Source: Chloroflexota bacterium | Lineage (GTDB): Bacteria > Chloroflexota > Anaerolineae > Anaerolineales > Anaerolineaceae | Assembly (NCBI GenBank): GCA_023381565.1 | Contig: JAMCRR010000037.1 | Span: 50,171 to 114,170, forward strand | Length of the DNA stretch: 64,000 bases | Reading direction: 5' to 3' | In this document: piece by piece, positions 1 to 64,000 of the stretch | Position numbering within the stretch: position 1 is the first letter of the stretch | Layout of the letters: every line of letters begins with the position of its first letter | The notes under the pieces: generated by a model | Seen by the model: the letters and a program-made list of their open reading frames with translations, nothing else | What the model was told of the DNA's origin: nothing | Database searches by the model: none | Made by a program: the position numbers and the translations under genes

Positions 1-815
1 TTCTGATGGCGCTCGATGACTTCTGTTGCTAAATAATCCAGGATATGCCGGTGACTACCCGTGAAGGTTTGCACAGCCTTGGGGAGATTGGACTGGTTTT
101 GGAGTAGGATCGCGGCGATTTGCAACCCGGCGACCCACCCCTCGGCTTTCTGGACCAGTGCAGTAACCTCCCTTTCCTCGAGCGGCATCCCCAAAATATC
201 TTGAAAAAATAACCTGGCATCATCGGTGTTGAAGCACAGGTCAGCGGCGCGAAATTCGAGCAGCTGACCACGGGCACGCAGCAGCGGTAAGTTGATTGGC
301 GGATCGGAGCGCGTGGCGATGATCAAATGAAGGTTCCCGGGCATGTGTTCGAAGAGGTACTCGAGTCCTTCATGGACAACCTGATTTTGCACTTCCTGAT
401 AGTCATCCAGGATGAGTGTGAACTCTTTATTCGAGGCTGCCAAGTCGTTGATCAGGGCAATCCATACTGCCGGGACAGATAGCGGTCGAGGGGGTTGCAA
501 CATCCTGGGGATCAGTACACCAACGTCTGGGTCGACATGTTGGATTGCGGCCAGGAAGTAGCGCAGAAATTGTGCCAGGTCGTTATCGCTGCGGTCGAGT
601 GAAACCCAGCCGATCGGTCCTGTAAGACGATAGACCCACTGGCTGAGCAGAGTGGTCTTTCCATAGCCGGGAGGAGCACAGACCAGGGTCAATCCCTGGT
701 GGAGCGCAGCATCGAGTCTTTCGAGCAAGTGCAAGCGAACCACCTGTTTTTCACGAACGGGTGGAGGATGCAACTTGGTGTAGAGCAGGTCCATCCGGGA
801 TGAATGATGAGACAT
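1..815 (-). CDS. LuxR/MalT-type ATP-dependent transcriptional regulator, N-terminal part (runs off the window)
   Basis: The reverse strand is open from an ATG at 815 to the window edge (271 codons). The translation has a P-loop (APPGYGKTTLL, about residues 47-57), a Walker B (LILDD, about 134-138) and a segment reading EGLEYLFEHMPGNLHLII followed by TRSDPP, typical of the STAND ATPase module of MalT-like LuxR regulators. In that family the ATPase is followed by TPR-like repeats and a C-terminal LuxR helix-turn-helix, which would lie outside the window. Such proteins bind ATP and a small inducer and activate transcription. The inducer cannot be read from what is visible. Confidence 0.88.
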   Translation of the reverse strand, partial: MSHHSSRMDLLYTKLHPPPVREKQVVRLHLLERLDAALHQGLTLVCAPPGYGKTTLLSQWVYRLTGPIGWVSLDRSDNDLAQFLRYFLAAIQHVDPDVGVLIPRMLQPPRPLSVPAVWIALINDLAASNKEFTLILDDYQEVQNQVVHEGLEYLFEHMPGNLHLIIATRSDPPINLPLLRARGQLLEFRAADLCFNTDDARLFFQDILGMPLEEREVTALVQKAEGWVAGLQIAAILLQNQSNLPKAVQTFTGSHRHILDYLATEVIERHQ

Positions 816-894
816 CGGTTAACCCCTAAGAGACGGAATTCGAGATTAATCCATCCTTAAGCGTGATTATACATCCCTCAGATCTCAAAGTCGA

Positions 895-1158
895 TTATGG
901 GAGAAATTTAGCATATTGGTGTGGAATATCTGGGAGCAGAGAGAATAGAAGACACATAGGAGCCCTGGTAATAATCACCTTCCCATCGTCCCGCAATACC
1001 TTAACAGGAGTAAAGGAGTATCTGCAATGAGGGTAATGCAGCATATAACCGAGATCGCCCAGCACGAACTGAGCGATCTCGATTGCAGATCCCTTGCACT
1101 TTGAAAGATTCACCACCAGAACGATTAAGTCTGGCAGTAAGTGCAGAGTACGCCACAT
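895..1158 (-). CDS. Possible small protein of unknown function (87 aa)
   Basis: A reading frame begins MWRTLHLLPDLIVLV and ends PHQYAKFLP, directly downstream of tRNA-Ser on the same strand. The hydrophobic N-terminus and lack of biased composition make it look somewhat protein-like. The longer frame reaching back to 1233 would start inside the tRNA and is not credible. There is no clear ribosome binding site and I do not recognise a family. It could be a chance frame filling the 375-nt space between the LuxR gene and the tRNA. Confidence 0.3.
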   Translation of the reverse strand: MWRTLHLLPDLIVLVVNLSKCKGSAIEIAQFVLGDLGYMLHYPHCRYSFTPVKVLRDDGKVIITRAPMCLLFSLLPDIPHQYAKFLP

Positions 1159-1190
1159 GTGACGCCGCTGCCTTGGGGATCTAATAACCT

Positions 1191-1278
<88 letters not shown>

Positions 1279-1481
1279 CGATTGCCCGGCCGGCTTAGAG
1301 AGCCGGGCGGTTGAGAATTATAACATGGATCAATTTAACCTCTGGCTTCAGGTTGGCTTTCGATCGGTCATTCTCCCCATCAATTTGTTGTAAAATCTAC
1401 TTGTCTGCGCCATGAAGCAGCGTGCCTCAGGGCAGTTATTTCGAGAATGACCTTCCTGAGTTCTAATGGCGGAGGTGAGGT

Positions 1482-1754
1482 ATGGCCAATGGTATGAAGA
1501 TCTATGTATGCCCGCAATGCTTCTGCATCTCTGAAACGCCCGGGCGCTGCCACGATCGCGAAATGCTCTGCTGCGCGGTTGGAAAACCAGGCGACCGGCG
1601 GCGCCGCCCGGTGATGGATGGCCGCGGCAGAATCTGGTCGCGCGCCCCGCGCTGGTTTCTGGAAGCGTCAGGCTGGGTCCAGGCCGGACCTCGCTACACG
1701 CCGCTGGTGGATTGTGAACTCAATCAGCCGCGCATCTCGGCTTTCAACCCCTGA
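1482..1754 (+). CDS. Small cysteine-rich (zinc-ribbon-like) protein, unknown function
   Basis: This 90-codon gene has a strong ribosome binding site (GGAGGTGAG) just before the ATG at 1482; an internal ATG at 1494 is the alternative. The N-terminus has a CPQC knuckle followed by PGRC and a CC pair (about residues 10-31), then a segment with RRPVMD and SRAPRWFLE. This layout resembles a small zinc-ribbon family I associate with Anaerolineae, but I cannot name it firmly. It converges on the isomerase gene and overlaps its 3' end by about 30 nt. Bases 1494-1517 also occur, inverted, inside that isomerase gene. Confidence 0.6.
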   Translation: MANGMKIYVCPQCFCISETPGRCHDREMLCCAVGKPGDRRRRPVMDGRGRIWSRAPRWFLEASGWVQAGPRYTPLVDCELNQPRISAFNP

Positions 1755-1931
1755 ATGGCTTCGACGGGTGTGGGATCAACCTCATACGACATGGCCAGGT
1801 AGTAGGCCACATAATCTCCCATCAGTAGCGTCGTCCACATATGCTCCAGGGGGTTTTCTCCTCGGGCGTCGACGTAGTCGGTATTGAGTCCTTCTTGCAG
1901 GAAGCCTTTGCGGGCATACATAGATCTTCAT
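1494..1931. repeat. 24-nt perfect inverted repeat (1494-1517 and 1908-1931)
   Basis: The 24 bases beginning ATGAAGATCTATG at 1494 on the plus strand recur exactly on the minus strand from 1931 down to 1908. The plus copy is the natural 5' coding end of the small zinc-ribbon gene. The minus copy lies inside the isomerase gene, where it adds six codons including TGA. Just past the match the two copies still resemble each other (TGCTTCTGCA and GGCTTCCTGCA), the sort of microhomology expected at a template-switch junction. Confidence 0.9.
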
Positions 1932-2797
1932 GTCAGCTCTAGCCGCAGGCTGTTGCGCGGGTGGTCGGAAGGCGCCCGCAGGAAAATCACCAGGTTATCT
2001 TTCAAGACCTTTTCCGGGTTGAGCAGTCCGGCCATGGTGTTGTGGTCTGCCTCGGGCAGGAACTCGAACTGCGCCCAGGCTTTTGCAACCTCGTTGATCT
2101 GCGTTTTCCAACGGCGGGCTACTGGCGCCAGGAAATCGGCTGCCATTATGGTCACCCAGCGCCCGTGCAGCTGGCCGGCGAGGCGTTTAGCCGGGTTTTT
2201 AGCCACCGGCACGCCGGCTTGCATCTCGGATTGCACCTGGCGCATAGCTGCGACTGTGCTCTCGACCTGTGGGGTGGGATCGGGGATCAGGTTCAGGCGG
2301 GCGATTACCGCCAGAAGAAGCCCAAACGAATAGCCGACGGCCGCCCGCGGCTGGCCGTGATGCTCGAAGTGCCAGGCAGGCACCCCGGCTGCCTGAGCAG
2401 CTTGAGAAAGTTTGCCTCCGGTGCTGATGGTCAGCAGGCGGCAGTTGGCAGATCGAGCCTGTTCGAAGGCAGACAGCGTTTCTTCGGTATCCCCGGAATG
2501 CGAGCAGGCGACGACCAGGGTTTCGGGCCCCTGCGCCCAGGCAGGCAGCCCGTAATTCCGGTGCACGATCACCGGCATAGAGCTGTGCGGCTCAACGAAT
2601 GCAGATACCAGGTCTCCACCGATCGCTGAGCCGCCCATGCCTGTCACCAGGATGGTTTTTACGCCGTGGAAATCTGGCAGGGGCTGTTCCTGGCCCAGGC
2701 GCCAGGCGGCGCCAAACTGCTCGGGAAGTGCGTCTATATAAACGATCATGTTCTCGGCGTCGATCTTTTGGAAAGCGGATAAATCATCAAGGTTCAT
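1724..2797 (-). pseudogene. Bifunctional phosphoglucose/phosphomannose isomerase, interrupted by an in-frame TGA
   Basis: The gene starts at the ATG at 2797 (GGAG 8 nt upstream). SIS-domain motifs are clear: TGMGGSAIGGD (about residues 52-62) and ACSHSGDTEE (about 97-106), with a PGI_C-type second half. Family members interconvert glucose 6-phosphate, mannose 6-phosphate and fructose 6-phosphate. After 289 codons the frame meets TGA at 1928-1930. It then resumes in the same frame with RKGFLQEGLNT through EAIQGLKAEM, the expected family C-terminus, ending at 1724. The six codons at the break are an inverted copy of nearby DNA. The truncated product would lack the last 60 or so residues, which carry part of the active-site region in this family, so it is probably inactive unless read through. 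Confidence 0.88.
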
Positions 2798-2828
2798 AGA
2801 AGGCACTCCAATCGTAGAAAAAGTCGGT

Positions 2829-3653
2829 TTACTCTCTTTCGGCGGTGATCCGCCGGTAGATTTCTTTGCGCGGCCAGCCAGAGGCTTCGGCCAGGCGGCG
2901 GGCGAGCTCTGAAGGCGTGGCTCCCGCGGCCAGTTCCTCTTCGATCGAGCTGCGCAGGCGTTCTTCCGTCCAGGGTTCTGCCTGTACAAGCCTGCCGCTC
3001 ACCACCAGGGTAAATTCTCCCCGGGGATTCTCCTGGCGGTAATACTCCAGGGCAGAGCTGAGCGTGCCGCGGAAAATTTCTTCATGCACTTTAGTCAGCT
3101 CGCGCGCCACAGCCACCGGCCGGTCCCCCAATACTGCGGCAATGTCGGAAAGAGCGTCCAGGAGGCGGTGAGGGGTCTCAAGCCAGATTAAAGTATACGG
3201 CAGATTGGCAACATTCTCCAGCGCATGGCGCCTATCGTTGCTTTTACGCGGCAGGTAACCCAAATAGAGAAAACTGTCGGTCGGCAATCCGGACCCTACA
3301 AGCGCTGCCAGCGGGGCGGCGGGGCCTGGAATGACCGTCACAATATGCCCGGCGGATAGGGCGGCTTTCACCAGCTCGTATCCAGGGTCGTTCAATGCCG
3401 GTGTCCCGGCGTCTGAAACCAGAGCCACAGGGCCGCTCTCCAGGGCAGCCAGGACCGCCCCCAATTTGCTGATTTTATTGTGCTCGTGGTAGCTGATCAG
3501 AGGCGTGTGTATGTCGTAAGCCGAGAGCAGCTTGCGCGTGTGGCGAGTATCCTCTGCGGCAATCAGCCGCACCTCCCGCAGCGTACGCAGAGCGCGCATG
3601 GAAATATCTTCCAAGTTCCCAATCGGGGTTGCCACCAGGAACAGCGTGCTCAT
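2829..3653 (-). CDS. rsmI: 16S rRNA (cytidine(1402)-2'-O)-methyltransferase
   Basis: A 274-residue protein starting MSTLFLVATPIGNLEDIS, the hallmark of RsmI in the SAM-dependent tetrapyrrole-methylase fold. The AEDTRHTRKLL segment (about residues 34-44) and the ALVSDAGTPALNDPG loop (about 80-94) are present. It 2'-O-methylates C1402 of 16S rRNA in the decoding centre. I chose the ATG at 3653 because it begins exactly at the family start and lies 4 nt past the upstream stop. A longer frame from 3701 would overlap the upstream gene and has its GGAGG too close to the start. It is probably cotranscribed with the lipoprotein gene upstream and lies ahead of the isomerase gene. Confidence 0.95.
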   Translation of the reverse strand: MSTLFLVATPIGNLEDISMRALRTLREVRLIAAEDTRHTRKLLSAYDIHTPLISYHEHNKISKLGAVLAALESGPVALVSDAGTPALNDPGYELVKAALSAGHIVTVIPGPAAPLAALVGSGLPTDSFLYLGYLPRKSNDRRHALENVANLPYTLIWLETPHRLLDALSDIAAVLGDRPVAVARELTKVHEEIFRGTLSSALEYYRQENPRGEFTLVVSGRLVQAEPWTEERLRSSIEEELAAGATPSELARRLAEASGWPRKEIYRRITAERE

Positions 3654-3657
3654 GATC

Positions 3658-4824
3658 TCAGGGAAGGGACCACGTTTCGAATGTGATTGTAAGCGTTCCA
3701 TCCTCCGGGTTTAGCTGGTCCAGGCGCAGCCAACCGGGAAAACCAGATCTTGTCTGGTAGCAGGCGTAGGCGCCTGTGGAGGCAAGATCCAGGGAGACGG
3801 GCGCAGAGCTCAATGCTGCCGTCTGGCATACTGCCGGCGAAGGAGAAATGGCAGCGAAAGAAGCTAATCTGGCTCCATTCAAAGGATTGAGGTGGTAGCC
3901 CTGCTCTTCCCCCAACGCATAACGCACGTCGCCGGTATCGCCCTGCCCAACCTGGCCTTTATCCAGGTCGAAGTTGTTGCCCGGCTGCAGGGTTGCCTGG
4001 CCCGCGGCCGTGGCTTCTGGGGTCGATGAGACAATGGGGGAGGGAAGGGGAGAAGGGGCTGCAGTGGGAGCAGAAGTCGGGATGGAGGTCGAGATGGAGG
4101 TAGGAATGGGGGAAGGCGCCTCAGTTGGGACGAAAGAAGGAACAGGAGAAGGAACGAGGGAAGGGAGAATGGGGGGTGTTCCTGTTGCCACAACTTGAAT
4201 GCGCACCCAAAACGGGGCATCCCCATAGGGGCCCAGGCCAAATAACTCGCCGGATTCATTCTCCAACTTCCAATTGCTCTGGTACACGCCAGGTTTTTCC
4301 GGAGCTTGCATATCCACAGTTACATCAAGGCTTTGCCCGGGAGCGACAACCTCGGATAGGGGTTTCTTCAGGGTGGCGTCGAATTTTTGCCCAGAAAACC
4401 ATACCAGCGAGTAACCCTCCGTCCAGGAGCATTCTCCGGTGTTCAGCAATCTCCAGGTTTTGGAAAACTCCTCCCCGGGACCTACATGGGTGTCGTCTGG
4501 CATGGTGATATCGAGGGGGTTTCCCGGCGCAGCGCGATCGCATCTCACCTGCGGGGTAGGGTCTGCCGATGAGGAGACAGAGGAAGTGGCAGCTTTAGTC
4601 TCAAAAGCCGTTTCTGTGGCAGTGGATGTGCTATCTGCGGTTTGCGGGGGCCGGGTTTGTTCGGAAGGTGAAGGGTTCGGAGTGTCTTTCGGTGAGTTTG
4701 AGGGAAATACCGAGGTTGAAGGCTGAGGTGTCTCTTGATCTTGACGAGATGCGGGAAGATTGCAGGCTGCAAGGCTTGCCGCCAGCATGATTGCTGCAAT
4801 CAGGGAGTAATGTTTCTTCGTCAT
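3658..4824 (-). CDS. Lipoprotein with NBR1-type Ig-like domain
   Basis: A 388-residue exported protein. It has a Lys-Lys signal peptide with lipobox LAAC (Cys21), then a Pro/Ser/Thr-rich linker. An Ig-like fold of the next-to-BRCA1 type follows (about residues 100-210; markers FSKTWRLLNTGECSW and PGVYQSNWKL), then a second low-complexity linker of PSPIPTS type and a C-terminal part with WLRLDQLNPEDGTL. The Ig module is common in Chloroflexi surface proteins and probably binds protein or polysaccharide, but no ligand is evident. It lies 4 nt upstream of rsmI. Confidence 0.8.
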   Translation of the reverse strand: MTKKHYSLIAAIMLAASLAACNLPASRQDQETPQPSTSVFPSNSPKDTPNPSPSEQTRPPQTADSTSTATETAFETKAATSSVSSSADPTPQVRCDRAAPGNPLDITMPDDTHVGPGEEFSKTWRLLNTGECSWTEGYSLVWFSGQKFDATLKKPLSEVVAPGQSLDVTVDMQAPEKPGVYQSNWKLENESGELFGLGPYGDAPFWVRIQVVATGTPPILPSLVPSPVPSFVPTEAPSPIPTSISTSIPTSAPTAAPSPLPSPIVSSTPEATAAGQATLQPGNNFDLDKGQVGQGDTGDVRYALGEEQGYHLNPLNGARLASFAAISPSPAVCQTAALSSAPVSLDLASTGAYACYQTRSGFPGWLRLDQLNPEDGTLTITFETWSLP

Positions 4825-5041
4825 AACATATCCGGGCCGATTCGGCCATTGCCTTGCTGCTATTATATGCCATTCGCGCCCCCTGTTGCCAAGAGACTAT
4901 TCATTCACGCCTTGCCAGAAATCGGAGATTAAAGTATAGTCACGCTGTACTCCTTTGCACCGGTAGCACCACAAAGAATCGTGGTTGATTCCCCCATGAT
5001 TTGCTGGGGTGGAACCTAAATATCTGATTGATGGGTTTGAG

Positions 5042-6964
5042 ATGAATTTTGTACCGAAAGAAGAAGTCCAACCCTCGAAAGAGCAACTTTCCTGGCTCGA
5101 TCGCCCATTGCTTCCACTGCTTTCTTCCATAAAAATCGAAACGATCTTGATCACTCTGATCTTGATCCTGGCTGTATTCAGCCGGTTTTACATTCTGGGC
5201 GCCCGGGTGATGAGTCACGATGAAACAAACCATGTGGTACCCTCCTGGGAGCTGTATCAGGGCCAGGGGTACGTTCATGATCCAATCACTCACGGCCCCC
5301 TGCAATTCCACCTGATTGCGCTGACCTTCTTTCTGTTCGGTGACAGCGATTTTACCGCCCGCATTCCAGCCGCGCTGTTCAGCATTGCCACGGTCGCATT
5401 CGCCTGGTGGGGCTTCCGCCGTTACTTCGGCCGTACCGGAGCGTTGGTATCTTCCTTCTTGATGTTGATCTCGCCGTACATGCTCTTTTACGGCCGCTAC
5501 GTTCGCAACGAAGCATTTATTGCCTTGTTTGGATTGGTTACCCTGTTTGCCATGCTCCGGTACCTGGAGACGGGGCAGAACCGCTACATTTTTCTTCTCA
5601 CGACGGTCACCATCCTGAACTTTACCGCAAAAGAGACGGCGTATATCTACACTGCCCAGGCGCTGCTTTTCTTGGGAGTACTGTTTCTCGTGCGGGTCTC
5701 AAAAAAGGATTGGAATAATCCTTCCAGGATGCGCCCCTTCATGGTCGCTCTGGCAGCAGGGATCGTGCTGCTCGTGGGAGCCATCGGGGTGCACGTCATG
5801 GCTCAACCGACTGGAGCAGGCACGGCGACGGCGGTGGCTGCGCCCAGTACGGTTGCCACGCCGCCCGCAGCCGCGACCGGCTTGCCTCCTTCACCGATCG
5901 CCGCCGGTCTGGCAGTATTAGGGGTGATCTCCCTGATTGCCGCGGGCTATTTCTTGGTAACGGGTCTTACCTGGAAGAGTATCCGCAGCGAACGCTCGTT
6001 CGACCTGCTCATCTTGCTGGGGACACTCGTCCTGCCATTGCTGACCGCCTTCCCGGTTAACCTCGTGGGGTGGAACCCGCAGGATTATTCGAATACCGGA
6101 ATCCTGCATACGAGCCTCTTCCTGATCCCTATGACGCTGATCGCCATCGGTATTGGGGTTTGGTGGAGGCCGAGATTATGGCTGCAGAATGCCGCCATTT
6201 TCTATGGGATTTTCACCTTCTTTTTTACAACCTTTTTCACCAATGGACCGGGATTTTTTACCGGCATGGTCGGCTCTCTGGGTTACTGGCTGGCCCAGCA
6301 AGGGGTTGATCGGGGCAGCCAGCCTCTATACTATTACGCTCTGATCCAGATCCCCATGTACGAGTATCTCCCGGCGATTGGCACCCTGGTGGCAATCTAC
6401 CTCGCATTCCGCGGGCGGTTCCCCATCAGTGTTCCGGAGCAGCCCGCTGTGGAAGCCGAACCGCTCGCCGCAGAAATGGTCGAAGTTGGCGATGGCGTGA
6501 TTGGATCGAACGGCCATGCGGATGGACAGGACGAATTGGTTGCTGAGGATGCCGAAAACCCTATTGACCTTGAGCCGCCCTCCGAGCCGCAGGAGGTCCC
6601 GTTCGTAGCCTTATTGCTCTACTGGGTATTTACTGCCCTGGTGGCTTACAGTATAGCAGGTGAAAAAATGCCCTGGCTCACCGTGCACATCGCCCTGCCG
6701 ATGATCATTGCCGCCGGCTGGGCGTTCGGCCATCTCATCGACACTGCCCCCTGGAAGACCTGGCTACAGAAACGAGGGCTGCTTGCCCTGCTGCTTTTGC
6801 CGGTGTTCTTTTTCAGCCTGCTGGGAGTGCTTTCCAGCCTTTTAGGAACACAGCCACCATTTCAGGGGAAAGACCTGGTTCAGCTCGAAAGCACGGCTTC
6901 TTTTCTGATCGCCTTGATCGTGCTCGTGGCCAGCGGCGCCGGTCTACTCAGGATCAGAGCGTAA
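5042..6964 (+). CDS. Agl23-like (TIGR03663) multi-membrane-span protein; 5' part of a gene split by a stop
   Basis: A polytopic protein of GT-C/dolichyl-phosphate-mannosyltransferase type. It has a first membrane span, then a loop carrying the acidic SHDETNH motif (about residue 60 from the ATG) and a second conserved THGPLQFHL segment, then about ten more spans. This family is annotated as flippase-activity-associated protein Agl23 and is linked to surface glycosylation. I prefer the ATG at 5042 (MNFVPK) but a GTG at 5009 in frame is possible; neither has a strong ribosome binding site. The frame stops at TAA 6962-6964 in a membrane-associated region, and the same frame continues into the next entry. 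Confidence 0.8.
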   Translation: MNFVPKEEVQPSKEQLSWLDRPLLPLLSSIKIETILITLILILAVFSRFYILGARVMSHDETNHVVPSWELYQGQGYVHDPITHGPLQFHLIALTFFLFGDSDFTARIPAALFSIATVAFAWWGFRRYFGRTGALVSSFLMLISPYMLFYGRYVRNEAFIALFGLVTLFAMLRYLETGQNRYIFLLTTVTILNFTAKETAYIYTAQALLFLGVLFLVRVSKKDWNNPSRMRPFMVALAAGIVLLVGAIGVHVMAQPTGAGTATAVAAPSTVATPPAAATGLPPSPIAAGLAVLGVISLIAAGYFLVTGLTWKSIRSERSFDLLILLGTLVLPLLTAFPVNLVGWNPQDYSNTGILHTSLFLIPMTLIAIGIGVWWRPRLWLQNAAIFYGIFTFFFTTFFTNGPGFFTGMVGSLGYWLAQQGVDRGSQPLYYYALIQIPMYEYLPAIGTLVAIYLAFRGRFPISVPEQPAVEAEPLAAEMVEVGDGVIGSNGHADGQDELVAEDAENPIDLEPPSEPQEVPFVALLLYWVFTALVAYSIAGEKMPWLTVHIALPMIIAAGWAFGHLIDTAPWKTWLQKRGLLALLLLPVFFFSLLGVLSSLLGTQPPFQGKDLVQLESTASFLIALIVLVASGAGLLRIRA

Positions 6965-6997
6965 TGGGCCGTCGCCCATACGGCAGGGGCATTCGGG

Positions 6998-8548
6998 ATG
7001 GTGTTCCTGGCGCTGCTCACAGTCCAGACCGTACGCACATCGATCCGGTCTTCGTATATTAATTACGATAATGCCAAAGAGTTTCTGGTTTACGCCCATG
7101 CGGCTGCCGGCGATAAACAAATCCTGGCGCAGGTGCAAGAAATCTCGCAACGTATAACCGGCGGGCTGGATATAGCCGTAGCCTACGACAACGAAGCGCT
7201 GTACCCGTTCTGGTGGTACCTGCGCGACTATCCCAATAAAGTCTATTTTGCCGATAACCCGACCACCGACCTGCGCAACGATCCCATCATCATCGTCGGG
7301 GATACGAACTACAATAAGATTGCCCCGATCGTAGGGAATAACTACGATTACTACCAAACGACGCGCCTGTGGTGGCCGATGCAGGATTACTTCAACCTGA
7401 CCTGGAACCGCATCGCCTACGCCCTGACCAACCCCGCAATCCGCGCCGGCATTTGGGATATCTGGCTGAATGCCAATTACACTCAATATGCTAAGGCAAC
7501 CGATAACCAGAATCTGACGTTGACAACCTGGCAACCAAGCAACAGCATCCGCATCTATATCCGTAAAGATATCGTCGCCAAGATCTGGAACTACGGTGTC
7601 AGCCCGACGACACAGGCAACAACCGTCGACCCCTACGCAAAGGGTACCATCCAGCTTAATGCCGACCAGATCGTCGGGTCGCAGGGGACACAGCCAGGCC
7701 AGTTCCAATCGCCTCGCGCTGTGGCCGTTGCTCCCGATGGCAGCCTCTATGTGGCCGATTCAGGCAACAACCGCATCGAGCATCTGTCGGCGGATGGCAA
7801 GGTTCTGCAGGTGTGGGGTAGTTTCGCCGATATCTCCAAAGGCGCAGCGCCCGGCGGAACCTTCAACGAACCCTGGGGGGTGGCCGTCGGGCCAGACGGC
7901 TCGGTATATGTGGCAGACACCTGGAACAACCGCATCCAGAAGTTCACCGCAACCGGCCAGTTTGTCAAGATGTGGGGTTACTTTGGGACGGCTGAAAAAC
8001 CGGATGCTTTTTGGGGCCCACGCGGGGTGGCGGTCAACGCCCAGGGGCAGGTATTCGTGACAGACACCGGGAATAAACGCGTGGTCGTTTTCGACGCAAA
8101 TGGGAACTTCATCACCCAATTCGGCGGTGGAGGAGCGCAGCCAGGCCAGATGGATGAGCCTGTGGGTATTGCCGTTGATTCATCAGGCAATGTCTACGTG
8201 GCCGATACCTGGAACCAGCGTGTGGAAGTCTTCGCCCCGGATGCTTCTGGAACCAGCTACAGTTATCTGCGCACCTGGAGCATCGACGGCTGGTTCGGCC
8301 AATCGCTGGACAATAAGCCCTACCTGGCGGTGGATGGGCAAGGGCACGTGTTCGTCACCGACCCGGAAGGCTACCGCATCCTGGAATTCACCACCCAGGG
8401 CGATTTCGTACGCGCCTGGGGCACCTATTCCACAGGAGCGGACGGGTTTGGGTTGGCGGCGGGGGTGGCCGTCGACAGCCAGGGCAATATCTGGGCCACC
8501 GACGCCGGTAATAACCGCTTGATGCACTTCACGCTGCCCAAACCGTAA
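6998..8548 (+). CDS. NHL-repeat beta-propeller protein; likely 3' part of the Agl23-like gene
   Basis: This frame is in register with the preceding gene. After TAA (6962-6964) it reads WAVAHTAGAFGMVFLALL, a hydrophobic stretch that would complete a membrane span. It then has an extracytoplasmic region of about 200 residues and six NHL blades (markers PRAVAVAPDGSLYVADS, PWGVAVGPDGSVYVADT, PRGVAVNAQGQVFVTDT, PVGIAVDSSGNVYVADT, then two more divergent ones), enough for a closed six-bladed propeller. The first ATG after the stop (6998) has no good ribosome binding site. That suggests either a nonsense mutation in a single long gene or a sequencing error. NHL propellers bind protein, carbohydrate or RNA. 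Confidence 0.78.
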   Translation: MVFLALLTVQTVRTSIRSSYINYDNAKEFLVYAHAAAGDKQILAQVQEISQRITGGLDIAVAYDNEALYPFWWYLRDYPNKVYFADNPTTDLRNDPIIIVGDTNYNKIAPIVGNNYDYYQTTRLWWPMQDYFNLTWNRIAYALTNPAIRAGIWDIWLNANYTQYAKATDNQNLTLTTWQPSNSIRIYIRKDIVAKIWNYGVSPTTQATTVDPYAKGTIQLNADQIVGSQGTQPGQFQSPRAVAVAPDGSLYVADSGNNRIEHLSADGKVLQVWGSFADISKGAAPGGTFNEPWGVAVGPDGSVYVADTWNNRIQKFTATGQFVKMWGYFGTAEKPDAFWGPRGVAVNAQGQVFVTDTGNKRVVVFDANGNFITQFGGGGAQPGQMDEPVGIAVDSSGNVYVADTWNQRVEVFAPDASGTSYSYLRTWSIDGWFGQSLDNKPYLAVDGQGHVFVTDPEGYRILEFTTQGDFVRAWGTYSTGADGFGLAAGVAVDSQGNIWATDAGNNRLMHFTLPKP

Positions 8549-8555
8549 TGATGGG

Positions 8556-8617
8556 ACGCGGATTGGAGCGGATTTCCGCGGATATCCGTAATCCGCTGAT
8601 CCGTTTCATATCCGTTG
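8556..8617. repeat. Cluster of short GCGGAT/ATCCGC inverted motifs
   Basis: Directly after the NHL gene, variants of GCGGAT and its complement ATCCGC occur many times in about 60 nt, including a 7-nt arm pair AGCGGAT (8567-8573) and ATCCGCT (8591-8597). It resembles REP-like extragenic palindromes. Its function is unknown, and only one cluster is visible in this window. Confidence 0.45.
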
Positions 8618-8660
8618 ACCCCTGGGTATAAAATCCCCTCCTGCGTCTCGAAATAACTCT

Positions 8661-8693
8661 AAAAAAAGCGCCCATCGCAAGGTGGGCGCTTTT
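8661..8693. terminator. Bidirectional rho-independent terminator
   Basis: A hairpin with arms GCGCCCA (8668-8674) and TGGGCGC (8683-8689) is flanked by seven A residues on the left and TTTT on the right, so it can terminate in both directions. It sits between the convergent NHL gene and the ATP-grasp ligase gene. Confidence 0.85.
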
Positions 8694-8713
8694 CAATCCA
8701 TTGTGTAGCCTAC

Positions 8714-9925
8714 TTATCTGACGATTACTTTCTCTCGTTCTTTGAATACCTGATCGTAGCTGAAGAAATCCCACACCTGAGCCTGCCGCTCAACCTGGTT
8801 AAGCATGCCAAAACGTGAAGCTCCCAGGTAGAGGATTTCGAGGATTAAATCTCGGTATTCCAGCCCATCGGCTTTGCCAATGACGCACAGATCGCTGAAG
8901 CCGGGGGTTAAACCGGGCAGGGTATTGATTTCGAGCAGCCGGGGCCGGCCCTGCGCATCCAGGCGGAAATCTACCCGCGAAACGTCCAGGGCGCCGATGG
9001 CTTTGTGAGCCCGGATGGCCAGATTTTGCAGCTTCATCGCCAGCTGGTGATCGGTTCGCGCCGGGCAGATGAACTGTGGCACACCGGCCTCCTCAAAGGT
9101 CAGGGTTTTAGCGTGGTGCCCGTACACCCCCGGAGTGACCGACTTCGAGCTGTCCACCTCCAGTAAAGGGAAGCGGTGGAAGCCGTCTTCACCATATAGC
9201 TCGGGATGTAACGTGTATCTGCCTGCGCCCTCACGCCCCAGCAAACCGACGGTGAACTCTCTCCCAGGCAGGTATTCTTCGACCAGCGCCGGTTCGCGAT
9301 AGTTCGTGATAACCCAGGCCACGCGCTGGCGCAGTTCGAACTCGTCGTGAACGATAGCCGCTCCGTCCATGCCCATTCCCGTGCCCTCGCGCGCCGGTTT
9401 GACAAACATCGGGAAGTTCAAGCCTGGCTCAAGGGGTTCGTCCCAGGAGGAGAATTCCTGGAATGCGGCGATGGGCAGCTTCAAATCTCGCCAGACTCTT
9501 TTCGTCATGGTCTTATCCAGGGATACGGCATTGGCCTGCACACGGCTGGCAGTATAGGGGATGCGCAGCATCTCTAGCAAGGCAGGAACTTGAGCCTCAC
9601 GCCCATCGCCTCCTAATCCCTCAGAGATGTTAAAACAAATATCGGGCTTTGCGTCCCGGAGGGAAAAGGGTAAATTGAAGTCTGCGGGAAGGAATACGGT
9701 TTTGTGACCGGCAGATTCAATGGCTGATTGTATGGCCTGGATTGTCTCTTTTCGGTCAAACTCCGCACCGGCATCGGCTGGGCCGTCCATGGGTAGTGCC
9801 GTTTCCCCCTTCACATTTGCGATTACCGCCACTAACCAGGGTTTTGCCGGCTGCGGGATAATACTGGGAGGCTTATCGCTTTCTTGCTCTGCTTTTTCTT
9901 TATCAATTAGTGAAATCTCATCCAT
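8714..9925 (-). CDS. D-alanine--D-alanine ligase-like ATP-grasp protein
   Basis: A 403-residue ATP-grasp enzyme starting at the ATG at 9925, with GGAG 8 nt upstream. Ddl-type features include DICFNISEGLGGDGREAQVP (about residues 95-114), KTMTKRVW, the FVKPAREGTGMGMDG ATP-binding strand, VEEYLPGREFTVGLLG, and the C-terminal metal-binding DFRLDAQGRPRLLEINTLPGL. It resembles D-Ala-D-Ala ligase, which joins two D-alanines for peptidoglycan, but is longer than classical Ddl at the N-terminus and C-terminus. Chloroflexi carry several Ddl-like paralogues, so another amino-acid ligation is possible. No wall-synthesis neighbours are present. Confidence 0.75.
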   Translation of the reverse strand: MDEISLIDKEKAEQESDKPPSIIPQPAKPWLVAVIANVKGETALPMDGPADAGAEFDRKETIQAIQSAIESAGHKTVFLPADFNLPFSLRDAKPDICFNISEGLGGDGREAQVPALLEMLRIPYTASRVQANAVSLDKTMTKRVWRDLKLPIAAFQEFSSWDEPLEPGLNFPMFVKPAREGTGMGMDGAAIVHDEFELRQRVAWVITNYREPALVEEYLPGREFTVGLLGREGAGRYTLHPELYGEDGFHRFPLLEVDSSKSVTPGVYGHHAKTLTFEEAGVPQFICPARTDHQLAMKLQNLAIRAHKAIGALDVSRVDFRLDAQGRPRLLEINTLPGLTPGFSDLCVIGKADGLEYRDLILEILYLGASRFGMLNQVERQAQVWDFFSYDQVFKEREKVIVR

Positions 9926-10068
9926 CAGGTGTCTCCGCTCCGCTATATTCGAAATCTGGCTGATCCTTTTTACAGCCCGTTAGAGTATATATCATCATTT
10001 AAAAAATACAAGAGGGAATATGTTAATATTTTGTTTGATTTTTCACAGTTGGTTTTTGAAAGCTCGGC

Positions 10069-10097
10069 TTTACACCCCTTTGGGGAGAGGATATAAT
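10069..10097 (+). promoter_or_regulatory. Sigma70-type promoter for selC
   Basis: TTTACA (10069-10074) is followed by 17 nt and TATAAT (10092-10097). Transcription would start near 10104, about 95 nt before the selenocysteine tRNA, and may continue into the M50 protease gene. Confidence 0.7.
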
Positions 10098-10197
10098 AAT
10101 TACCTGTGGTTCAATCCGAATGAACGGGGGATAAGCACTGCCTCCGGAAATCGGATAAAATTAGTAGTATAAAAAACCCTCCCGAGGCTTTTCACCT

Positions 10198-10291
10198 GGG
10201 GGTGGTTGGGCCCCGGTGGGCTCCCCGGTCTTCAAAACCGGTGGCGGGTCGCGTTGCGGGCCGCGGTGGGTTCGACCCCCATCCACTCCCG
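10198..10291 (+). tRNA. selC: tRNA-Sec(UCA), selenocysteine tRNA
   Basis: The 94-nt RNA has the unusual bacterial tRNA-Sec shape. It has an 8-bp acceptor stem (GGGGGTGG at 10198-10205 pairing with CCACTCCC at 10283-10290, one G-U) and a 6-bp D-stem (GGGCCC/GGGCTC) with a CGGT tetraloop. The anticodon stem is CCGGT/ACCGG with loop CTTCAAA (anticodon TCA), and there is a long G/C-rich variable arm, a T-arm with TTCGACC and a G discriminator. CCA is only partly encoded (GCCT). It inserts selenocysteine at UGA codons with SelB and a SECIS hairpin. selA, selB and selD are not in the window. Confidence 0.95.
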
Positions 10292-10327
10292 CCTGATCAT
10301 TATGGGGTTATTGGTTGGCGGATATTT

Positions 10328-11542
10328 ATGGCAATTGCATATACAACAGATACCTTAGACCAATTGGTCGGACGTGTTTTTGATATTGAATCGATTACCC
10401 ATGGCGGTGACAATCGCCAGAAATACATCACGCGTTACGGAGGCCATCTCCGGGTAGAGGACTCGGCCGCGGCTTATGACGAGTTGTCGAAAGAACTTAA
10501 ACCCTACCAGATTACCCCTCTCTTTCGGTTGGAACATGGCCAGCAGGCGATCCTGCTCGTGCCAGAGCTCACCCAATCCAGGCCCTCCAACCCGGTTGTC
10601 AACCTGGTGCTTTTCGTACTCACAATTATCAGCGTGCTGTTAGCGGGCGGCTTGTTCGCCCCCAGCGACCCGAACTCGCTCACCACTCTATCGTTTACCC
10701 CGGCGGGCATCCTGGCGCTGCTGGCACAGGGCTGGCCGTTTGCAGTGAGTATGCTGGCTATCCTCACCGCCCACGAGTTTGGACACTACCTGGCGGGACG
10801 TTATCACCACACTCAGATCACCCTGCCGTATTTCATCCCACTGCCGCTGAGCCCATTTGGAACGATGGGCGCCTTTATCAATATGAAAGAGCCGCCTCGC
10901 AACCGGAATATTCTATTGGATATCGGTATCGCCGGTCCCCTGGCGGGCTTGATTGTGGCGATCCCCGTCCTTTTATACGGCCTGTCGATATCTACGGTGA
11001 GCCGCCTACCCCTGACCACTGCGCCGGGGACTGGTCTCCAGATGGAAGGGCAATCGCTTCTCTATTTACTGGCCAAGTTCACTATTTTCCACCAATGGCT
11101 GCCCGCCCCCACGTCCTATGGAAACCTGCCGCCGCTGCTGTATTGGGCGCGCTATTTCTTTACCGGCCAGCCCTTCCCGCTGGGTGGTCTGGACGTGATG
11201 CTGAGCCCGGTAGCCTGGGCAGGCTGGGCAGGTATCCTGGTGACTTCGCTCAACCTGATTCCTGCTGGTCAGCTCGACGGCGGGCACATGCTCTACGTCT
11301 TGCTCGGGCAGCAGAAGGCGCGCAAGCTTCTGCCTTTTATTCTCGTCTCTTTGATCATCCTGGGCTTTTTCTGGATTGGCTGGTGGCTGTGGGCGTTGAT
11401 CATTTTCTTCCTGGGCAGGGTGTATGCAGAACCGCTGGATCAGGTCACTCCGCTCAATTCACCGCGCAAGTACCTGGCAGTTCTCGCCCTGGTCATCTTT
11501 ATCCTGGTCTTTACACCGGTGCCGCTGAATATAGTTAGCTAA
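10328..11542 (+). CDS. Site-2 protease family (M50) intramembrane metalloprotease
   Basis: A 404-residue polytopic protein. The zinc-binding HEFGH motif (about residues 149-153) lies in a membrane span, and the second M50 motif NLIPAGQLDGGH (about 309-320) supplies the third ligand Asp. The N-terminal 90 residues form a soluble domain, as in EGY1-like and bacterial M50 proteins of this length. I chose the ATG at 10328; upstream in-frame codons run through the tRNA-Sec gene and cannot be coding. Site-2 proteases cut membrane-bound regulators or clear membrane peptides. The substrate is unknown. Confidence 0.9.
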   Translation: MAIAYTTDTLDQLVGRVFDIESITHGGDNRQKYITRYGGHLRVEDSAAAYDELSKELKPYQITPLFRLEHGQQAILLVPELTQSRPSNPVVNLVLFVLTIISVLLAGGLFAPSDPNSLTTLSFTPAGILALLAQGWPFAVSMLAILTAHEFGHYLAGRYHHTQITLPYFIPLPLSPFGTMGAFINMKEPPRNRNILLDIGIAGPLAGLIVAIPVLLYGLSISTVSRLPLTTAPGTGLQMEGQSLLYLLAKFTIFHQWLPAPTSYGNLPPLLYWARYFFTGQPFPLGGLDVMLSPVAWAGWAGILVTSLNLIPAGQLDGGHMLYVLLGQQKARKLLPFILVSLIILGFFWIGWWLWALIIFFLGRVYAEPLDQVTPLNSPRKYLAVLALVIFILVFTPVPLNIVS

Positions 11543-11607
11543 ATCCTTAAAGTTAATATTCGCCTTTACAAATCGAGTGGATGATAGGAAAAATTAGCCT
11601 ATACCTT

Positions 11608-11784
11608 GGGCAAGATTTCCTCATGCCTGGTAGTTCGGGCGATTCATAAAATCGCCCTACCCGTAGAGCACGCTTTCATCTTGCCTGATTTGCTGGGAAA
11701 TTTACAAAATCGCCCTAAATCGAGGGCAAGGGTATTGCATCGTGTCCGGTTACCTGGGTGATTGGCAAAATTGCCCTACGCATA
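11608..11784 (+). repeat. Three degenerate about 58-bp tandem repeats, each with a hairpin-type motif
   Basis: Three successive units start near 11608, 11666 and 11724. Each reads roughly GGGCAAG, then a TCATGCCTGG-like block, then a GGGCGATT..AAAATCGCCCTA block. In unit 1 the last block is a perfect inverted repeat, GGGCGATT (11637-11644) with AATCGCCC (11650-11657). In unit 3 it is GGGTGATT with AATTGCCC, and unit 2 has lost the left arm. They occupy the space upstream of the macA-like gene and end about 20 nt before its start, so they may be operators or a regulated leader for the efflux operon. Confidence 0.75.
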
Positions 11785-11802
11785 AATCGGGGAGGGAAGG
11801 AA

Positions 11803-13206
11803 ATGAAGCGATTATTTATCGGCATACTGGTAGTCGGAGCGCTTGCCGGGGGGTATTATGCCTATACCCGCTACCAACAGGAAAAGGCTGCCGCACAAAC
11901 CAGCTACCAGACCGTGAAGGTTACCCGTGGGGAATTAGTCGCCATGGTGGGGGCTACCGGTACGGTGCGCGCCAACCAGACGGCGGTAATTTCATGGCAA
12001 ACATCGGGGATTGTCGGGAATATTTATGTGAAACAGGGAGATACGATCCCCGAGGGCCAAATCCTGACAAACTTGAACCGGGCATCGCTCTCGCAAAGCC
12101 TGATTCTGGCACAGGCAGACCTGGTTGCTGCGCAGAAAAGCCTCGACGAGCTGAACAGATCCAATCTGGCACAAGCGCAGGCGCAGCTGGCGCTTAACGA
12201 AGCCCAAACCGCTTACGATAAAGCCAAAAACAAGCGCGAGGCGATGAAATATCCGCGCGGCACGAAGACGAATGTCGATAATGCCTATTCACAATACGAG
12301 CTCGCCCAGAGCAATCTGGCGCTGGCGCAGAGAGCTTATGACCGTGTGGCTTTCCTGGATGTGAGCGACATACGCCGCGTTCAGGCGTTGAACGACCTCA
12401 CCACGGCCCAGAAGGCTCGCGACACCGCATTAGGTACGTATAATTGGCTGACCGGGAAACCGACCGATGCGGATATCGCCCAGGCAGATGCCAACCTGGC
12501 GGTGGCCCAGGCGCAGCTGGAAGATGCGCAGCGGGAATGGGACCGCCTGAAGGATGGCCCAGACCCTAACGATATCGCTGCGGCGCAAGCCCGGATCGAA
12601 GCCGCTCAGGCCACAATTAATATGGCCCACCTGACGGCGCCTTTCGCAGGCACCATTACCGACATTACCATCCTGCGCGGCGATTTGGTCTCACCGGGGA
12701 CTCCGGCATTCCGCCTGGATGACCTCTCGCACCTGTTGGTCGACGTAGAGGTGTCTGAGATCGACATCAACCGCGTGGCGGTTGGGCAGAAAGTGAACAT
12801 GACCTTCGACGCCATCTCGGGTAAGGAGTATGCTGGCACGGTCAAACAGGTGGCCCGGTACGGAACCCCCAGCCAGGGTGTGGTCAACTTTATCGTCACC
12901 GTGGAAGTTACGAACCCCGACAACGATGTGCGTACCGGCATGACCGCTGCCGTCAATATCATCGTTAACCGGCTCGAAAATGTGCTTCTGGTCCCCAACC
13001 GGGCAATCCGGCTGCGGCAAGGGCAGTATACGGTTTATGTGTTGCGGAACGGATTGCCGGCTGCGGAGACACTTAAGTTGGGTGCTTCATCAGATACGAT
13101 GAGTGAAATCCTTTCGAGCAATCTTGTCGAGGGCGAGGAGATCATCTTAAACCCGCCTCTTGATTTCCAATCCAACGGGGGTTCGCCGTTCGGAATGGGG
13201 GGATGA
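11803..13206 (+). CDS. MacA/HlyD-like periplasmic adaptor subunit of an efflux pump
   Basis: A 467-residue protein starting at the ATG at 11803 after a GGGAGGGAAGG ribosome binding site. It has an N-terminal membrane anchor (about residues 3-22), a first lipoyl half near GTVRANQTAVISWQTSG, and a long Ala/Gln/Leu-rich helical hairpin (about 75-240). The second half reads HLTAPFAGTITDI, followed by a beta-barrel and membrane-proximal domain (VLLVPNRAIRLR). Adaptors of this type link an inner ABC exporter to the outside. It is followed by the matching ATPase after 3 nt. Confidence 0.9.
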   Translation: MKRLFIGILVVGALAGGYYAYTRYQQEKAAAQTSYQTVKVTRGELVAMVGATGTVRANQTAVISWQTSGIVGNIYVKQGDTIPEGQILTNLNRASLSQSLILAQADLVAAQKSLDELNRSNLAQAQAQLALNEAQTAYDKAKNKREAMKYPRGTKTNVDNAYSQYELAQSNLALAQRAYDRVAFLDVSDIRRVQALNDLTTAQKARDTALGTYNWLTGKPTDADIAQADANLAVAQAQLEDAQREWDRLKDGPDPNDIAAAQARIEAAQATINMAHLTAPFAGTITDITILRGDLVSPGTPAFRLDDLSHLLVDVEVSEIDINRVAVGQKVNMTFDAISGKEYAGTVKQVARYGTPSQGVVNFIVTVEVTNPDNDVRTGMTAAVNIIVNRLENVLLVPNRAIRLRQGQYTVYVLRNGLPAAETLKLGASSDTMSEILSSNLVEGEEIILNPPLDFQSNGGSPFGMGG

Positions 13207-13209
13207 CCG

Positions 13210-13887
13210 ATGGGCGAGTGGGTGATCGACGCAGAGAATATCACCAAGGTCTACAGAATGGGAGAAGTCCTGGTGAATGCCCTGGCAGGTGTCACTGTGA
13301 AGATCCATCCGGGAGAGGTGGTTTCGATCATGGGACCTTCCGGTTCGGGGAAATCGACGCTCATGAATATTTTGGGCTGCCTGGACCGCCCAACCAGCGG
13401 CGAATATATCCTGGATGGGGCGGTTGTATCGAATTTGCGCGACGACCAGCTGGCGTTGATCCGCAACCGCAAGGTCGGGTTTGTCTTTCAAAGTTTCAAC
13501 CTTCTGCCGCGCGCCTCGGCGATCTCAAATGTGGAGCTCCCCTTGCGGTATGCGGGGATCAATAAAGACCGAAATGAGAAGGCGCGCCTGGCGCTCGAGT
13601 CGGTTGGGCTGGGCGACCGCATAAAGCACCATCCGGCGGAGCTTTCGGGGGGGCAGCAGCAGCGGGTGGCTATCGCCCGCGCCCTCATCAACGACCCAGC
13701 CATCCTCATGGCCGATGAACCTACCGGCAACCTGGATTCAAAATCCGGAAAAGAGATCCTGGAGTTGATCTTGAAGCTCAACAAGGAGCGTGGGACAACC
13801 GTGATTATCGTTACCCACGATCCGCTCATTGCGGCCCGGACCAGCCGGGTGATCCGGTTGAGAGATGGACTGGTGGAGGAAGCTTAA
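13210..13887 (+). CDS. MacB-like ABC transporter ATPase
   Basis: A 225-residue nucleotide-binding subunit with Walker A GPSGSGKST (about 42-50), Q-loop FVFQSFNLLPR, signature LSGGQQQR, Walker B ILMADEPTGNLDS and H-loop VTHDP. This is the LolD/MacB-type family that powers FtsX-like permeases. The stop overlaps the first base of the permease gene, so the two are almost certainly translated together. It probably drives export of a peptide, lipoprotein or antibiotic through the adjoining adaptor. Confidence 0.93.
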   Translation: MGEWVIDAENITKVYRMGEVLVNALAGVTVKIHPGEVVSIMGPSGSGKSTLMNILGCLDRPTSGEYILDGAVVSNLRDDQLALIRNRKVGFVFQSFNLLPRASAISNVELPLRYAGINKDRNEKARLALESVGLGDRIKHHPAELSGGQQQRVAIARALINDPAILMADEPTGNLDSKSGKEILELILKLNKERGTTVIIVTHDPLIAARTSRVIRLRDGLVEEA

Positions 13888-15116
13888 TGGACTTGTGGCA
13901 AAGCGTGATCGAAGCCCTGCAGAGTCTGACGGCGAACAAAATGCGCTCGGGTTTGACCATCCTGGGAATTGTGATTGGTGTGGCAGCGGTGATCGCCATG
14001 CTGGCGGCTGGTCAGGGAGCCCAAGATACGATCACCGGATCGATCAGCGGGATTGGTACAAATTTATTGTTTGTATTTTCCGGGAACATGGGCGAAACTG
14101 TGCGCAATGTTCAACCCCTCACGCTGGGGGATGCGGAGGCAATCGCCGATCCTTTTCAAGCCCCATCGATTGTGGCGGTTGCGCCTGCCATCCAGGGGAG
14201 TGTAGAGGTGACCTATGGGGGGGAGCAAACCAGCACCAGCGTTGTGGGTGTAACCCCCGATTATGCGGCTGTGCGCAACTATCACATGACCGAAGGGGAG
14301 TTCATCAGCGCGGATCAGATGCTGGGGAATTCCTCCGTGGTTTTATTGGGGGTGGATGTGGCAGACAAGCTCTTCGGAAGGCGGGATGGGTTGGTTGGGG
14401 AAGTCATCCGCATCGAAGGGCAACCCTTTCGGGTGCAGGGTGTGCTCGAATCCAAAGGTGGCAGCTCTTTTGGCAGCCAGGATAACCAGGTGCTCGTTCC
14501 CTTATCTACGGCGCAGACCCGCCTGGTCCGGCGCACCGTGCGCGATCGCGTCGATCTGATTTTGGCGCAGGTAATCGGCCCGGATGACATTTCAAGGGCC
14601 AGCGATGAGATTGCCCAGATCTTACGCACCCGCCACCGTACAGCTATTGGGGCGGATGATTTTACCATCTTCAGCCAGCAAGATTTCGTCAGCACAGCGA
14701 AGACCATTACCGGCGTGCTGACCATCTTTTTGGGTGGCATCGCAGCCATCTCGCTTCTGGTGGGTGGGATCGGCATCATGAATATTATGCTGGTTTCGGT
14801 GACCGAGCGAACGCGTGAGATCGGGCTGCGCAAAGCGCTGGGGGCGCGCAAGCGAGATATTATGATCCAATTCCTGACTGAATCGTCGATGCTGAGCATG
14901 CTGGGAGGCTTAGTGGGCATCTTACTGGGCTGGCTGATTGCCCAGATTGTGGGTCAGATTGCCGCAGCGAATGCCACGCCGTTCACTCCCGTCGTGGGGA
15001 TCAACGACGTCCTCCTGGCGACTCTATTCTCGACAGCCGTGGGGTTGTTTTTTGGGATATACCCTGCCAACCGTGCCGCTAACCTGGAGCCGGTGGAGGC
15101 GTTGAGGTACGAGTAA
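13887..15116 (+). CDS. MacB-like ABC transporter permease (FtsX domain)
   Basis: A 409-residue permease. It has one N-terminal membrane span (GLTILGIVIGVAAVIAMLA), a large extracytoplasmic MacB periplasmic-core domain (about residues 45-240), and three C-terminal spans forming the FtsX domain (GIGIMNIMLVSVTERTREIG, LRKALGARKRDI). Together with the adaptor and ATPase it makes a MacAB-type tripartite efflux unit, which in a monoderm Chloroflexi cell would move substrate across a single membrane. It ends the operon. Confidence 0.93.
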   Translation: MDLWQSVIEALQSLTANKMRSGLTILGIVIGVAAVIAMLAAGQGAQDTITGSISGIGTNLLFVFSGNMGETVRNVQPLTLGDAEAIADPFQAPSIVAVAPAIQGSVEVTYGGEQTSTSVVGVTPDYAAVRNYHMTEGEFISADQMLGNSSVVLLGVDVADKLFGRRDGLVGEVIRIEGQPFRVQGVLESKGGSSFGSQDNQVLVPLSTAQTRLVRRTVRDRVDLILAQVIGPDDISRASDEIAQILRTRHRTAIGADDFTIFSQQDFVSTAKTITGVLTIFLGGIAAISLLVGGIGIMNIMLVSVTERTREIGLRKALGARKRDIMIQFLTESSMLSMLGGLVGILLGWLIAQIVGQIAAANATPFTPVVGINDVLLATLFSTAVGLFFGIYPANRAANLEPVEALRYE

Positions 15117-15161
15117 AAAAATTGTCGATTGTAGATTTTAGATTGCTGATTAAATTTACCA

Positions 15162-15444
15162 TCAACAATCCACGATCCTCTCTTCTGTTGTCTCGGCCTC
15201 TATCCAATTCAGGTAGCTCTTCGATCCTATGAGTATCGGCAGCGCGAGGAGATCAGGCACTTCGTACGGGTGGAGCCGGAGCGCGGCAGGCATCAGTCTG
15301 CTCACGAAAAGGCTTGCCCGGGTTTTCACCACCCGTAGAGTTTTATGCGCCTCCTGAATTCTCTTCCAGGAGCATCCAGGCAATTTTTTCGCCGGTTTCT
15401 TGGTTAGCGGTGGTGATCTGGGCGATGATAAATTATTTGGCCAT
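15162..15444 (-). pseudogene. cutA: cutA relic (divalent-cation tolerance protein)
   Basis: On the reverse strand an ATG at 15444 opens MAK, then TAA, then FIIAQITTANQETGEKIAW, which is the CutA start with a stop at codon 4. A junction near GGAAGAG/AATTCAGG loses about 25 residues of the family core and shifts the frame. The rest, IQEAHKTLRVVKTRASLF and LHPYEVPDLLALPI, is the conserved CutA C-terminal half. CutA is a trimeric PII-like fold protein. A premature stop plus a deletion with frameshift make this a dead gene. The start of the relic lies 8 nt past the stop codon of the histidine-kinase gene. Confidence 0.78.
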
Positions 15445-15451
15445 TCATTAC

Positions 15452-17140
15452 CTAGATTGGCACGCTAACCCTTATGAATGTCCCCTTGCCGGGATGTGAT
15501 TTTACCTCGACGGTTCCCCCGATGGCTTCGGCTCGTTCGCGGATTCCCACCAGGCCCAGGTGGCCTTTGCGAGCCTGCTCCAACCATTGGGTCGGCACTT
15601 CGAACCCCTGTCCGTTATCCTCGACATTCAGCTCGACTTGCCGGTCGGTTTTGGTGAGGCTGATGTTGACCTGGCTGGCTTTAGAGTGCCTGATGACATT
15701 GTTCATGGCTTCCTGGAAGATGCGGTATAACGCCAGGCGAGGCGCTTCCGGGAGTATCTGCCCTTCCTGCATGGCAGTAAAGTTGACCTTCATTTCAGGA
15801 TGTTTCTCTTGGAAGGTTTCCAGGTGCGATCGCATCGCTTTTTCCAGCCCAAATTTCGATAAGATGGGGGGCCGCAGTTCTCCGGCGAAAGAGCGTAGCT
15901 CGTCGATATGCTCCTGGATAGATAGCCTGATCTCTTCCAGGGTTTCGTAAGTCTGGCTATCGGGAGTTGCATCGATCGCCATCTGAAGATCGAAGGAGAC
16001 CCCGATGAGCTGCTGCAAGGGTCCGTCGTGCAGATCACGGGCGATCTGCAGGCGTTCCTGCTCGCGCTGCTCGATCAAGAGACGCTGAACTTCAACCCGG
16101 GCTGCCTGCTGGCTGGTTTCTTCTTCCAGGTGCTTGGATTCGGTGATATCGATAAACAGGGCCGCGAATTTGCCTCGTTCTGGGCTGAAAGCAACCACAT
16201 CATAATATTTCCCCAGGGCACGGGTATAATTTTGGAAATGCATCGGCATTCCGGTCAAGGCGACCTGGCCGTAGATCTCGATCCAAGAAGGTTCTACTTC
16301 CGGTAGTACTTCTAAAACCCTTCTTCCCACAACCCGAGCCCGAGGTAACCCGGTCATCTGCTCGAAGGCGGGATTGACTTCTAGAAACCGATAATCCACC
16401 GCTTTACCGGTGTCATCGCAGATGATTTCGTGCAATGCAAAACCCTCGGTCATCTTCTCGAACAGGTTGTGATAGCGCTCCTCGCTTTCGCGCAGGGCTT
16501 GCTCCATTTTTCGATGTTTAGCGCTTTCGATAATTTCCCATTTGCCGGTATTCTTAATCAAGGCAAACTGATGGTTGGCGATGACCTCCATGATTTCGTA
16601 AGCGCCGCACTTCTCCAGCGAGTAAGTGCAGAGCGCCAGCATACGCTGAGTGCCGATGATTTCGTTGATTTTCTCTTCGTAGAGCGTGAAGTCGCCCCAA
16701 TTTGCCTGTTCGAGCCAGAAGGTGTTCCCGGTCAATCGCAGCCCCTGGTAGCCCTTCTGTCTGGCAGCGGCCAGCTTATCCGTCCACCCCTGGAGGACGG
16801 CATTGGCATCGAATCTGCCGCCGGGCAGGTACCATTCGGTATAATCGAGGACTTCGATTTGTCCTTTCTCAATCAAGCGGTCCAGATCTGGTACTTCAAG
16901 GCGCAAGGCGTCTAGCGCTTGGTCTACCTGCAAGGGGATGGAGGTAATCCACATGCAGAATTCGTTGGCTTTAAGACCGGCGCGAAAATAGGGAACCAGA
17001 ATCTCGATCAGATCCTGGCTTGTCACGTAGAACTGGCAGAAGTGCGTTCCCCAGGGTACTGTGCCGAGTATATCGATGCCAGATTGAAGGAAAGCATCTT
17101 TCTCGCCGGGGGTAATATTCGATCTGCCATTCGCCATCAA
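15452..17140 (-). CDS. MEDS-PAS sensor histidine kinase (HisKA_3 type)
   Basis: A 562-residue kinase without membrane spans. Residues about 20-190 form a MEDS (DcmR-type) sensory domain (GTHFCQFYVTSQDLIEILVPYF). A PAS domain follows (about 215-340, RYHNLFEKMTEGFALHEI, ending DITESK), then a short coiled coil, the HisKA_3 H-box RDLHDGPLQQLIG with the phosphorylated His, and a NarL-type ATPase domain (EAMNNVIRHSKA, DNGQGF, GLVGIRERAEAIGG). It should phosphorylate a NarL/LuxR-type response regulator, but none is adjacent, so it is an orphan here. MEDS domains are tied to sensing of small hydrocarbon-type signals in some methylotrophs. Confidence 0.9.
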   Translation of the reverse strand: MMANGRSNITPGEKDAFLQSGIDILGTVPWGTHFCQFYVTSQDLIEILVPYFRAGLKANEFCMWITSIPLQVDQALDALRLEVPDLDRLIEKGQIEVLDYTEWYLPGGRFDANAVLQGWTDKLAAARQKGYQGLRLTGNTFWLEQANWGDFTLYEEKINEIIGTQRMLALCTYSLEKCGAYEIMEVIANHQFALIKNTGKWEIIESAKHRKMEQALRESEERYHNLFEKMTEGFALHEIICDDTGKAVDYRFLEVNPAFEQMTGLPRARVVGRRVLEVLPEVEPSWIEIYGQVALTGMPMHFQNYTRALGKYYDVVAFSPERGKFAALFIDITESKHLEEETSQQAARVEVQRLLIEQREQERLQIARDLHDGPLQQLIGVSFDLQMAIDATPDSQTYETLEEIRLSIQEHIDELRSFAGELRPPILSKFGLEKAMRSHLETFQEKHPEMKVNFTAMQEGQILPEAPRLALYRIFQEAMNNVIRHSKASQVNISLTKTDRQVELNVEDNGQGFEVPTQWLEQARKGHLGLVGIRERAEAIGGTVEVKSHPGKGTFIRVSVPI

Positions 17141-17460
17141 GGCTGCTCCTGCTTAAAGCCTGTTTTTCTTAGCCGTCTGTTCACCGCTGATACCTCACGC
17201 TGGGCGGGAAGGTTTGCCTAACAGGTATGCGCATCAATGCTTGCATTAATAAGAAACACAAAACAGAGAGGTAGATGCACGGTAGTGAATACGGAAGGAT
17301 GGGATGCTGAACTAACAAATAATTATATCCCAATAACCGCCTGGTTCGGGCAGCTCTTCTCCAAAGGTTCCGCCTCGAATCCCGAAGATGAGGTAAAATT
17401 TATTCAAGCGGGTGATCGTTTGCCGGCCTTTCTATAAATTTCCAAAAAGGAGAGCCTCTC
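17141..17460. other. Intergenic region with no firm feature
   Basis: This 320-nt space separates the divergent histidine kinase and serA genes. It must hold both promoters, but I see no pair of -35/-10 boxes good enough to assign. The short frames here have no ribosome binding sites. The serA ribosome binding site AAAAAGGAGAG lies at its right edge. Confidence 0.6.
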
Positions 17461-18402
17461 ATGACTGCTTGGAAAGTGTTGCTTACGGATGGCCTGGAAA
17501 GCATCGGGCGCGAAATTCTGCAGAAGTCAGCCCAAGTGGATGATCGTGCAGGTATTACAGCCGATGAGCTGCTTAAGGTAGTCGGTGGATACGATGCTCT
17601 GATCGTGCGCGGGCGGACGAAAGTTACGTTGCCGGTGTTTGAAGCCGGTTCCAGGCTTAAGGTCGTTGGGCGAGCCGGCGTCGGTGTGGATAACATCGAC
17701 TTGAACGCGGCGCGCAAGAGCGGCGTAACGGTGGTAAACTCCCCGATCGCCACGACGATGGCGGTTGCCGAGCTGACCATGGGGATGATGCTGGCGCTAG
17801 CGCGCGAACTCCCTCGTGCCGACGCGACGATGAAGGCCGGCAAATGGCTGAAGAAGGAGTTCGAGGGTTTTGAGCTCTCCGGCAAAACCCTGGGTGTGAT
17901 TGGCTTTGGGAGGATCGGGGCGACTGCGGGTAAGCGGGCAGCCGCGTTTGAAATGAAAGTACTGGGATACGATCCCTTGTTACCGGCGCCGGAGATCCAG
18001 GCGCGCGGCGGCGAGCCGGTGACGCTGGACGAACTGTATGCTCGCGCAGATGTCATCACCCTGCACGTCCCCCTGACCGACGAGACCCGGGGAATGCTAA
18101 ACGCGGCAGCCTTTGCCAAGATGAAAAAAGGTGTGCGTATCATCTGCGCGGCGCGCGGCGGCGTGATTGATGAAGATGCGCTGCTTGATGCTCTGGAATC
18201 CGGGCAGGTCGGCGGAGCGGCGCTGGATGTATTCAGCACAGAGCCTCCGGGCGCCGCTCCGTTGGTAACGCACCCTCACGTGATCGTCACTCCCCACGTT
18301 GGCGCGCAGACCGCCGAAGCTCAGGTGAGAGCGGCAGAGGATATCGCCAGCGAAGTGCTGGCAGCGTTGCAAGGCAATCCCTTGCGCTGGAAAGTTGCCT
18401 GA
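17461..18402 (+). CDS. serA: D-3-phosphoglycerate dehydrogenase-like (short, no ACT domain)
   Basis: A 313-residue D-2-hydroxyacid dehydrogenase with an N-terminal substrate domain (LIVRGRTKVT), NAD-binding loop GVIGFGRIGATAGKRA (about residues 145-160), and catalytic residues in CAARGGVIDE (Arg), FSTEPP (Glu) and TPHVGAQT (His). The VGRAGVGVDNIDL stretch matches SerA rather than lactate or formate enzymes. It oxidises 3-phosphoglycerate as the first step of serine synthesis. It lacks the C-terminal ASB/ACT regulatory part, so serine feedback through ACT is not expected. Related 2-hydroxyacid substrates cannot be ruled out. Confidence 0.82.
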   Translation: MTAWKVLLTDGLESIGREILQKSAQVDDRAGITADELLKVVGGYDALIVRGRTKVTLPVFEAGSRLKVVGRAGVGVDNIDLNAARKSGVTVVNSPIATTMAVAELTMGMMLALARELPRADATMKAGKWLKKEFEGFELSGKTLGVIGFGRIGATAGKRAAAFEMKVLGYDPLLPAPEIQARGGEPVTLDELYARADVITLHVPLTDETRGMLNAAAFAKMKKGVRIICAARGGVIDEDALLDALESGQVGGAALDVFSTEPPGAAPLVTHPHVIVTPHVGAQTAEAQVRAAEDIASEVLAALQGNPLRWKVA

Positions 18403-18427
18403 AAGAAAATACTGGCTTTGTCTTTGA

Positions 18428-18473
18428 AACCGGTTCTCTGGCGATGCCTGAACCTATCCTCAGAGAACCGGTT
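18428..18473. repeat. 13-bp perfect inverted repeat after serA
   Basis: Arms AACCGGTTCTCTG (18428-18440) and CAGAGAACCGGTT (18461-18473) enclose a 20-nt loop. There is no following T-run, so it is not a classical terminator. Each arm also contains the palindrome AACCGGTT. It ends just before the M32 carboxypeptidase gene and could act as a terminator-like mRNA end, a stabilising stem or a protein-binding site. Confidence 0.7.
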
Positions 18474-18502
18474 GAATCATGATATTGCAGAGAATTGGAT
18501 TA

Positions 18503-20005
18503 ATGGAAAACAAAATTACCAAACTGAAATCCTTGCTGGCTGATGCATACGATTTATCGAATGTTGCGGCATTATTGTCTTGGGACGAACAGACGAAGAT
18601 GCCTCCGGGGGGCGCCGAGGCGCGCAGCTACCAGATGGCGGCCGTGAGCAGGTTGGCGCACGAGAAGTTTACCTCTGATGAGATTGGCAGACTGCTCGAA
18701 GACCTGCAGGTGTACGAGAATCAGCTCGACCCGGACACCGATGAAGCCCGGTTGCTGCACATTACCCGCCGGGATTATAACAAGCGGATTCGGGTCCCCT
18801 CGACCCTGGTTTCTGAGTTTGCGCGGGTTACAGCAGCCGCTCACACCACCTGGGTAGTAGCCCGCCAGCAATCAGATTTCGGAAAATTACGCCCGGACCT
18901 CGAACGGATTGTGGCGCTGCGCCGCGAATATGCTTCCCTCTTCGCGCCGTATGACCACATTTATGACCCTCTTTTTGATGATTACGAACCTGGCATGAAG
19001 ACGGCTGAGGTTCGGCAAATCTTTGACCGCATCCGACCCCAGCAGGTTGCGCTGGTCCATGCTATTGCAGAACGTCCGCAGGTGGAAGATGCCTTTTTGC
19101 ACAAGCCCTTCGATGAACAGAAACAGGAGAATATCACTGTCGACGTCATCACCCGTTTTGGCTTCGATTGGAAGCGCGGGCGGCAGGACCGGTCGGCGCA
19201 TCCTTTTACCACTTCCTTCAGCCCCGGGGATGTTCGCCTGACCACGCGCTTTCTTCCGGATTCCGGCATATCGGCTCTATTCAGCAGCATGCATGAGTGC
19301 GGGCATGCTTTATACGAGCAGGGCATCAACCCGGCTTACGCCCGCACGCCCTTAGGGCAGCCGCCATCCATGGCGCTGCACGAGTCGCAATCTCGGCTGT
19401 GGGAGAATCTTGTTGGCGCTCCGTATGACTTCTGGGTTTATTACTACCCTCGTTTTCAAGAGACGTTTTCCACCCAACTCGGCAACGTCGACCTGGAAGC
19501 GTTCTATAAGGCAGTCAACAAATCTGAGCCGTCTCCAATTCGCGTAGAAGCCGACGAAGCGACCTACAACCTGCACATCATGCTGCGCCTGGAGCTCGAG
19601 ATTGCCCTTATGGAAGGGAAACTGGAGGTCCGTGACCTCCCAGAAGCCTGGAATGAGCGCATGCGGGAGTATCTGGGGATCACCCCCGCTAATGACGCCC
19701 AGGGCGTGCTTCAGGACGTCCACTGGTCTGGCGGCTCGATTGGCTACTTCGCGACTTATGCGTTGGGGAACATCATCTCCGTACAAATATGGGAGCGCAT
19801 CCTATCCGAGATTCCCGATCTGCCTGCCCAGATCCGGCGTGGCGAGTTTGCGTCCCTGCGTGCCTGGCTGGAGGAGCGGATCCACCGCTTTGGAGGCAAG
19901 TATGAGCCGCAGGAGCTCGTCCAGCGCGTGACCGGCTCGCGCATCGATCCGGAGCCTTATCTGCGCTATCTCAGAACCAAATTTGGCGAGATCTACGCTC
20001 TGTGA
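18503..20005 (+). CDS. M32 family metallocarboxypeptidase
   Basis: A 500-residue thermostable-carboxypeptidase-type enzyme. The N-terminus (LSNVAALLSWDEQTKMPPGG) is the usual start, so I prefer the ATG at 18503 over 18479. The zinc motif is HECGH near residue 264, followed about 25 residues on by the third ligand region ALHESQSRLWEN. C-terminal motifs EADEATYNLHIMLRLELE and DVHWSGGSIGYFATYALGN are family signatures. It removes C-terminal residues from peptides, except before proline, and probably works in the cytoplasm in peptide turnover. Confidence 0.93.
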   Translation: MENKITKLKSLLADAYDLSNVAALLSWDEQTKMPPGGAEARSYQMAAVSRLAHEKFTSDEIGRLLEDLQVYENQLDPDTDEARLLHITRRDYNKRIRVPSTLVSEFARVTAAAHTTWVVARQQSDFGKLRPDLERIVALRREYASLFAPYDHIYDPLFDDYEPGMKTAEVRQIFDRIRPQQVALVHAIAERPQVEDAFLHKPFDEQKQENITVDVITRFGFDWKRGRQDRSAHPFTTSFSPGDVRLTTRFLPDSGISALFSSMHECGHALYEQGINPAYARTPLGQPPSMALHESQSRLWENLVGAPYDFWVYYYPRFQETFSTQLGNVDLEAFYKAVNKSEPSPIRVEADEATYNLHIMLRLELEIALMEGKLEVRDLPEAWNERMREYLGITPANDAQGVLQDVHWSGGSIGYFATYALGNIISVQIWERILSEIPDLPAQIRRGEFASLRAWLEERIHRFGGKYEPQELVQRVTGSRIDPEPYLRYLRTKFGEIYAL

Positions 20006-20043
20006 ACCAGGTCTGAAAAACACCTTGAATATGGCGGTCAGAT

Positions 20044-20409
20044 ATGGCGAGAATTCTGTTTATCGACGACGATGCAATCACCCTGGAAATTTTGGGCAAG
20101 GCAACCGAGCTTCTGGGTCACCAGGCGATATTGATCGACAATGGGAAAAGTGCGCTTACGGTTGCCGCGGACCAGAGGCCCGACCTCATCCTGCTCGATA
20201 TGATGCTCGCCGATCTGGGTGGCGAAGAGGTCTTGGAACGGCTGCGCCGCCAGCCGGCCACGGCAGGCATCCCGGTCGTCTTTCTGACCGCCTCCTCACC
20301 CTATGAGCTAAAAGAGAAAATGAAAACCACCAGCGCGGAGGGATGTATCAGCAAGCCCGTCAGCTTAAGCCTCCTGATGGATACAATCAAGAAATATACT
20401 CCCAATTAA
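20044..20409 (+). CDS. Single-domain response regulator (receiver only)
   Basis: A 121-residue CheY-like protein. It has the acidic pair FIDDDA (about residues 5-10), the phospho-acceptor Asp in LILLDMMLADLGG (about 58-70), the Thr switch in VVFLTASS (about 82-89) and the Lys in CISKPVSL (about 100-107). There is no output domain, so it acts through protein contact or a phosphorelay. Its stop overlaps the start of the next gene (TAATG), which implies coupled translation with a lipoprotein of unknown function. Confidence 0.9.
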   Translation: MARILFIDDDAITLEILGKATELLGHQAILIDNGKSALTVAADQRPDLILLDMMLADLGGEEVLERLRRQPATAGIPVVFLTASSPYELKEKMKTTSAEGCISKPVSLSLLMDTIKKYTPN

Positions 20410-21419
20410 TGAAACCAGGATCGTGCTTATTTAACAGAGGGATCGGCAGGGTAGGGGTTATTCTGACGCTCGTTTCTGGGTTGTTGCTTTCCGGGTGTTC
20501 GCAAGCTTCTCTTCAATCTTCAGCCACAGAGATTCCAAGCCCCGTGGCGAAGGCAGCCACGCCTACAATCACCATAGCCGCGGGCGCTATCAGCTTGACC
20601 GATTCGCCAGCCCCGATATCTCTATCTCCGACGGCCCTGGCTACGCCAACCCCTCAACCATCCGCCACCCCGGTGCATCTCAGCATTCCGCCAACCCCCA
20701 CGTTCACTAAAGCCGCCGGGCAGGCATCCATTCCCAAGGCCTATATCCGCATTCTCACACCTGGCCCGCTTTCAAAAGTGCTTTCCCCCATCAATCTGGA
20801 AGGCTCGGTCATCCCAGGAGCAGGCGGGCTGGTACGCGTCGAGCTGGTTGGCGAAGATGGAGAGGTAATCAGCCGGCAGGTCTTGCGTTTTCTCACTCCG
20901 GCAGGGCAGCGCATTGGCATCAATCCGCAGGTCGATTTTGAGATCACCGGAGCGGCTGAGACTGCCCGCCTGCAGGTCTCTGTGGATGACCCTTTTGGAC
21001 GCATAGCTTCGCTGGCATCGGTTGAGGTGATTCTGCTCTCCATGGGAGACGTTGAGATTTATTCCAACAACAATCTGCTCGAGCCGGTGGTGATCCGTGA
21101 GCCGACGCCGAATCAGATCGTGACGGGTAATACACTCGAAGTGCAAGGCGTGGCACGTCCATCTGGAAACCAGCCGCTTTCGCTGGAGCTGATCACCGAC
21201 CAGGGAACGGTGATCGGTACACGCCAGGCGACTCTCGGCAAAGTCGGGCCAGATGGATACGCGCCTTTTGAGACAGAACTAACCTACAACCTGGAAACCC
21301 CTGCCTGGGCCAGGCTTTTAGTGCACGAACCCAGCCCACGACTTCCGGGAGATGCCGCAATATCCAGTTTGAAGGTTTATCTTAATCCCGAAAACGATCA
21401 GGCGCCGCCATCCCCATAG
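20409..21419 (+). CDS. Lipoprotein with Ig-like tandem domains, unknown function
   Basis: A 336-residue secreted lipoprotein. It has a signal peptide with lipobox LLSGC, a Pro/Ser/Thr-rich linker (about residues 30-105), and two beta-sandwich-like modules (about 115-215, marker PLSKVLSPINLEGSVIPGAGG; about 225-330, marker TPNQIVTGNTLEVQGVARP) that resemble Gmad2/Ig-like immunoglobulin folds seen in spore- and wall-associated proteins. The TAATG overlap with the receiver gene fixes the start at 20409. Its 3' end overlaps the convergent L,D-transpeptidase gene by 22 nt. Confidence 0.72.
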   Translation: MKPGSCLFNRGIGRVGVILTLVSGLLLSGCSQASLQSSATEIPSPVAKAATPTITIAAGAISLTDSPAPISLSPTALATPTPQPSATPVHLSIPPTPTFTKAAGQASIPKAYIRILTPGPLSKVLSPINLEGSVIPGAGGLVRVELVGEDGEVISRQVLRFLTPAGQRIGINPQVDFEITGAAETARLQVSVDDPFGRIASLASVEVILLSMGDVEIYSNNNLLEPVVIREPTPNQIVTGNTLEVQGVARPSGNQPLSLELITDQGTVIGTRQATLGKVGPDGYAPFETELTYNLETPAWARLLVHEPSPRLPGDAAISSLKVYLNPENDQAPPSP

Positions 21420-22585
21420 TAAGCTGGGTCAGTAGGTGTCTGACCGCTTGGGTCCCAGACATAGACCCAATCTCCCTGGTTGGCCCAATCGAACAGCCAG
21501 TGTGAATCGCCCGGGGATAGGTTGACACAGCCGTGTGAAGCGGGATAGCCGTAAAGCGTGCGCCAGTACGCGCCGTGCAGTGCACGTGCTTTGTCAAAGT
21601 ACATCGTCCAGGGGACGTTTTCCAGGTAATAAAAATCAGATTTATCGGCTTCAAAAGCGCCCCGCATTGTTTCGAGGGGCTTTTTTTCATAGATCTGAAA
21701 GAGCCCGGGGCGTGTATAGAATGGCTTTACCCCGGTGGCGATCAGGGTAGCAAATACAAGCTGTCCGTGGTCGTATACCGACAGGGTTTGCTCTGCCAGG
21801 TTAACCTCGATCCAGCGGTCGTTGGTCACTCCCTGGGGAGGCGTGAGATTAGGGGTGACGCGGCCCACATACTGGTCGTCAACCCACTCGTCCACCCCGA
21901 TCATCAGCCAGTTTGCCTGGTCTTTCTCCTGCATGGCGTAAACCTGGACAAGGTCTTCGCGGTTTAGCTCACGGCCGGTTTCTTCGCTTTGGTATCCGGG
22001 CAGCCGATAGGTTTTTACCGGGCTGAGCACCCATCCAAATGCATTGGGCGGGGTTTTGCTGAAGACCAGCCCCTGGAAGCGGCCGGAAGTGATGCAGCAA
22101 GCGGTTTGTGCCTCGCCGCCGTTCACCCATTCTCCGGAGAGAAGTTGGAAGTAAACGCCGCCGGGCTCGTCGACGCGCTGCAGAATGGCCAGATATTTCA
22201 ATCCCTGGCTGCCTGCCAGATAACGGCTCACAGAGTGGGATCGAGCTGCTTCCAGCGATCCGTAGATCGGGATATCTCCCTTGCTGTTGACTTTGAGGTA
22301 CTGGTCCGTCATTTGCGAGAGACTGGCGTCGGGTTTCGCCGCCGGGAGAGGGCGCAAGGGGAATGTCAGCCCCAGGCGCGCCATATCTGTCAGGAAGGCG
22401 GATGGGCCGAGCGCCAGGCAATCTCCGGGCTCTGTGAGATAGACGCCCGGAAGGCACAACGCCTGGCCGGCGAAAGGCTCGCTTGCCCTGGCAACCCCTC
22501 CTTGCGCTTGAGCAGCGGAGGGTCGTAAGCTGAACGTCAGGGTGAGCAGCAGGCTACTCAGTAGGACCATTAATAAATGTTTCAT
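21398..22585 (-). CDS. L,D-transpeptidase (YkuD) exported protein
   Basis: A 395-residue protein starting at the ATG at 22585, after AGAAGGGG. A signal peptide ends near SAAQAQG. Two SH3-like regions follow (IPIYGSLEAARSH; an internal one near PVKTYRLPGYQ). The C-terminal YkuD domain begins RWIEVNLAEQTLSVYDHGQLV and has the catalytic HGAYWRT followed by SHGCVNLSPGDS, where the Cys is the nucleophile. It would make 3-3 crosslinks or attach proteins to peptidoglycan outside the membrane. Confidence 0.9.
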   Translation of the reverse strand: MKHLLMVLLSSLLLTLTFSLRPSAAQAQGGVARASEPFAGQALCLPGVYLTEPGDCLALGPSAFLTDMARLGLTFPLRPLPAAKPDASLSQMTDQYLKVNSKGDIPIYGSLEAARSHSVSRYLAGSQGLKYLAILQRVDEPGGVYFQLLSGEWVNGGEAQTACCITSGRFQGLVFSKTPPNAFGWVLSPVKTYRLPGYQSEETGRELNREDLVQVYAMQEKDQANWLMIGVDEWVDDQYVGRVTPNLTPPQGVTNDRWIEVNLAEQTLSVYDHGQLVFATLIATGVKPFYTRPGLFQIYEKKPLETMRGAFEADKSDFYYLENVPWTMYFDKARALHGAYWRTLYGYPASHGCVNLSPGDSHWLFDWANQGDWVYVWDPSGQTPTDPAYYGDGGA

Positions 22586-22756
22586 CAAACCCCTTCTCAG
22601 TGGAGAAAGTTGTGGTGGTAGAGCCAATTATAAACCTCACCTGCTGCCCTCTGCTGGCGCAATAATTGCATCAGTTTGCTTGACACACCGGGACGGGTAT
22701 GCTAGATTCTATCTGGCCCTCTCTGGGAAGGTAATGCAGATAATCGGGAGACGTGA

Positions 22757-23140
22757 ATGAGCACAACCTTGACAAAGATACGCACACAGCAGATGGTTGA
22801 AAAGCTACGCGATTTACAGACTAGCTCTCCGGATATCGAAGCCTCGGCGCTGATCAGTGTGGATGGGCTTACTATAGCCTCCGCGCTTCCCACCGAAGTT
22901 GAGGAGGACCGGGTATCCGCCATGTCGGCGGCCATGCTTTCCTTGGGCGAGCACATCACTAAAGAATTGGGTCGTGGAGCGCTGGCGCAGGTTTATATTA
23001 AAGGTGAGAATGGGTATGTGATCCTCACTTCGGTTGGAGAAGAGGCTGTGCTGACTACTCTGGCGAGGGAGCACGCCAAGCTGGGATTGATCTTCCTGGA
23101 GATGCGCCGGACAACAGAGGAATTGGCGAGAATGCTTTAA
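22757..23140 (+). CDS. Roadblock/LC7 domain protein
   Basis: A 127-residue single-domain protein with the roadblock pattern: an initial helix (MVEKLRDLQTSSPDIEASALIS), strand VDGLTIASALP, a long central helix around SAMSAAMLSLGEHITKEL, and strands VYIKGENGYVILTSVGEEAVLTTL. In bacteria such proteins (MglB-like) regulate small Ras-like GTPases or serve as signalling scaffolds. No GTPase gene is adjacent. The glycosyltransferase gene starts 11 nt downstream, so the two may share a transcript. Confidence 0.88.
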   Translation: MSTTLTKIRTQQMVEKLRDLQTSSPDIEASALISVDGLTIASALPTEVEEDRVSAMSAAMLSLGEHITKELGRGALAQVYIKGENGYVILTSVGEEAVLTTLAREHAKLGLIFLEMRRTTEELARML

Positions 23141-23151
23141 ATCCTGGCCTG

Positions 23152-23883
23152 ATGGGTGGGTGTTTGCAAATCACCGTTGTAATCCCAACCTATAATGAAG
23201 CGGAAAATCTACCCCTGATTGTTTCCGAACTTTTCGCTTTGCCGCTGCCCGGTTTGCGATTGCTGGATGTTGACGATAACAGCCCGGACGGCACCGGAAA
23301 GATCGCCGATGACCTCGCGCGCCAGGACCCAAGCCGGATAGGGGTGATCCATCGTCCGGGCAAGCTTGGCCTGGGTTCGGCCTATATCCAGGGGTTCCGC
23401 CAGGCGTTGGCGGAAGGCGCTGAGGCTGTCGTACAGATGGACGCCGATTTTTCCCATCCCCTTGAAAAACTGGTCGAGCTGCATCAGGCGGTGCAAACCT
23501 GCTCGGTGGCGATGGGGTCGCGCTATGTTGCCGGAGGCCGGGTGGACGACCGCTGGCCTCTATGGCGTAAGAGCCTTTCCGAGTTCGGCAATGCCTATGC
23601 GCGGACGATTCTTGGGCTGCCAATACGCGATGTCACCGGCGGCTACCGCATGTGGCGGCGTGAAGCGCTGCAGGGGATGCCTCTCGACCGCATCCGCTCG
23701 AACGGCTACGTCTTTCAGGTTGAGATGGCCTACGTGGCATACCGGTTGGGCTACAGCTTTCAGGAAGTGCCGATCTATTTTGCCGATAGACGCAGGGGGC
23801 AATCGAAAATGTCTTTTCGAATCCAGCTCGAGGCTGCTACCCGTGTGTGGATGCTCCGCCAGGCATATAAAGATTTGAAATAA
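23152..23883 (+). CDS. Polyprenol-phosphate mannosyltransferase-like GT2 glycosyltransferase
   Basis: A 243-residue GT-A enzyme of the dolichol-phosphate-mannose synthase group. It has the start VVIPTYNEAENLPLIV, a DDNSPDGTG nucleotide-binding loop (about residues 40-48), QMDADFSHP (the metal-binding DXD, about 97-105), GSRYVAGG, and the RSNGYVFQVEM and RRRGQSKMS motifs typical of Dpm1. It would transfer a sugar from a nucleotide donor to a polyprenyl phosphate for surface glycan or protein glycosylation. There is no membrane anchor at the C-terminus. It complements the Agl23-like protein at 5 kb in function, though not in position. Confidence 0.88.
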   Translation: MGGCLQITVVIPTYNEAENLPLIVSELFALPLPGLRLLDVDDNSPDGTGKIADDLARQDPSRIGVIHRPGKLGLGSAYIQGFRQALAEGAEAVVQMDADFSHPLEKLVELHQAVQTCSVAMGSRYVAGGRVDDRWPLWRKSLSEFGNAYARTILGLPIRDVTGGYRMWRREALQGMPLDRIRSNGYVFQVEMAYVAYRLGYSFQEVPIYFADRRRGQSKMSFRIQLEAATRVWMLRQAYKDLK

Positions 23884-24020
23884 CCAGCCCTTGTATTTGT
23901 AATCCAAATAGAGTAACATTGTCGTAATTCAATCGTCAGATTATCCGCACGATTAGCTTGTTCTGAATGAGCTGGTCGTTTTTTATCGATTTGGAACTGA
24001 TCCTTATAGAAGGGGTGATT

Positions 24021-25109
24021 ATGCAGAAAGAAGCCATCCGGATTGCAGGCGCCGGCCTGGCAGGTCTCACGGCTGCCATCAATCTTGCCCGGTACGGCTA
24101 TCCAGTCGAGGTATTTGAGAAAAATGAGAATTCGGGAGCTAACCGATCAGTTGATTGGGATGGCATCGAGAACTGGACCACCGAAGAAGATATTGTGGGG
24201 TTATTTCAGCGATGGGGGATTGAGATATGCTTTAACCTGCGTTCCACCCTGGATTTTGAAGTCTATGACAGAAATGGGGCTTGCTACCCTGTATCCACGG
24301 AGCGGCCCTTTTTTTACCTGGTAGAACGCGGGGCGCAAGCCGGGTCGCTGGAGCAGTCCCTCAAGCAGCAGGCCCTCGATCTCGGGGTAGAGATCCATTA
24401 CAGCCAAGAGCGGAGCCGCTCTGAGGTCGAAATCTGGGCGACCGGCATGCAGAATATTGGTTTCTTCCTGGATGTTGGAATGACATTCCGTACCAGGCAT
24501 CCCGATCTGGTCATGGTGCTGGCAGATGCCCAGACTGCGCCGCGCGCTTACACCTTCCTGGTCATCGCCGACGGCCTTGCCGCACTCTCCGTTGTACTCA
24601 CCAGGGATTTTCGTCAGGCCCGCGCTCACCTGAACCAGGCGGTCGAGAGCTTCCGGCGTATCCTGCCTTTGGAAATGGACGATATGCAGATCACCTCCGG
24701 CTTCAGCGGCATGCCGCATGCTCTCGGTCAGTCCATCACTCACCCGATCCGCGTGGGCGAAGCCGCGGGTTTCCAGGATTACCTGCTGGGCTTTGGCATT
24801 CGCCATGCCCTGTCATCCGGCTATCTTGCGGCGCAGGCTATCCACGATGGGGTGGATTACGAGAAGCTCGTCAACCAGGAAATCCGGCCGCTCGTGCGCA
24901 CCTCGGTGGTCAACCGCATGCTCTACGATCTGGCAGGCGATCGTCTCTACCGCCCCCTTATCCGTTGGTTTACCAGTTCTTCCAACCTCTCCGGTCTGAC
25001 CCGGCGGTGGTACCGCAACCGCTCACTGCAGGGTATGCTCTGGCCGGTGGCGTTCAAGCGCTATGCGGACGGTGCAGCTGACGGTGAGGCGAGCGAAATT
25101 ATCCATTAG
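24021..25109 (+). CDS. FAD/NAD(P)-dependent oxidoreductase, geranylgeranyl-reductase-like
   Basis: A 362-residue flavoprotein starting MQKEAIRIAGAGLAGLTAAIN, with the Rossmann GxGxxG near residues 8-13 and an acidic residue in VEVFEK. I chose the ATG at 24021, preceded by AAGGGG, rather than the 18-codon upstream extension. A GFQDYLLGFGIRHALSSGYLAAQ segment (about residues 250-275) matches the second FAD-contacting loop of the PHBH/geranylgeranyl reductase group. The substrate could be an isoprenoid lipid or a quinone-like compound. It is convergent with rsmA and overlaps it by 11 nt. Confidence 0.78.
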   Translation: MQKEAIRIAGAGLAGLTAAINLARYGYPVEVFEKNENSGANRSVDWDGIENWTTEEDIVGLFQRWGIEICFNLRSTLDFEVYDRNGACYPVSTERPFFYLVERGAQAGSLEQSLKQQALDLGVEIHYSQERSRSEVEIWATGMQNIGFFLDVGMTFRTRHPDLVMVLADAQTAPRAYTFLVIADGLAALSVVLTRDFRQARAHLNQAVESFRRILPLEMDDMQITSGFSGMPHALGQSITHPIRVGEAAGFQDYLLGFGIRHALSSGYLAAQAIHDGVDYEKLVNQEIRPLVRTSVVNRMLYDLAGDRLYRPLIRWFTSSSNLSGLTRRWYRNRSLQGMLWPVAFKRYADGAADGEASEIIH

Positions 25110-25959
25110 CCGGGTTGAGGCCGGAGTAGCCTTCCACCAACCGGGCCCATTCCGACAGGGCTAGGGTTTCGGCGCGGCGTTGGGGGTCGATGGCGGCGCT
25201 TTCCAGCAGCGCTGCCGCCCGCTGGGGAGGCCATCCCAGGCCGGCTGACAGCGCGTTGCGCAGGGTTTTACGCTTCTGACCGAAACCGGCTTTGGCCAGG
25301 CGGAAAAACGACTCCAGGCGCTCTGCCGGTATGAATGACTCAGGGTAGAGATCGATACGCACTACACTCGAATCCACCTTGGGTGCAGGATAGAAAGCTC
25401 CGGCGGGGATGCGAGCTTCTGGATAGGGTTTGCCGTACACCTGCACCGAAAGCGCCAGCAAGCTCAGGTCTCCCGGTGCGGCGCAGATGCGCGCCGCCAC
25501 TTCTTTTTGCACAGTCAGGACCATGCGCCTCGGTTTTAGTTTGGTTTCGAGCAGATGCCGGATTACTGCCGAAGTAATGTAATAAGGGATATTCGCCGCC
25601 ACCAGATAGCCGGGTTGTCCGGCAAGCTCTGCAGGATCCATGGCCAGGATATCGCCCTGGTACAGGGTCACGTTGTTGAAAGGCGCCAGAACCTGCTCGA
25701 GGATTGGGATCAACCGGTTATCCAGCTCTACAGCGACCACCTGCCGTGCAGCCTGCGCCAGAAAACGCGTCAGGCTGCCCAGACCAGCTCCGACCTCCAG
25801 GACGGTATCCTGCGATGAGATCTCCGCCACTTCGACTACCTGCTGCAAGGCAGACGGATCGACCAGGAAATTTTGGCCCAGGCCTTTCTTAGGGGTCAGG
25901 TCATACTGGCGCAGGAGGGCTGCCACGTTCAGCGGGGGCAATGTTACGGCAGGATCCAT
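25099..25959 (-). CDS. rsmA: 16S rRNA dimethyladenosine transferase (KsgA)
   Basis: A 286-residue SAM methyltransferase with LTPKKGLGQNFLVD, GxGxG region VLEVGAGLGSLTRFLA, acidic VAVELD, catalytic NIPYYIT (the NxPY motif of N6-adenine methylases), and the C-terminal FYPAPKVDSSVV and FGQKRKTLRNAL. It dimethylates A1518 and A1519 of 16S rRNA during 30S maturation. I chose the ATG at 25959. The start overlaps the 3' end of the 3D/G5 wall gene by 16 nt, recalling the linkage of YabE-like genes and ksgA in Firmicutes. Confidence 0.95.
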   Translation of the reverse strand: MDPAVTLPPLNVAALLRQYDLTPKKGLGQNFLVDPSALQQVVEVAEISSQDTVLEVGAGLGSLTRFLAQAARQVVAVELDNRLIPILEQVLAPFNNVTLYQGDILAMDPAELAGQPGYLVAANIPYYITSAVIRHLLETKLKPRRMVLTVQKEVAARICAAPGDLSLLALSVQVYGKPYPEARIPAGAFYPAPKVDSSVVRIDLYPESFIPAERLESFFRLAKAGFGQKRKTLRNALSAGLGWPPQRAAALLESAAIDPQRRAETLALSEWARLVEGYSGLNPANG

Positions 25960-27320
25960 GGGATGGAGGCAGGGACGGGAGTAAGGAAATAGATGGTCAC
26001 GTTCTGGTGCCAGCCGACATAGTTGGCATCGTCGTATCCCAAATCGATCCAATTGGCGCCACCCACTCCGCCGCCGATGTCTGCGATGGTGCCCACGCCG
26101 TATCCGGGAATGTAGACCTGTTGGCCTTTCATCTGGTTATACCAGGAACGAATGACCGCCACGATACCTTTCGTCAGGCGTGCTCCGCTGGCGGTGGTAT
26201 CGGAGCACGATCCGGTGCCCACATTGCATGGGGAATAGGAAGTGGCGTAGGCGTTCACTGCCCGCCAGTAATGGATCGTTGTGCCGTCGACGGTGGCCGT
26301 ATGCACGACAGCCTGAGTCCCATAGCCCAGCACTTGCGTCTGAGGCTGCCGCGCCACCCACTCTCCTTCCGTCTGCCGCGAGATTTCTTTCCCATCTTCA
26401 GTGCGCACGCGCACACGGGTAACCTGGATGCCGGGGACGCCCGCGCGGATCACGCTGTGCTGGTCGAGCTCGGTCTGCGGATCGGGCTGGTATGTGCTCT
26501 TGAAGGGGATTGTCTTTTGTTCCAATAGCACGTTTTCTTCCACATGCACCACGCGGATCTGTCCATTCGCAGGGAGGGGCTGATCCTCAGCGGGTGCGCT
26601 GTAATCCAGGCCCTGCAGCGGCAGCCCGGCGCCGGAAAGCGCTTCACCAACCGTGGATGCAGCGGAGCGCAGGGCGACTTTCTGGCCCGGCAGGGTGATG
26701 GTGAGCGGGACTGCCCGCCGGATGCTCACGCGTAAGGGCCGGTCCAATAGGGTGCTCAGGGGTGGGTCGATGCGGTCGGCAGAGTCCAGATTTACGCCGG
26801 CATCCCATAAAGCCTGGCCGAGCGAGGAGGCGCTGGAATAGATGACGCGCTCCTCTTTTCCGTCGACGAGGGTGATGGGAATAGCCTGGGTGAACTGGAG
26901 CACGTGCGCCTCGGGAGTGAGAGGCCTGGCAGGGTCAATGGGCAATCCGTTGGAGAAGAGCTGTTCGCCGCCAAACAGGCGCAGGCCGGTTTGCAGCAGC
27001 AGATTAGCAGGCAGGCGCTCAGCGGTGAACAGCGAGGTGGTTTTGCCGTCGATCTGGATTTCGACCGGAACGGCTTGCTCCAGGCGAATCTGATCGAGGC
27101 TGACAATCCAGGTCTGCGGGGAGGGGGAGACCCGGTCGCCGGGGCGGATGGGTATGCCCGCCTGCCGAAGGAGGCCTCCGACAGTTACCGCCTCCGGCAC
27201 CAGCGAAGATGTTTTTCCATCGACAACCAGCGTTACCGGCTGGCGAAACCACAGCCAGACCAGCAGCATCCCGCCCAAAGCCAACCCGGCGGAGAAAGTG
27301 TACAGGCGCAGGGGTTTCAT
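25944..27320 (-). CDS. DUF348-G5-3D cell-wall protein (YabE/Rpf-like)
   Basis: A 458-residue exported protein. It has a signal anchor (about residues 5-25), four ubiquitin-like DUF348 modules (about 28-75, 84-130, 140-185, 195-245), a G5 domain (about 255-335; VHVEENVLLEQKTIPF), and a C-terminal 3D domain with its Asp residues (about 360-450; NAYATSYSPC, VYIPGYGVGTIADIGGG, WIDLGYDD). 3D domains are the lytic-transglycosylase-like catalytic part of MltA/YabE/Sps proteins that remodel peptidoglycan. The gene order with rsmA is conserved in Gram-positive bacteria. Confidence 0.9.
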   Translation of the reverse strand: MKPLRLYTFSAGLALGGMLLVWLWFRQPVTLVVDGKTSSLVPEAVTVGGLLRQAGIPIRPGDRVSPSPQTWIVSLDQIRLEQAVPVEIQIDGKTTSLFTAERLPANLLLQTGLRLFGGEQLFSNGLPIDPARPLTPEAHVLQFTQAIPITLVDGKEERVIYSSASSLGQALWDAGVNLDSADRIDPPLSTLLDRPLRVSIRRAVPLTITLPGQKVALRSAASTVGEALSGAGLPLQGLDYSAPAEDQPLPANGQIRVVHVEENVLLEQKTIPFKSTYQPDPQTELDQHSVIRAGVPGIQVTRVRVRTEDGKEISRQTEGEWVARQPQTQVLGYGTQAVVHTATVDGTTIHYWRAVNAYATSYSPCNVGTGSCSDTTASGARLTKGIVAVIRSWYNQMKGQQVYIPGYGVGTIADIGGGVGGANWIDLGYDDANYVGWHQNVTIYFLTPVPASIPWILP

Positions 27321-27339
27321 GATGAGGGGATTCTAACAG

Positions 27340-27384
27340 AAAAAAAGCAAATCTCTCTGGGCCTTATCTCAGGCCAGAGAGATT
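27340..27384 (-). terminator. Rho-independent terminator of tRNA-Phe
   Basis: Read on the minus strand, arms AATCTCTCTGGCC and GGCCCAGAGAGATT (about 27350-27384) enclose a short loop, followed by TGC and seven T residues. It lies 25 nt past the tRNA 3' end and before the 3D/G5 gene. Confidence 0.85.
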
Positions 27385-27409
27385 ACTCGAAATAATTCCT
27401 GCGTTTCTG

Positions 27410-27482
27410 TGCCGAGAGCCAGAATCGGACTGGCGACACCGCGATTTTCAGTCGCGTGCTCTACCAACTGAGCTATCTCGGC
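27410..27482 (-). tRNA. tRNA-Phe(GAA)
   Basis: A 73-nt reverse-strand tRNA. The acceptor GCCGAGA begins at 27482 and its partner ends next to the A discriminator at 27410. The D-arm is TAGCTCAGTTGGTAGAGC, the anticodon loop CTGAAAA (anticodon GAA) and the T-loop TTCGATT, read on the minus strand as CCGATTC. CCA is not encoded. It decodes UUC/UUU. Confidence 0.95.
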
Positions 27483-27664
27483 GGGAGGTGACGCATCAAT
27501 TGCACGAACGGGCAGATTGTACCCGCAACAGTACCCCTTGTCAAGAAAATCGCTCACCCGAATAACGAAGTGCGGTCATTTTCGTTTAATAGTTTGAAAG
27601 TTAAAATGGGTAAGGTGGTAAAATTAAAACACAGCATAGCGATGATCAAGACGAAGGAGTGACA

Positions 27665-28798
27665 GTGAGCAGCTGGCCAGGGAAGTACGTCATTGGCTTA
27701 ACCGGGAACATTGCCACCGGGAAGACAGTAGTGCGCCGCATGCTGGAGCATCTGGGCGCATACGGCATCGACGCTGACGCGCTGGCTCACAGGGCAATCG
27801 CCCGCGACGCCCCCGGGTATAAACCGGTGGTGGATACCTTCGGGCGCTGGATCCTGGGACCCGATCTGCAGATCGACCGCTCGCGCCTGGGGACGATCGT
27901 CTTCTCCAACCCTGAAGCTCTGACTTTGCTGGAAGGCATTGTCCATCCGCTCGTGCGGCAGGCGATCGATGTGATCGTGAAGCGCTCTACTCAACCGGTA
28001 GCCGTCATCGAGGCAATCAAGCTCCTGGAAACCGACCTGCACAAATCCTGCGACAGCTTGTGGGTAACCTTTGCCCCCCAAATGGTGCAGATGGCTAGGC
28101 TGATGGACAACCGTAAAATGCCTGAGAGCGAGGCGCGCCAACGGTTAACTGTCCAGCCGCCACAGGAGCAAAAGATCAACCAGGCGAACGTCGTCATTCG
28201 CAATGGTGGCTCCTTCGAGGAGACGTGGCGCCAGGTGACGGCAGCCTGGCAGCGCCTCCCCCCGATTGCCGAGACTGCACCGGTGCCGCCGAAAACGACT
28301 TCCCGCGGTGAATGGACCATCGAGCGCGGTAAGCCGCGCCACTCGGAGGAGATCGCCGCCCTGATAACACGCCTGGGTGTGAACGGCAAGGTTGTGAGCA
28401 AGAATGACGTGATGGCAGCCTTTGGCGAGAAAGCCTTTATGCTGCTGCAGCGGAATAACCAGCTGGTCGGTGTGATAGGCTGGCAGGTCGAAAATCTGGT
28501 GGCACGCACCACCGACGTTTACCTGGAGGCAAACATCCAGGTGGAGGAAGCCTTACCGGTATTGATAGCCGAGATGGAACATGCTTCGAAGGATCTGCAA
28601 AGCGAGGCGTCATTGATGTTTGTATCTCCAAAGCTCGCCCGGTTAGATGGCATGTGGAAAGAACTGGGTTACGAGCAGCGCACTCCTCAATCCCTCAACG
28701 TGCAAGCCTGGCAAGAGGCTGCCGTAGAGTCGATGCCGCAAGGCTCGGTGCTTCATTTCAAGCAACTCCGGCAGGATCGGATTCTAAGGCCGATCTAG
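27665..28798 (+). CDS. coaE: Dephospho-CoA kinase fused to an acetyltransferase-like C-terminal domain
   Basis: Residues 1 to about 200 are CoaE: P-loop GLTGNIATGKTVVRR, IDADALAHRAI, GIVHPLVRQ, and a lid region with SEARQRLTVQPP. CoaE phosphorylates the 3' hydroxyl of dephospho-CoA in the last step of CoA synthesis. A further 150 or so residues follow a Pro/Thr linker, containing EEIAALITRLGVNG and NQLVGVIGWQVENLVART, which looks like a GNAT-type fold though catalytic residues are not clear. I prefer the GTG at 27665 (GGAG 5-6 nt upstream) to the GTG at 27659. Confidence 0.85.
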   Translation: MSSWPGKYVIGLTGNIATGKTVVRRMLEHLGAYGIDADALAHRAIARDAPGYKPVVDTFGRWILGPDLQIDRSRLGTIVFSNPEALTLLEGIVHPLVRQAIDVIVKRSTQPVAVIEAIKLLETDLHKSCDSLWVTFAPQMVQMARLMDNRKMPESEARQRLTVQPPQEQKINQANVVIRNGGSFEETWRQVTAAWQRLPPIAETAPVPPKTTSRGEWTIERGKPRHSEEIAALITRLGVNGKVVSKNDVMAAFGEKAFMLLQRNNQLVGVIGWQVENLVARTTDVYLEANIQVEEALPVLIAEMEHASKDLQSEASLMFVSPKLARLDGMWKELGYEQRTPQSLNVQAWQEAAVESMPQGSVLHFKQLRQDRILRPI

Positions 28799-28840
28799 CC
28801 GGTTTTTTTAGGGCTGGCATTTTTCGTGTAACGTAATGTT

Positions 28841-29737
28841 GTGGTGGCTACACTTTTTGGTGAACTGCTCCTGATTTTTGAACGATTGACCTGGTTGAGC
28901 CTGATTGACCTGTTTCTGGTCACCATGGTCTTTTTTTCCATTCTGATGCTGGTGCGGGATACCCACGCAGTCGTATTACTGCGCGGGGTGCTGCTGCTAA
29001 TCTTACTGCTCAGTGTCTTGACCAGCCTGGTCAATCTGCCGGCATTCTCCTGGCTAATCCGCACCATCTTGCCATCGCTGGTCATTGTTATCCCGGTCGT
29101 CTTCGCGCCTGAGATTCGCCGCGCCTTAGAGCGCCTGGGTCGCGCCGGCTCCGGTGCCGGCGCAATCTGGTCGCGTAACGGCCGCGCAGGGGTAGCTGCC
29201 GTGCAGGAGACGGTCAAGGCGGTGGTCAGCGCCTCAGGGCGCCTCTCGGCTCGCCAGCATGGGGCGTTGATCATTTTGCAACGCGGGGATAACCTGCAGG
29301 AGTATATGCGCACGGGTGTCCAGATTGGCGCAGCCGTAACCCCTGAGATTTTGCTCCAGATCTTTTATCCAAATACGCCTCTCCACGATGGGGCAGTCAT
29401 TATTGCCGAAAATAAAGTGGTGGCTGCCGGATGCGTCATGCCGCTTTCAGCCTCGGGCATCCTGGGACGTTCTCCCGAACGCCACCAGATGGGGCTGCGC
29501 CACAGGGCTGCTCTGGGCATTTCGGAGGCCAGCGATGCCATCGCTGTAGTGGTTTCCGAAGAGACAGGATCGATTTCTATCGCCCACGCCGGCAGGATTA
29601 TCCGCCGTCTGGACCCCGACCGGTTGGAGAATGTGCTGCTGGCTTTCTATCGACCCACCTACTTATCCGCCAGTTCGGGAAACTTCTTAGAGCGGTTGTT
29701 TTCCATCAAGCCGCGCAGCCAAAGGGAGGAGGATTAA
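28841..29737 (+). CDS. cdaA: Diadenylate cyclase CdaA (c-di-AMP synthesis)
   Basis: A 298-residue membrane protein with three N-terminal spans (about residues 10-90) and a DisA_N catalytic domain (about 120-260). The DGA motif is in NTPLHDGAVIIAEN and the RHR motif is in GLRHRAALGISE. It condenses two ATP into c-di-AMP, which controls potassium and osmolyte transport. The start is a GTG at 28841, followed by GTG. The ybbR-like partner begins 1 nt after its stop, the standard cdaA-cdaR pairing. Confidence 0.95.
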   Translation: MVATLFGELLLIFERLTWLSLIDLFLVTMVFFSILMLVRDTHAVVLLRGVLLLILLLSVLTSLVNLPAFSWLIRTILPSLVIVIPVVFAPEIRRALERLGRAGSGAGAIWSRNGRAGVAAVQETVKAVVSASGRLSARQHGALIILQRGDNLQEYMRTGVQIGAAVTPEILLQIFYPNTPLHDGAVIIAENKVVAAGCVMPLSASGILGRSPERHQMGLRHRAALGISEASDAIAVVVSEETGSISIAHAGRIIRRLDPDRLENVLLAFYRPTYLSASSGNFLERLFSIKPRSQREED

Positions 29738-29738
29738 T

Positions 29739-31013
29739 ATGGTGCAGATGCTGCGCCGGTGGGCGCGAAACCTGCCAACATTGATCCTGTCCTTTGCGCT
29801 GGCGCTTGCAGTCTGGATCACGGCGGTAACTCAAGAAGATCCAAACCTCAACCAGCTTTATCCGCAGCCGGTGCAGGTCGAGGTGGTCAGCCTGGATCCC
29901 AGCCTGGTGTTGACGAGCATGTCGCCGCGCCAGGTGAGCGTGCGCATCAACGCCCCTCAGAGCATTTGGAACCGGCTGTACTCCGAAACGGGGTTGATTA
30001 CCGCAGTGGTCGATCTATCCGGCCTGGGTACAGGGACGCACCGTGTGCCGGTCAAAGTGCAGCCTGCTGCCGGCGTGCGACCGATCGAGATTGTATCCAC
30101 CACCCCTCAAAACATATCCGTGACATTGGAAAATCTGGCCTCGCACAGCTTTGCGATTCACATGGATATTACGGGTAATCCCGCGGTAGGATTCCAGGCG
30201 GGAAACGCCAGCCTGAGCTCGACCACCGCGGATATCTCCGGCCCGCAAAGCCTGGTCGAATCGGTGAAGGAAGTGCGCGCCTCGCTCAACCTCGCCCAAG
30301 CGAATGAAAATATTGACCGTTCGGTAACCCTGCAGCCGCTGGATGCGAATTTGCAGGTCGTGAACGGAGTGACAGTAAATCCGTCGGAAGTGACTGTGCA
30401 AGTGCCGATCACCCAGCGCTATGGCTACCGCAATGTGGCGGTTAAGGTGGTTGTGCAGGGGCAGGTGGCGCTGGGCTACCGGTTGACTTATATTTCGGTT
30501 ACTCCGGTAGCAGTCACCGTCTTTTCTGCTGACCCGACAATCGTGGACGGTTTGCCGGGATACGTCGAAACTCAGCCGGTCGATCTGGCCGGTGTCAAGA
30601 CTGACATTGAAGCACAGGTACAGCTGAATCTGCCCAGCGGGGTCTCCGTCGTCGGCAACCAACCCGTCCTGGTACAAATTGGTGTTACCCCAATTGAAAG
30701 TAACCTGACGATGAGCAGCCTGCCGGTCAAGGTCACCAGCCTGGCGCCGAATCTGGCGGCGCAGGTTTCGCCCCCTAATGTAGACGTGATCCTTTCGGGC
30801 GCGTTGCCTATATTGGATACGCTCACCCCAGCGGATGTGAGTGTCATCGTGGACCTGACGGGCAAGGAAGTGGGCACCTACCAGGTAACCCCCACCGTCA
30901 AGCTGAAAAACCAGGACCTGGTGAGTACAACGGAGAGTGCGAGTACGGTCGAGGTCCAGGTAATCGTAGCCCCCACACCAACACCCACACCAAGACCCAC
31001 ACCAAAACCCTGA
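29739..31013 (+). CDS. cdaR: YbbR-domain protein, CdaR-type regulator of CdaA
   Basis: A 424-residue protein with one N-terminal span (LPTLILSFALALAVWITAV) and four YbbR-type beta modules outside the membrane (about residues 45-125, 130-215, 225-310, 315-410; markers PVQVEVVSL, SFAIHMDITGNP, NVAVKVVVQG, LPVKVTSLAP). It ends in a Thr-Pro-rich tail. CdaR proteins modulate diadenylate cyclase activity in Firmicutes. The close spacing with cdaA supports the same role here. Confidence 0.9.
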   Translation: MVQMLRRWARNLPTLILSFALALAVWITAVTQEDPNLNQLYPQPVQVEVVSLDPSLVLTSMSPRQVSVRINAPQSIWNRLYSETGLITAVVDLSGLGTGTHRVPVKVQPAAGVRPIEIVSTTPQNISVTLENLASHSFAIHMDITGNPAVGFQAGNASLSSTTADISGPQSLVESVKEVRASLNLAQANENIDRSVTLQPLDANLQVVNGVTVNPSEVTVQVPITQRYGYRNVAVKVVVQGQVALGYRLTYISVTPVAVTVFSADPTIVDGLPGYVETQPVDLAGVKTDIEAQVQLNLPSGVSVVGNQPVLVQIGVTPIESNLTMSSLPVKVTSLAPNLAAQVSPPNVDVILSGALPILDTLTPADVSVIVDLTGKEVGTYQVTPTVKLKNQDLVSTTESASTVEVQVIVAPTPTPTPRPTPKP

Positions 31014-31022
31014 GGATCATTC

Positions 31023-32384
31023 ATGACCAAACCGGTAGTAGCTCTGGTTGGCCGGCCAAACGTAGGGAAAAGCACGTTATTCAACCGTCTGGCCGGAGAA
31101 CGGTTAGCCATCGTCGACGAAGTGCCGGGGACCACGCGCGACCGCCTGGCTTCTGAGGCGCTGTGGAACGGCGTGCCCTTCACGATCGTCGACACCGGGG
31201 GGATTGATCCCTCGACGGGAGGCAAAGAACCGCTCTCAGTGGGGTCGGCAGAATACATCCGGCAGATTCAAAACCAGGCAGAGATTGCCATCCAGGAAGC
31301 GGATGCGGTCTTATTCGTCGTCGATGCAGCCAGCGGGGTCACCCCGGCTGACCGTGAGGTTGCGCAGATTCTACGGCGCAACCAACGCGAAAATGAAGGC
31401 CGTCTCGAGCCGCCAGTGTTTTTGGTGGTCAATAAGTGCGACAGCCCCGAGCTGCGAGACCAGGCGATTGAGTTCTACGAGCTGGGGATGGGAGAGCCAT
31501 ATCCCATTTCCGCTATTCATGGGACCCAGACCGGCGACCTGCTCGATGCCCTGGTGAGCTCCTTCGCCGAGCGCGCAGATGAAGGAGAGGATGATTCGGT
31601 CAAGATCGCTATCGTGGGAAAGCCTAACGTGGGCAAATCCAGCCTGCTGAATGTGTTGGTCGGCGAGGAACGCGCCATCGTCAGCCCGATTGCCGGGACG
31701 ACGCGCGATGCCGTCGATACCCACCTGGATTTCGGCGATATCCCCATTACGTTGATCGATACGGCCGGCATCCGGCGACGCGGGCGCATCCTTCCAGGTG
31801 TGGAGAAATTCAGCGTGCTGCGCTCTATGCGGGCTATCGAAAGAGCTGATGTTGCCCTCCTGGTGATTGACGCCATCAGCGGAATCAGCGCTCAGGATAC
31901 TCACATCGCCGGGTTTATCCTGGAAGCCTGGAAGAGCGCTGTGGTGCTGGTCAACAAGTGGGATGCCATCTCCAAAGATAACACCACGATGTCCATCTAT
32001 ACGCGGCGTCTGCGTGAGGAGCTCAACTTCATGGATTACATCCCAATCCTGTTCATCTCGGCCAAGACCGGGCAGCGAGTTGATCAAGTGTTGCCGCTGG
32101 CTTTACGCGTCCAGGAAGAGCGCCTGGTAAGGTTGACCACCTCGCAGTTGAACCGCGTCTTGCAGAAAGCGCAGGATGAGCATCCGGCGCCGGCTCATGC
32201 CGGCCGGGCTTTACGTATGTATTACGGCACCCAGGTGCGCAGCGACCCGCCCACCTTCTTGATCTATGTGAACGACCCTTCGCTGGGGCATTTCACTTAC
32301 TTGCGTTACCTGGATAACCGCATTCGCAAAGAATATGGATTTTTGGGGACACCGATCCGGATCATCATGCGCCCAAGGCGCTGA
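31023..32384 (+). CDS. der: Ribosome-assembly GTPase Der (EngA)
   Basis: A 453-residue double-GTPase. It has two G1 loops (GRPNVGKST near residues 8-16, GKPNVGKSS near 199-207), two DTxG motifs (VDTGGID and IDTAGIRRRG), NKCD and NKWD G4 motifs, and a C-terminal KH-like domain ending LGTPIRIIMRPRR. It takes part in 50S subunit maturation. It lies 9 nt after cdaR and is probably in the same operon. Confidence 0.97.
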   Translation: MTKPVVALVGRPNVGKSTLFNRLAGERLAIVDEVPGTTRDRLASEALWNGVPFTIVDTGGIDPSTGGKEPLSVGSAEYIRQIQNQAEIAIQEADAVLFVVDAASGVTPADREVAQILRRNQRENEGRLEPPVFLVVNKCDSPELRDQAIEFYELGMGEPYPISAIHGTQTGDLLDALVSSFAERADEGEDDSVKIAIVGKPNVGKSSLLNVLVGEERAIVSPIAGTTRDAVDTHLDFGDIPITLIDTAGIRRRGRILPGVEKFSVLRSMRAIERADVALLVIDAISGISAQDTHIAGFILEAWKSAVVLVNKWDAISKDNTTMSIYTRRLREELNFMDYIPILFISAKTGQRVDQVLPLALRVQEERLVRLTTSQLNRVLQKAQDEHPAPAHAGRALRMYYGTQVRSDPPTFLIYVNDPSLGHFTYLRYLDNRIRKEYGFLGTPIRIIMRPRR

Positions 32385-32472
32385 ACCTTACAATTTTGAC
32401 CCTTGCTCTTGACCTAAAGCCGTTTTATAATCTTCTTACAAGCGTTTTGTTGAGCAAGATCGGAGGATCGTA

Positions 32473-33060
32473 TTGGATAGCTTTCGGACAGAAATCATTC
32501 CTGAGCAAACTCCCAAGAAACATCGCTCAGGATGTTTCAACTTTGCGGTAGATACGCTGGAGACTGTGCTTCTGGCGCTGATCTTGTTCTTCGGGATCAA
32601 CGCAGTTTCGGCGAGGGTAAGGGTAGAAAATATCAGTATGGAGCCTACCCTGATGCCGGGTGAATTCATGTTAATTGACAAGATTGCTTATAAAATCGGT
32701 AAGCCACAAACGGGCGATATTATCGTTTTCCATTACCCTCGCAACCCATCTGAGGACTTCGTCAAACGAGTTATCGGTCTACCGGGGGAAACTGTTAAGG
32801 TTGCCAACGGGGTGGTATCTATCAACGGTAAAGCGCTGGTTGAACCATACATCGCGGCGCCACCTCAATATACAGGCACATGGACAGTCCCTGCAAACTC
32901 GCTGTTTGTGTTGGGAGATAACCGCAACCAATCCTCGGATTCGCACTCCTGGGGTTTCGTACCCATGTATGATGTGGTTGGGAAAGCGCTGTTCATCTAT
33001 TGGCCCCCTGAAGACTTCCAAGTGATCGATCATCCGGATATCGTCAATGCAGCACGCTGA
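32473..33060 (+). CDS. lepB: Signal peptidase I
   Basis: A 195-residue S26 protease starting at TTG 32473, six nt after GGAGG. It has one N-terminal span (VLLALILFFGINAVSA), the catalytic Ser in NISMEPTLMPG (about residue 57), the general-base Lys in DFVKRVIGLPGE (about 98), and the C-terminal box GDNRNQSSDSHSWGFVP. It removes signal peptides from exported proteins such as those elsewhere in this window. Confidence 0.95.
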   Translation: MDSFRTEIIPEQTPKKHRSGCFNFAVDTLETVLLALILFFGINAVSARVRVENISMEPTLMPGEFMLIDKIAYKIGKPQTGDIIVFHYPRNPSEDFVKRVIGLPGETVKVANGVVSINGKALVEPYIAAPPQYTGTWTVPANSLFVLGDNRNQSSDSHSWGFVPMYDVVGKALFIYWPPEDFQVIDHPDIVNAAR

Positions 33061-33076
33061 TCGAAAATCAAACCCT

Positions 33077-33376
33077 ATGATAAATTCGATCCCCACAGCA
33101 AACAGGGCATGTACGGAATGTCAGGCCGGGCAGATGCATATACATTACCTGACTTATTTCACGTGGCTTGCCGACGAGCTCATCACCGTGCCCAATTTCC
33201 CATCCTGGATTTGCGATGTATGCGGGCGCCGGGAATATGACAGCCACGCGATCAGCCAGTTGAATCTGCTGCTTAATCCGAATGCCGGAAAACCGTCGCC
33301 TCTGGTATCCAGAAGACGCCGTCCCAATTTGTCTGGTAAAAGCTCGCACATCACACCCGATAAACCCCCCTCGTAA
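33077..33376 (+). CDS. YgiT-type zinc-finger protein
   Basis: A small protein of about 99 residues with two CxxC knuckles, CTEC (about residues 11-14) and CDVC (about 46-49). The spacing and the YLTYFTWLADELITVPNFPSWICDVCG context match the YgiT/MqsA N-terminal zinc finger. The MqsA-type helix-turn-helix that would follow is missing, replaced by a basic tail (SRRRRPNLSGKS). There is no MqsR-like toxin beside it. The ribosome binding site is weak, and an upstream ATG at 33047 inside lepB is an alternative start. It is probably cotranscribed with lepB. Confidence 0.68.
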   Translation: MINSIPTANRACTECQAGQMHIHYLTYFTWLADELITVPNFPSWICDVCGRREYDSHAISQLNLLLNPNAGKPSPLVSRRRRPNLSGKSSHITPDKPPS

Positions 33377-33425
33377 TCACACCTTGGTATCGAGTGGGGA
33401 TTTTAGATGATCGTTGCCTTCGACC

Positions 33426-33962
33426 ATGGTACTTCAAGGAATCACTGCGCGCCCGGCCCGGGTAGATTTTATAACCGACTGTTACCGTATTGCCGGTACT
33501 GTGCTGATTACTTCCTCAGGAGTGATGGGGCTGATGAACGACCCCACCAATTCATTAATCGAGATTCAGGATGCCCAAATGGCTTCTCTCCTGGATCCAG
33601 GACAGCTGGCACGGACTTTCAAAAGCGGTTCGCTGATTAAATCCCGCATCATTGCCTGCTGTATGGGGCGCCGTGAAGACCTGGGAGCGCATTCGCTGGC
33701 AAATCGCGGGTATACCCGCTATTCGGAGTATGCTCTTTATTTCAATGTGGGTCGTTACGATGTGAATGCTACAATTGAATGGACAGGCAGGGTTGAATTT
33801 GCCGCCATCCTGGCCGAACCTACCCGGGATTTCATCCCTGCCTTTAACGCAGTGCTGACATCTTTATCCGTCGAGAATATGAAAATCGAATGCCCGGCGA
33901 TCTTAATGAACCGCCGGGCATTCAGTTTGATGGCACTGCAAGACAAGATAGAAGTTGGGTAA
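33426..33962 (+). CDS. Hypothetical protein, 178 aa
   Basis: It begins MVLQGITARPARVDFITDCYRIAG, with internal marker SLLDPGQLARTFKSGSLIKSRIIACCMG and a second half (YNVGRYDVNATIEWTG type) with alternating beta character. There is no signal peptide, membrane span or known motif. The reading frame has clear third-position G/C preference and no stops over 178 codons, so I believe it is coding. I do not recognise the family. The intergenic 33963-34149 that follows shows no obvious terminator. Confidence 0.6.
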   Translation: MVLQGITARPARVDFITDCYRIAGTVLITSSGVMGLMNDPTNSLIEIQDAQMASLLDPGQLARTFKSGSLIKSRIIACCMGRREDLGAHSLANRGYTRYSEYALYFNVGRYDVNATIEWTGRVEFAAILAEPTRDFIPAFNAVLTSLSVENMKIECPAILMNRRAFSLMALQDKIEVG

Positions 33963-34149
33963 AGCCGCTCACCGCATGATCAACCCACCCGGTTACAGGC
34001 TGTGGAGAGGTGTACCTGCTCCAGATATTCCCCACTCCCCTTTGCGCGCATAATTCTCTTTCCCGTGTTAGGACGAGACACAATCGGGATAATCCCTACC
34101 CAAATGGCGGGGAATTCCCGGATGATTAGCCTTCATTAAACTGCTCTCG

Positions 34150-36312
34150 CTAAGGCTGCCAGGCGGGTTGGGCGTCTCGGAAAGCATCCTTCGTCAAATT
34201 GGTTTGCAGCGTTCCTGCAGAGGTCATCAGAAAAATGTCCGTATTCCCGCTGCTGGTCGAGCTGTAGACGATCCAACGGGAATCTGGGGACCAGGCAGGC
34301 TCTCGGTCTGCGTTCCCGGCTGTCAGACGTGAGAGGCTTGCCCCGCGAGATGAAAAGAGTACCGACCAGATCTGTGCATGGCCACCATCCAGACGGGTGT
34401 AGGCAATTTGGCTGGCGTCCGGCGACCAGGCCGGGTCTGAAACCTGGCCCAACCTGCCGTTGACGCTGAAGCGGTCGAATGGTTCTGGGGTAAGGTAGCC
34501 GCCCGACTCGCCTCGCATGTACAGGAAGGGGTAATTGTTGGCTGAGATCACGTACACCAGCCATTGCATGTCGGGCGACCAGATTGGATAGGTTTCGTTA
34601 AACTCGAGACTGATCCGGGTTTGCTGACTTCCATCGGGGTTCATCAGGTAGATCTGGGGAATCTTGTCCTCGCGCCCATTATTGCTGAAAGCGATCTTAT
34701 TCCCATCCGGCGACCACGCCGGCTGGCGGTCATCGCCGGGTTTCTGGGTCAGGCCACTCTGACCCCTCTGCAATCCCTTGATCACCCAAACATCCAGGCC
34801 CATGTCTTTCCCATTGAGGGTACCCCCCGGGGCAACATAGAGCAGCTTCTTTCCGTTTGGCGACCAGGCCGGCTGGCTTTTGTTGCCCGGGTTGAAAGTG
34901 AGCTGGCTGAAATTCGAGGCGCTGACCAGCCCTCCGCTGCCGGTGGAAACCTGCATGGTCCAGATCTGGTCCGTGGATCCATCGGCACGGTTGCTGACGA
35001 AAGCGATCGCCTGTCCGCCTCCCAACGGGGCGGAGGTGGTCGAAGGCTGCAGGGTAGGTGGCGCAGCGGTTGGCGGAACAGGCGTCTGGCTGGGGGGCAA
35101 TGGGGGAGGAGTGCCGGTGGGCAAAGGCGGGGAATTCGTGGGCAGCGGGGATGGCTGAGGCGCTGTGGGAGAATTCTGGGTACCAGATGGCGCAACTCCC
35201 TGAGCTGCAGAGGTCAGCACGATGGTTTTATCGGGAGTGGAAAATATCTGATTGGCCTTCAGGATTGTATAAACGCCGCCGGAAAAGAAACAGACCGAAA
35301 GAACGACTGCTGCACTGGCGAAGATGGTCAACATTTTCTTCCACTTGGGAGACAATACACGGCGTGGAGCGGCAGCAACAGGCGCGGCAAGCGGAATTGT
35401 CGCTTCGGAAGGAACTGCGGCAGCTACGGGAATGGTTGCCTCGGAAGGGACCGCTGACAGGGGGATAGTTGCCTCTGAAGAGACTGCCGACTGGGTGATG
35501 GTTGCTTCGCTGGAAGACCTGTTTAATACCTTCACCATATCCGTGATATTGGGGAAGCGCTCATCCGGACGGACGGCCAACCCCCTCTGGATGGCGTCTG
35601 CGATCGTTTGGGGGATATCGGGCCGCAGGGATTGCAGAGGGGTCAGAGTGGCCTGACCCAACAATCGCTGAACGGCATCGACCGGGCGCTGCCCGGAGAG
35701 AAGCGTATATAAGGTGGCTGCGAAAGCGTACTGGTCGGAGTACGGGCCGGTGCGCGCCCCGCCGTACTGCTCGGGCGGCGCATACCCGGGGGTGTAACCG
35801 GCTGCCCCTGTAGCAGTGGATTGTGAAGGGTCGGATGCCTTGGCGATGCCGAAATCAACCAGGATGACCTGCCCATCAGATTCCAATTTGATATTGGCGG
35901 GCTTGATATCGCGGTGGATCACCGGAGGGTTCTGCTCGTGGAGGTAGCTCAACGCTTCACCGAGCTGAATTGCCCAATGCACGACCTGGTCTACCGGTTG
36001 AGCGCCTTCTTTGCGCAACCGATTTTCGAGGTCATCTCCGGGGATGTAATCCATCACCAGATATTGATTTTGATCCAGGACGAAATAATCGATCACGCGG
36101 GGAAGGTGAGGGTTGCGCAGAGAGGCTAAAAGATGAGCCTCGCGCAAGAATTGGCTGGTGCTCTCGTTGGTTGCGCGCTGGTTGATTTTTACAGCCACCG
36201 GATGCTCCAGAGAGGTGTCGTCAGCCAGATAGACCGCCCCCATGCCTCCCTTCCCAAGCTGTCTTACGATGCGGTACCGGTTGTAAAGCAAGGTTCCTGG
36301 CGCAATATCCAT
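34150..36312 (-). CDS. Membrane serine/threonine protein kinase with SEATI repeats and a TolB/WD40-like propeller
   Basis: A 720-residue protein. The kinase domain (residues about 10-270) has LGKGGMGAVYLA (glycine loop), VAVKI (Lys), HRDIKPANI (catalytic loop), VDFGIA (DFG) and a YAPPEQYGG P+1 region. Four SEATI motifs follow at a spacing of about 10-15 residues (about 275-320). One membrane span comes next (IFASAAVVLSVCFFSGGVY), then a Pro/Thr-rich linker, and then an extracytoplasmic propeller of PD40/TolB type (WSPDGNKIAFSNNG, WSPDMQWLVYV, WSPDASQIAYT, WSPDSRWIVYS). Family knowledge suggests a receptor kinase. Confidence 0.93.
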   Translation of the reverse strand: MDIAPGTLLYNRYRIVRQLGKGGMGAVYLADDTSLEHPVAVKINQRATNESTSQFLREAHLLASLRNPHLPRVIDYFVLDQNQYLVMDYIPGDDLENRLRKEGAQPVDQVVHWAIQLGEALSYLHEQNPPVIHRDIKPANIKLESDGQVILVDFGIAKASDPSQSTATGAAGYTPGYAPPEQYGGARTGPYSDQYAFAATLYTLLSGQRPVDAVQRLLGQATLTPLQSLRPDIPQTIADAIQRGLAVRPDERFPNITDMVKVLNRSSSEATITQSAVSSEATIPLSAVPSEATIPVAAAVPSEATIPLAAPVAAAPRRVLSPKWKKMLTIFASAAVVLSVCFFSGGVYTILKANQIFSTPDKTIVLTSAAQGVAPSGTQNSPTAPQPSPLPTNSPPLPTGTPPPLPPSQTPVPPTAAPPTLQPSTTSAPLGGGQAIAFVSNRADGSTDQIWTMQVSTGSGGLVSASNFSQLTFNPGNKSQPAWSPNGKKLLYVAPGGTLNGKDMGLDVWVIKGLQRGQSGLTQKPGDDRQPAWSPDGNKIAFSNNGREDKIPQIYLMNPDGSQQTRISLEFNETYPIWSPDMQWLVYVISANNYPFLYMRGESGGYLTPEPFDRFSVNGRLGQVSDPAWSPDASQIAYTRLDGGHAQIWSVLFSSRGASLSRLTAGNADREPAWSPDSRWIVYSSTSSGNTDIFLMTSAGTLQTNLTKDAFRDAQPAWQP

Positions 36313-36526
36313 AGTACTCCCCGCTCTATTCTCTTATCTCGGAGGATTTTGTTCTTTATGGTTCCTTTGGAGATCGATATCAAATATATTATATCCAATA
36401 TCGCCCAATCTCCTCATGCTTCGACTTCGATTAAATATAATTTTGGTTGACGTTCAGCCGTAGCCGTGCTATCATTTCATATCATTATTTATTCGCAAGG
36501 CGCTCTTTAACAAAAGGAGTTTTTAA

Positions 36527-37621
36527 ATGAGCCTCGTATTCATTTTTCGTTTGATTGGCATGATTATTTTTGCAATCATTGGGGTTTATTGGGGCCAATC
36601 CATCGGGACGATAGCACACCAGGGTCCAAATGTAGCAGTTTTATCGGTTGAGCAGTACGCCTTTGTATTTGGGCTGGTCGGAGCGTTAGCGGGGTTTATT
36701 CTGGCGCCCTTTTTATCAGTCTACCCGGCGAAAGCGCTGCGCTCGCGCTTGACTCACCTCTCAGCTCAATCGTTATTCTCAGCCCTGCTTGGATTGATCG
36801 CCGGCCTGGTCATCGCCGCGTTGCTGGCCTTCCCGCTCTCGCTTCTTCCGCCCCCTTTTGGGTCTGTCCTTCCCTTTTTCGGCGTAATCGTTTTTGGATA
36901 TTTTGGCGTGGCAGTCTTCATCATGCGCCAGAATGACTTGTTTACCGTCCTGAGTTCCTTTGGCAGGAAAGATGGGGCAGCCTCGCCTGGAGAGTCCAGT
37001 CCTAAGGGGAACGAGGGGCGGACTATCCTGCTGGATACCAGCGTGATCATCGATGGGCGCATCGCCGATATCGCTCGCACCGGTTTCTTACCCGGTTCTC
37101 TGCTTATCCCGCGTTTTGTTCTCAACGAGCTCCAATACATTGCCGATTCGCCGGATAACCTGCGGCGCCAACGCGGACGGCGTGGCATGGAGGTCTTATC
37201 CCAGCTCCAAAAAGAACCCTCAATCCCGGTCCGGGTCAGTGATATCGATGTCGAGGGCGTCCGCGATGTGGATGACAAACTGGTGATTTTGGCGCGCCAG
37301 CTGCGTTCTCCCATCCTCACCAATGACTACAATTTGAACCGTATTGCAGAGCTGCAAGGCGTGATGATTTTGAATGTCAACGAGCTGGCAAATGCGGTTA
37401 AGTCTGTGCTGCTCCCCGGAGAAAGCCTGGTGATTCGGGTGATCCAGGAAGGGAAAGAACCCGGTCAGGGGGTGGGCTACATGGACGACGGCACGATGGT
37501 GGTGATCGAAAGTGGTCGCGAGTTTATGAATAGGGAGCTCCAGGTAACGGTCACCAAGGTCCTGCAAACGGCTGCCGGGCGGATGATTTTTGCCCGACCC
37601 GAGGATAACCGGCAGAATTAA
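36527..37621 (+). CDS. PIN-TRAM domain membrane protein (YacL-like)
   Basis: A 364-residue protein with four N-terminal membrane spans (about residues 5-130), a PIN nuclease domain (about 165-285) with acidic residues in LLDTSVIID, NELQYIAD and VDDKLVILA plus TNDYN, and a C-terminal TRAM domain (about 300-355; ESLVIRVIQEGKEPGQGVGYMDDGTMVV). This architecture is YacL of Gram-positive bacteria, a predicted membrane-bound RNase often beside cysS and ispD. Here cysS follows, in line with that conserved order. RBS AAAGGAG precedes the ATG. Confidence 0.93.
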   Translation: MSLVFIFRLIGMIIFAIIGVYWGQSIGTIAHQGPNVAVLSVEQYAFVFGLVGALAGFILAPFLSVYPAKALRSRLTHLSAQSLFSALLGLIAGLVIAALLAFPLSLLPPPFGSVLPFFGVIVFGYFGVAVFIMRQNDLFTVLSSFGRKDGAASPGESSPKGNEGRTILLDTSVIIDGRIADIARTGFLPGSLLIPRFVLNELQYIADSPDNLRRQRGRRGMEVLSQLQKEPSIPVRVSDIDVEGVRDVDDKLVILARQLRSPILTNDYNLNRIAELQGVMILNVNELANAVKSVLLPGESLVIRVIQEGKEPGQGVGYMDDGTMVVIESGREFMNRELQVTVTKVLQTAAGRMIFARPEDNRQN

Positions 37622-37662
37622 CAATCGCGCTTCGTATTCGGTCACTTTGTGAGCCGATTGGG

Positions 37663-37717
37663 GAGGTCCCTTCAGGCCTCAAGAGCCGGGACTTCGGGCA
37701 GCCGGTGGTAAACCGGC
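37663..37717 (+). ncRNA. Candidate structured leader upstream of cysS
   Basis: In the 150 nt before cysS two stems are plain. GAGGTCCC (37663-37670) pairs with GGGACTTC (37688-37695; one G-U), and GCCGGT (37701-37706) pairs with ACCGGC (37712-37717) around a GGTAA loop. It lacks the T-box consensus and I cannot match it to a riboswitch class. A protein-binding leader or a chance structure in G+C-rich DNA are alternatives. Confidence 0.35.
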
Positions 37718-37771
37718 CATAAGGGTCGGGGCACTAAAATGGAATCATGCTGATAGTATCCAGGAGTGAGA

Positions 37772-39172
37772 ATGGGTTTGAAAATCTACAGCACGCTAAC
37801 CCGAAAGAAAGAGGAATTCACACCCCTCGAACCCGGGAAAGTCAAGATGTACGTGTGCGGACCCACCGTATACGCCAAGGCGCACGTGGGGCACGGCATG
37901 TCGGCGCTGGTCTTCGATGTGATCCGGCGGTACCTGGAATACCGGGGGTATCAAGTCAACCACGTCCAAAATTTTACCGATGTCGACGATAAGATCATCC
38001 TGCGCGCGGCTCAGGAGAAAGTAGACCCCTTTGAGCTGGGCGAGAGATACATCCACGAATTCCAGGACCACCTGCAGCGCCTGAATGTCTTGCCTGCCAC
38101 GATCTATCCCAGGGCGACGCGCGAGATGCCCCAGATCACGGAGATGATCACTGAGCTTGTCCAGAAGGGGTATGCCTACCAGGTGGATGGCGACGTCTAT
38201 TTTCGAGTACGGCGCGACCCGGAGTACGGCAAGCTTTCTGGAAGGAAGCCCGATGAAATGGAGTCGGGAGCGCGCATCGATGTTGACCCGCGCAAAGAAG
38301 ACCCCCTGGATTTTGCCGTCTGGAAATCCGCCAGACCTGGTGAACCCTTCTGGGATAGTCCCTGGGGCAAGGGTCGCCCTGGATGGCACATCGAATGCTC
38401 GGCGATGAACTTGCATCACCTGGGCGAACAGATCGACATCCACGGCGGTGGCAACGACCTGATCTTCCCCCACCACGAGAATGAGATTGCACAAACCGAA
38501 AGCCTGACCGGCAAGCCTTTTGCCCGTTACTGGGTGCATCACGGGATGCTGCAACTAAGCGGCGAGAAGATGTCTAAATCCCTGGGAAACCTGGTGTCGA
38601 TTGAGGATTTCCTGGCCGGGCACAGCGGAGATGCACTACGCTTCATGGTGCTGAACTCAGGGTACCGCAACCCGCTCACTTTCACAGATGAAGTCATTGC
38701 ACAGGCCGAACGCGGCCTGGACCGGCTGCGCTCGGGTCTGCGGCCGGCTTTACCCGGTGCAAAAGGCGCCCCGCACGAGAGCCTCAAAGCATTAGGGGAG
38801 CAGGCTGAAGCCGCTCGCACCGGTTTCGTTGAATCGATGGATGACGACTTCAATTCTGCGGGCGCACTGGGTAATCTATTTGAGCTGGTGCGCGCTATCA
38901 ACCAGGTCCGCGATGCGGGAGCAACTGCTGCGGAGCTGGATGAAGCGCAGAAGCTATTGAGCGAGCTAACCGGCGTGTTCGGGCTGCGCTTGGAGCAGGA
39001 AGCTGCCGGCGAACACCCCGCAAGTGCCTTCATCGATCTATGCATTGACCTGCGTGCAGAGCTGCGCAAGCAAAAGCTGTGGGCGCTCTCCGACCAGGTT
39101 CGCGACCGTCTGGCGCAGCTAGGGGTTATTCTGGAGGATTCGAAAGAGGGGACCACCTGGCGTTGGAGCTGA
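37772..39172 (+). CDS. cysS: Cysteinyl-tRNA synthetase
   Basis: A 466-residue class I synthetase starting at the ATG at 37772, with GGAG 6 nt upstream. It has the zinc Cys in MYVCGPTVY (about residues 24-32), the HIGH-like [10 protein letters not shown], the second zinc site WHIECSAM and [15 protein letters not shown], and KMSKSLGN (about 264-271). It charges tRNA-Cys. It sits between the PIN-TRAM gene and rlmB, a gene order common in Gram-positive bacteria (cysS with mrnC and rlmB); mrnC is absent here. Confidence 0.97.
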
Positions 39173-39187
39173 TCCAACCAGGGAGGT

Positions 39188-39949
39188 ATGGCCAGGGAAT
39201 GGATTACCGGGCGGAACCCGGTTTACGAAGTATTGCGAGCGCGTCGCCGGCAGCCCTTCAGGCTGTGGGTGGCTTCGGGCGCGCAAGAGAAGGGCCGGCT
39301 TGCCGAGATCGTCCGGTTAGTTGAAGCCCGCCAGATCCCGGTCGAGAAGGTTCCTCGATCGCGCCTGGATGCGCTCAGCGCCAATCACCAGGGAGTTGCC
39401 CTGGAGACGAGCGGCTATCCCTACTCGGGGCTGGCCGATATTCTGGAGCTGGCGCGAGAAAGGGATGAGGATCCCTGGATCCTGATCCTGGATACGGTCC
39501 AAAATCCGCAAAATTTGGGGACGCTGCTCAGAACGGGGGAAGCCGCAGGCATCCATGGAGCAATCCTGCCGCTGCGCCATGCCGCGGGCGTCACACCGGC
39601 TGTGGTCAGCGCCTCGGCAGGAGCCAGCGAGCACCTGCTGGTTGCCCAGGCAAACCTGGCGCAGGCGATTGCCCAACTAAAAGAAGCCGGAGTGTGGGTC
39701 GTGGGGCTGGAGAGCGGCGCCGACGCCCTCCCCGCCGAAAAAATCCGGCTGGACGGCCCGCTGGCGATCGTAGTGGGCAGCGAAGGCGAGGGTATGCGCC
39801 AGCTCGTGCGCCAATCATGCGACTGGCTTTTGCGGCTGCCCATGCATGGCAAGATCGAATCGCTGAACGCGGCGGCTGCCGGGTCAATCGTGCTTTATCT
39901 GGTGGAAGCGAGGCGGAGCGCGAAACAGCTTACGCAAACGCCCAAATAA
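39188..39949 (+). CDS. rlmB: 23S rRNA (guanosine(2251)-2'-O)-methyltransferase, TrmH family
   Basis: A 253-residue SPOUT methyltransferase. The N-terminal L30e-like substrate-binding domain (WITGRNPVYEVLRARRRQPFRLWV) is followed by the knotted catalytic domain with LILDTVQNPQNLGTLLRTGEAAGIHGAI, VVGSEGEGM and SLNAAAAGSIVLY, the three SpoU motifs. RlmB 2'-O-methylates G2251 of 23S rRNA. It begins 15 nt after cysS with RBS AGGGAGG. Its 3' end overlaps the convergent DUF456 gene by 20 nt. Confidence 0.92.
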   Translation: MAREWITGRNPVYEVLRARRRQPFRLWVASGAQEKGRLAEIVRLVEARQIPVEKVPRSRLDALSANHQGVALETSGYPYSGLADILELARERDEDPWILILDTVQNPQNLGTLLRTGEAAGIHGAILPLRHAAGVTPAVVSASAGASEHLLVAQANLAQAIAQLKEAGVWVVGLESGADALPAEKIRLDGPLAIVVGSEGEGMRQLVRQSCDWLLRLPMHGKIESLNAAAAGSIVLYLVEARRSAKQLTQTPK

Positions 39950-40424
39950 CCCATAACCCGATCATCAGCATGCCAATTCCCACGCGGGCGAAGTACGCCC
40001 ACCCGCACCCGAGCGCCATGCCTCCGGTGAGATGCAGGGCTTTGCGCCAATCTTTCAGGCGAATCAATTCGACCGCGAACACGGCCAATATCGCGGCGGG
40101 AATCCCACCCAGCGGAGGCAACAGCAGGCTTCCGGCAATCCCCGCCAACAGGCCGGTCCCCAGGGAGAGCCAGCTGGCTCCCCGGCTGCGGGCAGTGGCA
40201 TTCATGATCACGTTATCTACGATGTTTCCCGCCAACATCAATATGGTGATGATGGCAAAGAAAATCCACGCAGATCCGGAAAACGCAGTTGCGACGCCGT
40301 AGCCCAGGGCTGCCAGCCAGATCACGGTCACCCCTGGAAAGATGGGGATCATCAAACCGACCAACCCGGCGAGCATCACCAGAAGTACCAGCGCCTGAAC
40401 CGCAGTGATCAACCAGGGCTGCAT
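39930..40424 (-). CDS. DUF456 family membrane protein
   Basis: A 164-residue membrane protein with four or five hydrophobic spans. A conserved PIFPGVTVIWLAAL near residues 27-40, NIVDNVIMNATARSRGAS near 67-84 and the Gly-rich PPLGGIPAAILAVFAVEL match DUF456. Its function is unknown. It lies 10 nt past the serS stop and is probably expressed from the serS promoter. Confidence 0.85.
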   Translation of the reverse strand: MQPWLITAVQALVLLVMLAGLVGLMIPIFPGVTVIWLAALGYGVATAFSGSAWIFFAIITILMLAGNIVDNVIMNATARSRGASWLSLGTGLLAGIAGSLLLPPLGGIPAAILAVFAVELIRLKDWRKALHLTGGMALGCGWAYFARVGIGMLMIGLWVIWAFA

Positions 40425-40433
40425 GGTATGTAC

Positions 40434-41708
40434 CTATACCGGCGTGATTTCTGTAATACCCCCCATCCACGGGCGCAGAACCTCCGGGATGGTGATTGTC
40501 CCGTCTGCCGTCTGGTTATTTTCCAGCACGGCAATCAGGGTACGCGGCAGCCCCAAACCAGAGCCGTTTAAGGTGTGGACGAAACGCGGCCGGCCTCCTT
40601 CAGCCGGGCGGTACTTGATATTGGCGCGCCGCGCCTGGAATTCGCCGACGTTCGAAACCGAGGAGACCTCCAGCCATTCCTCGCAGCCGGCAGCCCAGAC
40701 CTCCAGATCATAGGTGATGTGCGAAGCAAAGCTCAAGTCCCCGGTGGATTGCTGCACGATGCGGTAGGTCAATCCGAGCTCCGCGCAAGTTTGTGCGGCA
40801 TCGGCGAGCATTTTATCGTGCTCGCGAGCCGAATCCTCCGGCTTGCAGTAGATATACATCTCGACCTTATCAAACTGATGGCCGCGTTTGATGCCGCGCA
40901 CGTCGCGTCCTGCGCTCATTTTCTCTCGCCGGAAGCAGGCGGTGTAAGCCGTGTAGCGGGTGGGCAGGTCGGCTTCTTCCAGCACGTCGCCCATGTGCAG
41001 GCCGGTGAGGGGCACCTCAGCGGTGGGGACCATCCACAAATCTTCTTCGTGGTCCTTGTACAGGTTATCCTGGAATTTGGGGAGCTGCCCGGAGGCAAAA
41101 AGAGTCTCGCCGCGCACCATAAAGGGCGGGTACTCCTCGATGTAGCCCTGGCGGATGTGCAGGTCGAGCATGAAGGCGATGAGGGCGCGCTGCAGACGGG
41201 CGCCGGCGCCTTTGAGCACGTAAAAGCGCGAGCCGGTGATCTTGACGCCCTGATCGAAATTGATGATGTCTAAATTTGGACCCAGCTCCCAGTGAGGCCG
41301 GGGCGTGAAATCGAACTGCTTTGGCTCCCCGACCGTGCGCACAACGATATTATCATGTTCATCTTTGCCAACGGGTACGTTTTCGTAAGGTATATTGGGG
41401 ATAATGGACACAGCCTCTTGCAGGTCCGTCTCTACCCGATGCAGGCGCTCGTCCAGTGCGGCGATTTGATCTCCAACCTGGCGCATCGCATCGATTTTCG
41501 CGGTGCGCTCGGCAGCGTCTTTGGAGCGGGCGATTTCTTTCGAGACACGGTTGCGCTCGGCCTTGAGCGTCTCGGACTGGCTGAGGATCTGGCGCCGTTC
41601 GGTGTCCAGAGAGAGCACCTGTTCCACCGGGGCGGGGTCCATTTGCCTCGATAGCATGGATTGGCGGACGAGATCGGTTTTTTCGCGAATAAGATTGATA
41701 TCCAGCAT
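40434..41708 (-). CDS. serS: Seryl-tRNA synthetase
   Basis: A 424-residue class II synthetase with an N-terminal tRNA-binding coiled coil (about residues 25-105) and the catalytic core. Motif 2 lies near FRREKMSAGRDVRGIKRGHQFDKVEM, and motif 3 near FVHTLNGSGLGLPRTLIAVLENNQ. It charges tRNA-Ser and can charge tRNA-Sec with serine before conversion to Sec, linking it to the selC gene at 10.2 kb. RBS GGAGG lies 8 nt before the start. A T-box leader precedes it. Confidence 0.97.
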   Translation of the reverse strand: MLDINLIREKTDLVRQSMLSRQMDPAPVEQVLSLDTERRQILSQSETLKAERNRVSKEIARSKDAAERTAKIDAMRQVGDQIAALDERLHRVETDLQEAVSIIPNIPYENVPVGKDEHDNIVVRTVGEPKQFDFTPRPHWELGPNLDIINFDQGVKITGSRFYVLKGAGARLQRALIAFMLDLHIRQGYIEEYPPFMVRGETLFASGQLPKFQDNLYKDHEEDLWMVPTAEVPLTGLHMGDVLEEADLPTRYTAYTACFRREKMSAGRDVRGIKRGHQFDKVEMYIYCKPEDSAREHDKMLADAAQTCAELGLTYRIVQQSTGDLSFASHITYDLEVWAAGCEEWLEVSSVSNVGEFQARRANIKYRPAEGGRPRFVHTLNGSGLGLPRTLIAVLENNQTADGTITIPEVLRPWMGGITEITPV

Positions 41709-41739
41709 GGCTGCACCTCCACGTACAGTATTTCAAGTA

Positions 41740-42034
41740 AATTAATGCCCCTCCATCCTGCAGGACGAGGGGCATTTCGTGGTGCCACCTGCTTTCGCCG
41801 CAAAAACGATCTTTTTGACTTTCAATCGCGGCCTCTACTCGCTGTAACGGGCGTTCCCGATCCTCTTACGGTAAAGTGATTTTTTTACCCCTGCAAGGAC
41901 AGCCTGCCTCGCCTTTTTCAGGCGAGACTGCCGGAGGGGAAATCACCGCTTGCAGCCTGCTGCCTCGCACCAACCGGCAGCTCTCTGCTGAGGACTTGGG
42001 CGGATCATCTCCGGGCTGGCCAAATCGATTTCTT
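41740..42034 (-). promoter_or_regulatory. T-box riboswitch controlling serS
   Basis: The minus-strand leader of about 300 nt ends with the T-box motif AGGTGGCACCACG (41778-41790), which pairs with the uncharged tRNA 3' end in the antiterminator, followed by a terminator hairpin before serS. The 5' half can fold into a long stem I. A UCC triplet in AAGTCCTCAGCAG (about 41989-42000) is a possible serine specifier for tRNA-Ser(GGA), but I did not prove its place in the specifier loop. Low charged tRNA-Ser would raise serS transcription. Confidence 0.88.
41744..41776 (-). terminator. T-box regulated terminator before serS
   Basis: Arms AATGCCCCTC and GAGGGGCATT (41744-41753 and 41767-41776) form a 10-bp stem, followed on the minus strand by AATTTAC. 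Its upstream arm overlaps the region used by the T-box antiterminator, as the T-box mechanism requires. Confidence 0.8.
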
Positions 42035-42040
42035 ATTAGG

Positions 42041-42068
42041 ATTATAGCTTACCGGCAGCTACTGTCAA
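42041..42068 (-). promoter_or_regulatory. Sigma70-type promoter of serS
   Basis: On the minus strand TTGACA (42068-42063) is followed by 16 nt and TATAAT (42046-42041), a near-consensus promoter. Transcription would begin near 42034, at the start of the T-box leader. Confidence 0.82.
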
Positions 42069-42139
42069 GCAGATTTTAGCCGGTTCGTGTTATCCGATTC
42101 CTATTCTCGGCAAAGCCCCCCAAAAAACTGCCGAGTTGC

Positions 42140-42883
42140 TTAGCTGCTGGATTTTCCAGGCAGGTATTCACCGATACGAGAGGCTACATGGCTGACGGTC
42201 ATCGAATGCAGCCAGACACGCCCCGGTCCTTTGAGGTTAGCGAGAAAAAGCCCCGCCCCGCCTAGCAGCACGTTGGTCATGCCTTTGATCATTTCAATGT
42301 CGAAAGTGACCGAAGACTCGAACATGGCAAGGTGTCCCTGGTCGACTCGCAAGACCTCGTTGGGTTGCAGGTGGTACTCCACAGCATCGCCATCGAGCTC
42401 GGCAAAGACCATCCCGGGGCCGGTCAGGCGCTGCAGGACGAAGCCCTCTCCACCAAAGAGCCCGGTGCCGAGCTTGCGGGTGAAAGCGATGTCGAGGGTG
42501 ACGCTTTTCTCGGCGCAGGTGAAGGCGTGCCGGTGCATCATCACCGTCTGACCGGCATCCAGGTCGAACGGTAGGATCTTCCCGGGGAAATCGGTGGCGA
42601 AAGCCACCTGACCGGGGCCGCCGGCAGCGCTGTAATCCACGATGAATGCGCTGGCGCCGGAGACGGCCCGCTTGAACATGCTTCCCAGCCCGCCGCCGGA
42701 GTGGGTGTTCATGCTGACGGTGGAGGTCATCCACGACATGGCTCCGGAATCGGAGTATACTGTTTGGCCGGGATTGAGCTCAATGGCCACCGTTTGCTGG
42801 ATATTACCCAGGATGTGATAGCGCAGGCCGCCTTTAGATTGGCCGGTTACTTCGGGCGCGGTGGGGAGATCGGGGATGCTCAT
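42140..42883 (-). CDS. AIM24/TIGR00266 family protein
   Basis: A 247-residue beta-rich protein with TIGR00266 features: LNPGQTVYSDSGAMSWMTSTV near residues 36-56, a Gly-rich GGGLGSMFKRAVSGASAF, FTRKLGTGLFGGEGFVLQRLTG, and GLFLANLKGPGRVWLHS near the C-terminus. The biochemical function of this family is unknown; the human and yeast AIM24 relatives are mitochondrial. There is no signal peptide or span. It lies upstream of the serS leader and stands apart from it. Confidence 0.88.
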   Translation of the reverse strand: MSIPDLPTAPEVTGQSKGGLRYHILGNIQQTVAIELNPGQTVYSDSGAMSWMTSTVSMNTHSGGGLGSMFKRAVSGASAFIVDYSAAGGPGQVAFATDFPGKILPFDLDAGQTVMMHRHAFTCAEKSVTLDIAFTRKLGTGLFGGEGFVLQRLTGPGMVFAELDGDAVEYHLQPNEVLRVDQGHLAMFESSVTFDIEMIKGMTNVLLGGAGLFLANLKGPGRVWLHSMTVSHVASRIGEYLPGKSSS

Positions 42884-43154
42884 GGGTGCTCCTAATTATT
42901 GGATATTGCGCATTTTTTGGATCAGGAAGTGGCGTAATTATATCCCTGGTTATTCATCATAGAACATTCGAATCCTTATTCGGGAGAGTCGATCCACTCT
43001 ATACATTTTACAATCACGAACCAGACCCATATAATTCTGTCTGCTCTCGCGCAACGACCGGGTTAACTCTTTTACCCTACCGCTTCTCCCAGCCGGAAAT
43101 GGAAAATGCGGATTGGCTTGAACAGTCGAAAAATTGCTGTGCAGGGTACAGCAC

Positions 43155-43880
43155 TCAATAGACTCCCGGAAACAAGCGGAAGCGCACGCGCCGCGCATAA
43201 TCCTGATACCCCGGCAGCTCTCTCTGCAAGGTCCGGTCTTCCAGTGCGGTCCTGACCACGATGATGATCAGCGCCGCCGCAGCCGGAATGAGCGTCCACC
43301 CCGAACCTAAGGCCAGTACAATCCCTGGTAAGGGCAGAATATTTCCAATATAACCCGGATGCCGCACGATCTGATATGGACCACTATCGCAAACAACATG
43401 ACCACGATCCGTCTGGATACGCACCATGCTGGAGAAAAAACGATTCTCTGCAAAAGCCCACGCACCGAAGGTGTATCCGATTCCGATCAAGACAAGGCCG
43501 AGGATGTTGAGCCAAAAGGGGAATACAGGCGACCACTCAAAGCGGTGATCCAACCCTGCAACAATGACCAGTGGGAAGGATATACTTACTGCCATTAGTG
43601 GGGCAAGCACTCTATCCCACGGCTTGACATTTGAGGCCTTTTTAACGCGCGCCTGGTCTCGTTCCACCATCAGTCCCGGGTGTCGCCGTTCAGCCCACAC
43701 GCGTCCCCCGGTTCCAGCAGCCACAACCAGCAGTGAAAAGATCCACGCCTGCCACCAACCAGGATCTCCCCCACTGACCAATAGAATGAGTGGGATGAGA
43801 AGATAGGTAATGATCAGACGAATCCATTGGCGCAGGGGCCAGGTTTGAGAGGCGATTTGATCGACTGGTTTCGCTGACAT
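43155..43880 (-). CDS. Isoprenylcysteine carboxyl methyltransferase-like (ICMT/PEMT) membrane protein
   Basis: A 241-residue integral membrane protein. It has spans near residues 22-40, 45-65, 90-110, 120-140 and 180-200, with the C-terminal ICMT box VVCDSGPYQIVRHPGYIGNIL and ELPGYQDYARRVRFRLFP, which binds SAM and the methyl acceptor. The start at the ATG at 43880 follows GGAGGAATGCT. Bacterial members methylate lipids or small isoprenoids rather than prenylated proteins. The substrate is unknown. Confidence 0.88.
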   Translation of the reverse strand: MSAKPVDQIASQTWPLRQWIRLIITYLLIPLILLVSGGDPGWWQAWIFSLLVVAAGTGGRVWAERRHPGLMVERDQARVKKASNVKPWDRVLAPLMAVSISFPLVIVAGLDHRFEWSPVFPFWLNILGLVLIGIGYTFGAWAFAENRFFSSMVRIQTDRGHVVCDSGPYQIVRHPGYIGNILPLPGIVLALGSGWTLIPAAAALIIIVVRTALEDRTLQRELPGYQDYARRVRFRLFPGVY

Positions 43881-44096
43881 AGCATTCCTCCGATCCATGT
43901 GAGAGAAAGCTTGAATGAGACGCAGGTCAGCACCTGCCTGGTATGAGCATAATGATCATCGGCACGTAACGTCATGTGTGTTACTCGCCTGGACTTGAGC
44001 GAGCTGGATAGCTGCACATGGTTGTTGGGAGTAGTTTTCAATCAGGACGGCGCCTTTGCATTCAACTAGCGATTTGTTTGATGCGTTCATAAGAAC

Positions 44097-44190
44097 TTAT
44101 CGTCTTTGAAAATGCACACAATGGATTGCGTCACCACCCATAGAGCAAAGCCTTGACTCGGCGTCTACATGGAATGAGTTCGCGATTCAT
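44097..44190 (-). pseudogene. Possible C-terminal relic of a deiminase (agmatine/peptidylarginine deiminase type)
   Basis: On the minus strand the frame before TAA at 44097-44099 reads VDAESRLCSMGGDAIHCVHFQRR. The GGDAIHC pattern resembles the C-terminal active-site segment (GGGNIHCITQ type, with the catalytic Cys) of agmatine and peptidylarginine deiminases. Only about 30 codons are recognisable, in a 470-nt gap that otherwise holds no gene. The match is short and could be chance. Confidence 0.3.
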
Positions 44191-44354
44191 GGGCAAGCTC
44201 ATCTTTGCGGCGAGATCCACCGATGTTCAGTTCATGCTTTGTTGGCGAAGTATGGTTGTGTGAAAAAACCGTCTTTTAGTGGCCCCGGATCAAATTTCAG
44301 CCATAGACGGCTCCACCACATTACCTCGATGAACGACAACGCATATCAGACGGC

Positions 44355-44738
44355 TTAAATTGTTGGTTGCCATTTCCCCTTGACATAAGCAGCTTCAGAA
44401 TCTCCCGGCCAGGGCGGCATGGCGATGCAAATGAACTTTAAGTCCACATCTGATACGTTTCGGTATTGAAACGTTGTTCCTACCGGAATATCGATTGAAG
44501 TGCCAGGAACGAGGACAGTGATGCAGCTCTCTGTGCCATTATCTCTCCAGATCTCGCCGCGTCCCTCTAACACATACCAGAATTCGCTGACCGTTGCGTG
44601 GACGGTCGCTTTATTTACTTGATAAGGTGCGACAGTACAGTGGATCATGTTGCCCTTTTCACCATCCATGATGTAACGAATGTCTGCACCTGCTGGCGAT
44701 TTCGCATCGGGTAGCTCTGGAAGCGTTGTTGCCTTCAT
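44355..44738 (-). CDS. Cupin-domain protein
   Basis: A 127-residue single cupin starting at the ATG at 44738 after GAGGAGGG. The first motif region is MIHCTVAPYQVNKATVHATVSEFWYVLEGRGEIW, and the second is PVGTTFQYRNVSDVDLKFICIAMP. The usual metal-binding His pair of cupin motif 1 is partly kept as H and E in HATVSEFWYVLEG. No second-motif His is obvious, so metal binding may be incomplete. Possible roles are sugar or small-molecule binding. It sits alone in an accessory stretch between gene relics. Confidence 0.82.
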   Translation of the reverse strand: MKATTLPELPDAKSPAGADIRYIMDGEKGNMIHCTVAPYQVNKATVHATVSEFWYVLEGRGEIWRDNGTESCITVLVPGTSIDIPVGTTFQYRNVSDVDLKFICIAMPPWPGDSEAAYVKGKWQPTI

Positions 44739-45081
44739 GATACCCTCCTCAAGTCTTATATGACTGAAATATATGTGAGACAATGCCCGCATTTGTGCTT
44801 TCGCGAAATTCGCCAGAAGTTTCCTTACCTTTGTCCGGTGAATAGCTGCCAACGTAATTGAAATCAGTGTAGAAGGTGCTGTTCTCCTGACTGATGTATT
44901 TATGGCCGCCTTGCGATATTTTTAACAATATCGTCCTAATGAACATTATATATCGTGCATGCCGTATTTGTTAGCTCTGTTTATTCATCGAAAACCAATC
45001 CTTGTTATCAATCAAGACGTATGATCAACTCTCCGACCTGCTATGTGATGACCATTACGCCTGCTGGCGAATAAAATCGCA

Positions 45082-45264
45082 TTAGAATTGGATAGACTGA
45101 TATGTCCAAATCGACAACAAACGCCACACAGACGAAAGTTGAACGCCACGTTTGGTTTTGCCGATTCTTCTAAGGCTCAATTTAGCCTGATCACTCTGGA
45201 GTTTGCTATAATCTGGATCAGCTAGATTTAGACAAAATTCTTTGGTTTGGGCAAGTTTCTCCAT
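45082..45264 (-). pseudogene. Transposase N-terminal relic
   Basis: The frame starts MEKLAQTKEFCLN and continues DPDYSKLQSDQAKLSLRRIGKTKRGVQ. In related transposase-like proteins that I recall, this place reads CPNPECPDYGK, then a KYGKTKQG segment and a second Cys pair. Here the first Cys pair has decayed. A frame change after GVQ would restore a Cys-x-x-Cys, so the gene is also frameshifted. Nothing of the catalytic domain remains. The flanks 44750-45060 and 45270-45500 show no gene. A TATAAT lies at 45391-45396 before the S41 gene, but its nearest -35 (TTGACC, 45365) is 20 nt away. Confidence 0.5.
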
Positions 45265-45523
45265 TTCGGTCTCCCTGGAGAAGTATCTGCCCAAATCAAA
45301 CCCGAAATAATCCCATTGAGGGAGATTATCGAAAATTGAGATTCATCCGAAAGTGCACAGATACTTGACCCCATTAATGGCGATTAAACGTATAATTGGC
45401 AATTAGCATCGGTGTTTTTAGATCGGTACAAATTCCATAAAAAAATCAGAATCATTATATCGGTATTTAACAGAGCATTTGCTGATCGCAAAAGCTGGGT
45501 TTATGTGTTTTTCCTAAACATTG

Positions 45524-46690
45524 ATGACCATGAAGAAAACGGAAATTTTCCATTTACCCGCTCCCATTGTTACAATCCTTCTTATTGTGGTCTGGTTTTG
45601 CATTGGGTGGGTCGCTTCTACTCTCTATCAGCGCATGACTGATCCTTCCCGTGGAATGATTGCAACGGTGATTGGTAATATCCAGGCTAAAGCCTATGCA
45701 GAAACTTCTCGCCAAGAATTGACTTATAACGCTATTAAATCCATTCTATCTTCCCTGGGTGATCGTTATGCGGAATTTCGCGATCCTGTTCTAGCTTCTA
45801 GAAATTCACAGGAATTGGAGGGAGATGGCACTGCGGCGATTGGGGTCAAGGGCGAGATGCAGAATGGGCAATTTGTCCTCACCGAGATCATCCCCGCTCT
45901 CCCCGCGGATCTAAATGGATTAAAACCCGGGGATATCATCACCAGCATCGATGGCTGGACCATTCCTGCCGATTGCACTTCAAACGACGTCCTGCTCATG
46001 CTGAGAAATAAAGATGTACCGGTTGCTCATCTGGAAGTGTCGCGATCTGGAAGCCAGATGTCATTGGATATCCCCCGCCAACCGGTAGAGAGCGTACAGT
46101 CGAAAGTCCTGGATCATCAAATCGGTTATCTTCGGTTCGACTTGATAGGTCAAGACACACCGGGAATGATCAAAACAGAAATAGAAAAACTGCAGAGTAA
46201 AAACATTCAGGGATTGATCATCGATCTCCGGTATAACGGCGGTGGTTGGATGGAGGCGACTCTAAAGATCATCGATCTATTTGAGGCGGAAGGGATTGCA
46301 TATTTTGCCCGGTTGCGCGATGGGACAGAAATTTCATATCCTACCTCTTCTGGCGACATAGCGGAGAAAATCCCTCTGGTGGTACTGATCAGCCATGCTA
46401 CTTATTCGGCATCCGAAACGATGGCTGCATCCTTGAAAGATCGGGGGCGGGCAGTATTAGTCGGAGAAACTACCCATGGAAAAGGCTCGATTGTAGAGAA
46501 TATTTCATTGGCGGACGGGTCAGAGATAGTGTTTACTGTGGCGCGTTGGATATCCCCGGTGAATAAAACCGATTATGAGGGAATAGGTGTTCCGCCCGAC
46601 ATAGACATTGCGGATAACAGCAACAGCGGAAAGGATGGAGTTCTCGATGCGGCGGTAGATTATTTACTGTCACATCGCCAAGGTTCGTGA
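45524..46690 (+). CDS. S41 family C-terminal-processing-type protease
   Basis: A protein of about 388 residues. It has an N-terminal signal anchor (PIVTILLIVVWFCIGWVAS), a helical lead, a PDZ domain (about residues 95-180; LKPGDIITSIDGW), and the tail-specific protease core (about 200-370). In the core the Ser nucleophile is in HATYSASETMAASL and the Lys general base in VGETTHGKGSIVE. It should sit on the outer face of the membrane and cut proteins near their C-termini. Starts at 45524 and 45530 are both possible and neither has a clear ribosome binding site. The GGFGAWS-repeat gene begins 67 nt after its stop. Confidence 0.9.
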   Translation: MTMKKTEIFHLPAPIVTILLIVVWFCIGWVASTLYQRMTDPSRGMIATVIGNIQAKAYAETSRQELTYNAIKSILSSLGDRYAEFRDPVLASRNSQELEGDGTAAIGVKGEMQNGQFVLTEIIPALPADLNGLKPGDIITSIDGWTIPADCTSNDVLLMLRNKDVPVAHLEVSRSGSQMSLDIPRQPVESVQSKVLDHQIGYLRFDLIGQDTPGMIKTEIEKLQSKNIQGLIIDLRYNGGGWMEATLKIIDLFEAEGIAYFARLRDGTEISYPTSSGDIAEKIPLVVLISHATYSASETMAASLKDRGRAVLVGETTHGKGSIVENISLADGSEIVFTVARWISPVNKTDYEGIGVPPDIDIADNSNSGKDGVLDAAVDYLLSHRQGS

Positions 46691-46757
46691 ATAACCACTT
46701 ATTCTGCCCGGTGGTTTTCAACCCAATCTTTCAATGCGGCAGAGAAAGGAGAAGTGC

Positions 46758-46982
46758 ATGAAGAAAGTCTTATTGTTCTCCACGATTGTTTTACTGGTTC
46801 TGATCATAGTCGCAGCAATTTCGTCCCCCTTGATCACCGGTCCAACCTCCGGTGGTTTCGGGGCCTGGTCAGGCGGCTTTGGAGCCTGGTCGGGCGGATT
46901 CGGCGCCTGGTCGGGTGGCTTTGGGGCCTGGTCGGGTGGCTTCGGCGCATGGTCAGGTGGCTTTGGGGCCTGGTCGGGCTGA
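46758..46982 (+). CDS. Secreted or membrane-anchored peptide with six GGFGAWS repeats
   Basis: A 74-residue protein. It starts MKKVLLFSTIV after AAAGGAGAAG, has one hydrophobic segment (about residues 4-24) and a short GPTS spacer. Residues 32-73 then repeat GGFGAWS six times, followed by a final Gly and TGA. The repeats differ from each other only at silent positions, which argues that the amino-acid pattern is under selection. There are no charged residues after the Lys pair at positions 2-3. I know of no family. A perfect 16-bp hairpin follows, and the S41 protease gene precedes it on the same strand. Possible roles: surface amyloid-like or adhesive peptide, protease substrate, or peptide precursor. 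Confidence 0.8.
   Translation: MKKVLLFSTIVLLVLIIVAAISSPLITGPTSGGFGAWSGGFGAWSGGFGAWSGGFGAWSGGFGAWSGGFGAWSG
46851..46976 (+). repeat. Six tandem 21-bp repeats encoding GGFGAWS
   Basis: Six in-phase 21-bp units fill 46851-46976. Units 4 and 6 are identical; the others differ at Gly, Phe, Ala and Ser wobble positions only. Several independent silent changes indicate that the array is not a very recent expansion. Confidence 0.95.
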
Positions 46983-47004
46983 TTCCAGCAAAATCATTTG
47001 ATTA

Positions 47005-47042
47005 CAATAACACCCCGGATCTTCCCATCCGGGGTGTTATTG
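47005..47042 (+). terminator. Perfect 16-bp hairpin after the repeat-peptide gene
   Basis: Arms CAATAACACCCCGGAT (47005-47020) and ATCCGGGGTGTTATTG (47027-47042) enclose CTTCCC. It lacks a long T-run, but the distal arm ends T-rich, so it is probably a transcription terminator or mRNA 3'-end stabiliser. Confidence 0.8.
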
Positions 47043-47111
47043 TTACAGGATGATTTTACAATGTCATGGCTGGCCCTGCTACCATCAGAATAACTTCTAT
47101 CAGGTATTGGA

Positions 47112-47164
47112 CATGGTCGGGCCGCTTCGGGGTTGGTCGGGCTGATTCCAGTAAAATCATCTCA
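47112..47164 (+). repeat. Decayed duplicate of the 3' end of the GGFGAWS gene
   Basis: About 53 nt beginning CATGGTCGGGCCGCTTC closely match 46948-47000, covering part of the last two repeats, the TGA and the bases after it (GATTCCAG then AAAATCAT). One base is missing in the GGGGCCTGG part, so the reading frame is broken. It points to a tandem duplication of the gene followed by decay. Confidence 0.85.
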
Positions 47165-47289
47165 CTACGCGCATATAGTACATATGAAAATGCGATAAGT
47201 CAATTTACAGAAATGTTAGTTCTAAGAAGAACCCACAGGTTTATTTTCATCAATGGGAAAACTTTGATAATTTATCTTGACAAATCATC

Positions 47290-47319
47290 TTGACATCCCC
47301 TACCCGTTTGTGATAAACT
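47290..47319 (+). promoter_or_regulatory. Candidate sigma70 promoter upstream of the 32-codon ORF
   Basis: TTGACA (47290-47295) is followed, after 16-18 nt, by GATAAACT (47312-47319), a plausible -10. It would drive the short ORF at 47357, and transcription could reach the ABC operon if the two downstream terminators are passed. Confidence 0.6.
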
Positions 47320-47356
47320 CTTTTCGTCAGTTACAACTAAGAGAAGGACGCACGAA

Positions 47357-47455
47357 ATGATGGATATCTTCAGCATCAAAATCGATAGGGTTTGCGCTGC
47401 AGCGGTTTCTGGCAGTGCCAAATTACCTTCGCGGAGTGCGCCTATTTACCGGTAA
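47357..47455 (+). CDS. Short ORF, 32 aa, possible leader peptide
   Basis: ATG ATG at 47357 is preceded by AGAAGGA and a promoter. The 32-residue product starts MMDIFSIKIDRVC and ends SRSAPIYR, mildly basic with one Cys. It ends before two successive terminator hairpins, the second just upstream of the ABC operon. That geometry fits a leader peptide or a small independent peptide gene, but no run of one regulatory codon is seen. Too short to test by composition. Confidence 0.4.
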   Translation: MMDIFSIKIDRVCAAAVSGSAKLPSRSAPIYR

Positions 47456-47475
47456 ACCGATGTAAGCCAATCACC

Positions 47476-47513
47476 GGCCACGGGAGCGCTCCAAACCCGT
47501 GGCCAGTTTCTTT
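47476..47513 (+). terminator. Terminator hairpin after the 32-codon ORF
   Basis: Arms GGCCACGGG (47476-47484) and CCCGTGGCC (47496-47504) with an 11-nt loop are followed by AGTTTCTTT. Confidence 0.75.
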
Positions 47514-47536
47514 AAACGCCTAAATATTGCCCCCAG

Positions 47537-47567
47537 AAAAGCCACGGGAAAGATCTGTGGCTTTTTT
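47537..47567 (+). terminator. Second terminator or attenuator before the ABC operon
   Basis: Arms AAAAGCCAC (47537-47545) and GTGGCTTTT (47557-47565) are followed by further T residues, a classical rho-independent terminator about 45 nt before the ABC ATPase start. The core GCCACGGG is shared with the hairpin at 47476. Confidence 0.8.
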
Positions 47568-47616
47568 CAATCCAGTTTATCGGTGCGGTCGTGCAGTTGC
47601 AGAGGAGGATATGGAA

Positions 47617-48501
47617 ATGGATGCAATAGTAGCCAGTGACGTATATAAAATATTCCGCAGGCCGAGAGATCCGATCTGGCGGCGGTTGATCAAGCCGGCT
47701 TCTCCGAACGGGAACCACAACCACAACGGGCAGCATGCCCATGTGGGAAAAAATGGCAGCAAACCTGTAGTCGTTGCGGTTGACCACGTTTCTTTCAGTG
47801 TGGCTCAAGGAGAGATCTTCGGTGTGTTGGGTCCAAATGGCGGTGGCAAGTCAACCCTCATCCGGCTGATAGCTACACTGCTCCTGCCTGACCAGGGGAA
47901 GATTGACGTCTTTGGCTACGATGTGGTCCGGCAACCCATGCAGGTCCAGAGAGCCATCAACCGCGTCAGTGTGGAAGCCTCCTTCTTCAAGAAGCTCTCG
48001 CCAATGGAGAACCTGCTCTATGGAGCGCGCCTGTACGGGCTTACCGGCAGCGAGACCCGCAAGAAGGTCACCGAGATCCTGACCCGGCTGGGCCTGGAGC
48101 GCCGCTCGATGTTCAACCCGATGGAGGAGATGTCGCGCGGTATGCAGCAGAAAGTGGCTATTGCGCGCGCCTTGCTTTCACGCCCCCGGCTGCTCCTGCT
48201 GGATGAGCCGACCACCGGATTAGACCCCCGGTCGAAGAGAGATGTGCAGGCGGTCATCACCGAGCTGCGCCGCGATCACGGCACCACCATTTTGTTGACC
48301 ACCCACGATATGATCGAGGCCGAGACGCTCTGCGACCGAATCGCCATCATGGATAAGGGACGCGTGGTTGCCCTGGATACACCTGCCGGGCTGCGCAAAC
48401 TCGTCCCCAGTAACAATGGGCTTTCACCCAGTTTAGAGGACGTCTTCCTCGAGCTTACCGGCCGGGCGCTGGTGACCGAAGAAGACGAGAACGGAGGGTA
48501 G
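47617..48501 (+). CDS. ABC transporter ATPase with a His/Asn-rich insert
   Basis: A protein of about 295 residues of the DrrA/CcmA-like exporter group. It has Walker A LGPNGGGKST, signature MSRGMQQK (a variant of LSGGQ), Walker B LLLLDEPTTGLDP and H-loop TTHDM. Between the first strand and the P-loop lies an unusual insert with NHNHNGQHAHVG (about residues 30-45) that could bind metal. I prefer the ATG at 47617, 8 nt after GGAGG; an ATG at 47611 is too close to it. The permease starts 1 nt after the stop, so this is an exporter operon. Confidence 0.9.
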   Translation: MDAIVASDVYKIFRRPRDPIWRRLIKPASPNGNHNHNGQHAHVGKNGSKPVVVAVDHVSFSVAQGEIFGVLGPNGGGKSTLIRLIATLLLPDQGKIDVFGYDVVRQPMQVQRAINRVSVEASFFKKLSPMENLLYGARLYGLTGSETRKKVTEILTRLGLERRSMFNPMEEMSRGMQQKVAIARALLSRPRLLLLDEPTTGLDPRSKRDVQAVITELRRDHGTTILLTTHDMIEAETLCDRIAIMDKGRVVALDTPAGLRKLVPSNNGLSPSLEDVFLELTGRALVTEEDENGG

Positions 48502-48502
48502 C

Positions 48503-49336
48503 ATGACCTCAGCTATCTACCAAATTCGGGCTTCTTACGCCTTTGTCGAACGCAATCTGAACCTGATCAAGCGTTACTGGTCCTGGGAGATCGTGTGGCT
48601 GGTGTACTCGATTGCCGACAGCCTGGCAGTTGGGTTTATTGGGGTGGGGATGGGCGTGATCAGCGGGCAGCCAACCACCGCCGTCGACACTCGCTACCTG
48701 GTGCTGTATTTGCTCATCGGCACACTGGTCTGGAGGTTCCTTTCATCGATCTTCTATTGGATGACCAACCTGATCAACATAGAACGCTGGGAAGGCACCA
48801 TCGAATATACCCTGATGGCGCCCATCCGCCGCCTGACGCATATGAGCGGGCAAACCATCTTTGCCGTTACCTACAGCCTGCTCTTCACCGGAGTGATCTT
48901 GATAGTGACTACGTTGATGTTCAACCTCAACCTGAGTCACGCAAACCTGGCTGGCGGGACTCTGATCCTGATGGCCGGCAGCTTCTCCTTCGTCGGGATC
49001 GGTATCATGGCTTCAGTGCTGCCACTACTTTTCCCCGAGCGAGGCGAGCAGATGACGCACGTTTTCATCGCCCTGCTCCTGCTGGTCTCGGGAGTCTACT
49101 ATCCGGTGAACGTGCTGCCGGAAGCACTGCAGAAAATCGCCGTGGTTAGCCCGGCTACCTACGTGCTAACCGGCGCCCGGCACGCTTTGTTGGATGGATA
49201 TCCTACCGGCAAGCTCTGGCCGTATATCTGGCCGGTGTTGTTGATGGGAATTGTGTTGATCCCTGCCGGTTTATGGATTTTCAAGCGTGCGGAAATTTAC
49301 GCCAAACGAGCTGGAAAGTTGCACCGCAACGGGTAA
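48503..49336 (+). CDS. ABC-2 type permease
   Basis: A 277-residue permease with six spans and the ABC-2 pattern (YSIADSLAVGFIGVGMGVISG, NLINIERWEGTIEYTLMAPIRRL with the EXE-like coupling region, LLLLVSGVYYPVNVLPEALQKIAVVSPATYV). It pairs with the ATPase upstream to export a drug, lipid or polymer. The HAD-like gene starts 5 nt after its stop. Confidence 0.9.
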   Translation: MTSAIYQIRASYAFVERNLNLIKRYWSWEIVWLVYSIADSLAVGFIGVGMGVISGQPTTAVDTRYLVLYLLIGTLVWRFLSSIFYWMTNLINIERWEGTIEYTLMAPIRRLTHMSGQTIFAVTYSLLFTGVILIVTTLMFNLNLSHANLAGGTLILMAGSFSFVGIGIMASVLPLLFPERGEQMTHVFIALLLLVSGVYYPVNVLPEALQKIAVVSPATYVLTGARHALLDGYPTGKLWPYIWPVLLMGIVLIPAGLWIFKRAEIYAKRAGKLHRNG

Positions 49337-49341
49337 AGAAA

Positions 49342-49758
49342 ATGGAAACAACACACAAAATACGCCTCATTATCTGGGAAACCGGTGGGCTCCTGAAGCC
49401 CACCGGGAAGTCCAAAGAGTCTCTCATCGAGTTTATCGCGGCACTGCGACCGGAATACCGGACTGCTCTGCTTGGCAAGACGTGGACGGACCTGCGGCAG
49501 GCGCTGGTGCAGGATTGGAGAATGGCAGGGGCTTTCGATACGCTGCTGCTGAATATCTCTGGCGTCCCCGATGTGAATTCGCCTCAGCTTTACCTTCAGG
49601 CAGCGGCAAGCCTGGACGCAGAGCCGCGAGAGATAGTCGTGATCGGCGCTTCTGAGGGTGGAGTCTCAGGAGCCAGGTCGGCAGGTTTGCACGCCATCTG
49701 CTTCGAGACCCCCGCTCAGATCGGGAGCGAGCTGCTGGAAATGCTCTGGAAGGAGTAA
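49342..49758 (+). CDS. Degenerate HAD-superfamily protein
   Basis: A 138-residue protein whose order of elements matches a small haloacid-dehalogenase-like protein. The first strand IRLIIWETGGLLKP stands where FDLGG is expected. Motif III/IV is REIVVIGASEGGVSGARSAGLHAICFET, standing where FVDDSEENVEAA is expected. The nucleophile Asp and the metal-binding acidic pair are missing, so it should not be catalytic. It is at the end of the ABC exporter operon. Its start at 49342 follows the permease stop by 5 nt with GTAAAGAAA before it. Confidence 0.72.
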   Translation: METTHKIRLIIWETGGLLKPTGKSKESLIEFIAALRPEYRTALLGKTWTDLRQALVQDWRMAGAFDTLLLNISGVPDVNSPQLYLQAAASLDAEPREIVVIGASEGGVSGARSAGLHAICFETPAQIGSELLEMLWKE

Positions 49759-49829
49759 TCCGGGGAAGCCAGACGGTGTATAAAGTTTGATACAATCAAC
49801 CCGTTCCAGCTGGATCATCCCGGCCGCCT

Positions 49830-51116
49830 ATGCGACTATCACTGCGCAGCTCGTTCTCTTCTCTGACTCAATACCGGACGTTCGATCGGAACGCCCGGTT
49901 ATTCCTGCTGTCGACGATCATCAACGGCATCATTGTTAGTGCCTGGTCGTTGTTTTTCAATTTTTTCATCCTGGCCCGAGGCTACGACAAGGCCTATCTG
50001 GGCCTGGTAAACTCGATGCCCTCCATCGCGGCCCTGGCGTTGAGCATCCCCTTCGGACTGCTCTCTGACCGGATCGGCCGGCGCCTGGCGATGTTCCTCG
50101 GCCTGCTGGTCGCCACGGTCGCGATGGGGCTCCAGGTATGGGTTTGGGATGCCCGCGTGATCTTGCTTATGGCGTTTCTCAGCGGAGCAGGAAATACCCT
50201 CTACCTGAACAGCCAGGCGCCCTATATGATGGCGGTCTCCGGCAAGGATAACCGCATTCTGCTTTTCAGCCTGAACTTTGGCTTGCTGACTTTATCGGGA
50301 GCGGTCGGGAACTTGTTTGCCGGGCAGATGCCGGCATTTTTTAGCCATATCTTACACGTTTCTGAGGAGAGCGCCGTCTCCTATCAGGCGGTTCTGCTCG
50401 CCAGTGTGGTTGTCAGCGCACTGGCTTTGGTGCCCTTGTTCCTTCTTAAAGAAACACGGGGCTTAACCCTGTCTCGCGAGGAGCAGCCGCGCAAACCATT
50501 AGGTCAGGTGTTGCTCCGCCCGATCGTTTTGAAGTTATTCCTCCCCAACCTGTTGATCGGCAGCGGAGCTTCTCTCATTGTGCCTTACGTGAATGTTTTT
50601 TATGCAGAACGCTTCCATGTGAGTGACCAGGCGCTTGGCGCGCTTTTCAGCGGGGCATATTTGATTGTCACGCTGAGCAGCTTCATCGGTCCGGTCCTGG
50701 TGGAACTTTTCCGCGATAAAATTCGTACGGTGGTCTTTTCTCAGGCTGCCAGTCTGGTCTTCTTGTTGCTGATGGGGTTTTCTGGCTTCGCCTGGCTGTC
50801 GATGATCGGCTATCTTGGCAGGGCTTTCTTTATTAACATCGCATCTCCTTTATACAGCGCTTTCTCGATGGAGCAGATCCCGACTGAAGATCAAGGTGCA
50901 GTCAACAGCCTGCTAGGGCTTTCCTGGCAGGTGGGCTGGGTGATCGGTCCCTATATCTCTGGGGTGGTGCAGGAAATCTATGGCTTCACGCCCCTCTATG
51001 TTGGCGCCTGGTTTCTCTATGCTTTGACCTGCGCCTCGGTCTGGTATTTCTTTCACCCACGGCGGTTTGCCGCAAACATACCCATTGAAGTGGGAGGGCC
51101 GCTTGATCCCCGTTGA
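49830..51116 (+). CDS. Major facilitator superfamily transporter
   Basis: A 428-residue protein with 12 predicted spans. The MFS loop 2-3 motif is present as IPFGLLSDRIGRRLAMFLG (about residues 70-88), and a second-half equivalent is weaker. An efflux role is likely from the drug-transporter-like layout but no substrate is evident. The phosphoesterase gene overlaps its end by 14 nt. Confidence 0.9.
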   Translation: MRLSLRSSFSSLTQYRTFDRNARLFLLSTIINGIIVSAWSLFFNFFILARGYDKAYLGLVNSMPSIAALALSIPFGLLSDRIGRRLAMFLGLLVATVAMGLQVWVWDARVILLMAFLSGAGNTLYLNSQAPYMMAVSGKDNRILLFSLNFGLLTLSGAVGNLFAGQMPAFFSHILHVSEESAVSYQAVLLASVVVSALALVPLFLLKETRGLTLSREEQPRKPLGQVLLRPIVLKLFLPNLLIGSGASLIVPYVNVFYAERFHVSDQALGALFSGAYLIVTLSSFIGPVLVELFRDKIRTVVFSQAASLVFLLLMGFSGFAWLSMIGYLGRAFFINIASPLYSAFSMEQIPTEDQGAVNSLLGLSWQVGWVIGPYISGVVQEIYGFTPLYVGAWFLYALTCASVWYFFHPRRFAANIPIEVGGPLDPR

Positions 51117-51699
51117 TCGACGCCTCGATCTTTCACTCCCCGCGCGCATCGGCGTGGTTTCTGATACCCATGTGCCCGACCGCAACCGTGTACTGCATCC
51201 TGGGGTAATCCCCTGCCTGCAATCGCAGGGGGTGCAGGTGATCTTACATGCCGGAGATATCTCCTCTCCTGAGGTGCTCGACGAGTTGAACCGGGTGGCG
51301 CCGGTGATTGCCGTGCGCGGCAATCGAGACCGCCTGCGGCGCAGCCGGCTTCCGGAAGCCTATGACCTGAAGATCGCCGGGATATCGATCGGGCTGGCCC
51401 ACGGAGATGGCGGCTGGATGCGCTATATCGGTGACAAGCTGCGTTGGGTGCGGTACGGTTACCAGCTGGAGCGCTACACGATTCCGTTACTCGAGTTGTT
51501 CCCGCATGCCCGCGTGATTGTTTTTGGGCACACTCACCGGCCGTTGAACGAGTGGGTCGGTGGGGTGTTGCTGTTCAATCCAGGCGCCGCTGCGGAATTT
51601 GTTAGCCCGGTAGAAAATCTGGCGCCCAGCCTGGGGATCCTCACCCTGGTTTCTAACAGTGTTGTAGACAGCAAAATCGTACCAATTCGAACTGTGTAG
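51103..51699 (+). CDS. YfcE-type metallophosphoesterase
   Basis: A 198-residue calcineurin-like phosphoesterase. It starts at TTG 51103, 5 nt after GGGAGG, overlapping the MFS gene. Metal-binding motifs are in order: VVSDTHVPD, LHAGDISS, AVRGNRDRL, GLAHGDGG and VFGHTHRP. YfcE-like enzymes cleave phosphodiesters with Mn2+. The physiological substrate is unknown. It is followed by a 217-nt space with no gene. Confidence 0.9.
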   Translation: MIPVDRRLDLSLPARIGVVSDTHVPDRNRVLHPGVIPCLQSQGVQVILHAGDISSPEVLDELNRVAPVIAVRGNRDRLRRSRLPEAYDLKIAGISIGLAHGDGGWMRYIGDKLRWVRYGYQLERYTIPLLELFPHARVIVFGHTHRPLNEWVGGVLLFNPGAAAEFVSPVENLAPSLGILTLVSNSVVDSKIVPIRTV

Positions 51700-51916
51700 A
51701 GCGACCCGGTTGAATCTCCGTTGGCTCTCCGATTACCCTCAAGCCTCCGCCTTCACCCGTGTCTTATCCCTAATTTTATATTCGTTTGCTGCACGGGTAC
51801 AGCGGGACTACTACAAAATTAATAGCCGTGAACATCTCGCTGTGCTCCTACGAAATCGCTTTTATATGGCCCACAAAGTGCGACAGGCTTTTCTCTTTTC
51901 TGGGTAGGGAGGCGAT

Positions 51917-52462
51917 CTAAAACAAAAAGGGGAAAATCGAGACCAGCAGCGGATAGATCAGCAGGAAGAACCCCCCTGCCAATCCACCGAGCAGCATGCC
52001 GGCTACGATATCGGAGACATAATGGACCCCCATGACCACCCTGGCAAGAGCCATGAATGGCGCCCAGATCAGGACGATCAACCCAAACCACAGCGGTCCG
52101 AGACCGAGGGCGAGTACGGCCAGCATCATGGCGCGGGCGGCGTGCCCGGATGGAAACGAGTGTGGGTCGGTCAACCGGTAGAAGGCGCCCCATTCCCCCT
52201 CGGGACGCAAGCGGCGTACGCGAAATTTGATCAATAATACCAGCACAGCCAGGGAAAGGATCCCCAGGATGAGCAAGGCGGAACGGCTGCGCCAGGCCGG
52301 GACGCCGAACAGCCAGATCAATCCCAACACGGCCAGCCAGTACCAGGAATCTCCTGTATGCGCCAGCCATGCGACGAAGCGCCGGATCGGATGTTTTTGC
52401 CCGTCCAGGCGGATCTTTTGCGACCAGCGGTTATCGAATTCGAGCAGCCCCCTCAAGGTCAT
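51917..52462 (-). CDS. PAP2 family phosphatase
   Basis: A 181-residue membrane protein with four or five spans and the PAP2 signature: KFRVRRLRPEG (C1), FPSGHAARAM (C2, His), and RVVMGVHYVSDIVAGMLLG (C3). It would dephosphorylate polyprenyl-diphosphate or phosphatidate at the membrane. Its ATG overlaps the stop of the nucleotidyltransferase gene (ATGA), so it is the last gene of a three-gene operon. Confidence 0.9.
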   Translation of the reverse strand: MTLRGLLEFDNRWSQKIRLDGQKHPIRRFVAWLAHTGDSWYWLAVLGLIWLFGVPAWRSRSALLILGILSLAVLVLLIKFRVRRLRPEGEWGAFYRLTDPHSFPSGHAARAMMLAVLALGLGPLWFGLIVLIWAPFMALARVVMGVHYVSDIVAGMLLGGLAGGFFLLIYPLLVSIFPFLF

Positions 52463-53235
52463 AGAACTTTCTGCCTCGCCAGGTCCTCCCGAACCAGTGC
52501 AAGCTGCCCGGGTTTATCGACATCCATACCGATTTCGGCGTAGGGGCAGCGGATGGCGCGCCCACGGATGCCCAGCCGTTTGCTGGCTAATGCCGCAGCT
52601 TGCTCCAGAGTTAGCCGGTGTAGCATTAGCAGCACCAATGTATCGAAACCCAACAGCGATGCCTGCCGGAAGGGATTTTTGCGGGAGCCGATCAACTGGT
52701 CGTACACCGGGTTGTCGGCTTTCACCGCGGCCGTGCTGACTGCATTCAAATCTCCCCCGCAAACCTCCATTTCTTTGAGGCGCAAGTAGGTACGCCTGGC
52801 ATTCGGGAAGCGCTTTTCCATCAGCCCCCGCTCGATAACGTTGTAATACAGGTCGTGATCGCTTTCTTGAACCCGGGAGATCATCCAATCCACCATCTCG
52901 GGGGTGATGGTGGGGATATCGGATGACACCGCCAGCACCTGGCGTGTCTCTGGGGAGTTCTCCAGGATTTCATCCACCCCGGCACGAAGGTTTCGCAGCA
53001 TATCCCCCTGATCAGGGAGGATTGTCAGAGGCCTGGAGCAAACGAGATTGGAATAAACGGGCAATCCGACGACCACTACCCGGGTAGGCCCAGCCGCTTC
53101 ACCGATGGCATCCAGCACCCATTGGATCATAGGTTTGCCCTGTACATCCAACAGCGCTTTATAGCCGCCGTTAGTTTGTTCGTAAAGAGGCTGTCCGGGG
53201 GAGGGCTTGCCCCCCGCGGTCACGATCACATCCAT
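52459..53235 (-). CDS. MobA-like nucleotidyltransferase
   Basis: A 258-residue GT-A-type NTP transferase. It begins MDVIVTAGGKP, with KALLDVQGKPMIQWVLDAI (about residues 26-44), VSSDIPTITPEMV holding the metal-binding Asp, and MDVDKPGQLAL near the end. The variant TAGGKP...YKALLDV resembles molybdenum-cofactor guanylyltransferase and IspD-like proteins, but I cannot assign the nucleotide or acceptor. It lies 1 nt after the quinate-dehydrogenase-like gene. Confidence 0.83.
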   Translation of the reverse strand: MDVIVTAGGKPSPGQPLYEQTNGGYKALLDVQGKPMIQWVLDAIGEAAGPTRVVVVGLPVYSNLVCSRPLTILPDQGDMLRNLRAGVDEILENSPETRQVLAVSSDIPTITPEMVDWMISRVQESDHDLYYNVIERGLMEKRFPNARRTYLRLKEMEVCGGDLNAVSTAAVKADNPVYDQLIGSRKNPFRQASLLGFDTLVLLMLHRLTLEQAAALASKRLGIRGRAIRCPYAEIGMDVDKPGQLALVREDLARQKVL

Positions 53236-53236
53236 C

Positions 53237-54157
53237 TTAGTTTAACTCCTGCAATTGAGGCGTGAGTTGCAGCCGGTCGATCCAGCCGTCCATTTCATCC
53301 AGGTAGGCGCCGATATGCGCATAGTCGACGGGTTGGGTTCTCCCTGTCGCAGCGATAATGGCGGCTTCCATCATGTTTGTGCCAAAAGAACGCCCGTCCA
53401 GCACTGGGGTGGTGGTCACCAGCGATTTCACTCCTGCCCTGCAGAACAGCTCTCTGTCGTCTGGGGTAGTGGTGTTGGTGACGATCACCTTACCTTCCAG
53501 CCGGTCGGGCATGTATCGGGTGATGTAATGGCAATCGCCGGCAATCACCTGAGCCCAGATGAAGTGCTCCTGCCCTTTGGGGGTGTGTTTCTCTTGCTCT
53601 TTTCCGGTTGGGTAGAGCCATTGGAAAGGGATTCTGCCTGCCACCGGCATCAGTAGGGCGGCGAAGTTCTTGAGGCTCTTTAACGAACGCAATGTAAACG
53701 GTAAACCCAACGAGAAGATCAAATCACCAAACCTGCAATCGTATCCAGCGCCGGCAAATGAAGTAGCCATTCCCCACCGGTCGGCTGCAGAAACGACCAA
53801 AACGGTTTTGCGGGGTAGGGGCGACTCCAGTTGCATTTCTAAGAAAGTGGCGACCCGGCGTTCGAGCGTGTTCTTCAGCCCATTCCCGTCGACGAGCGGT
53901 GTCTCCCGGACAAAGCGCACCATGGGACGCACGGAGTAGAAGGGATACCAGCGCTGCCCTACCATAAGGCCAAGGTCGGCGCCCCCGACTCCGAAGGCGT
54001 CAACCTTTCCATCTAACTCCTGATAAAGCCGGGCGGCCTTTTCCATATCCCCATCGGTGCCCAGACGTTCGATTAGTACCTTTTCTCCCAGCAGCTCGAT
54101 CTCGACGGCTTTGTCGCGTTTCGATGACCCGATACTAATGCTAACAGCCCGCTTCAA
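53237..54157 (-). CDS. Quinate 5-dehydrogenase-annotated family protein
   Basis: A 306-residue cytosolic protein beginning with LKRAVSISIGSSKRDK and IERLGTDGDMEKAA. It contains the typical DAFGVGGADLGLMVGQRW, GNGLKNTLERRV, VIAGDCHYITRYMPDRL, VTNTTTPDDRELF and VTTTPVLDGRSFGTN motifs. Databases name this family quinate 5-dehydrogenase, but I know of little biochemistry behind the name, so the activity is uncertain. The start is TTG at 54157, 6 nt after GGAGG; the upstream extension to 54319 runs into poor codon use. It is the first gene of the three-gene operon. Confidence 0.72.
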   Translation of the reverse strand: MKRAVSISIGSSKRDKAVEIELLGEKVLIERLGTDGDMEKAARLYQELDGKVDAFGVGGADLGLMVGQRWYPFYSVRPMVRFVRETPLVDGNGLKNTLERRVATFLEMQLESPLPRKTVLVVSAADRWGMATSFAGAGYDCRFGDLIFSLGLPFTLRSLKSLKNFAALLMPVAGRIPFQWLYPTGKEQEKHTPKGQEHFIWAQVIAGDCHYITRYMPDRLEGKVIVTNTTTPDDRELFCRAGVKSLVTTTPVLDGRSFGTNMMEAAIIAATGRTQPVDYAHIGAYLDEMDGWIDRLQLTPQLQELN

Positions 54158-54233
54158 GGGCTTCCTCCCGTGTCCGATTTGATATTGGGGGGAGTATACA
54201 CCCGAAAGCGGGCTGTGTGTAAGGTTATCGAAT

Positions 54234-55151
54234 TTAGTCGACGTACCACATTGCGGAGTTGTCTTCCTCTTCTTCCACGCTCGCCGATTCAGGGAGGGCA
54301 GCGAATTGAGGAAGTTCAACCGGGGTTATTTCATTTCTCCGAGCCTGCCTCCAGATGTTCCAGAGGATGCCTACCCCGAGAAAACCGACGACGGCCTGTG
54401 CGGCGAACATCGCCACACCAGAGTTGGTGTAGGTCGAAATCAGGATGGGGCCTCCGTCCCACAACCCGTGCAGGGCGATGACGGTCATCCAGGCGCCGAT
54501 TACCTTCAGGTTGATGTGGAACCGTCCGCCTTTGCTCTCACGGAACAGAACCCCGGCGAGGATACCGGTCCAGACACCGTGTCCAAAGGGCGCCAGGACG
54601 CTGCGCAGCATTGTGACAAACACGACTGCTGAAAGTGATCCGCCGCTGGTCAGGAAAGCGCTGAAGGCGTACCCTGCGCTCTCTAAAGCGGCGAAACCCA
54701 TGCCCGCAGCCGCGCCCAGGATCACCCCGTCTATCTCTGAGTCATGGCTCAAATTACGGGCAATCAAGATGATCCCTAAGATTTTAGCGGTTTCTTCGAT
54801 CAAACCAACCATGAATGAGGATGTGAATGTGAGGCTGCTGATAAAAATGGGCTCGAGGAAAGCCGATAGAAAGACAGCCAGGACCCCGCCGTAGGCGAAG
54901 CTCAGGAGCGTAGATGAAATACTGAGATTGCTCCAATGACGCCGTTCGTAAAAGAAAGCCACAAATGTTACTGGAACCACGAAACTCCCGACGAAAACCA
55001 CAGTTGGGAAGAGATTCGGGTTTGAGGTCATCACCATAATTCCAAAACCGACCAGGAATAATGCCATTCCGGTCAGTAAGATTTTCCACCACGATCCTTT
55101 TCGATGAGGCTGTTCTTGAGTAAAAAATGAGTTCAAACTTTCGTTTACCAT
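54234..55151 (-). CDS. PrsW family intramembrane metalloprotease
   Basis: A 305-residue membrane protein with eight or so spans and the PrsW motifs GLIEETAKILG (paired Glu), GFAALESAGYAF, FGHGVWTGI and LHGLWDGG (His). PrsW of Bacillus cuts the anti-sigma factor RsiW. No sigma/anti-sigma pair is adjacent here, so the substrate is unknown. A hydrophilic acidic tail (SASVEEEEDNSAM) closes the protein. Confidence 0.9.
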   Translation of the reverse strand: MVNESLNSFFTQEQPHRKGSWWKILLTGMALFLVGFGIMVMTSNPNLFPTVVFVGSFVVPVTFVAFFYERRHWSNLSISSTLLSFAYGGVLAVFLSAFLEPIFISSLTFTSSFMVGLIEETAKILGIILIARNLSHDSEIDGVILGAAAGMGFAALESAGYAFSAFLTSGGSLSAVVFVTMLRSVLAPFGHGVWTGILAGVLFRESKGGRFHINLKVIGAWMTVIALHGLWDGGPILISTYTNSGVAMFAAQAVVGFLGVGILWNIWRQARRNEITPVELPQFAALPESASVEEEEDNSAMWYVD

Positions 55152-55388
55152 TACTATTCCTCCCTTTTTTGTTGCACCGGATACCCTTATTGAAATCCTC
55201 TTTGGTTGCTCTCTTTCCGGTCCCTTTCTGGCACTCAGGCCATGAGATGATCCTTTTCGGATACGGTTATAGGATACTCTAAAGTTGAATCGTTGTCTTT
55301 ATGGACAATTCATGTCAAGTTAAAGGGATTCTTAAGGCGAAGAAAGGAATGAATCGACAGAATTTTTCACCCGGTAGGGGATAATTAA

Positions 55389-55416
55389 TTGACATTCACA
55401 TGATATGTCGTATAAT
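55389..55416 (+). promoter_or_regulatory. Near-consensus promoter of the peptide ABC operon
   Basis: TTGACA (55389-55394) and TATAAT (55411-55416) with a 16-nt spacer lie 133 nt upstream of the binding-protein gene. The 400-nt region between PrsW and this operon holds no other clear gene. A GGAGGAGGTGATT stretch at 55456 looks like a ribosome binding site but no convincing frame follows it. Confidence 0.85.
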
Positions 55417-55548
55417 GAACCCAACATTTCCGTTCGAATCAATTTAATACTTCAGGGAGGAGGTGATTATCCCGGCTTGGTGTCTAGTTCTCCCCTTCGA
55501 AATACCGAACGCAGAATTCCAATTCACGCTTGATATTGGAGGAGAAAA

Positions 55549-57312
55549 GTGAAACACAAAACCTGGTTTACCCTGATGTCTATTCTGGTCTTGGCGAGCT
55601 TTGTTTTAACAGCTTGCGGCGCTCCAGCCACCCCCACCGCAGCTCCACCGGCAGCAGCCCCTACCACTGCCCCGCAAGCCCAACCAACGGCAGTGCCACC
55701 AACTACGCCCCCTCAACCCACTGAGCCCCCAACTGCAGCCCCCGCGGCATTCACGCCACTGTCCGTCTCTGCTCCGGACTGCAATTACGGCTCAGCGGAC
55801 ATCCCTGCTCAAATTAAGTCCATCGAAGCAGTGGATCAATATACCGTCAAATTCACACTCTGCAGCTCCGACCCGGCGTTCCCCTCCAAGGTAGCCTTTG
55901 CGGCCTTCTCCATCACAAGTAAGGCTTACCTGGATGCCAATGGCGGGGATTCGGTGACGATGAGCGAACAGCCCAACGGCACCGGCCCCTACATGCTCAA
56001 AGAGTGGGTGCGCGGCGATCACATCACCTTCGAGGCTAACCCCAACTATTGGGGAACCCCACCCAAGGACCAGACGGTGATCTTCCGCTGGTCGGACCAG
56101 GCAGCACAACGGCTGCTGGAGCTTCAATCCGGTACCGTGGATGGGATCGATAACCCCTCCACTGAGGATTTTGCGGCCATTGAAGCCGATCCCAATCTGA
56201 CGCTCTACCCGCGCGCTGCCAACAACATCTTCTACCTGGGAATGACCAATACGATCAAACCCTTCGATGACGTAAAAGTACGCCAGGCAGTGGCCATGGC
56301 GATCAACAAGCAGCGCATCGTCGACAGTTTCTATCCGGGCGGCTCCACCGTCGCAGACCAGTTCCTGCCTCCTTTCATATTGCCCGGTTACACCGAAGGG
56401 TTGAAGTGGTACGACTACGATCCAACCGCTGCCAAGGCTTTGTTGGCTGAGGCTGGATTCCCCAATGGCTTTAGCACCACCATCTCCTACCGTATGGTCG
56501 ACCGTGGCTACCTGCCCTCCCCTGACAAAGTAACCCAGGAGATCCAGGCTGAGTTGGCTGTGATCGGCATTAAAGCCAAGATCGTCGAGGAGGAATCGGC
56601 TGCCTTCATTACGAACACCTCGGATGGCAAAGAGCCGCTCTATCTGCTCGGCTGGACCGGCGACTACCCGGATTCCACCAACTACCTGGATATGCATTTC
56701 GCCAATAGCAACAATAAGCAGTTCGGTACGCTCTTCCCGGACCTGGTCAATGAGATTAAAACCGCGTCCACACTATCCGATGCAGCCGCCCGGCAGCAGC
56801 ACTACGATAAGGCTAATGAGCTGATCAAGCAGTACGTGCCCATGGTTCCTGTAGCCCATGGCGGCTCGGCGGATGTCTTTAAATCCACTGTGGAAGGGGC
56901 GCACTCCAGCCCATTGGGCGATGAGTACTTCGCGGTGATGAACCAGCCCGGCGGGCAGCTTGTCTGGATGCAGAGCGGCGAGCCGGCTGCTCTGTGGTGC
57001 AGTGACGAGACCGACGGCGAGACTCTGCGCGCTTGTATTCAGATGTATGACGCGCTGCTGTCCTTCTCAATTGGCGGAACCGAGGTTCAACCTGGTTTAG
57101 CCGAAACCTGGTCCTCCAACACGGATCTGACCGAGTGGACTTTCAACCTGCGCAAGAACGTCAAGTTCTTCAACGGCGACATCTTGAACGCCAATGATGT
57201 CGTGGCGACCTTCGCCTCGCAATGGGACGCCAAGAGCCCGAACCACAAAGGGCGCACCGGCACGTTCGAATATTTTGGGGCGTTCTTTGGCGCCATGCTG
57301 AACACCCAGTGA
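55549..57312 (+). CDS. Peptide/oligosaccharide ABC transporter binding protein with permuted domain order
   Basis: A 587-residue SBP_bac_5-type lipoprotein. It has a signal peptide with lipobox VLTAC (Cys23), a Pro/Ala/Thr linker (about 25-68), and then residues 72-465 covering what is normally the middle and C-terminal parts (IKSIEAVDQYTVKFTL; NGTGPYMLKEW; KVRQAVAMAINKQRIVDSFYP; YLLGWTGDYPDSTNYL). Residues 470-587 hold what is normally the N-terminal lobe (ALWCSDETDGETL; MYDALLSF; LAETWSSNTDLTEWTFNLRKNVKFFNGD; ANDVVATF). The order is thus permuted relative to the usual family. The start is GTG at 55549 after GGAGGAG. It delivers ligand to the two permeases downstream. Confidence 0.88.
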   Translation: MKHKTWFTLMSILVLASFVLTACGAPATPTAAPPAAAPTTAPQAQPTAVPPTTPPQPTEPPTAAPAAFTPLSVSAPDCNYGSADIPAQIKSIEAVDQYTVKFTLCSSDPAFPSKVAFAAFSITSKAYLDANGGDSVTMSEQPNGTGPYMLKEWVRGDHITFEANPNYWGTPPKDQTVIFRWSDQAAQRLLELQSGTVDGIDNPSTEDFAAIEADPNLTLYPRAANNIFYLGMTNTIKPFDDVKVRQAVAMAINKQRIVDSFYPGGSTVADQFLPPFILPGYTEGLKWYDYDPTAAKALLAEAGFPNGFSTTISYRMVDRGYLPSPDKVTQEIQAELAVIGIKAKIVEEESAAFITNTSDGKEPLYLLGWTGDYPDSTNYLDMHFANSNNKQFGTLFPDLVNEIKTASTLSDAAARQQHYDKANELIKQYVPMVPVAHGGSADVFKSTVEGAHSSPLGDEYFAVMNQPGGQLVWMQSGEPAALWCSDETDGETLRACIQMYDALLSFSIGGTEVQPGLAETWSSNTDLTEWTFNLRKNVKFFNGDILNANDVVATFASQWDAKSPNHKGRTGTFEYFGAFFGAMLNTQ

Positions 57313-57416
57313 TCCATCAATAACTTTGAACTATGGATGGGGTTCTGCCTGAAGGTTGGTTATCGCCAGCCTCCGGCAAACCCCATCCTCAAATACTTTT
57401 ATCAGTTTGGAGAACG

Positions 57417-58496
57417 ATGATACAGTTTGTAATCCGCCGCCTGCTCCTGCTGCTTCCGGTGATGGCAGGCATATTACTCGTCACGTTTACGATCGTCCGC
57501 TTGATCCCTGGCGATCCGTGCGTGGTGATGTTGGGGGAACGCGCCACGCAGGCAAAATGCGATGCCTTCAAAGAACGCTTCGGCCTCGACGAAAGCATCC
57601 CAGTGCAGTTCGTGCGCTACCTGAACAACGTGATCCATGGCGACCTGGGCACCTCGATTAAAAGTGGGCAGTATGTCGTCGATATCATCGCTCAACGGCT
57701 GCCCATGACCATTGAATTGACCATAGGCGCCATGTTATTTTCCACCACGCTGGGAGTTTTTTTAGGACTGATCTCTGCCATCCGGCGCAACAGCGCTACT
57801 GACGTCATCACCATGATCGGAGCCAACGTGGGGGTATCCATGCCGGTTTTCTGGCTGGGGTTGATGCTGGCTTACGTTTTTGCCCTACTGCTGAAAGGGA
57901 CGCCTTTCTTTATTCCTCCCTCCGGAAGGCTCTCCTCTGGTCTTAGCCTGGTTCCCCTGGCTACCACCGTATTCCACCTGCAGGACGTGCAGGGTTTGCC
58001 CAAGTTTATCCTCACCTTCTTATCCAGCTCGGTGATCGTTGACAGCATTGCCACCGGGCGATTTAACATGTTGAAAGATGGCCTCTGGCACCTTATCTTG
58101 CCTTCGGTAGCCGTCGGCACTATCCCGCTGGCGGTCATCGCTCGCATGACGCGTTCCAGTCTGTTGGAGGTGCTGGGGCAAGATTACATCCGTACGGCGC
58201 GCGCTAAGGGCTTGAAGGAGCGATTGGTGTTGTTCCGGCATGCTTTTCGAAATGCGTTGATCCCCATCGTCACCGTGATTGGCCTGGAAACTGGTGCGCT
58301 GCTCTCCGGAGCCGTGCTGACGGAGACGGTCTTTGCCTTGCCTGGGGTCGGCACAGCCCTGGTGCAGGGGATTCTCGCCAGAGATTACCCGGTGGTACAG
58401 GGCTTTACCATCGTTGTCGCCATCATCTTCGTATTAGTCAATCTAATCGTGGATGTCTCTTACGCCTACATGGATCCCCGGATCCGGTTGGATTAA
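57417..58496 (+). CDS. ABC transporter permease, DppB/OppB type
   Basis: A 359-residue permease starting MIQFVIRRLLLLLPVMAGI. It has six spans, the DDxx-type N-terminal region PGDPCVVMLGERAT, and the coupling EAA loop YIRTARAKGLKERLVLFRHAFRNALIPIVT that docks on the ATPase. I chose the ATG at 57417 (GGAGAACG before it) over the 28-codon upstream extension. The ATPase genes oppD and oppF are not nearby, so they are supplied from elsewhere. Confidence 0.9.
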   Translation: MIQFVIRRLLLLLPVMAGILLVTFTIVRLIPGDPCVVMLGERATQAKCDAFKERFGLDESIPVQFVRYLNNVIHGDLGTSIKSGQYVVDIIAQRLPMTIELTIGAMLFSTTLGVFLGLISAIRRNSATDVITMIGANVGVSMPVFWLGLMLAYVFALLLKGTPFFIPPSGRLSSGLSLVPLATTVFHLQDVQGLPKFILTFLSSSVIVDSIATGRFNMLKDGLWHLILPSVAVGTIPLAVIARMTRSSLLEVLGQDYIRTARAKGLKERLVLFRHAFRNALIPIVTVIGLETGALLSGAVLTETVFALPGVGTALVQGILARDYPVVQGFTIVVAIIFVLVNLIVDVSYAYMDPRIRLD

Positions 58497-58501
58497 CCTT
58501 C

Positions 58502-59437
58502 ATGGCAGCCCAATTAGAAATACCTTCTTTACCCATTGAGAATATTTACGAGCGCCGCTCCCCGGCTGTGGAAGCACTTCGCCGTTTAGTACGCCACCGG
58601 TCGGCACAGGTAGGCTTTTTCTTACTGGGGATCCTCATACTGGTCGCTATTTTTGCCCCTCTGATCGCTCCCTATGACCCCACCACCCCGCTCTACGACG
58701 TGAAACGCCGGTCGCCACCCTGCATCCATCTGTTAGGCTGCCCGGCAGACCAAGCCCAGCACATTTTTGGCACAGATAGCAATTTCCGCGACCTGTTTTC
58801 GCGCGTGATTTTTGGCTCGCGCTTATCGCTGCAAATTGGGCTAACCACGATCAGCTTTGCGATCTTTATCGGCGGGCTATTAGGCGCCTTTGCCGGATAC
58901 CTGGGAGGCTGGCTGGATAACGTGATCATGCGCACGATGGACGTCTTGATGGCTTTCCCCAGCCTGCTGCTGGCTATCGCTATCGTCAGCGTGCTGGGTC
59001 CTGGGCTGATTAACGCGCTTCTGGCAATCGGTTTCGTCTCGATCCCGGTGTATGCGCGCCTGGTACGAGCCACGATCTTATCGGTAAAAGAGCTGGATTA
59101 CGTCAGCGCCTCGCGTGCATTAGGCGCCTCGCACATGAGCCTGCTGTTTAACCGGATCCTTCCCAACGCGCTGACCCCGTTGATCGTACGCGGGACACTG
59201 GGCATCGCCACTGCCATTTTGGACGCCGCGGCGTTGTCCTTTCTGGGGCTGGGCGCTGAAGCCCCAACCCCGGAATGGGGCTTGATGCTGGGTGAGGAGC
59301 GCAACAGCGTGTTCAATGCGCCGCATTTGGTCTTTTTCCCAGGCGTGGCGATTATGTTAACGGTGCTGGCGTTCAACCTCGTGGGAGATGGGATGCGCGA
59401 TGCGCTGGACCCGCGACTGCGCGGAAAAAACATTTAG
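58502..59437 (+). CDS. ABC transporter permease, DppC/OppC type
   Basis: A 311-residue permease beginning 5 nt after the DppB-like gene. It has an N-terminal span and cytosolic lead (LRRLVRHRSAQVGFFLLGILILVAIFAPLIAPYDP), HIFGTDSNFRDLFSRVIFGSR, five further spans, and the EAA loop YVSASRALGASHMSLLFNRILPNALTPLIV. A C-rich loop (SPPCIHLLGCPADQ) is a small oddity. With DppB and the binding protein it forms the membrane part of a peptide importer. Confidence 0.9.
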   Translation: MAAQLEIPSLPIENIYERRSPAVEALRRLVRHRSAQVGFFLLGILILVAIFAPLIAPYDPTTPLYDVKRRSPPCIHLLGCPADQAQHIFGTDSNFRDLFSRVIFGSRLSLQIGLTTISFAIFIGGLLGAFAGYLGGWLDNVIMRTMDVLMAFPSLLLAIAIVSVLGPGLINALLAIGFVSIPVYARLVRATILSVKELDYVSASRALGASHMSLLFNRILPNALTPLIVRGTLGIATAILDAAALSFLGLGAEAPTPEWGLMLGEERNSVFNAPHLVFFPGVAIMLTVLAFNLVGDGMRDALDPRLRGKNI

Positions 59438-59452
59438 TCTATATGTAACCGG

Positions 59453-61201
59453 CTATTCTTCCCCGATGAGCGCCACTTTATTCATAAGCAAACGAGGAGG
59501 CAGCACCGCGCATAATAGACTGGCCGGAATCCCCAGCGCCAGGCCAACCAGCCGGCCCAGGTTCTCATCCCACCCCACCAGGCTGAAGATGATCGGCGGG
59601 CCGAAGAAGAGCGCCAATATCCCTGCGATGTAAGCCATACTGACGATCATGGCCAGACAGCCGCCTGTGCCGCGCACCATTCGCCGCGGATCTTCCCACT
59701 TGAGATTCACATTGGCGATGCCAAAAGCCAGGCTGACCCCCGCGGCTCCCGCCAGACCGAAAACGATGACCACCAACCCAAAGGCGATCGATATGGGCGT
59801 CGAGCGCTGGACCAGCGAAACCATCAGCAGGAAGAGGCTGCCCAGGAGCACCCCGGGGATATATGCCACCCAATATTTCGCTGCCACAAGCTGTACAGGG
59901 GTAGCCGGAGAGGATTTTAACAGCCAGTACTGTTTGCCCTCTTGAGAGAAGCTCATTAAAGCCAGGCGAGAGAGCACTGCCCAGCTAAAAAATATGGCGA
60001 AACCGGTGTTGGCATCGACAATCACGATCTGGAGCACCCGGTTGAAGGCCTGTGGGGCTTCGCCGCGCCCGAAATATCCTCCGCCGCGCGCAAACGAAAA
60101 GGCGTAGATCAGCCCAAAGATCAGGGGGGCAATTATCTGGGACATGTTGCGTAAATCGCGGCGAATCGTGCGGAAGTCTTTAGCGGTCACACTGCGCACC
60201 ACAGAGGGGATCAGGTTAGCGGCGGCCATCAGAGGGGTTTGCTTTGTATTGAGCCTGGGCTGGATCTGGTGAACGATCCGCTTTTTTCGCCCGCCTACCT
60301 GTACACGTGCCCACCCGATGTAATACAGGCGCTCAGCCGTCACCAGGGCGGCGAAGAATATCCCTCCTGAAATTCCCAGGAAGAGGAAAATACTGCCCAA
60401 ACCGGCCAGCCAGTCGCCGTTTGCTACATTGAGCAGGCCTTGCCCGGCCCAGGCCAGCGGCGACCATGGAGAATTGACCTGGGAAAGCGACCCGAGCGCC
60501 CCAGAGACCTGACCCTGGTTGACGCGCACCGTATTGATCAATTGGCCGGATTGCGAACAGACCAGCGACAGCAGCGCCCCGAAAAAGCCCAGCACCTCAG
60601 CCACACGCCGCGCCGGAAAGAGGCGCACTACCGCCATGACTACCAGGCTGGCGATCGAAGAGGCAATGATGGCTACCCCCAGGAACACTGCCAGCACCAG
60701 TGGATAATACAGCAGTGAGAATTTCATTGCTGCTCCCAGGCCGAAGAGCACAGGCAGGCCAAACAAGCTTACCAGGCCAAGGTCGGGCAGGATTGCCTGG
60801 ATTAATTTCGAGAGAAAGACCGCCCGCATGGATACCGGCGCGCTCAACAGGAAGTCCATATCCGCGGCCAGGTACAACGATTGGAGCAGCACGCCGAAGC
60901 TGGTCAGCAGCAGCCCGAAAAACGCGGCGGTAAGCACCCACACCGGAACGTTGGCAATCAGCTCACTCGGATTGATGTAACGTGCAACCTCAGGCGAGCG
61001 CAGCAACCCCAGAAGCAGCCAGCTGACTATGAAAATCCCGGCCAGCGCGGCCAGGATGAGCAAGCCCAAAATGGCGTAGCCGATCTTGGAGCGCGTTTTC
61101 GCCCGCCGGATATTGTTAAAAGTGATCAAGGCGCGCAGGCGCAGGAGCTTCCAGACCGCGCTCCACAAGGAGGCCTGCACCACCGCAGTTGGGGAACTCA
61201 C
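59453..61201 (-). CDS. ABC exporter permease (large, about 12 spans)
   Basis: A 582-residue polytopic protein with about twelve hydrophobic spans and few soluble loops. Markers are SLFGLPVLFGLGAAMKFSLLYYPLVLAVFL and VTAKDFRTIRRDLRNMSQIIAPLIFGL. It resembles the twelve-span ABC permeases that pair with a single ATPase in Gram-positive bacteria (putative ABC exporter family). Its start overlaps the ATPase stop by 4 nt (ATGA), which ties the two together. The substrate is unknown. Confidence 0.82.
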   Translation of the reverse strand: MSSPTAVVQASLWSAVWKLLRLRALITFNNIRRAKTRSKIGYAILGLLILAALAGIFIVSWLLLGLLRSPEVARYINPSELIANVPVWVLTAAFFGLLLTSFGVLLQSLYLAADMDFLLSAPVSMRAVFLSKLIQAILPDLGLVSLFGLPVLFGLGAAMKFSLLYYPLVLAVFLGVAIIASSIASLVVMAVVRLFPARRVAEVLGFFGALLSLVCSQSGQLINTVRVNQGQVSGALGSLSQVNSPWSPLAWAGQGLLNVANGDWLAGLGSIFLFLGISGGIFFAALVTAERLYYIGWARVQVGGRKKRIVHQIQPRLNTKQTPLMAAANLIPSVVRSVTAKDFRTIRRDLRNMSQIIAPLIFGLIYAFSFARGGGYFGRGEAPQAFNRVLQIVIVDANTGFAIFFSWAVLSRLALMSFSQEGKQYWLLKSSPATPVQLVAAKYWVAYIPGVLLGSLFLLMVSLVQRSTPISIAFGLVVIVFGLAGAAGVSLAFGIANVNLKWEDPRRMVRGTGGCLAMIVSMAYIAGILALFFGPPIIFSLVGWDENLGRLVGLALGIPASLLCAVLPPRLLMNKVALIGEE

Positions 61202-61968
61202 TTCAGGACCTCGGCGATTTCGGCATATTCTGCGCCGCCGGTCAGCTCGAGGAAGATATCCTCCAGGGTGGCTTCACCATTCCCGAGTGAACGAAGCTGC
61301 TGCATCGTGCCCTGCGCGATCAGCTTGCCCTGGTAGATGATCCCAATGCGGTCGCACATGCGCTCGGCAATTTCCAGGATGTGGGTCGAAAGGAAGACGG
61401 CTGAGCCGCGGTCGGCCATCTGGCGTAAAATGTCCTTAATCAGGCGAGCCGATTTTGGGTCGAGGCCGACAGTGGGCTCGTCCAACACCAGGACACGGGG
61501 ATCATGCATCAGGGCGGCTGCCAGGGCTGTCTTCTGGCGCATGCCGTGACTGTACGAATCGATCAAGTCGTCTCTCGCCTCTTCCAGGTCGAAGAGCCGG
61601 AAAAGCTCCTCCGTGCGCCGGTTGATCTGGAGGCGGTCAAGCCCGAACAAGTCGCCTACAAACTGTAGCAGCTCACGCCCGGTCAACTTGGGGTACAAGT
61701 TGGGTTCGTCGGGGACGTAGCCGCAAGAAGCCTTGGCTTGCAGCGCCTGAGCCTGCACGTCAAAACCGGCTACCCGGATCGATCCAGAGGTTGGACGCAG
61801 CAGGCCGGAGATCATCTTGATGGTGGTCGTTTTCCCGGCGCCGTTGGGACCTAAGAAACCATAGATTTCACCCGAGTTGACCGTGAAGGTGGCCTGGTCT
61901 ACAGCGGTTTTCTCACCAAAGCGCTTGACCAGGTTTTGCGCCTCGATGAGAGGTATTAGAGTATCCAT
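61198..61968 (-). CDS. ABC transporter ATPase
   Basis: A 256-residue nucleotide-binding protein with Walker A GFLGPNGAGKTTT, Q-loop CGYVPDEPNLYPKL, signature YSHGMRQKTALA (replacing LSGGQ), Walker B VLVLDEPTVGLDP and H-loop LSTHIL. It belongs to the CcmA/drug-exporter group and powers the large permease encoded next. Its start lies 2 nt after the rhomboid stop. Confidence 0.93.
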   Translation of the reverse strand: MDTLIPLIEAQNLVKRFGEKTAVDQATFTVNSGEIYGFLGPNGAGKTTTIKMISGLLRPTSGSIRVAGFDVQAQALQAKASCGYVPDEPNLYPKLTGRELLQFVGDLFGLDRLQINRRTEELFRLFDLEEARDDLIDSYSHGMRQKTALAAALMHDPRVLVLDEPTVGLDPKSARLIKDILRQMADRGSAVFLSTHILEIAERMCDRIGIIYQGKLIAQGTMQQLRSLGNGEATLEDIFLELTGGAEYAEIAEVLK

Positions 61969-61970
61969 AT

Positions 61971-62759
61971 CTATCTCGTGACGATGGTAACTGCTGCCAG
62001 CCCGGCAAAGATTGCGGCAACAGCCAGATACGTGACCTGGATTTGGATGGGCTGGCGTTCATCGACCAGATGCAGGTCGGGAGGGATTCCCTCCACCCTG
62101 AACACCGGGCCCCCGAACCAGGAGAAGAGCAACCCGCCCATCAATCCGCCCAGATGGCCCCAGTTATCGATCCCGGGAGATAGCCCCAGCACCAGGTTTA
62201 CCGCGGCAATGATGACAATGTTGGTCAAAATGGGCCTGGCCCGCTTGCCGAAGAAACGGCGGTTCTGGTAGATAAATATTCCCTCAGCTCCCAGCAGACC
62301 AAAAATCGCCGTCGACGCTCCAAGAGAAGGGTTGGGTGTAAAGATGAATGAAAGCACGTTCCCAGAGAACCCCGCCAGGAAGTACAGCGCCAGGTAGCGC
62401 AGGTGGCCGTATTCCATCTCCACGTTGCGGCCGATCACGTAGAGGGCATACATGTTGAAGCCGATGTGCAGGATACTGGCATGCAGGAACAGCGGCGTGA
62501 TGAGGCGCCACAATTGCCCGGCGATGATAGCCGCATTTATTTTCTCTCCCCAGGCGGCGAGAAGATCCACACCGGTAAGGGAAAGGCTGGCGTTCTGCAG
62601 CAGGAAGATGAGCACCGTTACGACCAGGATGGCCCACGTAACCAGGGGGCGCTGGGCGGGGGGTCTAAGCCTGACCTGCTGCGCCGGGACCTGCGGATAC
62701 CCGGTTTGAGGCGACTGCCCGGATGGAGAAGGGATAGGGGATGGGCTGCTGTAGCTCAT
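61971..62759 (-). CDS. Rhomboid family intramembrane serine protease
   Basis: A protein of about 262 residues with a Pro/Ser/Gln-rich N-terminal tail (about 1-40) and six spans. The WRLITPLFLHASILHIGFNMYALYVIG stretch, the catalytic Ser in LGASTAIFGLLGA and the His in WGHLGGLMGG are present. Rhomboids cut transmembrane helices. The start ATG overlaps the gmk stop (ATGA) and follows AAGG by 8 nt, so it is translated together with gmk. Confidence 0.9.
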   Translation of the reverse strand: MSYSSPSPIPSPSGQSPQTGYPQVPAQQVRLRPPAQRPLVTWAILVVTVLIFLLQNASLSLTGVDLLAAWGEKINAAIIAGQLWRLITPLFLHASILHIGFNMYALYVIGRNVEMEYGHLRYLALYFLAGFSGNVLSFIFTPNPSLGASTAIFGLLGAEGIFIYQNRRFFGKRARPILTNIVIIAAVNLVLGLSPGIDNWGHLGGLMGGLLFSWFGGPVFRVEGIPPDLHLVDERQPIQIQVTYLAVAAIFAGLAAVTIVTR

Positions 62760-63379
62760 AGGCAAGCCTTGCGCTGGTGCACCCGGTGATGCTCGGCGGA
62801 GATGATCGCCAGGATATCGTCGACGGCGACCTCCAGGTTTCCCTGGGGATTGATCACCAGGTAATCGAACTTATCCAGATAGCCGAGCTCTTTGCGGATG
62901 GTATTCATGCGCACCTGAATGTCTTCAGCTTTATCTCCGGGTCGCGCCGCGATACGTTCCCTCAATGCCTCCTCGCTGGAAGGGAGCAGGAAGATCAGCA
63001 CAGCTTCGGGGCACAGGCGTCGGACTTTGGCCGCTCCCTGGACATCGACCCGGAAGACCACGTCTTTGCCGCTGGCAAGCGCCAGACGAACCTGTTCTTT
63101 GGGCACCCCTTTATAGTCAGTATAGACTTTCGAGTGCTCGAGGAACTCCCCCCGCTTGATCATCTCGCGGAATTTTTCACGCGTGATGAAAAAGTAATCT
63201 TTACCATCTTCTTCTCCAGGGCGGGGGCGGCGCGTGTTAGCTGTGATTACGAAATGGATGGGCAGGTTGCGGTCGCGTAAGGCGTGAATCACGCTGTCTT
63301 TGCCGGCGGCTGAAGGTCCGGAGATGATAATGATCAGTGGTTCGGTATGGGGGATGGCATTCGAGAAAGATAGGTCCAT
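62756..63379 (-). CDS. gmk: Guanylate kinase
   Basis: A 207-residue kinase with P-loop SGPSAAGKDSVI (about residues 20-31; Asp replaces the usual Thr/Ser after the Lys), the GMP-binding TANTRRPRPGEEDGKDYFFI, GEFLEHSKVYTDYKGVP, and a lid with RIAARPGDKAEDIQVRM. It phosphorylates GMP to GDP. I chose the ATG at 63379 because the family N-terminus starts there; upstream in-frame codons look non-coding. Overlaps rhomboid by 4 nt. Confidence 0.93.
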   Translation of the reverse strand: MDLSFSNAIPHTEPLIIIISGPSAAGKDSVIHALRDRNLPIHFVITANTRRPRPGEEDGKDYFFITREKFREMIKRGEFLEHSKVYTDYKGVPKEQVRLALASGKDVVFRVDVQGAAKVRRLCPEAVLIFLLPSSEEALRERIAARPGDKAEDIQVRMNTIRKELGYLDKFDYLVINPQGNLEVAVDDILAIISAEHHRVHQRKACL

Positions 63380-63676
63380 TAATATAAAAGCCTCGGATTC
63401 GAGATTTCTCAGGGCTGTCGCGTTGTGTCTATACATTCTACGCAACGGGTTCGGGTTGGTGAAAACCGGTCTACACAGTCTGGGGGCGGGTCGAAACGAG
63501 AATTCACCCGAGAGAAAATGCAATTGTCGTGGAATCGCCAACAGACATTCCCTGACCTTGATTATAATTTATACGCTGGAATTATGGGTCTCTGGGAATT
63601 CCTGCGGAATGATCTTCATTCTGGCGAATCCCCATAAATCGAAATCATGGTCCTGCTTACTGTGGAGGTGTCTGAA

Positions 63677-64000
63677 ATGCCGACGTACGATTTCCGCTGC
63701 CTGAACTGCCGGCGCAGTTTTGATGTGTATCTCTCTTATCAGGAATATGGGGAGAAGAAGATCGTTTGCCCCTACTGCGAGAGCGAACAAGTAACTCGCA
63801 AGATCGGCAGGATCCGTGTGGCTCGTTCAGAAGATAGCCATCTGGAAAACCTGGCGGATCCCAGCAACCTGGATGGCCTGGAAGACGACCCGCGCGCCCT
63901 GGGACGCATGATGCGCAAGATGAGCTCCGAGGTTGGCGAGGAGATGGGCCCGGAATTCGATGAGGTGGTTGGACGGTTGGAAGCGGGACAATCTCCAGAG
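63677..64000 (+). CDS. FmdB-type zinc-ribbon protein (5' part; runs off the window)
   Basis: It starts MPTYDFRCLNCRRSFDVYLS with GGAGG 8 nt upstream. CLNC (about residues 8-11) and CPYC (about 31-34) form a zinc ribbon of the FmdB/CxxC_CXXC_SSSS type, then an acidic helical part follows (DDPRALGRMMRKMSSEVGEEM). The region is open for 108 codons to the window end. FmdB-like proteins are short regulators or structural zinc-ribbon proteins of unclear role. Confidence 0.87.
   Translation, partial: MPTYDFRCLNCRRSFDVYLSYQEYGEKKIVCPYCESEQVTRKIGRIRVARSEDSHLENLADPSNLDGLEDDPRALGRMMRKMSSEVGEEMGPEFDEVVGRLEAGQSPE

Follow-up and report, generated by a model that had tools for sequence, protein, structure and literature searches.

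A gene for a membrane-anchored S41 peptidase with a PDZ domain and a gene for a small, putatively secreted peptide of short tandem units form a dedicated, recurrent pair in the class Anaerolineae. In the window (the whole stretch of 64,000 nucleotides of Chloroflexota DNA analysed here), ORF calls and Pfam searches confirm what a preliminary description had proposed: an S41/PDZ protease is separated by 67 nt (46691-46757) from the start of a 74-residue peptide containing six perfect GGFGAWS units. The features of this locus are given in Table 1.

Table 1. Features of the S41/array locus and its 3' flank in the window
Feature	Position	Strand	Basis
S41 peptidase, 388 aa from ATG, with N-terminal membrane anchor and PDZ domain	45524-46690	+	ORF, Pfam, AF2
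PDZ domain, residues 105-183	45836-46072	+	Pfam, CtpB alignment
Arg161, aligned with CtpB substrate sensor Arg168	46004-46006	+	Alignment; PMC3808539
Ser295, nucleophile equivalent (CtpB Ser309)	46406-46408	+	Alignment
Lys320, counterpart of CtpB Lys334	46481-46483	+	Alignment
Val324, at the triad Gln site (CtpB Gln338)	46493-46495	+	Alignment
Shine-Dalgarno AAGGAG of the peptide gene	46746-46751	+	Sequence, ahead of ATG 46758
Putative secreted repeat peptide, 74 aa	46758-46982	+	ORF
Putative signal/anchor segment MKKVLLFSTIVLLVLIIVAAISSPLITGPTS	46758-46850	+	AF2 helix 2-22 at high pLDDT; similar N-termini in relatives
Six exact GGFGAWS units, then Gly-stop	46851-46976	+	Codon comparison
17-bp hairpin 3' of the peptide stop, probable terminator	47004-47043	+	-28.8 kcal/mol, z -6.0
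Decayed duplicate of array end, stop and 3' UTR, 57 nt, with a 1-nt deletion	47112-47168	+	Score 64 vs best of 300 shuffles 25

The window S41 protein exceeds the Pfam cut-offs for Peptidase_S41 (PF03572; E 7e-40, 136.7 bits) and PDZ_2 (PF13180; E 1e-6, 29.1 bits) and misses that of the NCBIfam family prc (TIGR00225; 177 vs 218.6 bits). Its AF2 model has a pLDDT of 89.7, with a helix at residues 13-39. CtpB and CtpA are the closest folds, and D1 protease is also among the nearest solved relatives. The peptide half matches no Pfam family at the thresholds used, its NCBIfam matches all fall below cut-off, and AF2 yields no confident fold for the GGFGAWS array (pLDDT under 50). Heptapeptide release, trimming and an amyloid- or silk-like nature, all raised in the preliminary description, are possible readings for this array.

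TRF reports the window array as periods 21, 42 and 63. Six nucleotide sites vary across the six units, and all six are third codon positions; pairwise differences amount to 50 synonymous and 0 non-synonymous, and the chance that every variable site would be silent under neutrality is about 3e-4 by a simple count. The repeat unit is under purifying selection at the protein level, in agreement with the earlier reading of its silent variation. Such variation tells against a relic, that is, an S8 subtilase gene stripped of its catalytic domain or a chance-open minisatellite with no role. The identical unit does occur as an S8 tail in two other genomes (G261 and G306), and a decayed copy of the array end, the trace of a tandem duplication, lies downstream. 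The window array, however, stands alone, with its own Shine-Dalgarno sequence, signal and stop and no attachment to an S8 domain, and is followed by a hairpin; arrays also recur five times, independently or semi-independently, beside the same S41 clade. A relic is thus largely refuted and very improbable. No second copy of the array was found elsewhere in the window genome. Short tandem repeats of periods 12 and 33 are also present in the window, at 30972-31010 and 35428-35509.

Six S41 proteins from five families of Anaerolineae, namely that of the window and those of genomes G534, G511, G783, G548 and G079, form one clade (SH-aLRT 100) in a maximum-likelihood tree of 110 S41 homologues (quick search, no bootstrap), with no seventh member among them. 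An array gene adjoins the S41 gene in all six and in no S41 control locus, so that the pairing put forward in the preliminary description holds throughout the clade. No member keeps the S41 gene without the repeat ORF, the arrangement which that description had named as evidence against it. The units are GGFGAWS in the window, GGYGxWS/A in G534, VNWGGS in G511, GGWSWA in G783, SIGTIN in G548 (at least 13 Trp-free units) and QATAWSG in G079; this last array could be a peptide or a protease tail, because the contig ends within it. Since the SIGTIN array of one clade member lacks Trp, the Gly/Phe/Trp/Ser chemistry emphasized earlier is not the essence of the system. The stand-alone arrays have a mature length of about 38-90 residues and a chemistry ranging from Trp-rich to Trp-free, with Lys and Arg absent from the arrays compared. 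The peptide C-termini share no motif: three end in WSG, WAG or WGG, and those of G534 and G548 in NYAH and SSF. Synonymous to non-synonymous pairwise differences are 35:0 in the G511 array and 189:60 in that of G548.

The clade members were reached by different routes. G534, a Thermoflexales bacterium, came from an array-pattern scan of 84,980 GTDB species, in which locus L156 encodes a stand-alone array peptide 12 nt downstream of an S41 gene; the S41 protein encoded there shares 44% identity with that of the window, membrane helix included. A profile built from these two proteases and run on 396 genomes of the class retrieved, besides the query proteins, those of G511 (475 bits) and G783 (314 bits), the next match scoring 275. 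A stand-alone array peptide adjoins the S41 gene in each. As controls, up to ~3 kb on either side of 40 further S41 loci was subjected to a general tandem-repeat scan, and arrays were present beside two, those of G548 and G079. Because G534 was found by its repeat pattern, the independent confirmations are the four found through the protease alone: G511, G783, G079 and G548. The S41 gene comes first in the window, G534 and G511, and the array gene comes first in G783, G548 and G079. Adjacency therefore survives reversed gene order, which argues for a functional link.

Across 101 S41 loci (511 kb), short ORFs combining a hydrophobic start with tandem repeats were confined to clade members, the remaining matches being frames antisense to the linker region in other S41 genes. 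A scan of the 101 loci for Trp-containing arrays likewise gave none outside the six-member clade. Detection restricted to Trp repeats missed G511 and G548, both of which were recovered by the general tandem-repeat scan.

The clade is also distinguished by its active site. In CtpB, the catalytic triad is Ser309-Lys334-Gln338, of which the Gln is called strictly conserved in the CtpB family; a Q338E substitution abolishes activity, and PDZ domains of the family bind substrate C-termini (PMC3808539). (CtpB residue numbers follow a chain offset of 42, derived from the S309A entry.) The triad Gln is kept in one of the six clade members (G079), versus 94 of 95 other S41 proteins, the residues at this site being V (window), V, N, L, Q and T. 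Ser295, Lys320 and the PDZ Arg161 are kept across the clade, and Ser295 is invariant in 18 aligned S41 proteins. As judged by alignment, the window protein has the catalytic Ser and Lys but lacks the Gln of the triad. The loss of Gln in five of the six, considered with the inactivity of CtpB Q338E, suggests that the S41 protein may not cut.

This could mean that the clade consists of pseudo-proteases, or nearly so, which act as sensors and not as cutters: the PDZ domain would bind, report or hold array C-termini, and the free peptide would be a signal. A retained PDZ Arg together with V, V, N, L or T in place of the Gln would fit such a role, as would the inactive CtpB mutant (PMC3808539). Moreover, a sensor histidine kinase gene (MASE9-like, membrane-associated; L201, 3094-4674) lies 10 nt beyond the S41 gene of G783, on the same strand. 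However, Ser295 and Lys320 are strictly kept, although a pure receptor could do without them; in addition, G079 retains the Gln, and the kinase adjoins the S41 gene in one genome only. A sensor is considered unlikely, and the S41 proteases of the clade may cleave.

The S41 and peptide genes of the window look like a closed unit, given the 17-bp hairpin that follows the peptide stop. A terminator consensus scan omitted this hairpin because its T tail pairs within the stem. Strong hairpins are found 3' of the peptide gene in both the window and G534. The preliminary description had also raised, by position, a link to an ABC exporter operon downstream. This candidate was rejected, and the exporter is placed outside the unit, because the hairpin and the exporter's own promoter-like site (TTGACA-18-TAAACT, 47290-47319) intervene and no ABC exporter operon lies beside the S41/array pair in the relatives. 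Besides the promoter-like site, the stretch 47290-47460 ahead of the exporter genes contains a short leader ORF (from 47358) with G+C-rich inverted repeats; possibly, these provide attenuation control of the exporter.

Similar arrays are carried by large secreted proteases. GGxGxWS arrays in several genomes across the family and order are all C-terminal tails of S8 subtilases, and the exact GGFGAWS unit forms such tails in G261 (10 units) and G306 (6 units), from another family of the order. In the GTDB scan, Chloroflexota matches were GGxGxWS tails of S8 proteins and the one stand-alone peptide of L156; the 44 matches outside Chloroflexota, many of them antisense frames or Gly-rich low complexity, were left out. 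A stop-anchored array pattern, which is blind to other unit types, matched only the window and one chance-like sequence in G487 among the 396 class genomes. A search of 101 relatives for exact GGFGAW gave nothing beyond single matches, which fell in unrelated ORFs (esterase-like and rhodanese-like sequences, for instance). In viral contigs, the array pattern matched three copies of one short, charged and unrelated ORF.

Within the S41 clade, G534 has an S8 tail with GGYNSWA units and G511 has WGSVQ units on two S8 genes, which lie in tandem (L288, 426-5243), each with a (WGSVQ)n tail. In G783, an S8 tail bears GGWAWT units, and the S8, peptide and S41 genes are consecutive on one strand, with the S8 gene directly upstream. 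A C25-family protease (34.3 bits vs cut-off 23) is encoded upstream of the peptide in G548 and has (GNLSSI)8 inside the protein. When local alignment scores were compared for these four genomes only, each peptide was closest to the protease array from the same genome, and this pairing ranked first among the 24 possible (p ~0.04). The two arrays are on one contig in G783 and G548; in G534 and G511, assignment of the contigs depends on binning (contamination 4% and 8%, respectively). The window genome (assembly 93% complete) showed no Trp array in the eight S8 loci examined, of nine matches. Array-bearing S8 subtilases are also present in genomes in which no S41 protein of the clade was detected. 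The S8 array therefore does not need the clade S41 protein, and processing of S8 tails cannot be the only or general role of the latter.

Two further features of these proteases were observed. S8 genes with array tails (L205, L207, L208, L209, L210 and L294) adjoin, in conserved synteny, a gene for a zinc-ribbon protein of ~1160-1190 aa; the two such proteins tested have guanylate-cyclase, AAA and TPR domains. In addition, a terminal [VI][YF][LIF]P[LV][VIL] motif ('YLPLV') recurs in many secreted proteins of Chloroflexota, most of them proteases; it is found within the last 14 residues of 11 of 493 ORFs, versus 0.14 expected from internal stretches. Examples are L202, L203, L287, L201 and L289, and the S8 loci L212, L214, L228, L229 and L231. 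This motif is possibly a C-terminal sorting or anchor signal.

The presence of same-style arrays on secreted S8 and C25 proteases suggests that the array could be a common recognition tag. The reading that we favour, although we would put it somewhat short of an even chance, is that the two genes are dedicated to each other, the PDZ-S41 protein recognizing, and probably trimming, secreted arrays. An N-terminal helix would anchor the S41 protein in the membrane, leaving its PDZ and peptidase domains outside, and the small array peptide would leave the cell by means of its signal. The Sec-like signals on the array peptides make it probable that the array encounters the protease domain on the outer side of the membrane. 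By analogy with CtpB, the PDZ domain would most likely bind the array at its free C-terminal end, after which the array would be trimmed or released at the Ser295/Lys320 site, slowly or under regulation in view of the missing triad Gln. Arrays on S8 or C25 proteases and on the free peptide would be recognized in common, which makes these proteases possible clients. The stand-alone peptide could be a soluble partner or dedicated ligand, a competitor or the mature product of recognition.

Possibly, although with somewhat more doubt, the arrays constitute a private, genome-specific address or co-assembly code shared by the free peptide and the S8/C25 proteases, which the PDZ-S41 protein with its altered triad reads, holds or trims. 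Under such a code, and subject to the same doubt, the units would differ between genomes and yet stay matched within each.

The per-genome match between array styles on free peptides and large proteases is also what co-assembly into a structural polymer would need. Arrays would self-associate into a surface or matrix material that captures array-tailed proteases, and the S41 protein would be a chaperone or quality-control protease. The units are uncharged and near-perfect, and stacking of their Gly/aromatic or Gly/Ile residues is conceivable as the driving force, although this too seems unlikely. The absence of a predicted fold, the shortness of the mature arrays and a unit chemistry that spans Trp-rich to Trp-free argue against a polymer, which is accordingly regarded as improbable.

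Each unit might instead be the core of a RiPP or peptide-pheromone precursor, modified or excised to give a small signal or antibiotic. Fungi have repeat precursors that proteases process. Repeat-core RiPPs are known, for example TvgA with TVGG repeats (PMC9062424), and there is sub-threshold NCBIfam similarity to TigB (E 0.0075 and 3.6e-4). The TigB scores are, however, 16.3 and 20.5 bits against a cut-off of 70, and no ORF of radical-SAM type (CxxxCxxC) was found in the window and the contigs of five relatives, apart from one spurious antisense ORF. Furthermore, the peptides have a Sec-like signal in place of a cytosolic leader, and large proteases contain the same arrays as fused segments. 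A precursor of this kind is distinctly unlikely; with the TigB match below cut-off and no maturase nearby in these contigs, this candidate was rejected.

The open-access literature searched contained no paper naming GGFGAWS, GGYGVWS, GGYGAWS or GGAGAWS arrays and no description of an S41/array gene pair; the only match for the string WSGGYG was a Klebsiella vaccine paper. To our knowledge, no system has been described with a genome-specific unit common to a free array peptide and to proteases tagged with arrays. In our judgement, the pair is new as a system, while confidence in its mechanism is low; viewed solely as a protease for C-terminal processing and its dedicated substrate, it would in our view be closer to what is known. 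The recurrent pair connects secreted repeats of low complexity with a modified C-terminal processing protease and suggests a protein-processing or surface system, so far undescribed, in Chloroflexota, a phylum in which little is known of secretion and the cell surface. The clade, which has lost the Gln nearly throughout, is a natural experiment on whether S41 proteases require the full Ser-Lys-Gln triad. Should the arrays be a matched code, for recognition or co-assembly, that secreted proteases share, bacteria would have a new way to tag, gather or release surface enzymes.

Among known systems, Bacillus subtilis CtpB, the CtpA proteins of Pseudomonas aeruginosa and Helicobacter pylori, and D1 protease share with the window S41 protein the fold, the PDZ domain, the PDZ Arg sensor and the spacing of 25 residues between Ser and Lys. 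Unlike these, the clade has lost the Gln in five of six members, is phylogenetically separate, is tied to an array gene, and is represented in the window by a protein below the prc cut-off. In CtpA-LbcA and Prc-NlpI, too, an S41 protease acts outside the cytoplasm together with a partner dedicated to it (PMC8764530, PMC11021448). LbcA and NlpI are much larger, substrate-bringing proteins, whereas the partner here is a 74-aa array peptide. NlpI structures also turned up in the structure comparison of the window S41 model.

Kex2-processed repeat proteins and the yeast alpha-factor precursor have a secretion signal followed by tandem units and are linked to a protease. The window peptide shares the signal and the tandem units; the Kex2-type proteins, however, are fungal, with basic sites between units and an S8 protease, whereas here basic sites are absent and the protease is of the S41 family. 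TvgA and TigB, repeat-core RiPP precursors, are likewise small and consist of many short units (PMC9062424), but are encoded alongside a radical-SAM enzyme, of which none was found in the window and the five relatives' contigs. In the Chloroflexota S8 subtilases with GGxGxWS tails, the array is borne on a protease of ~580-690 aa, with a further short segment after it and no clade S41 gene beside it; these proteins nonetheless share the array of the window peptide, down to GGFGAWS itself in G261 and G306.
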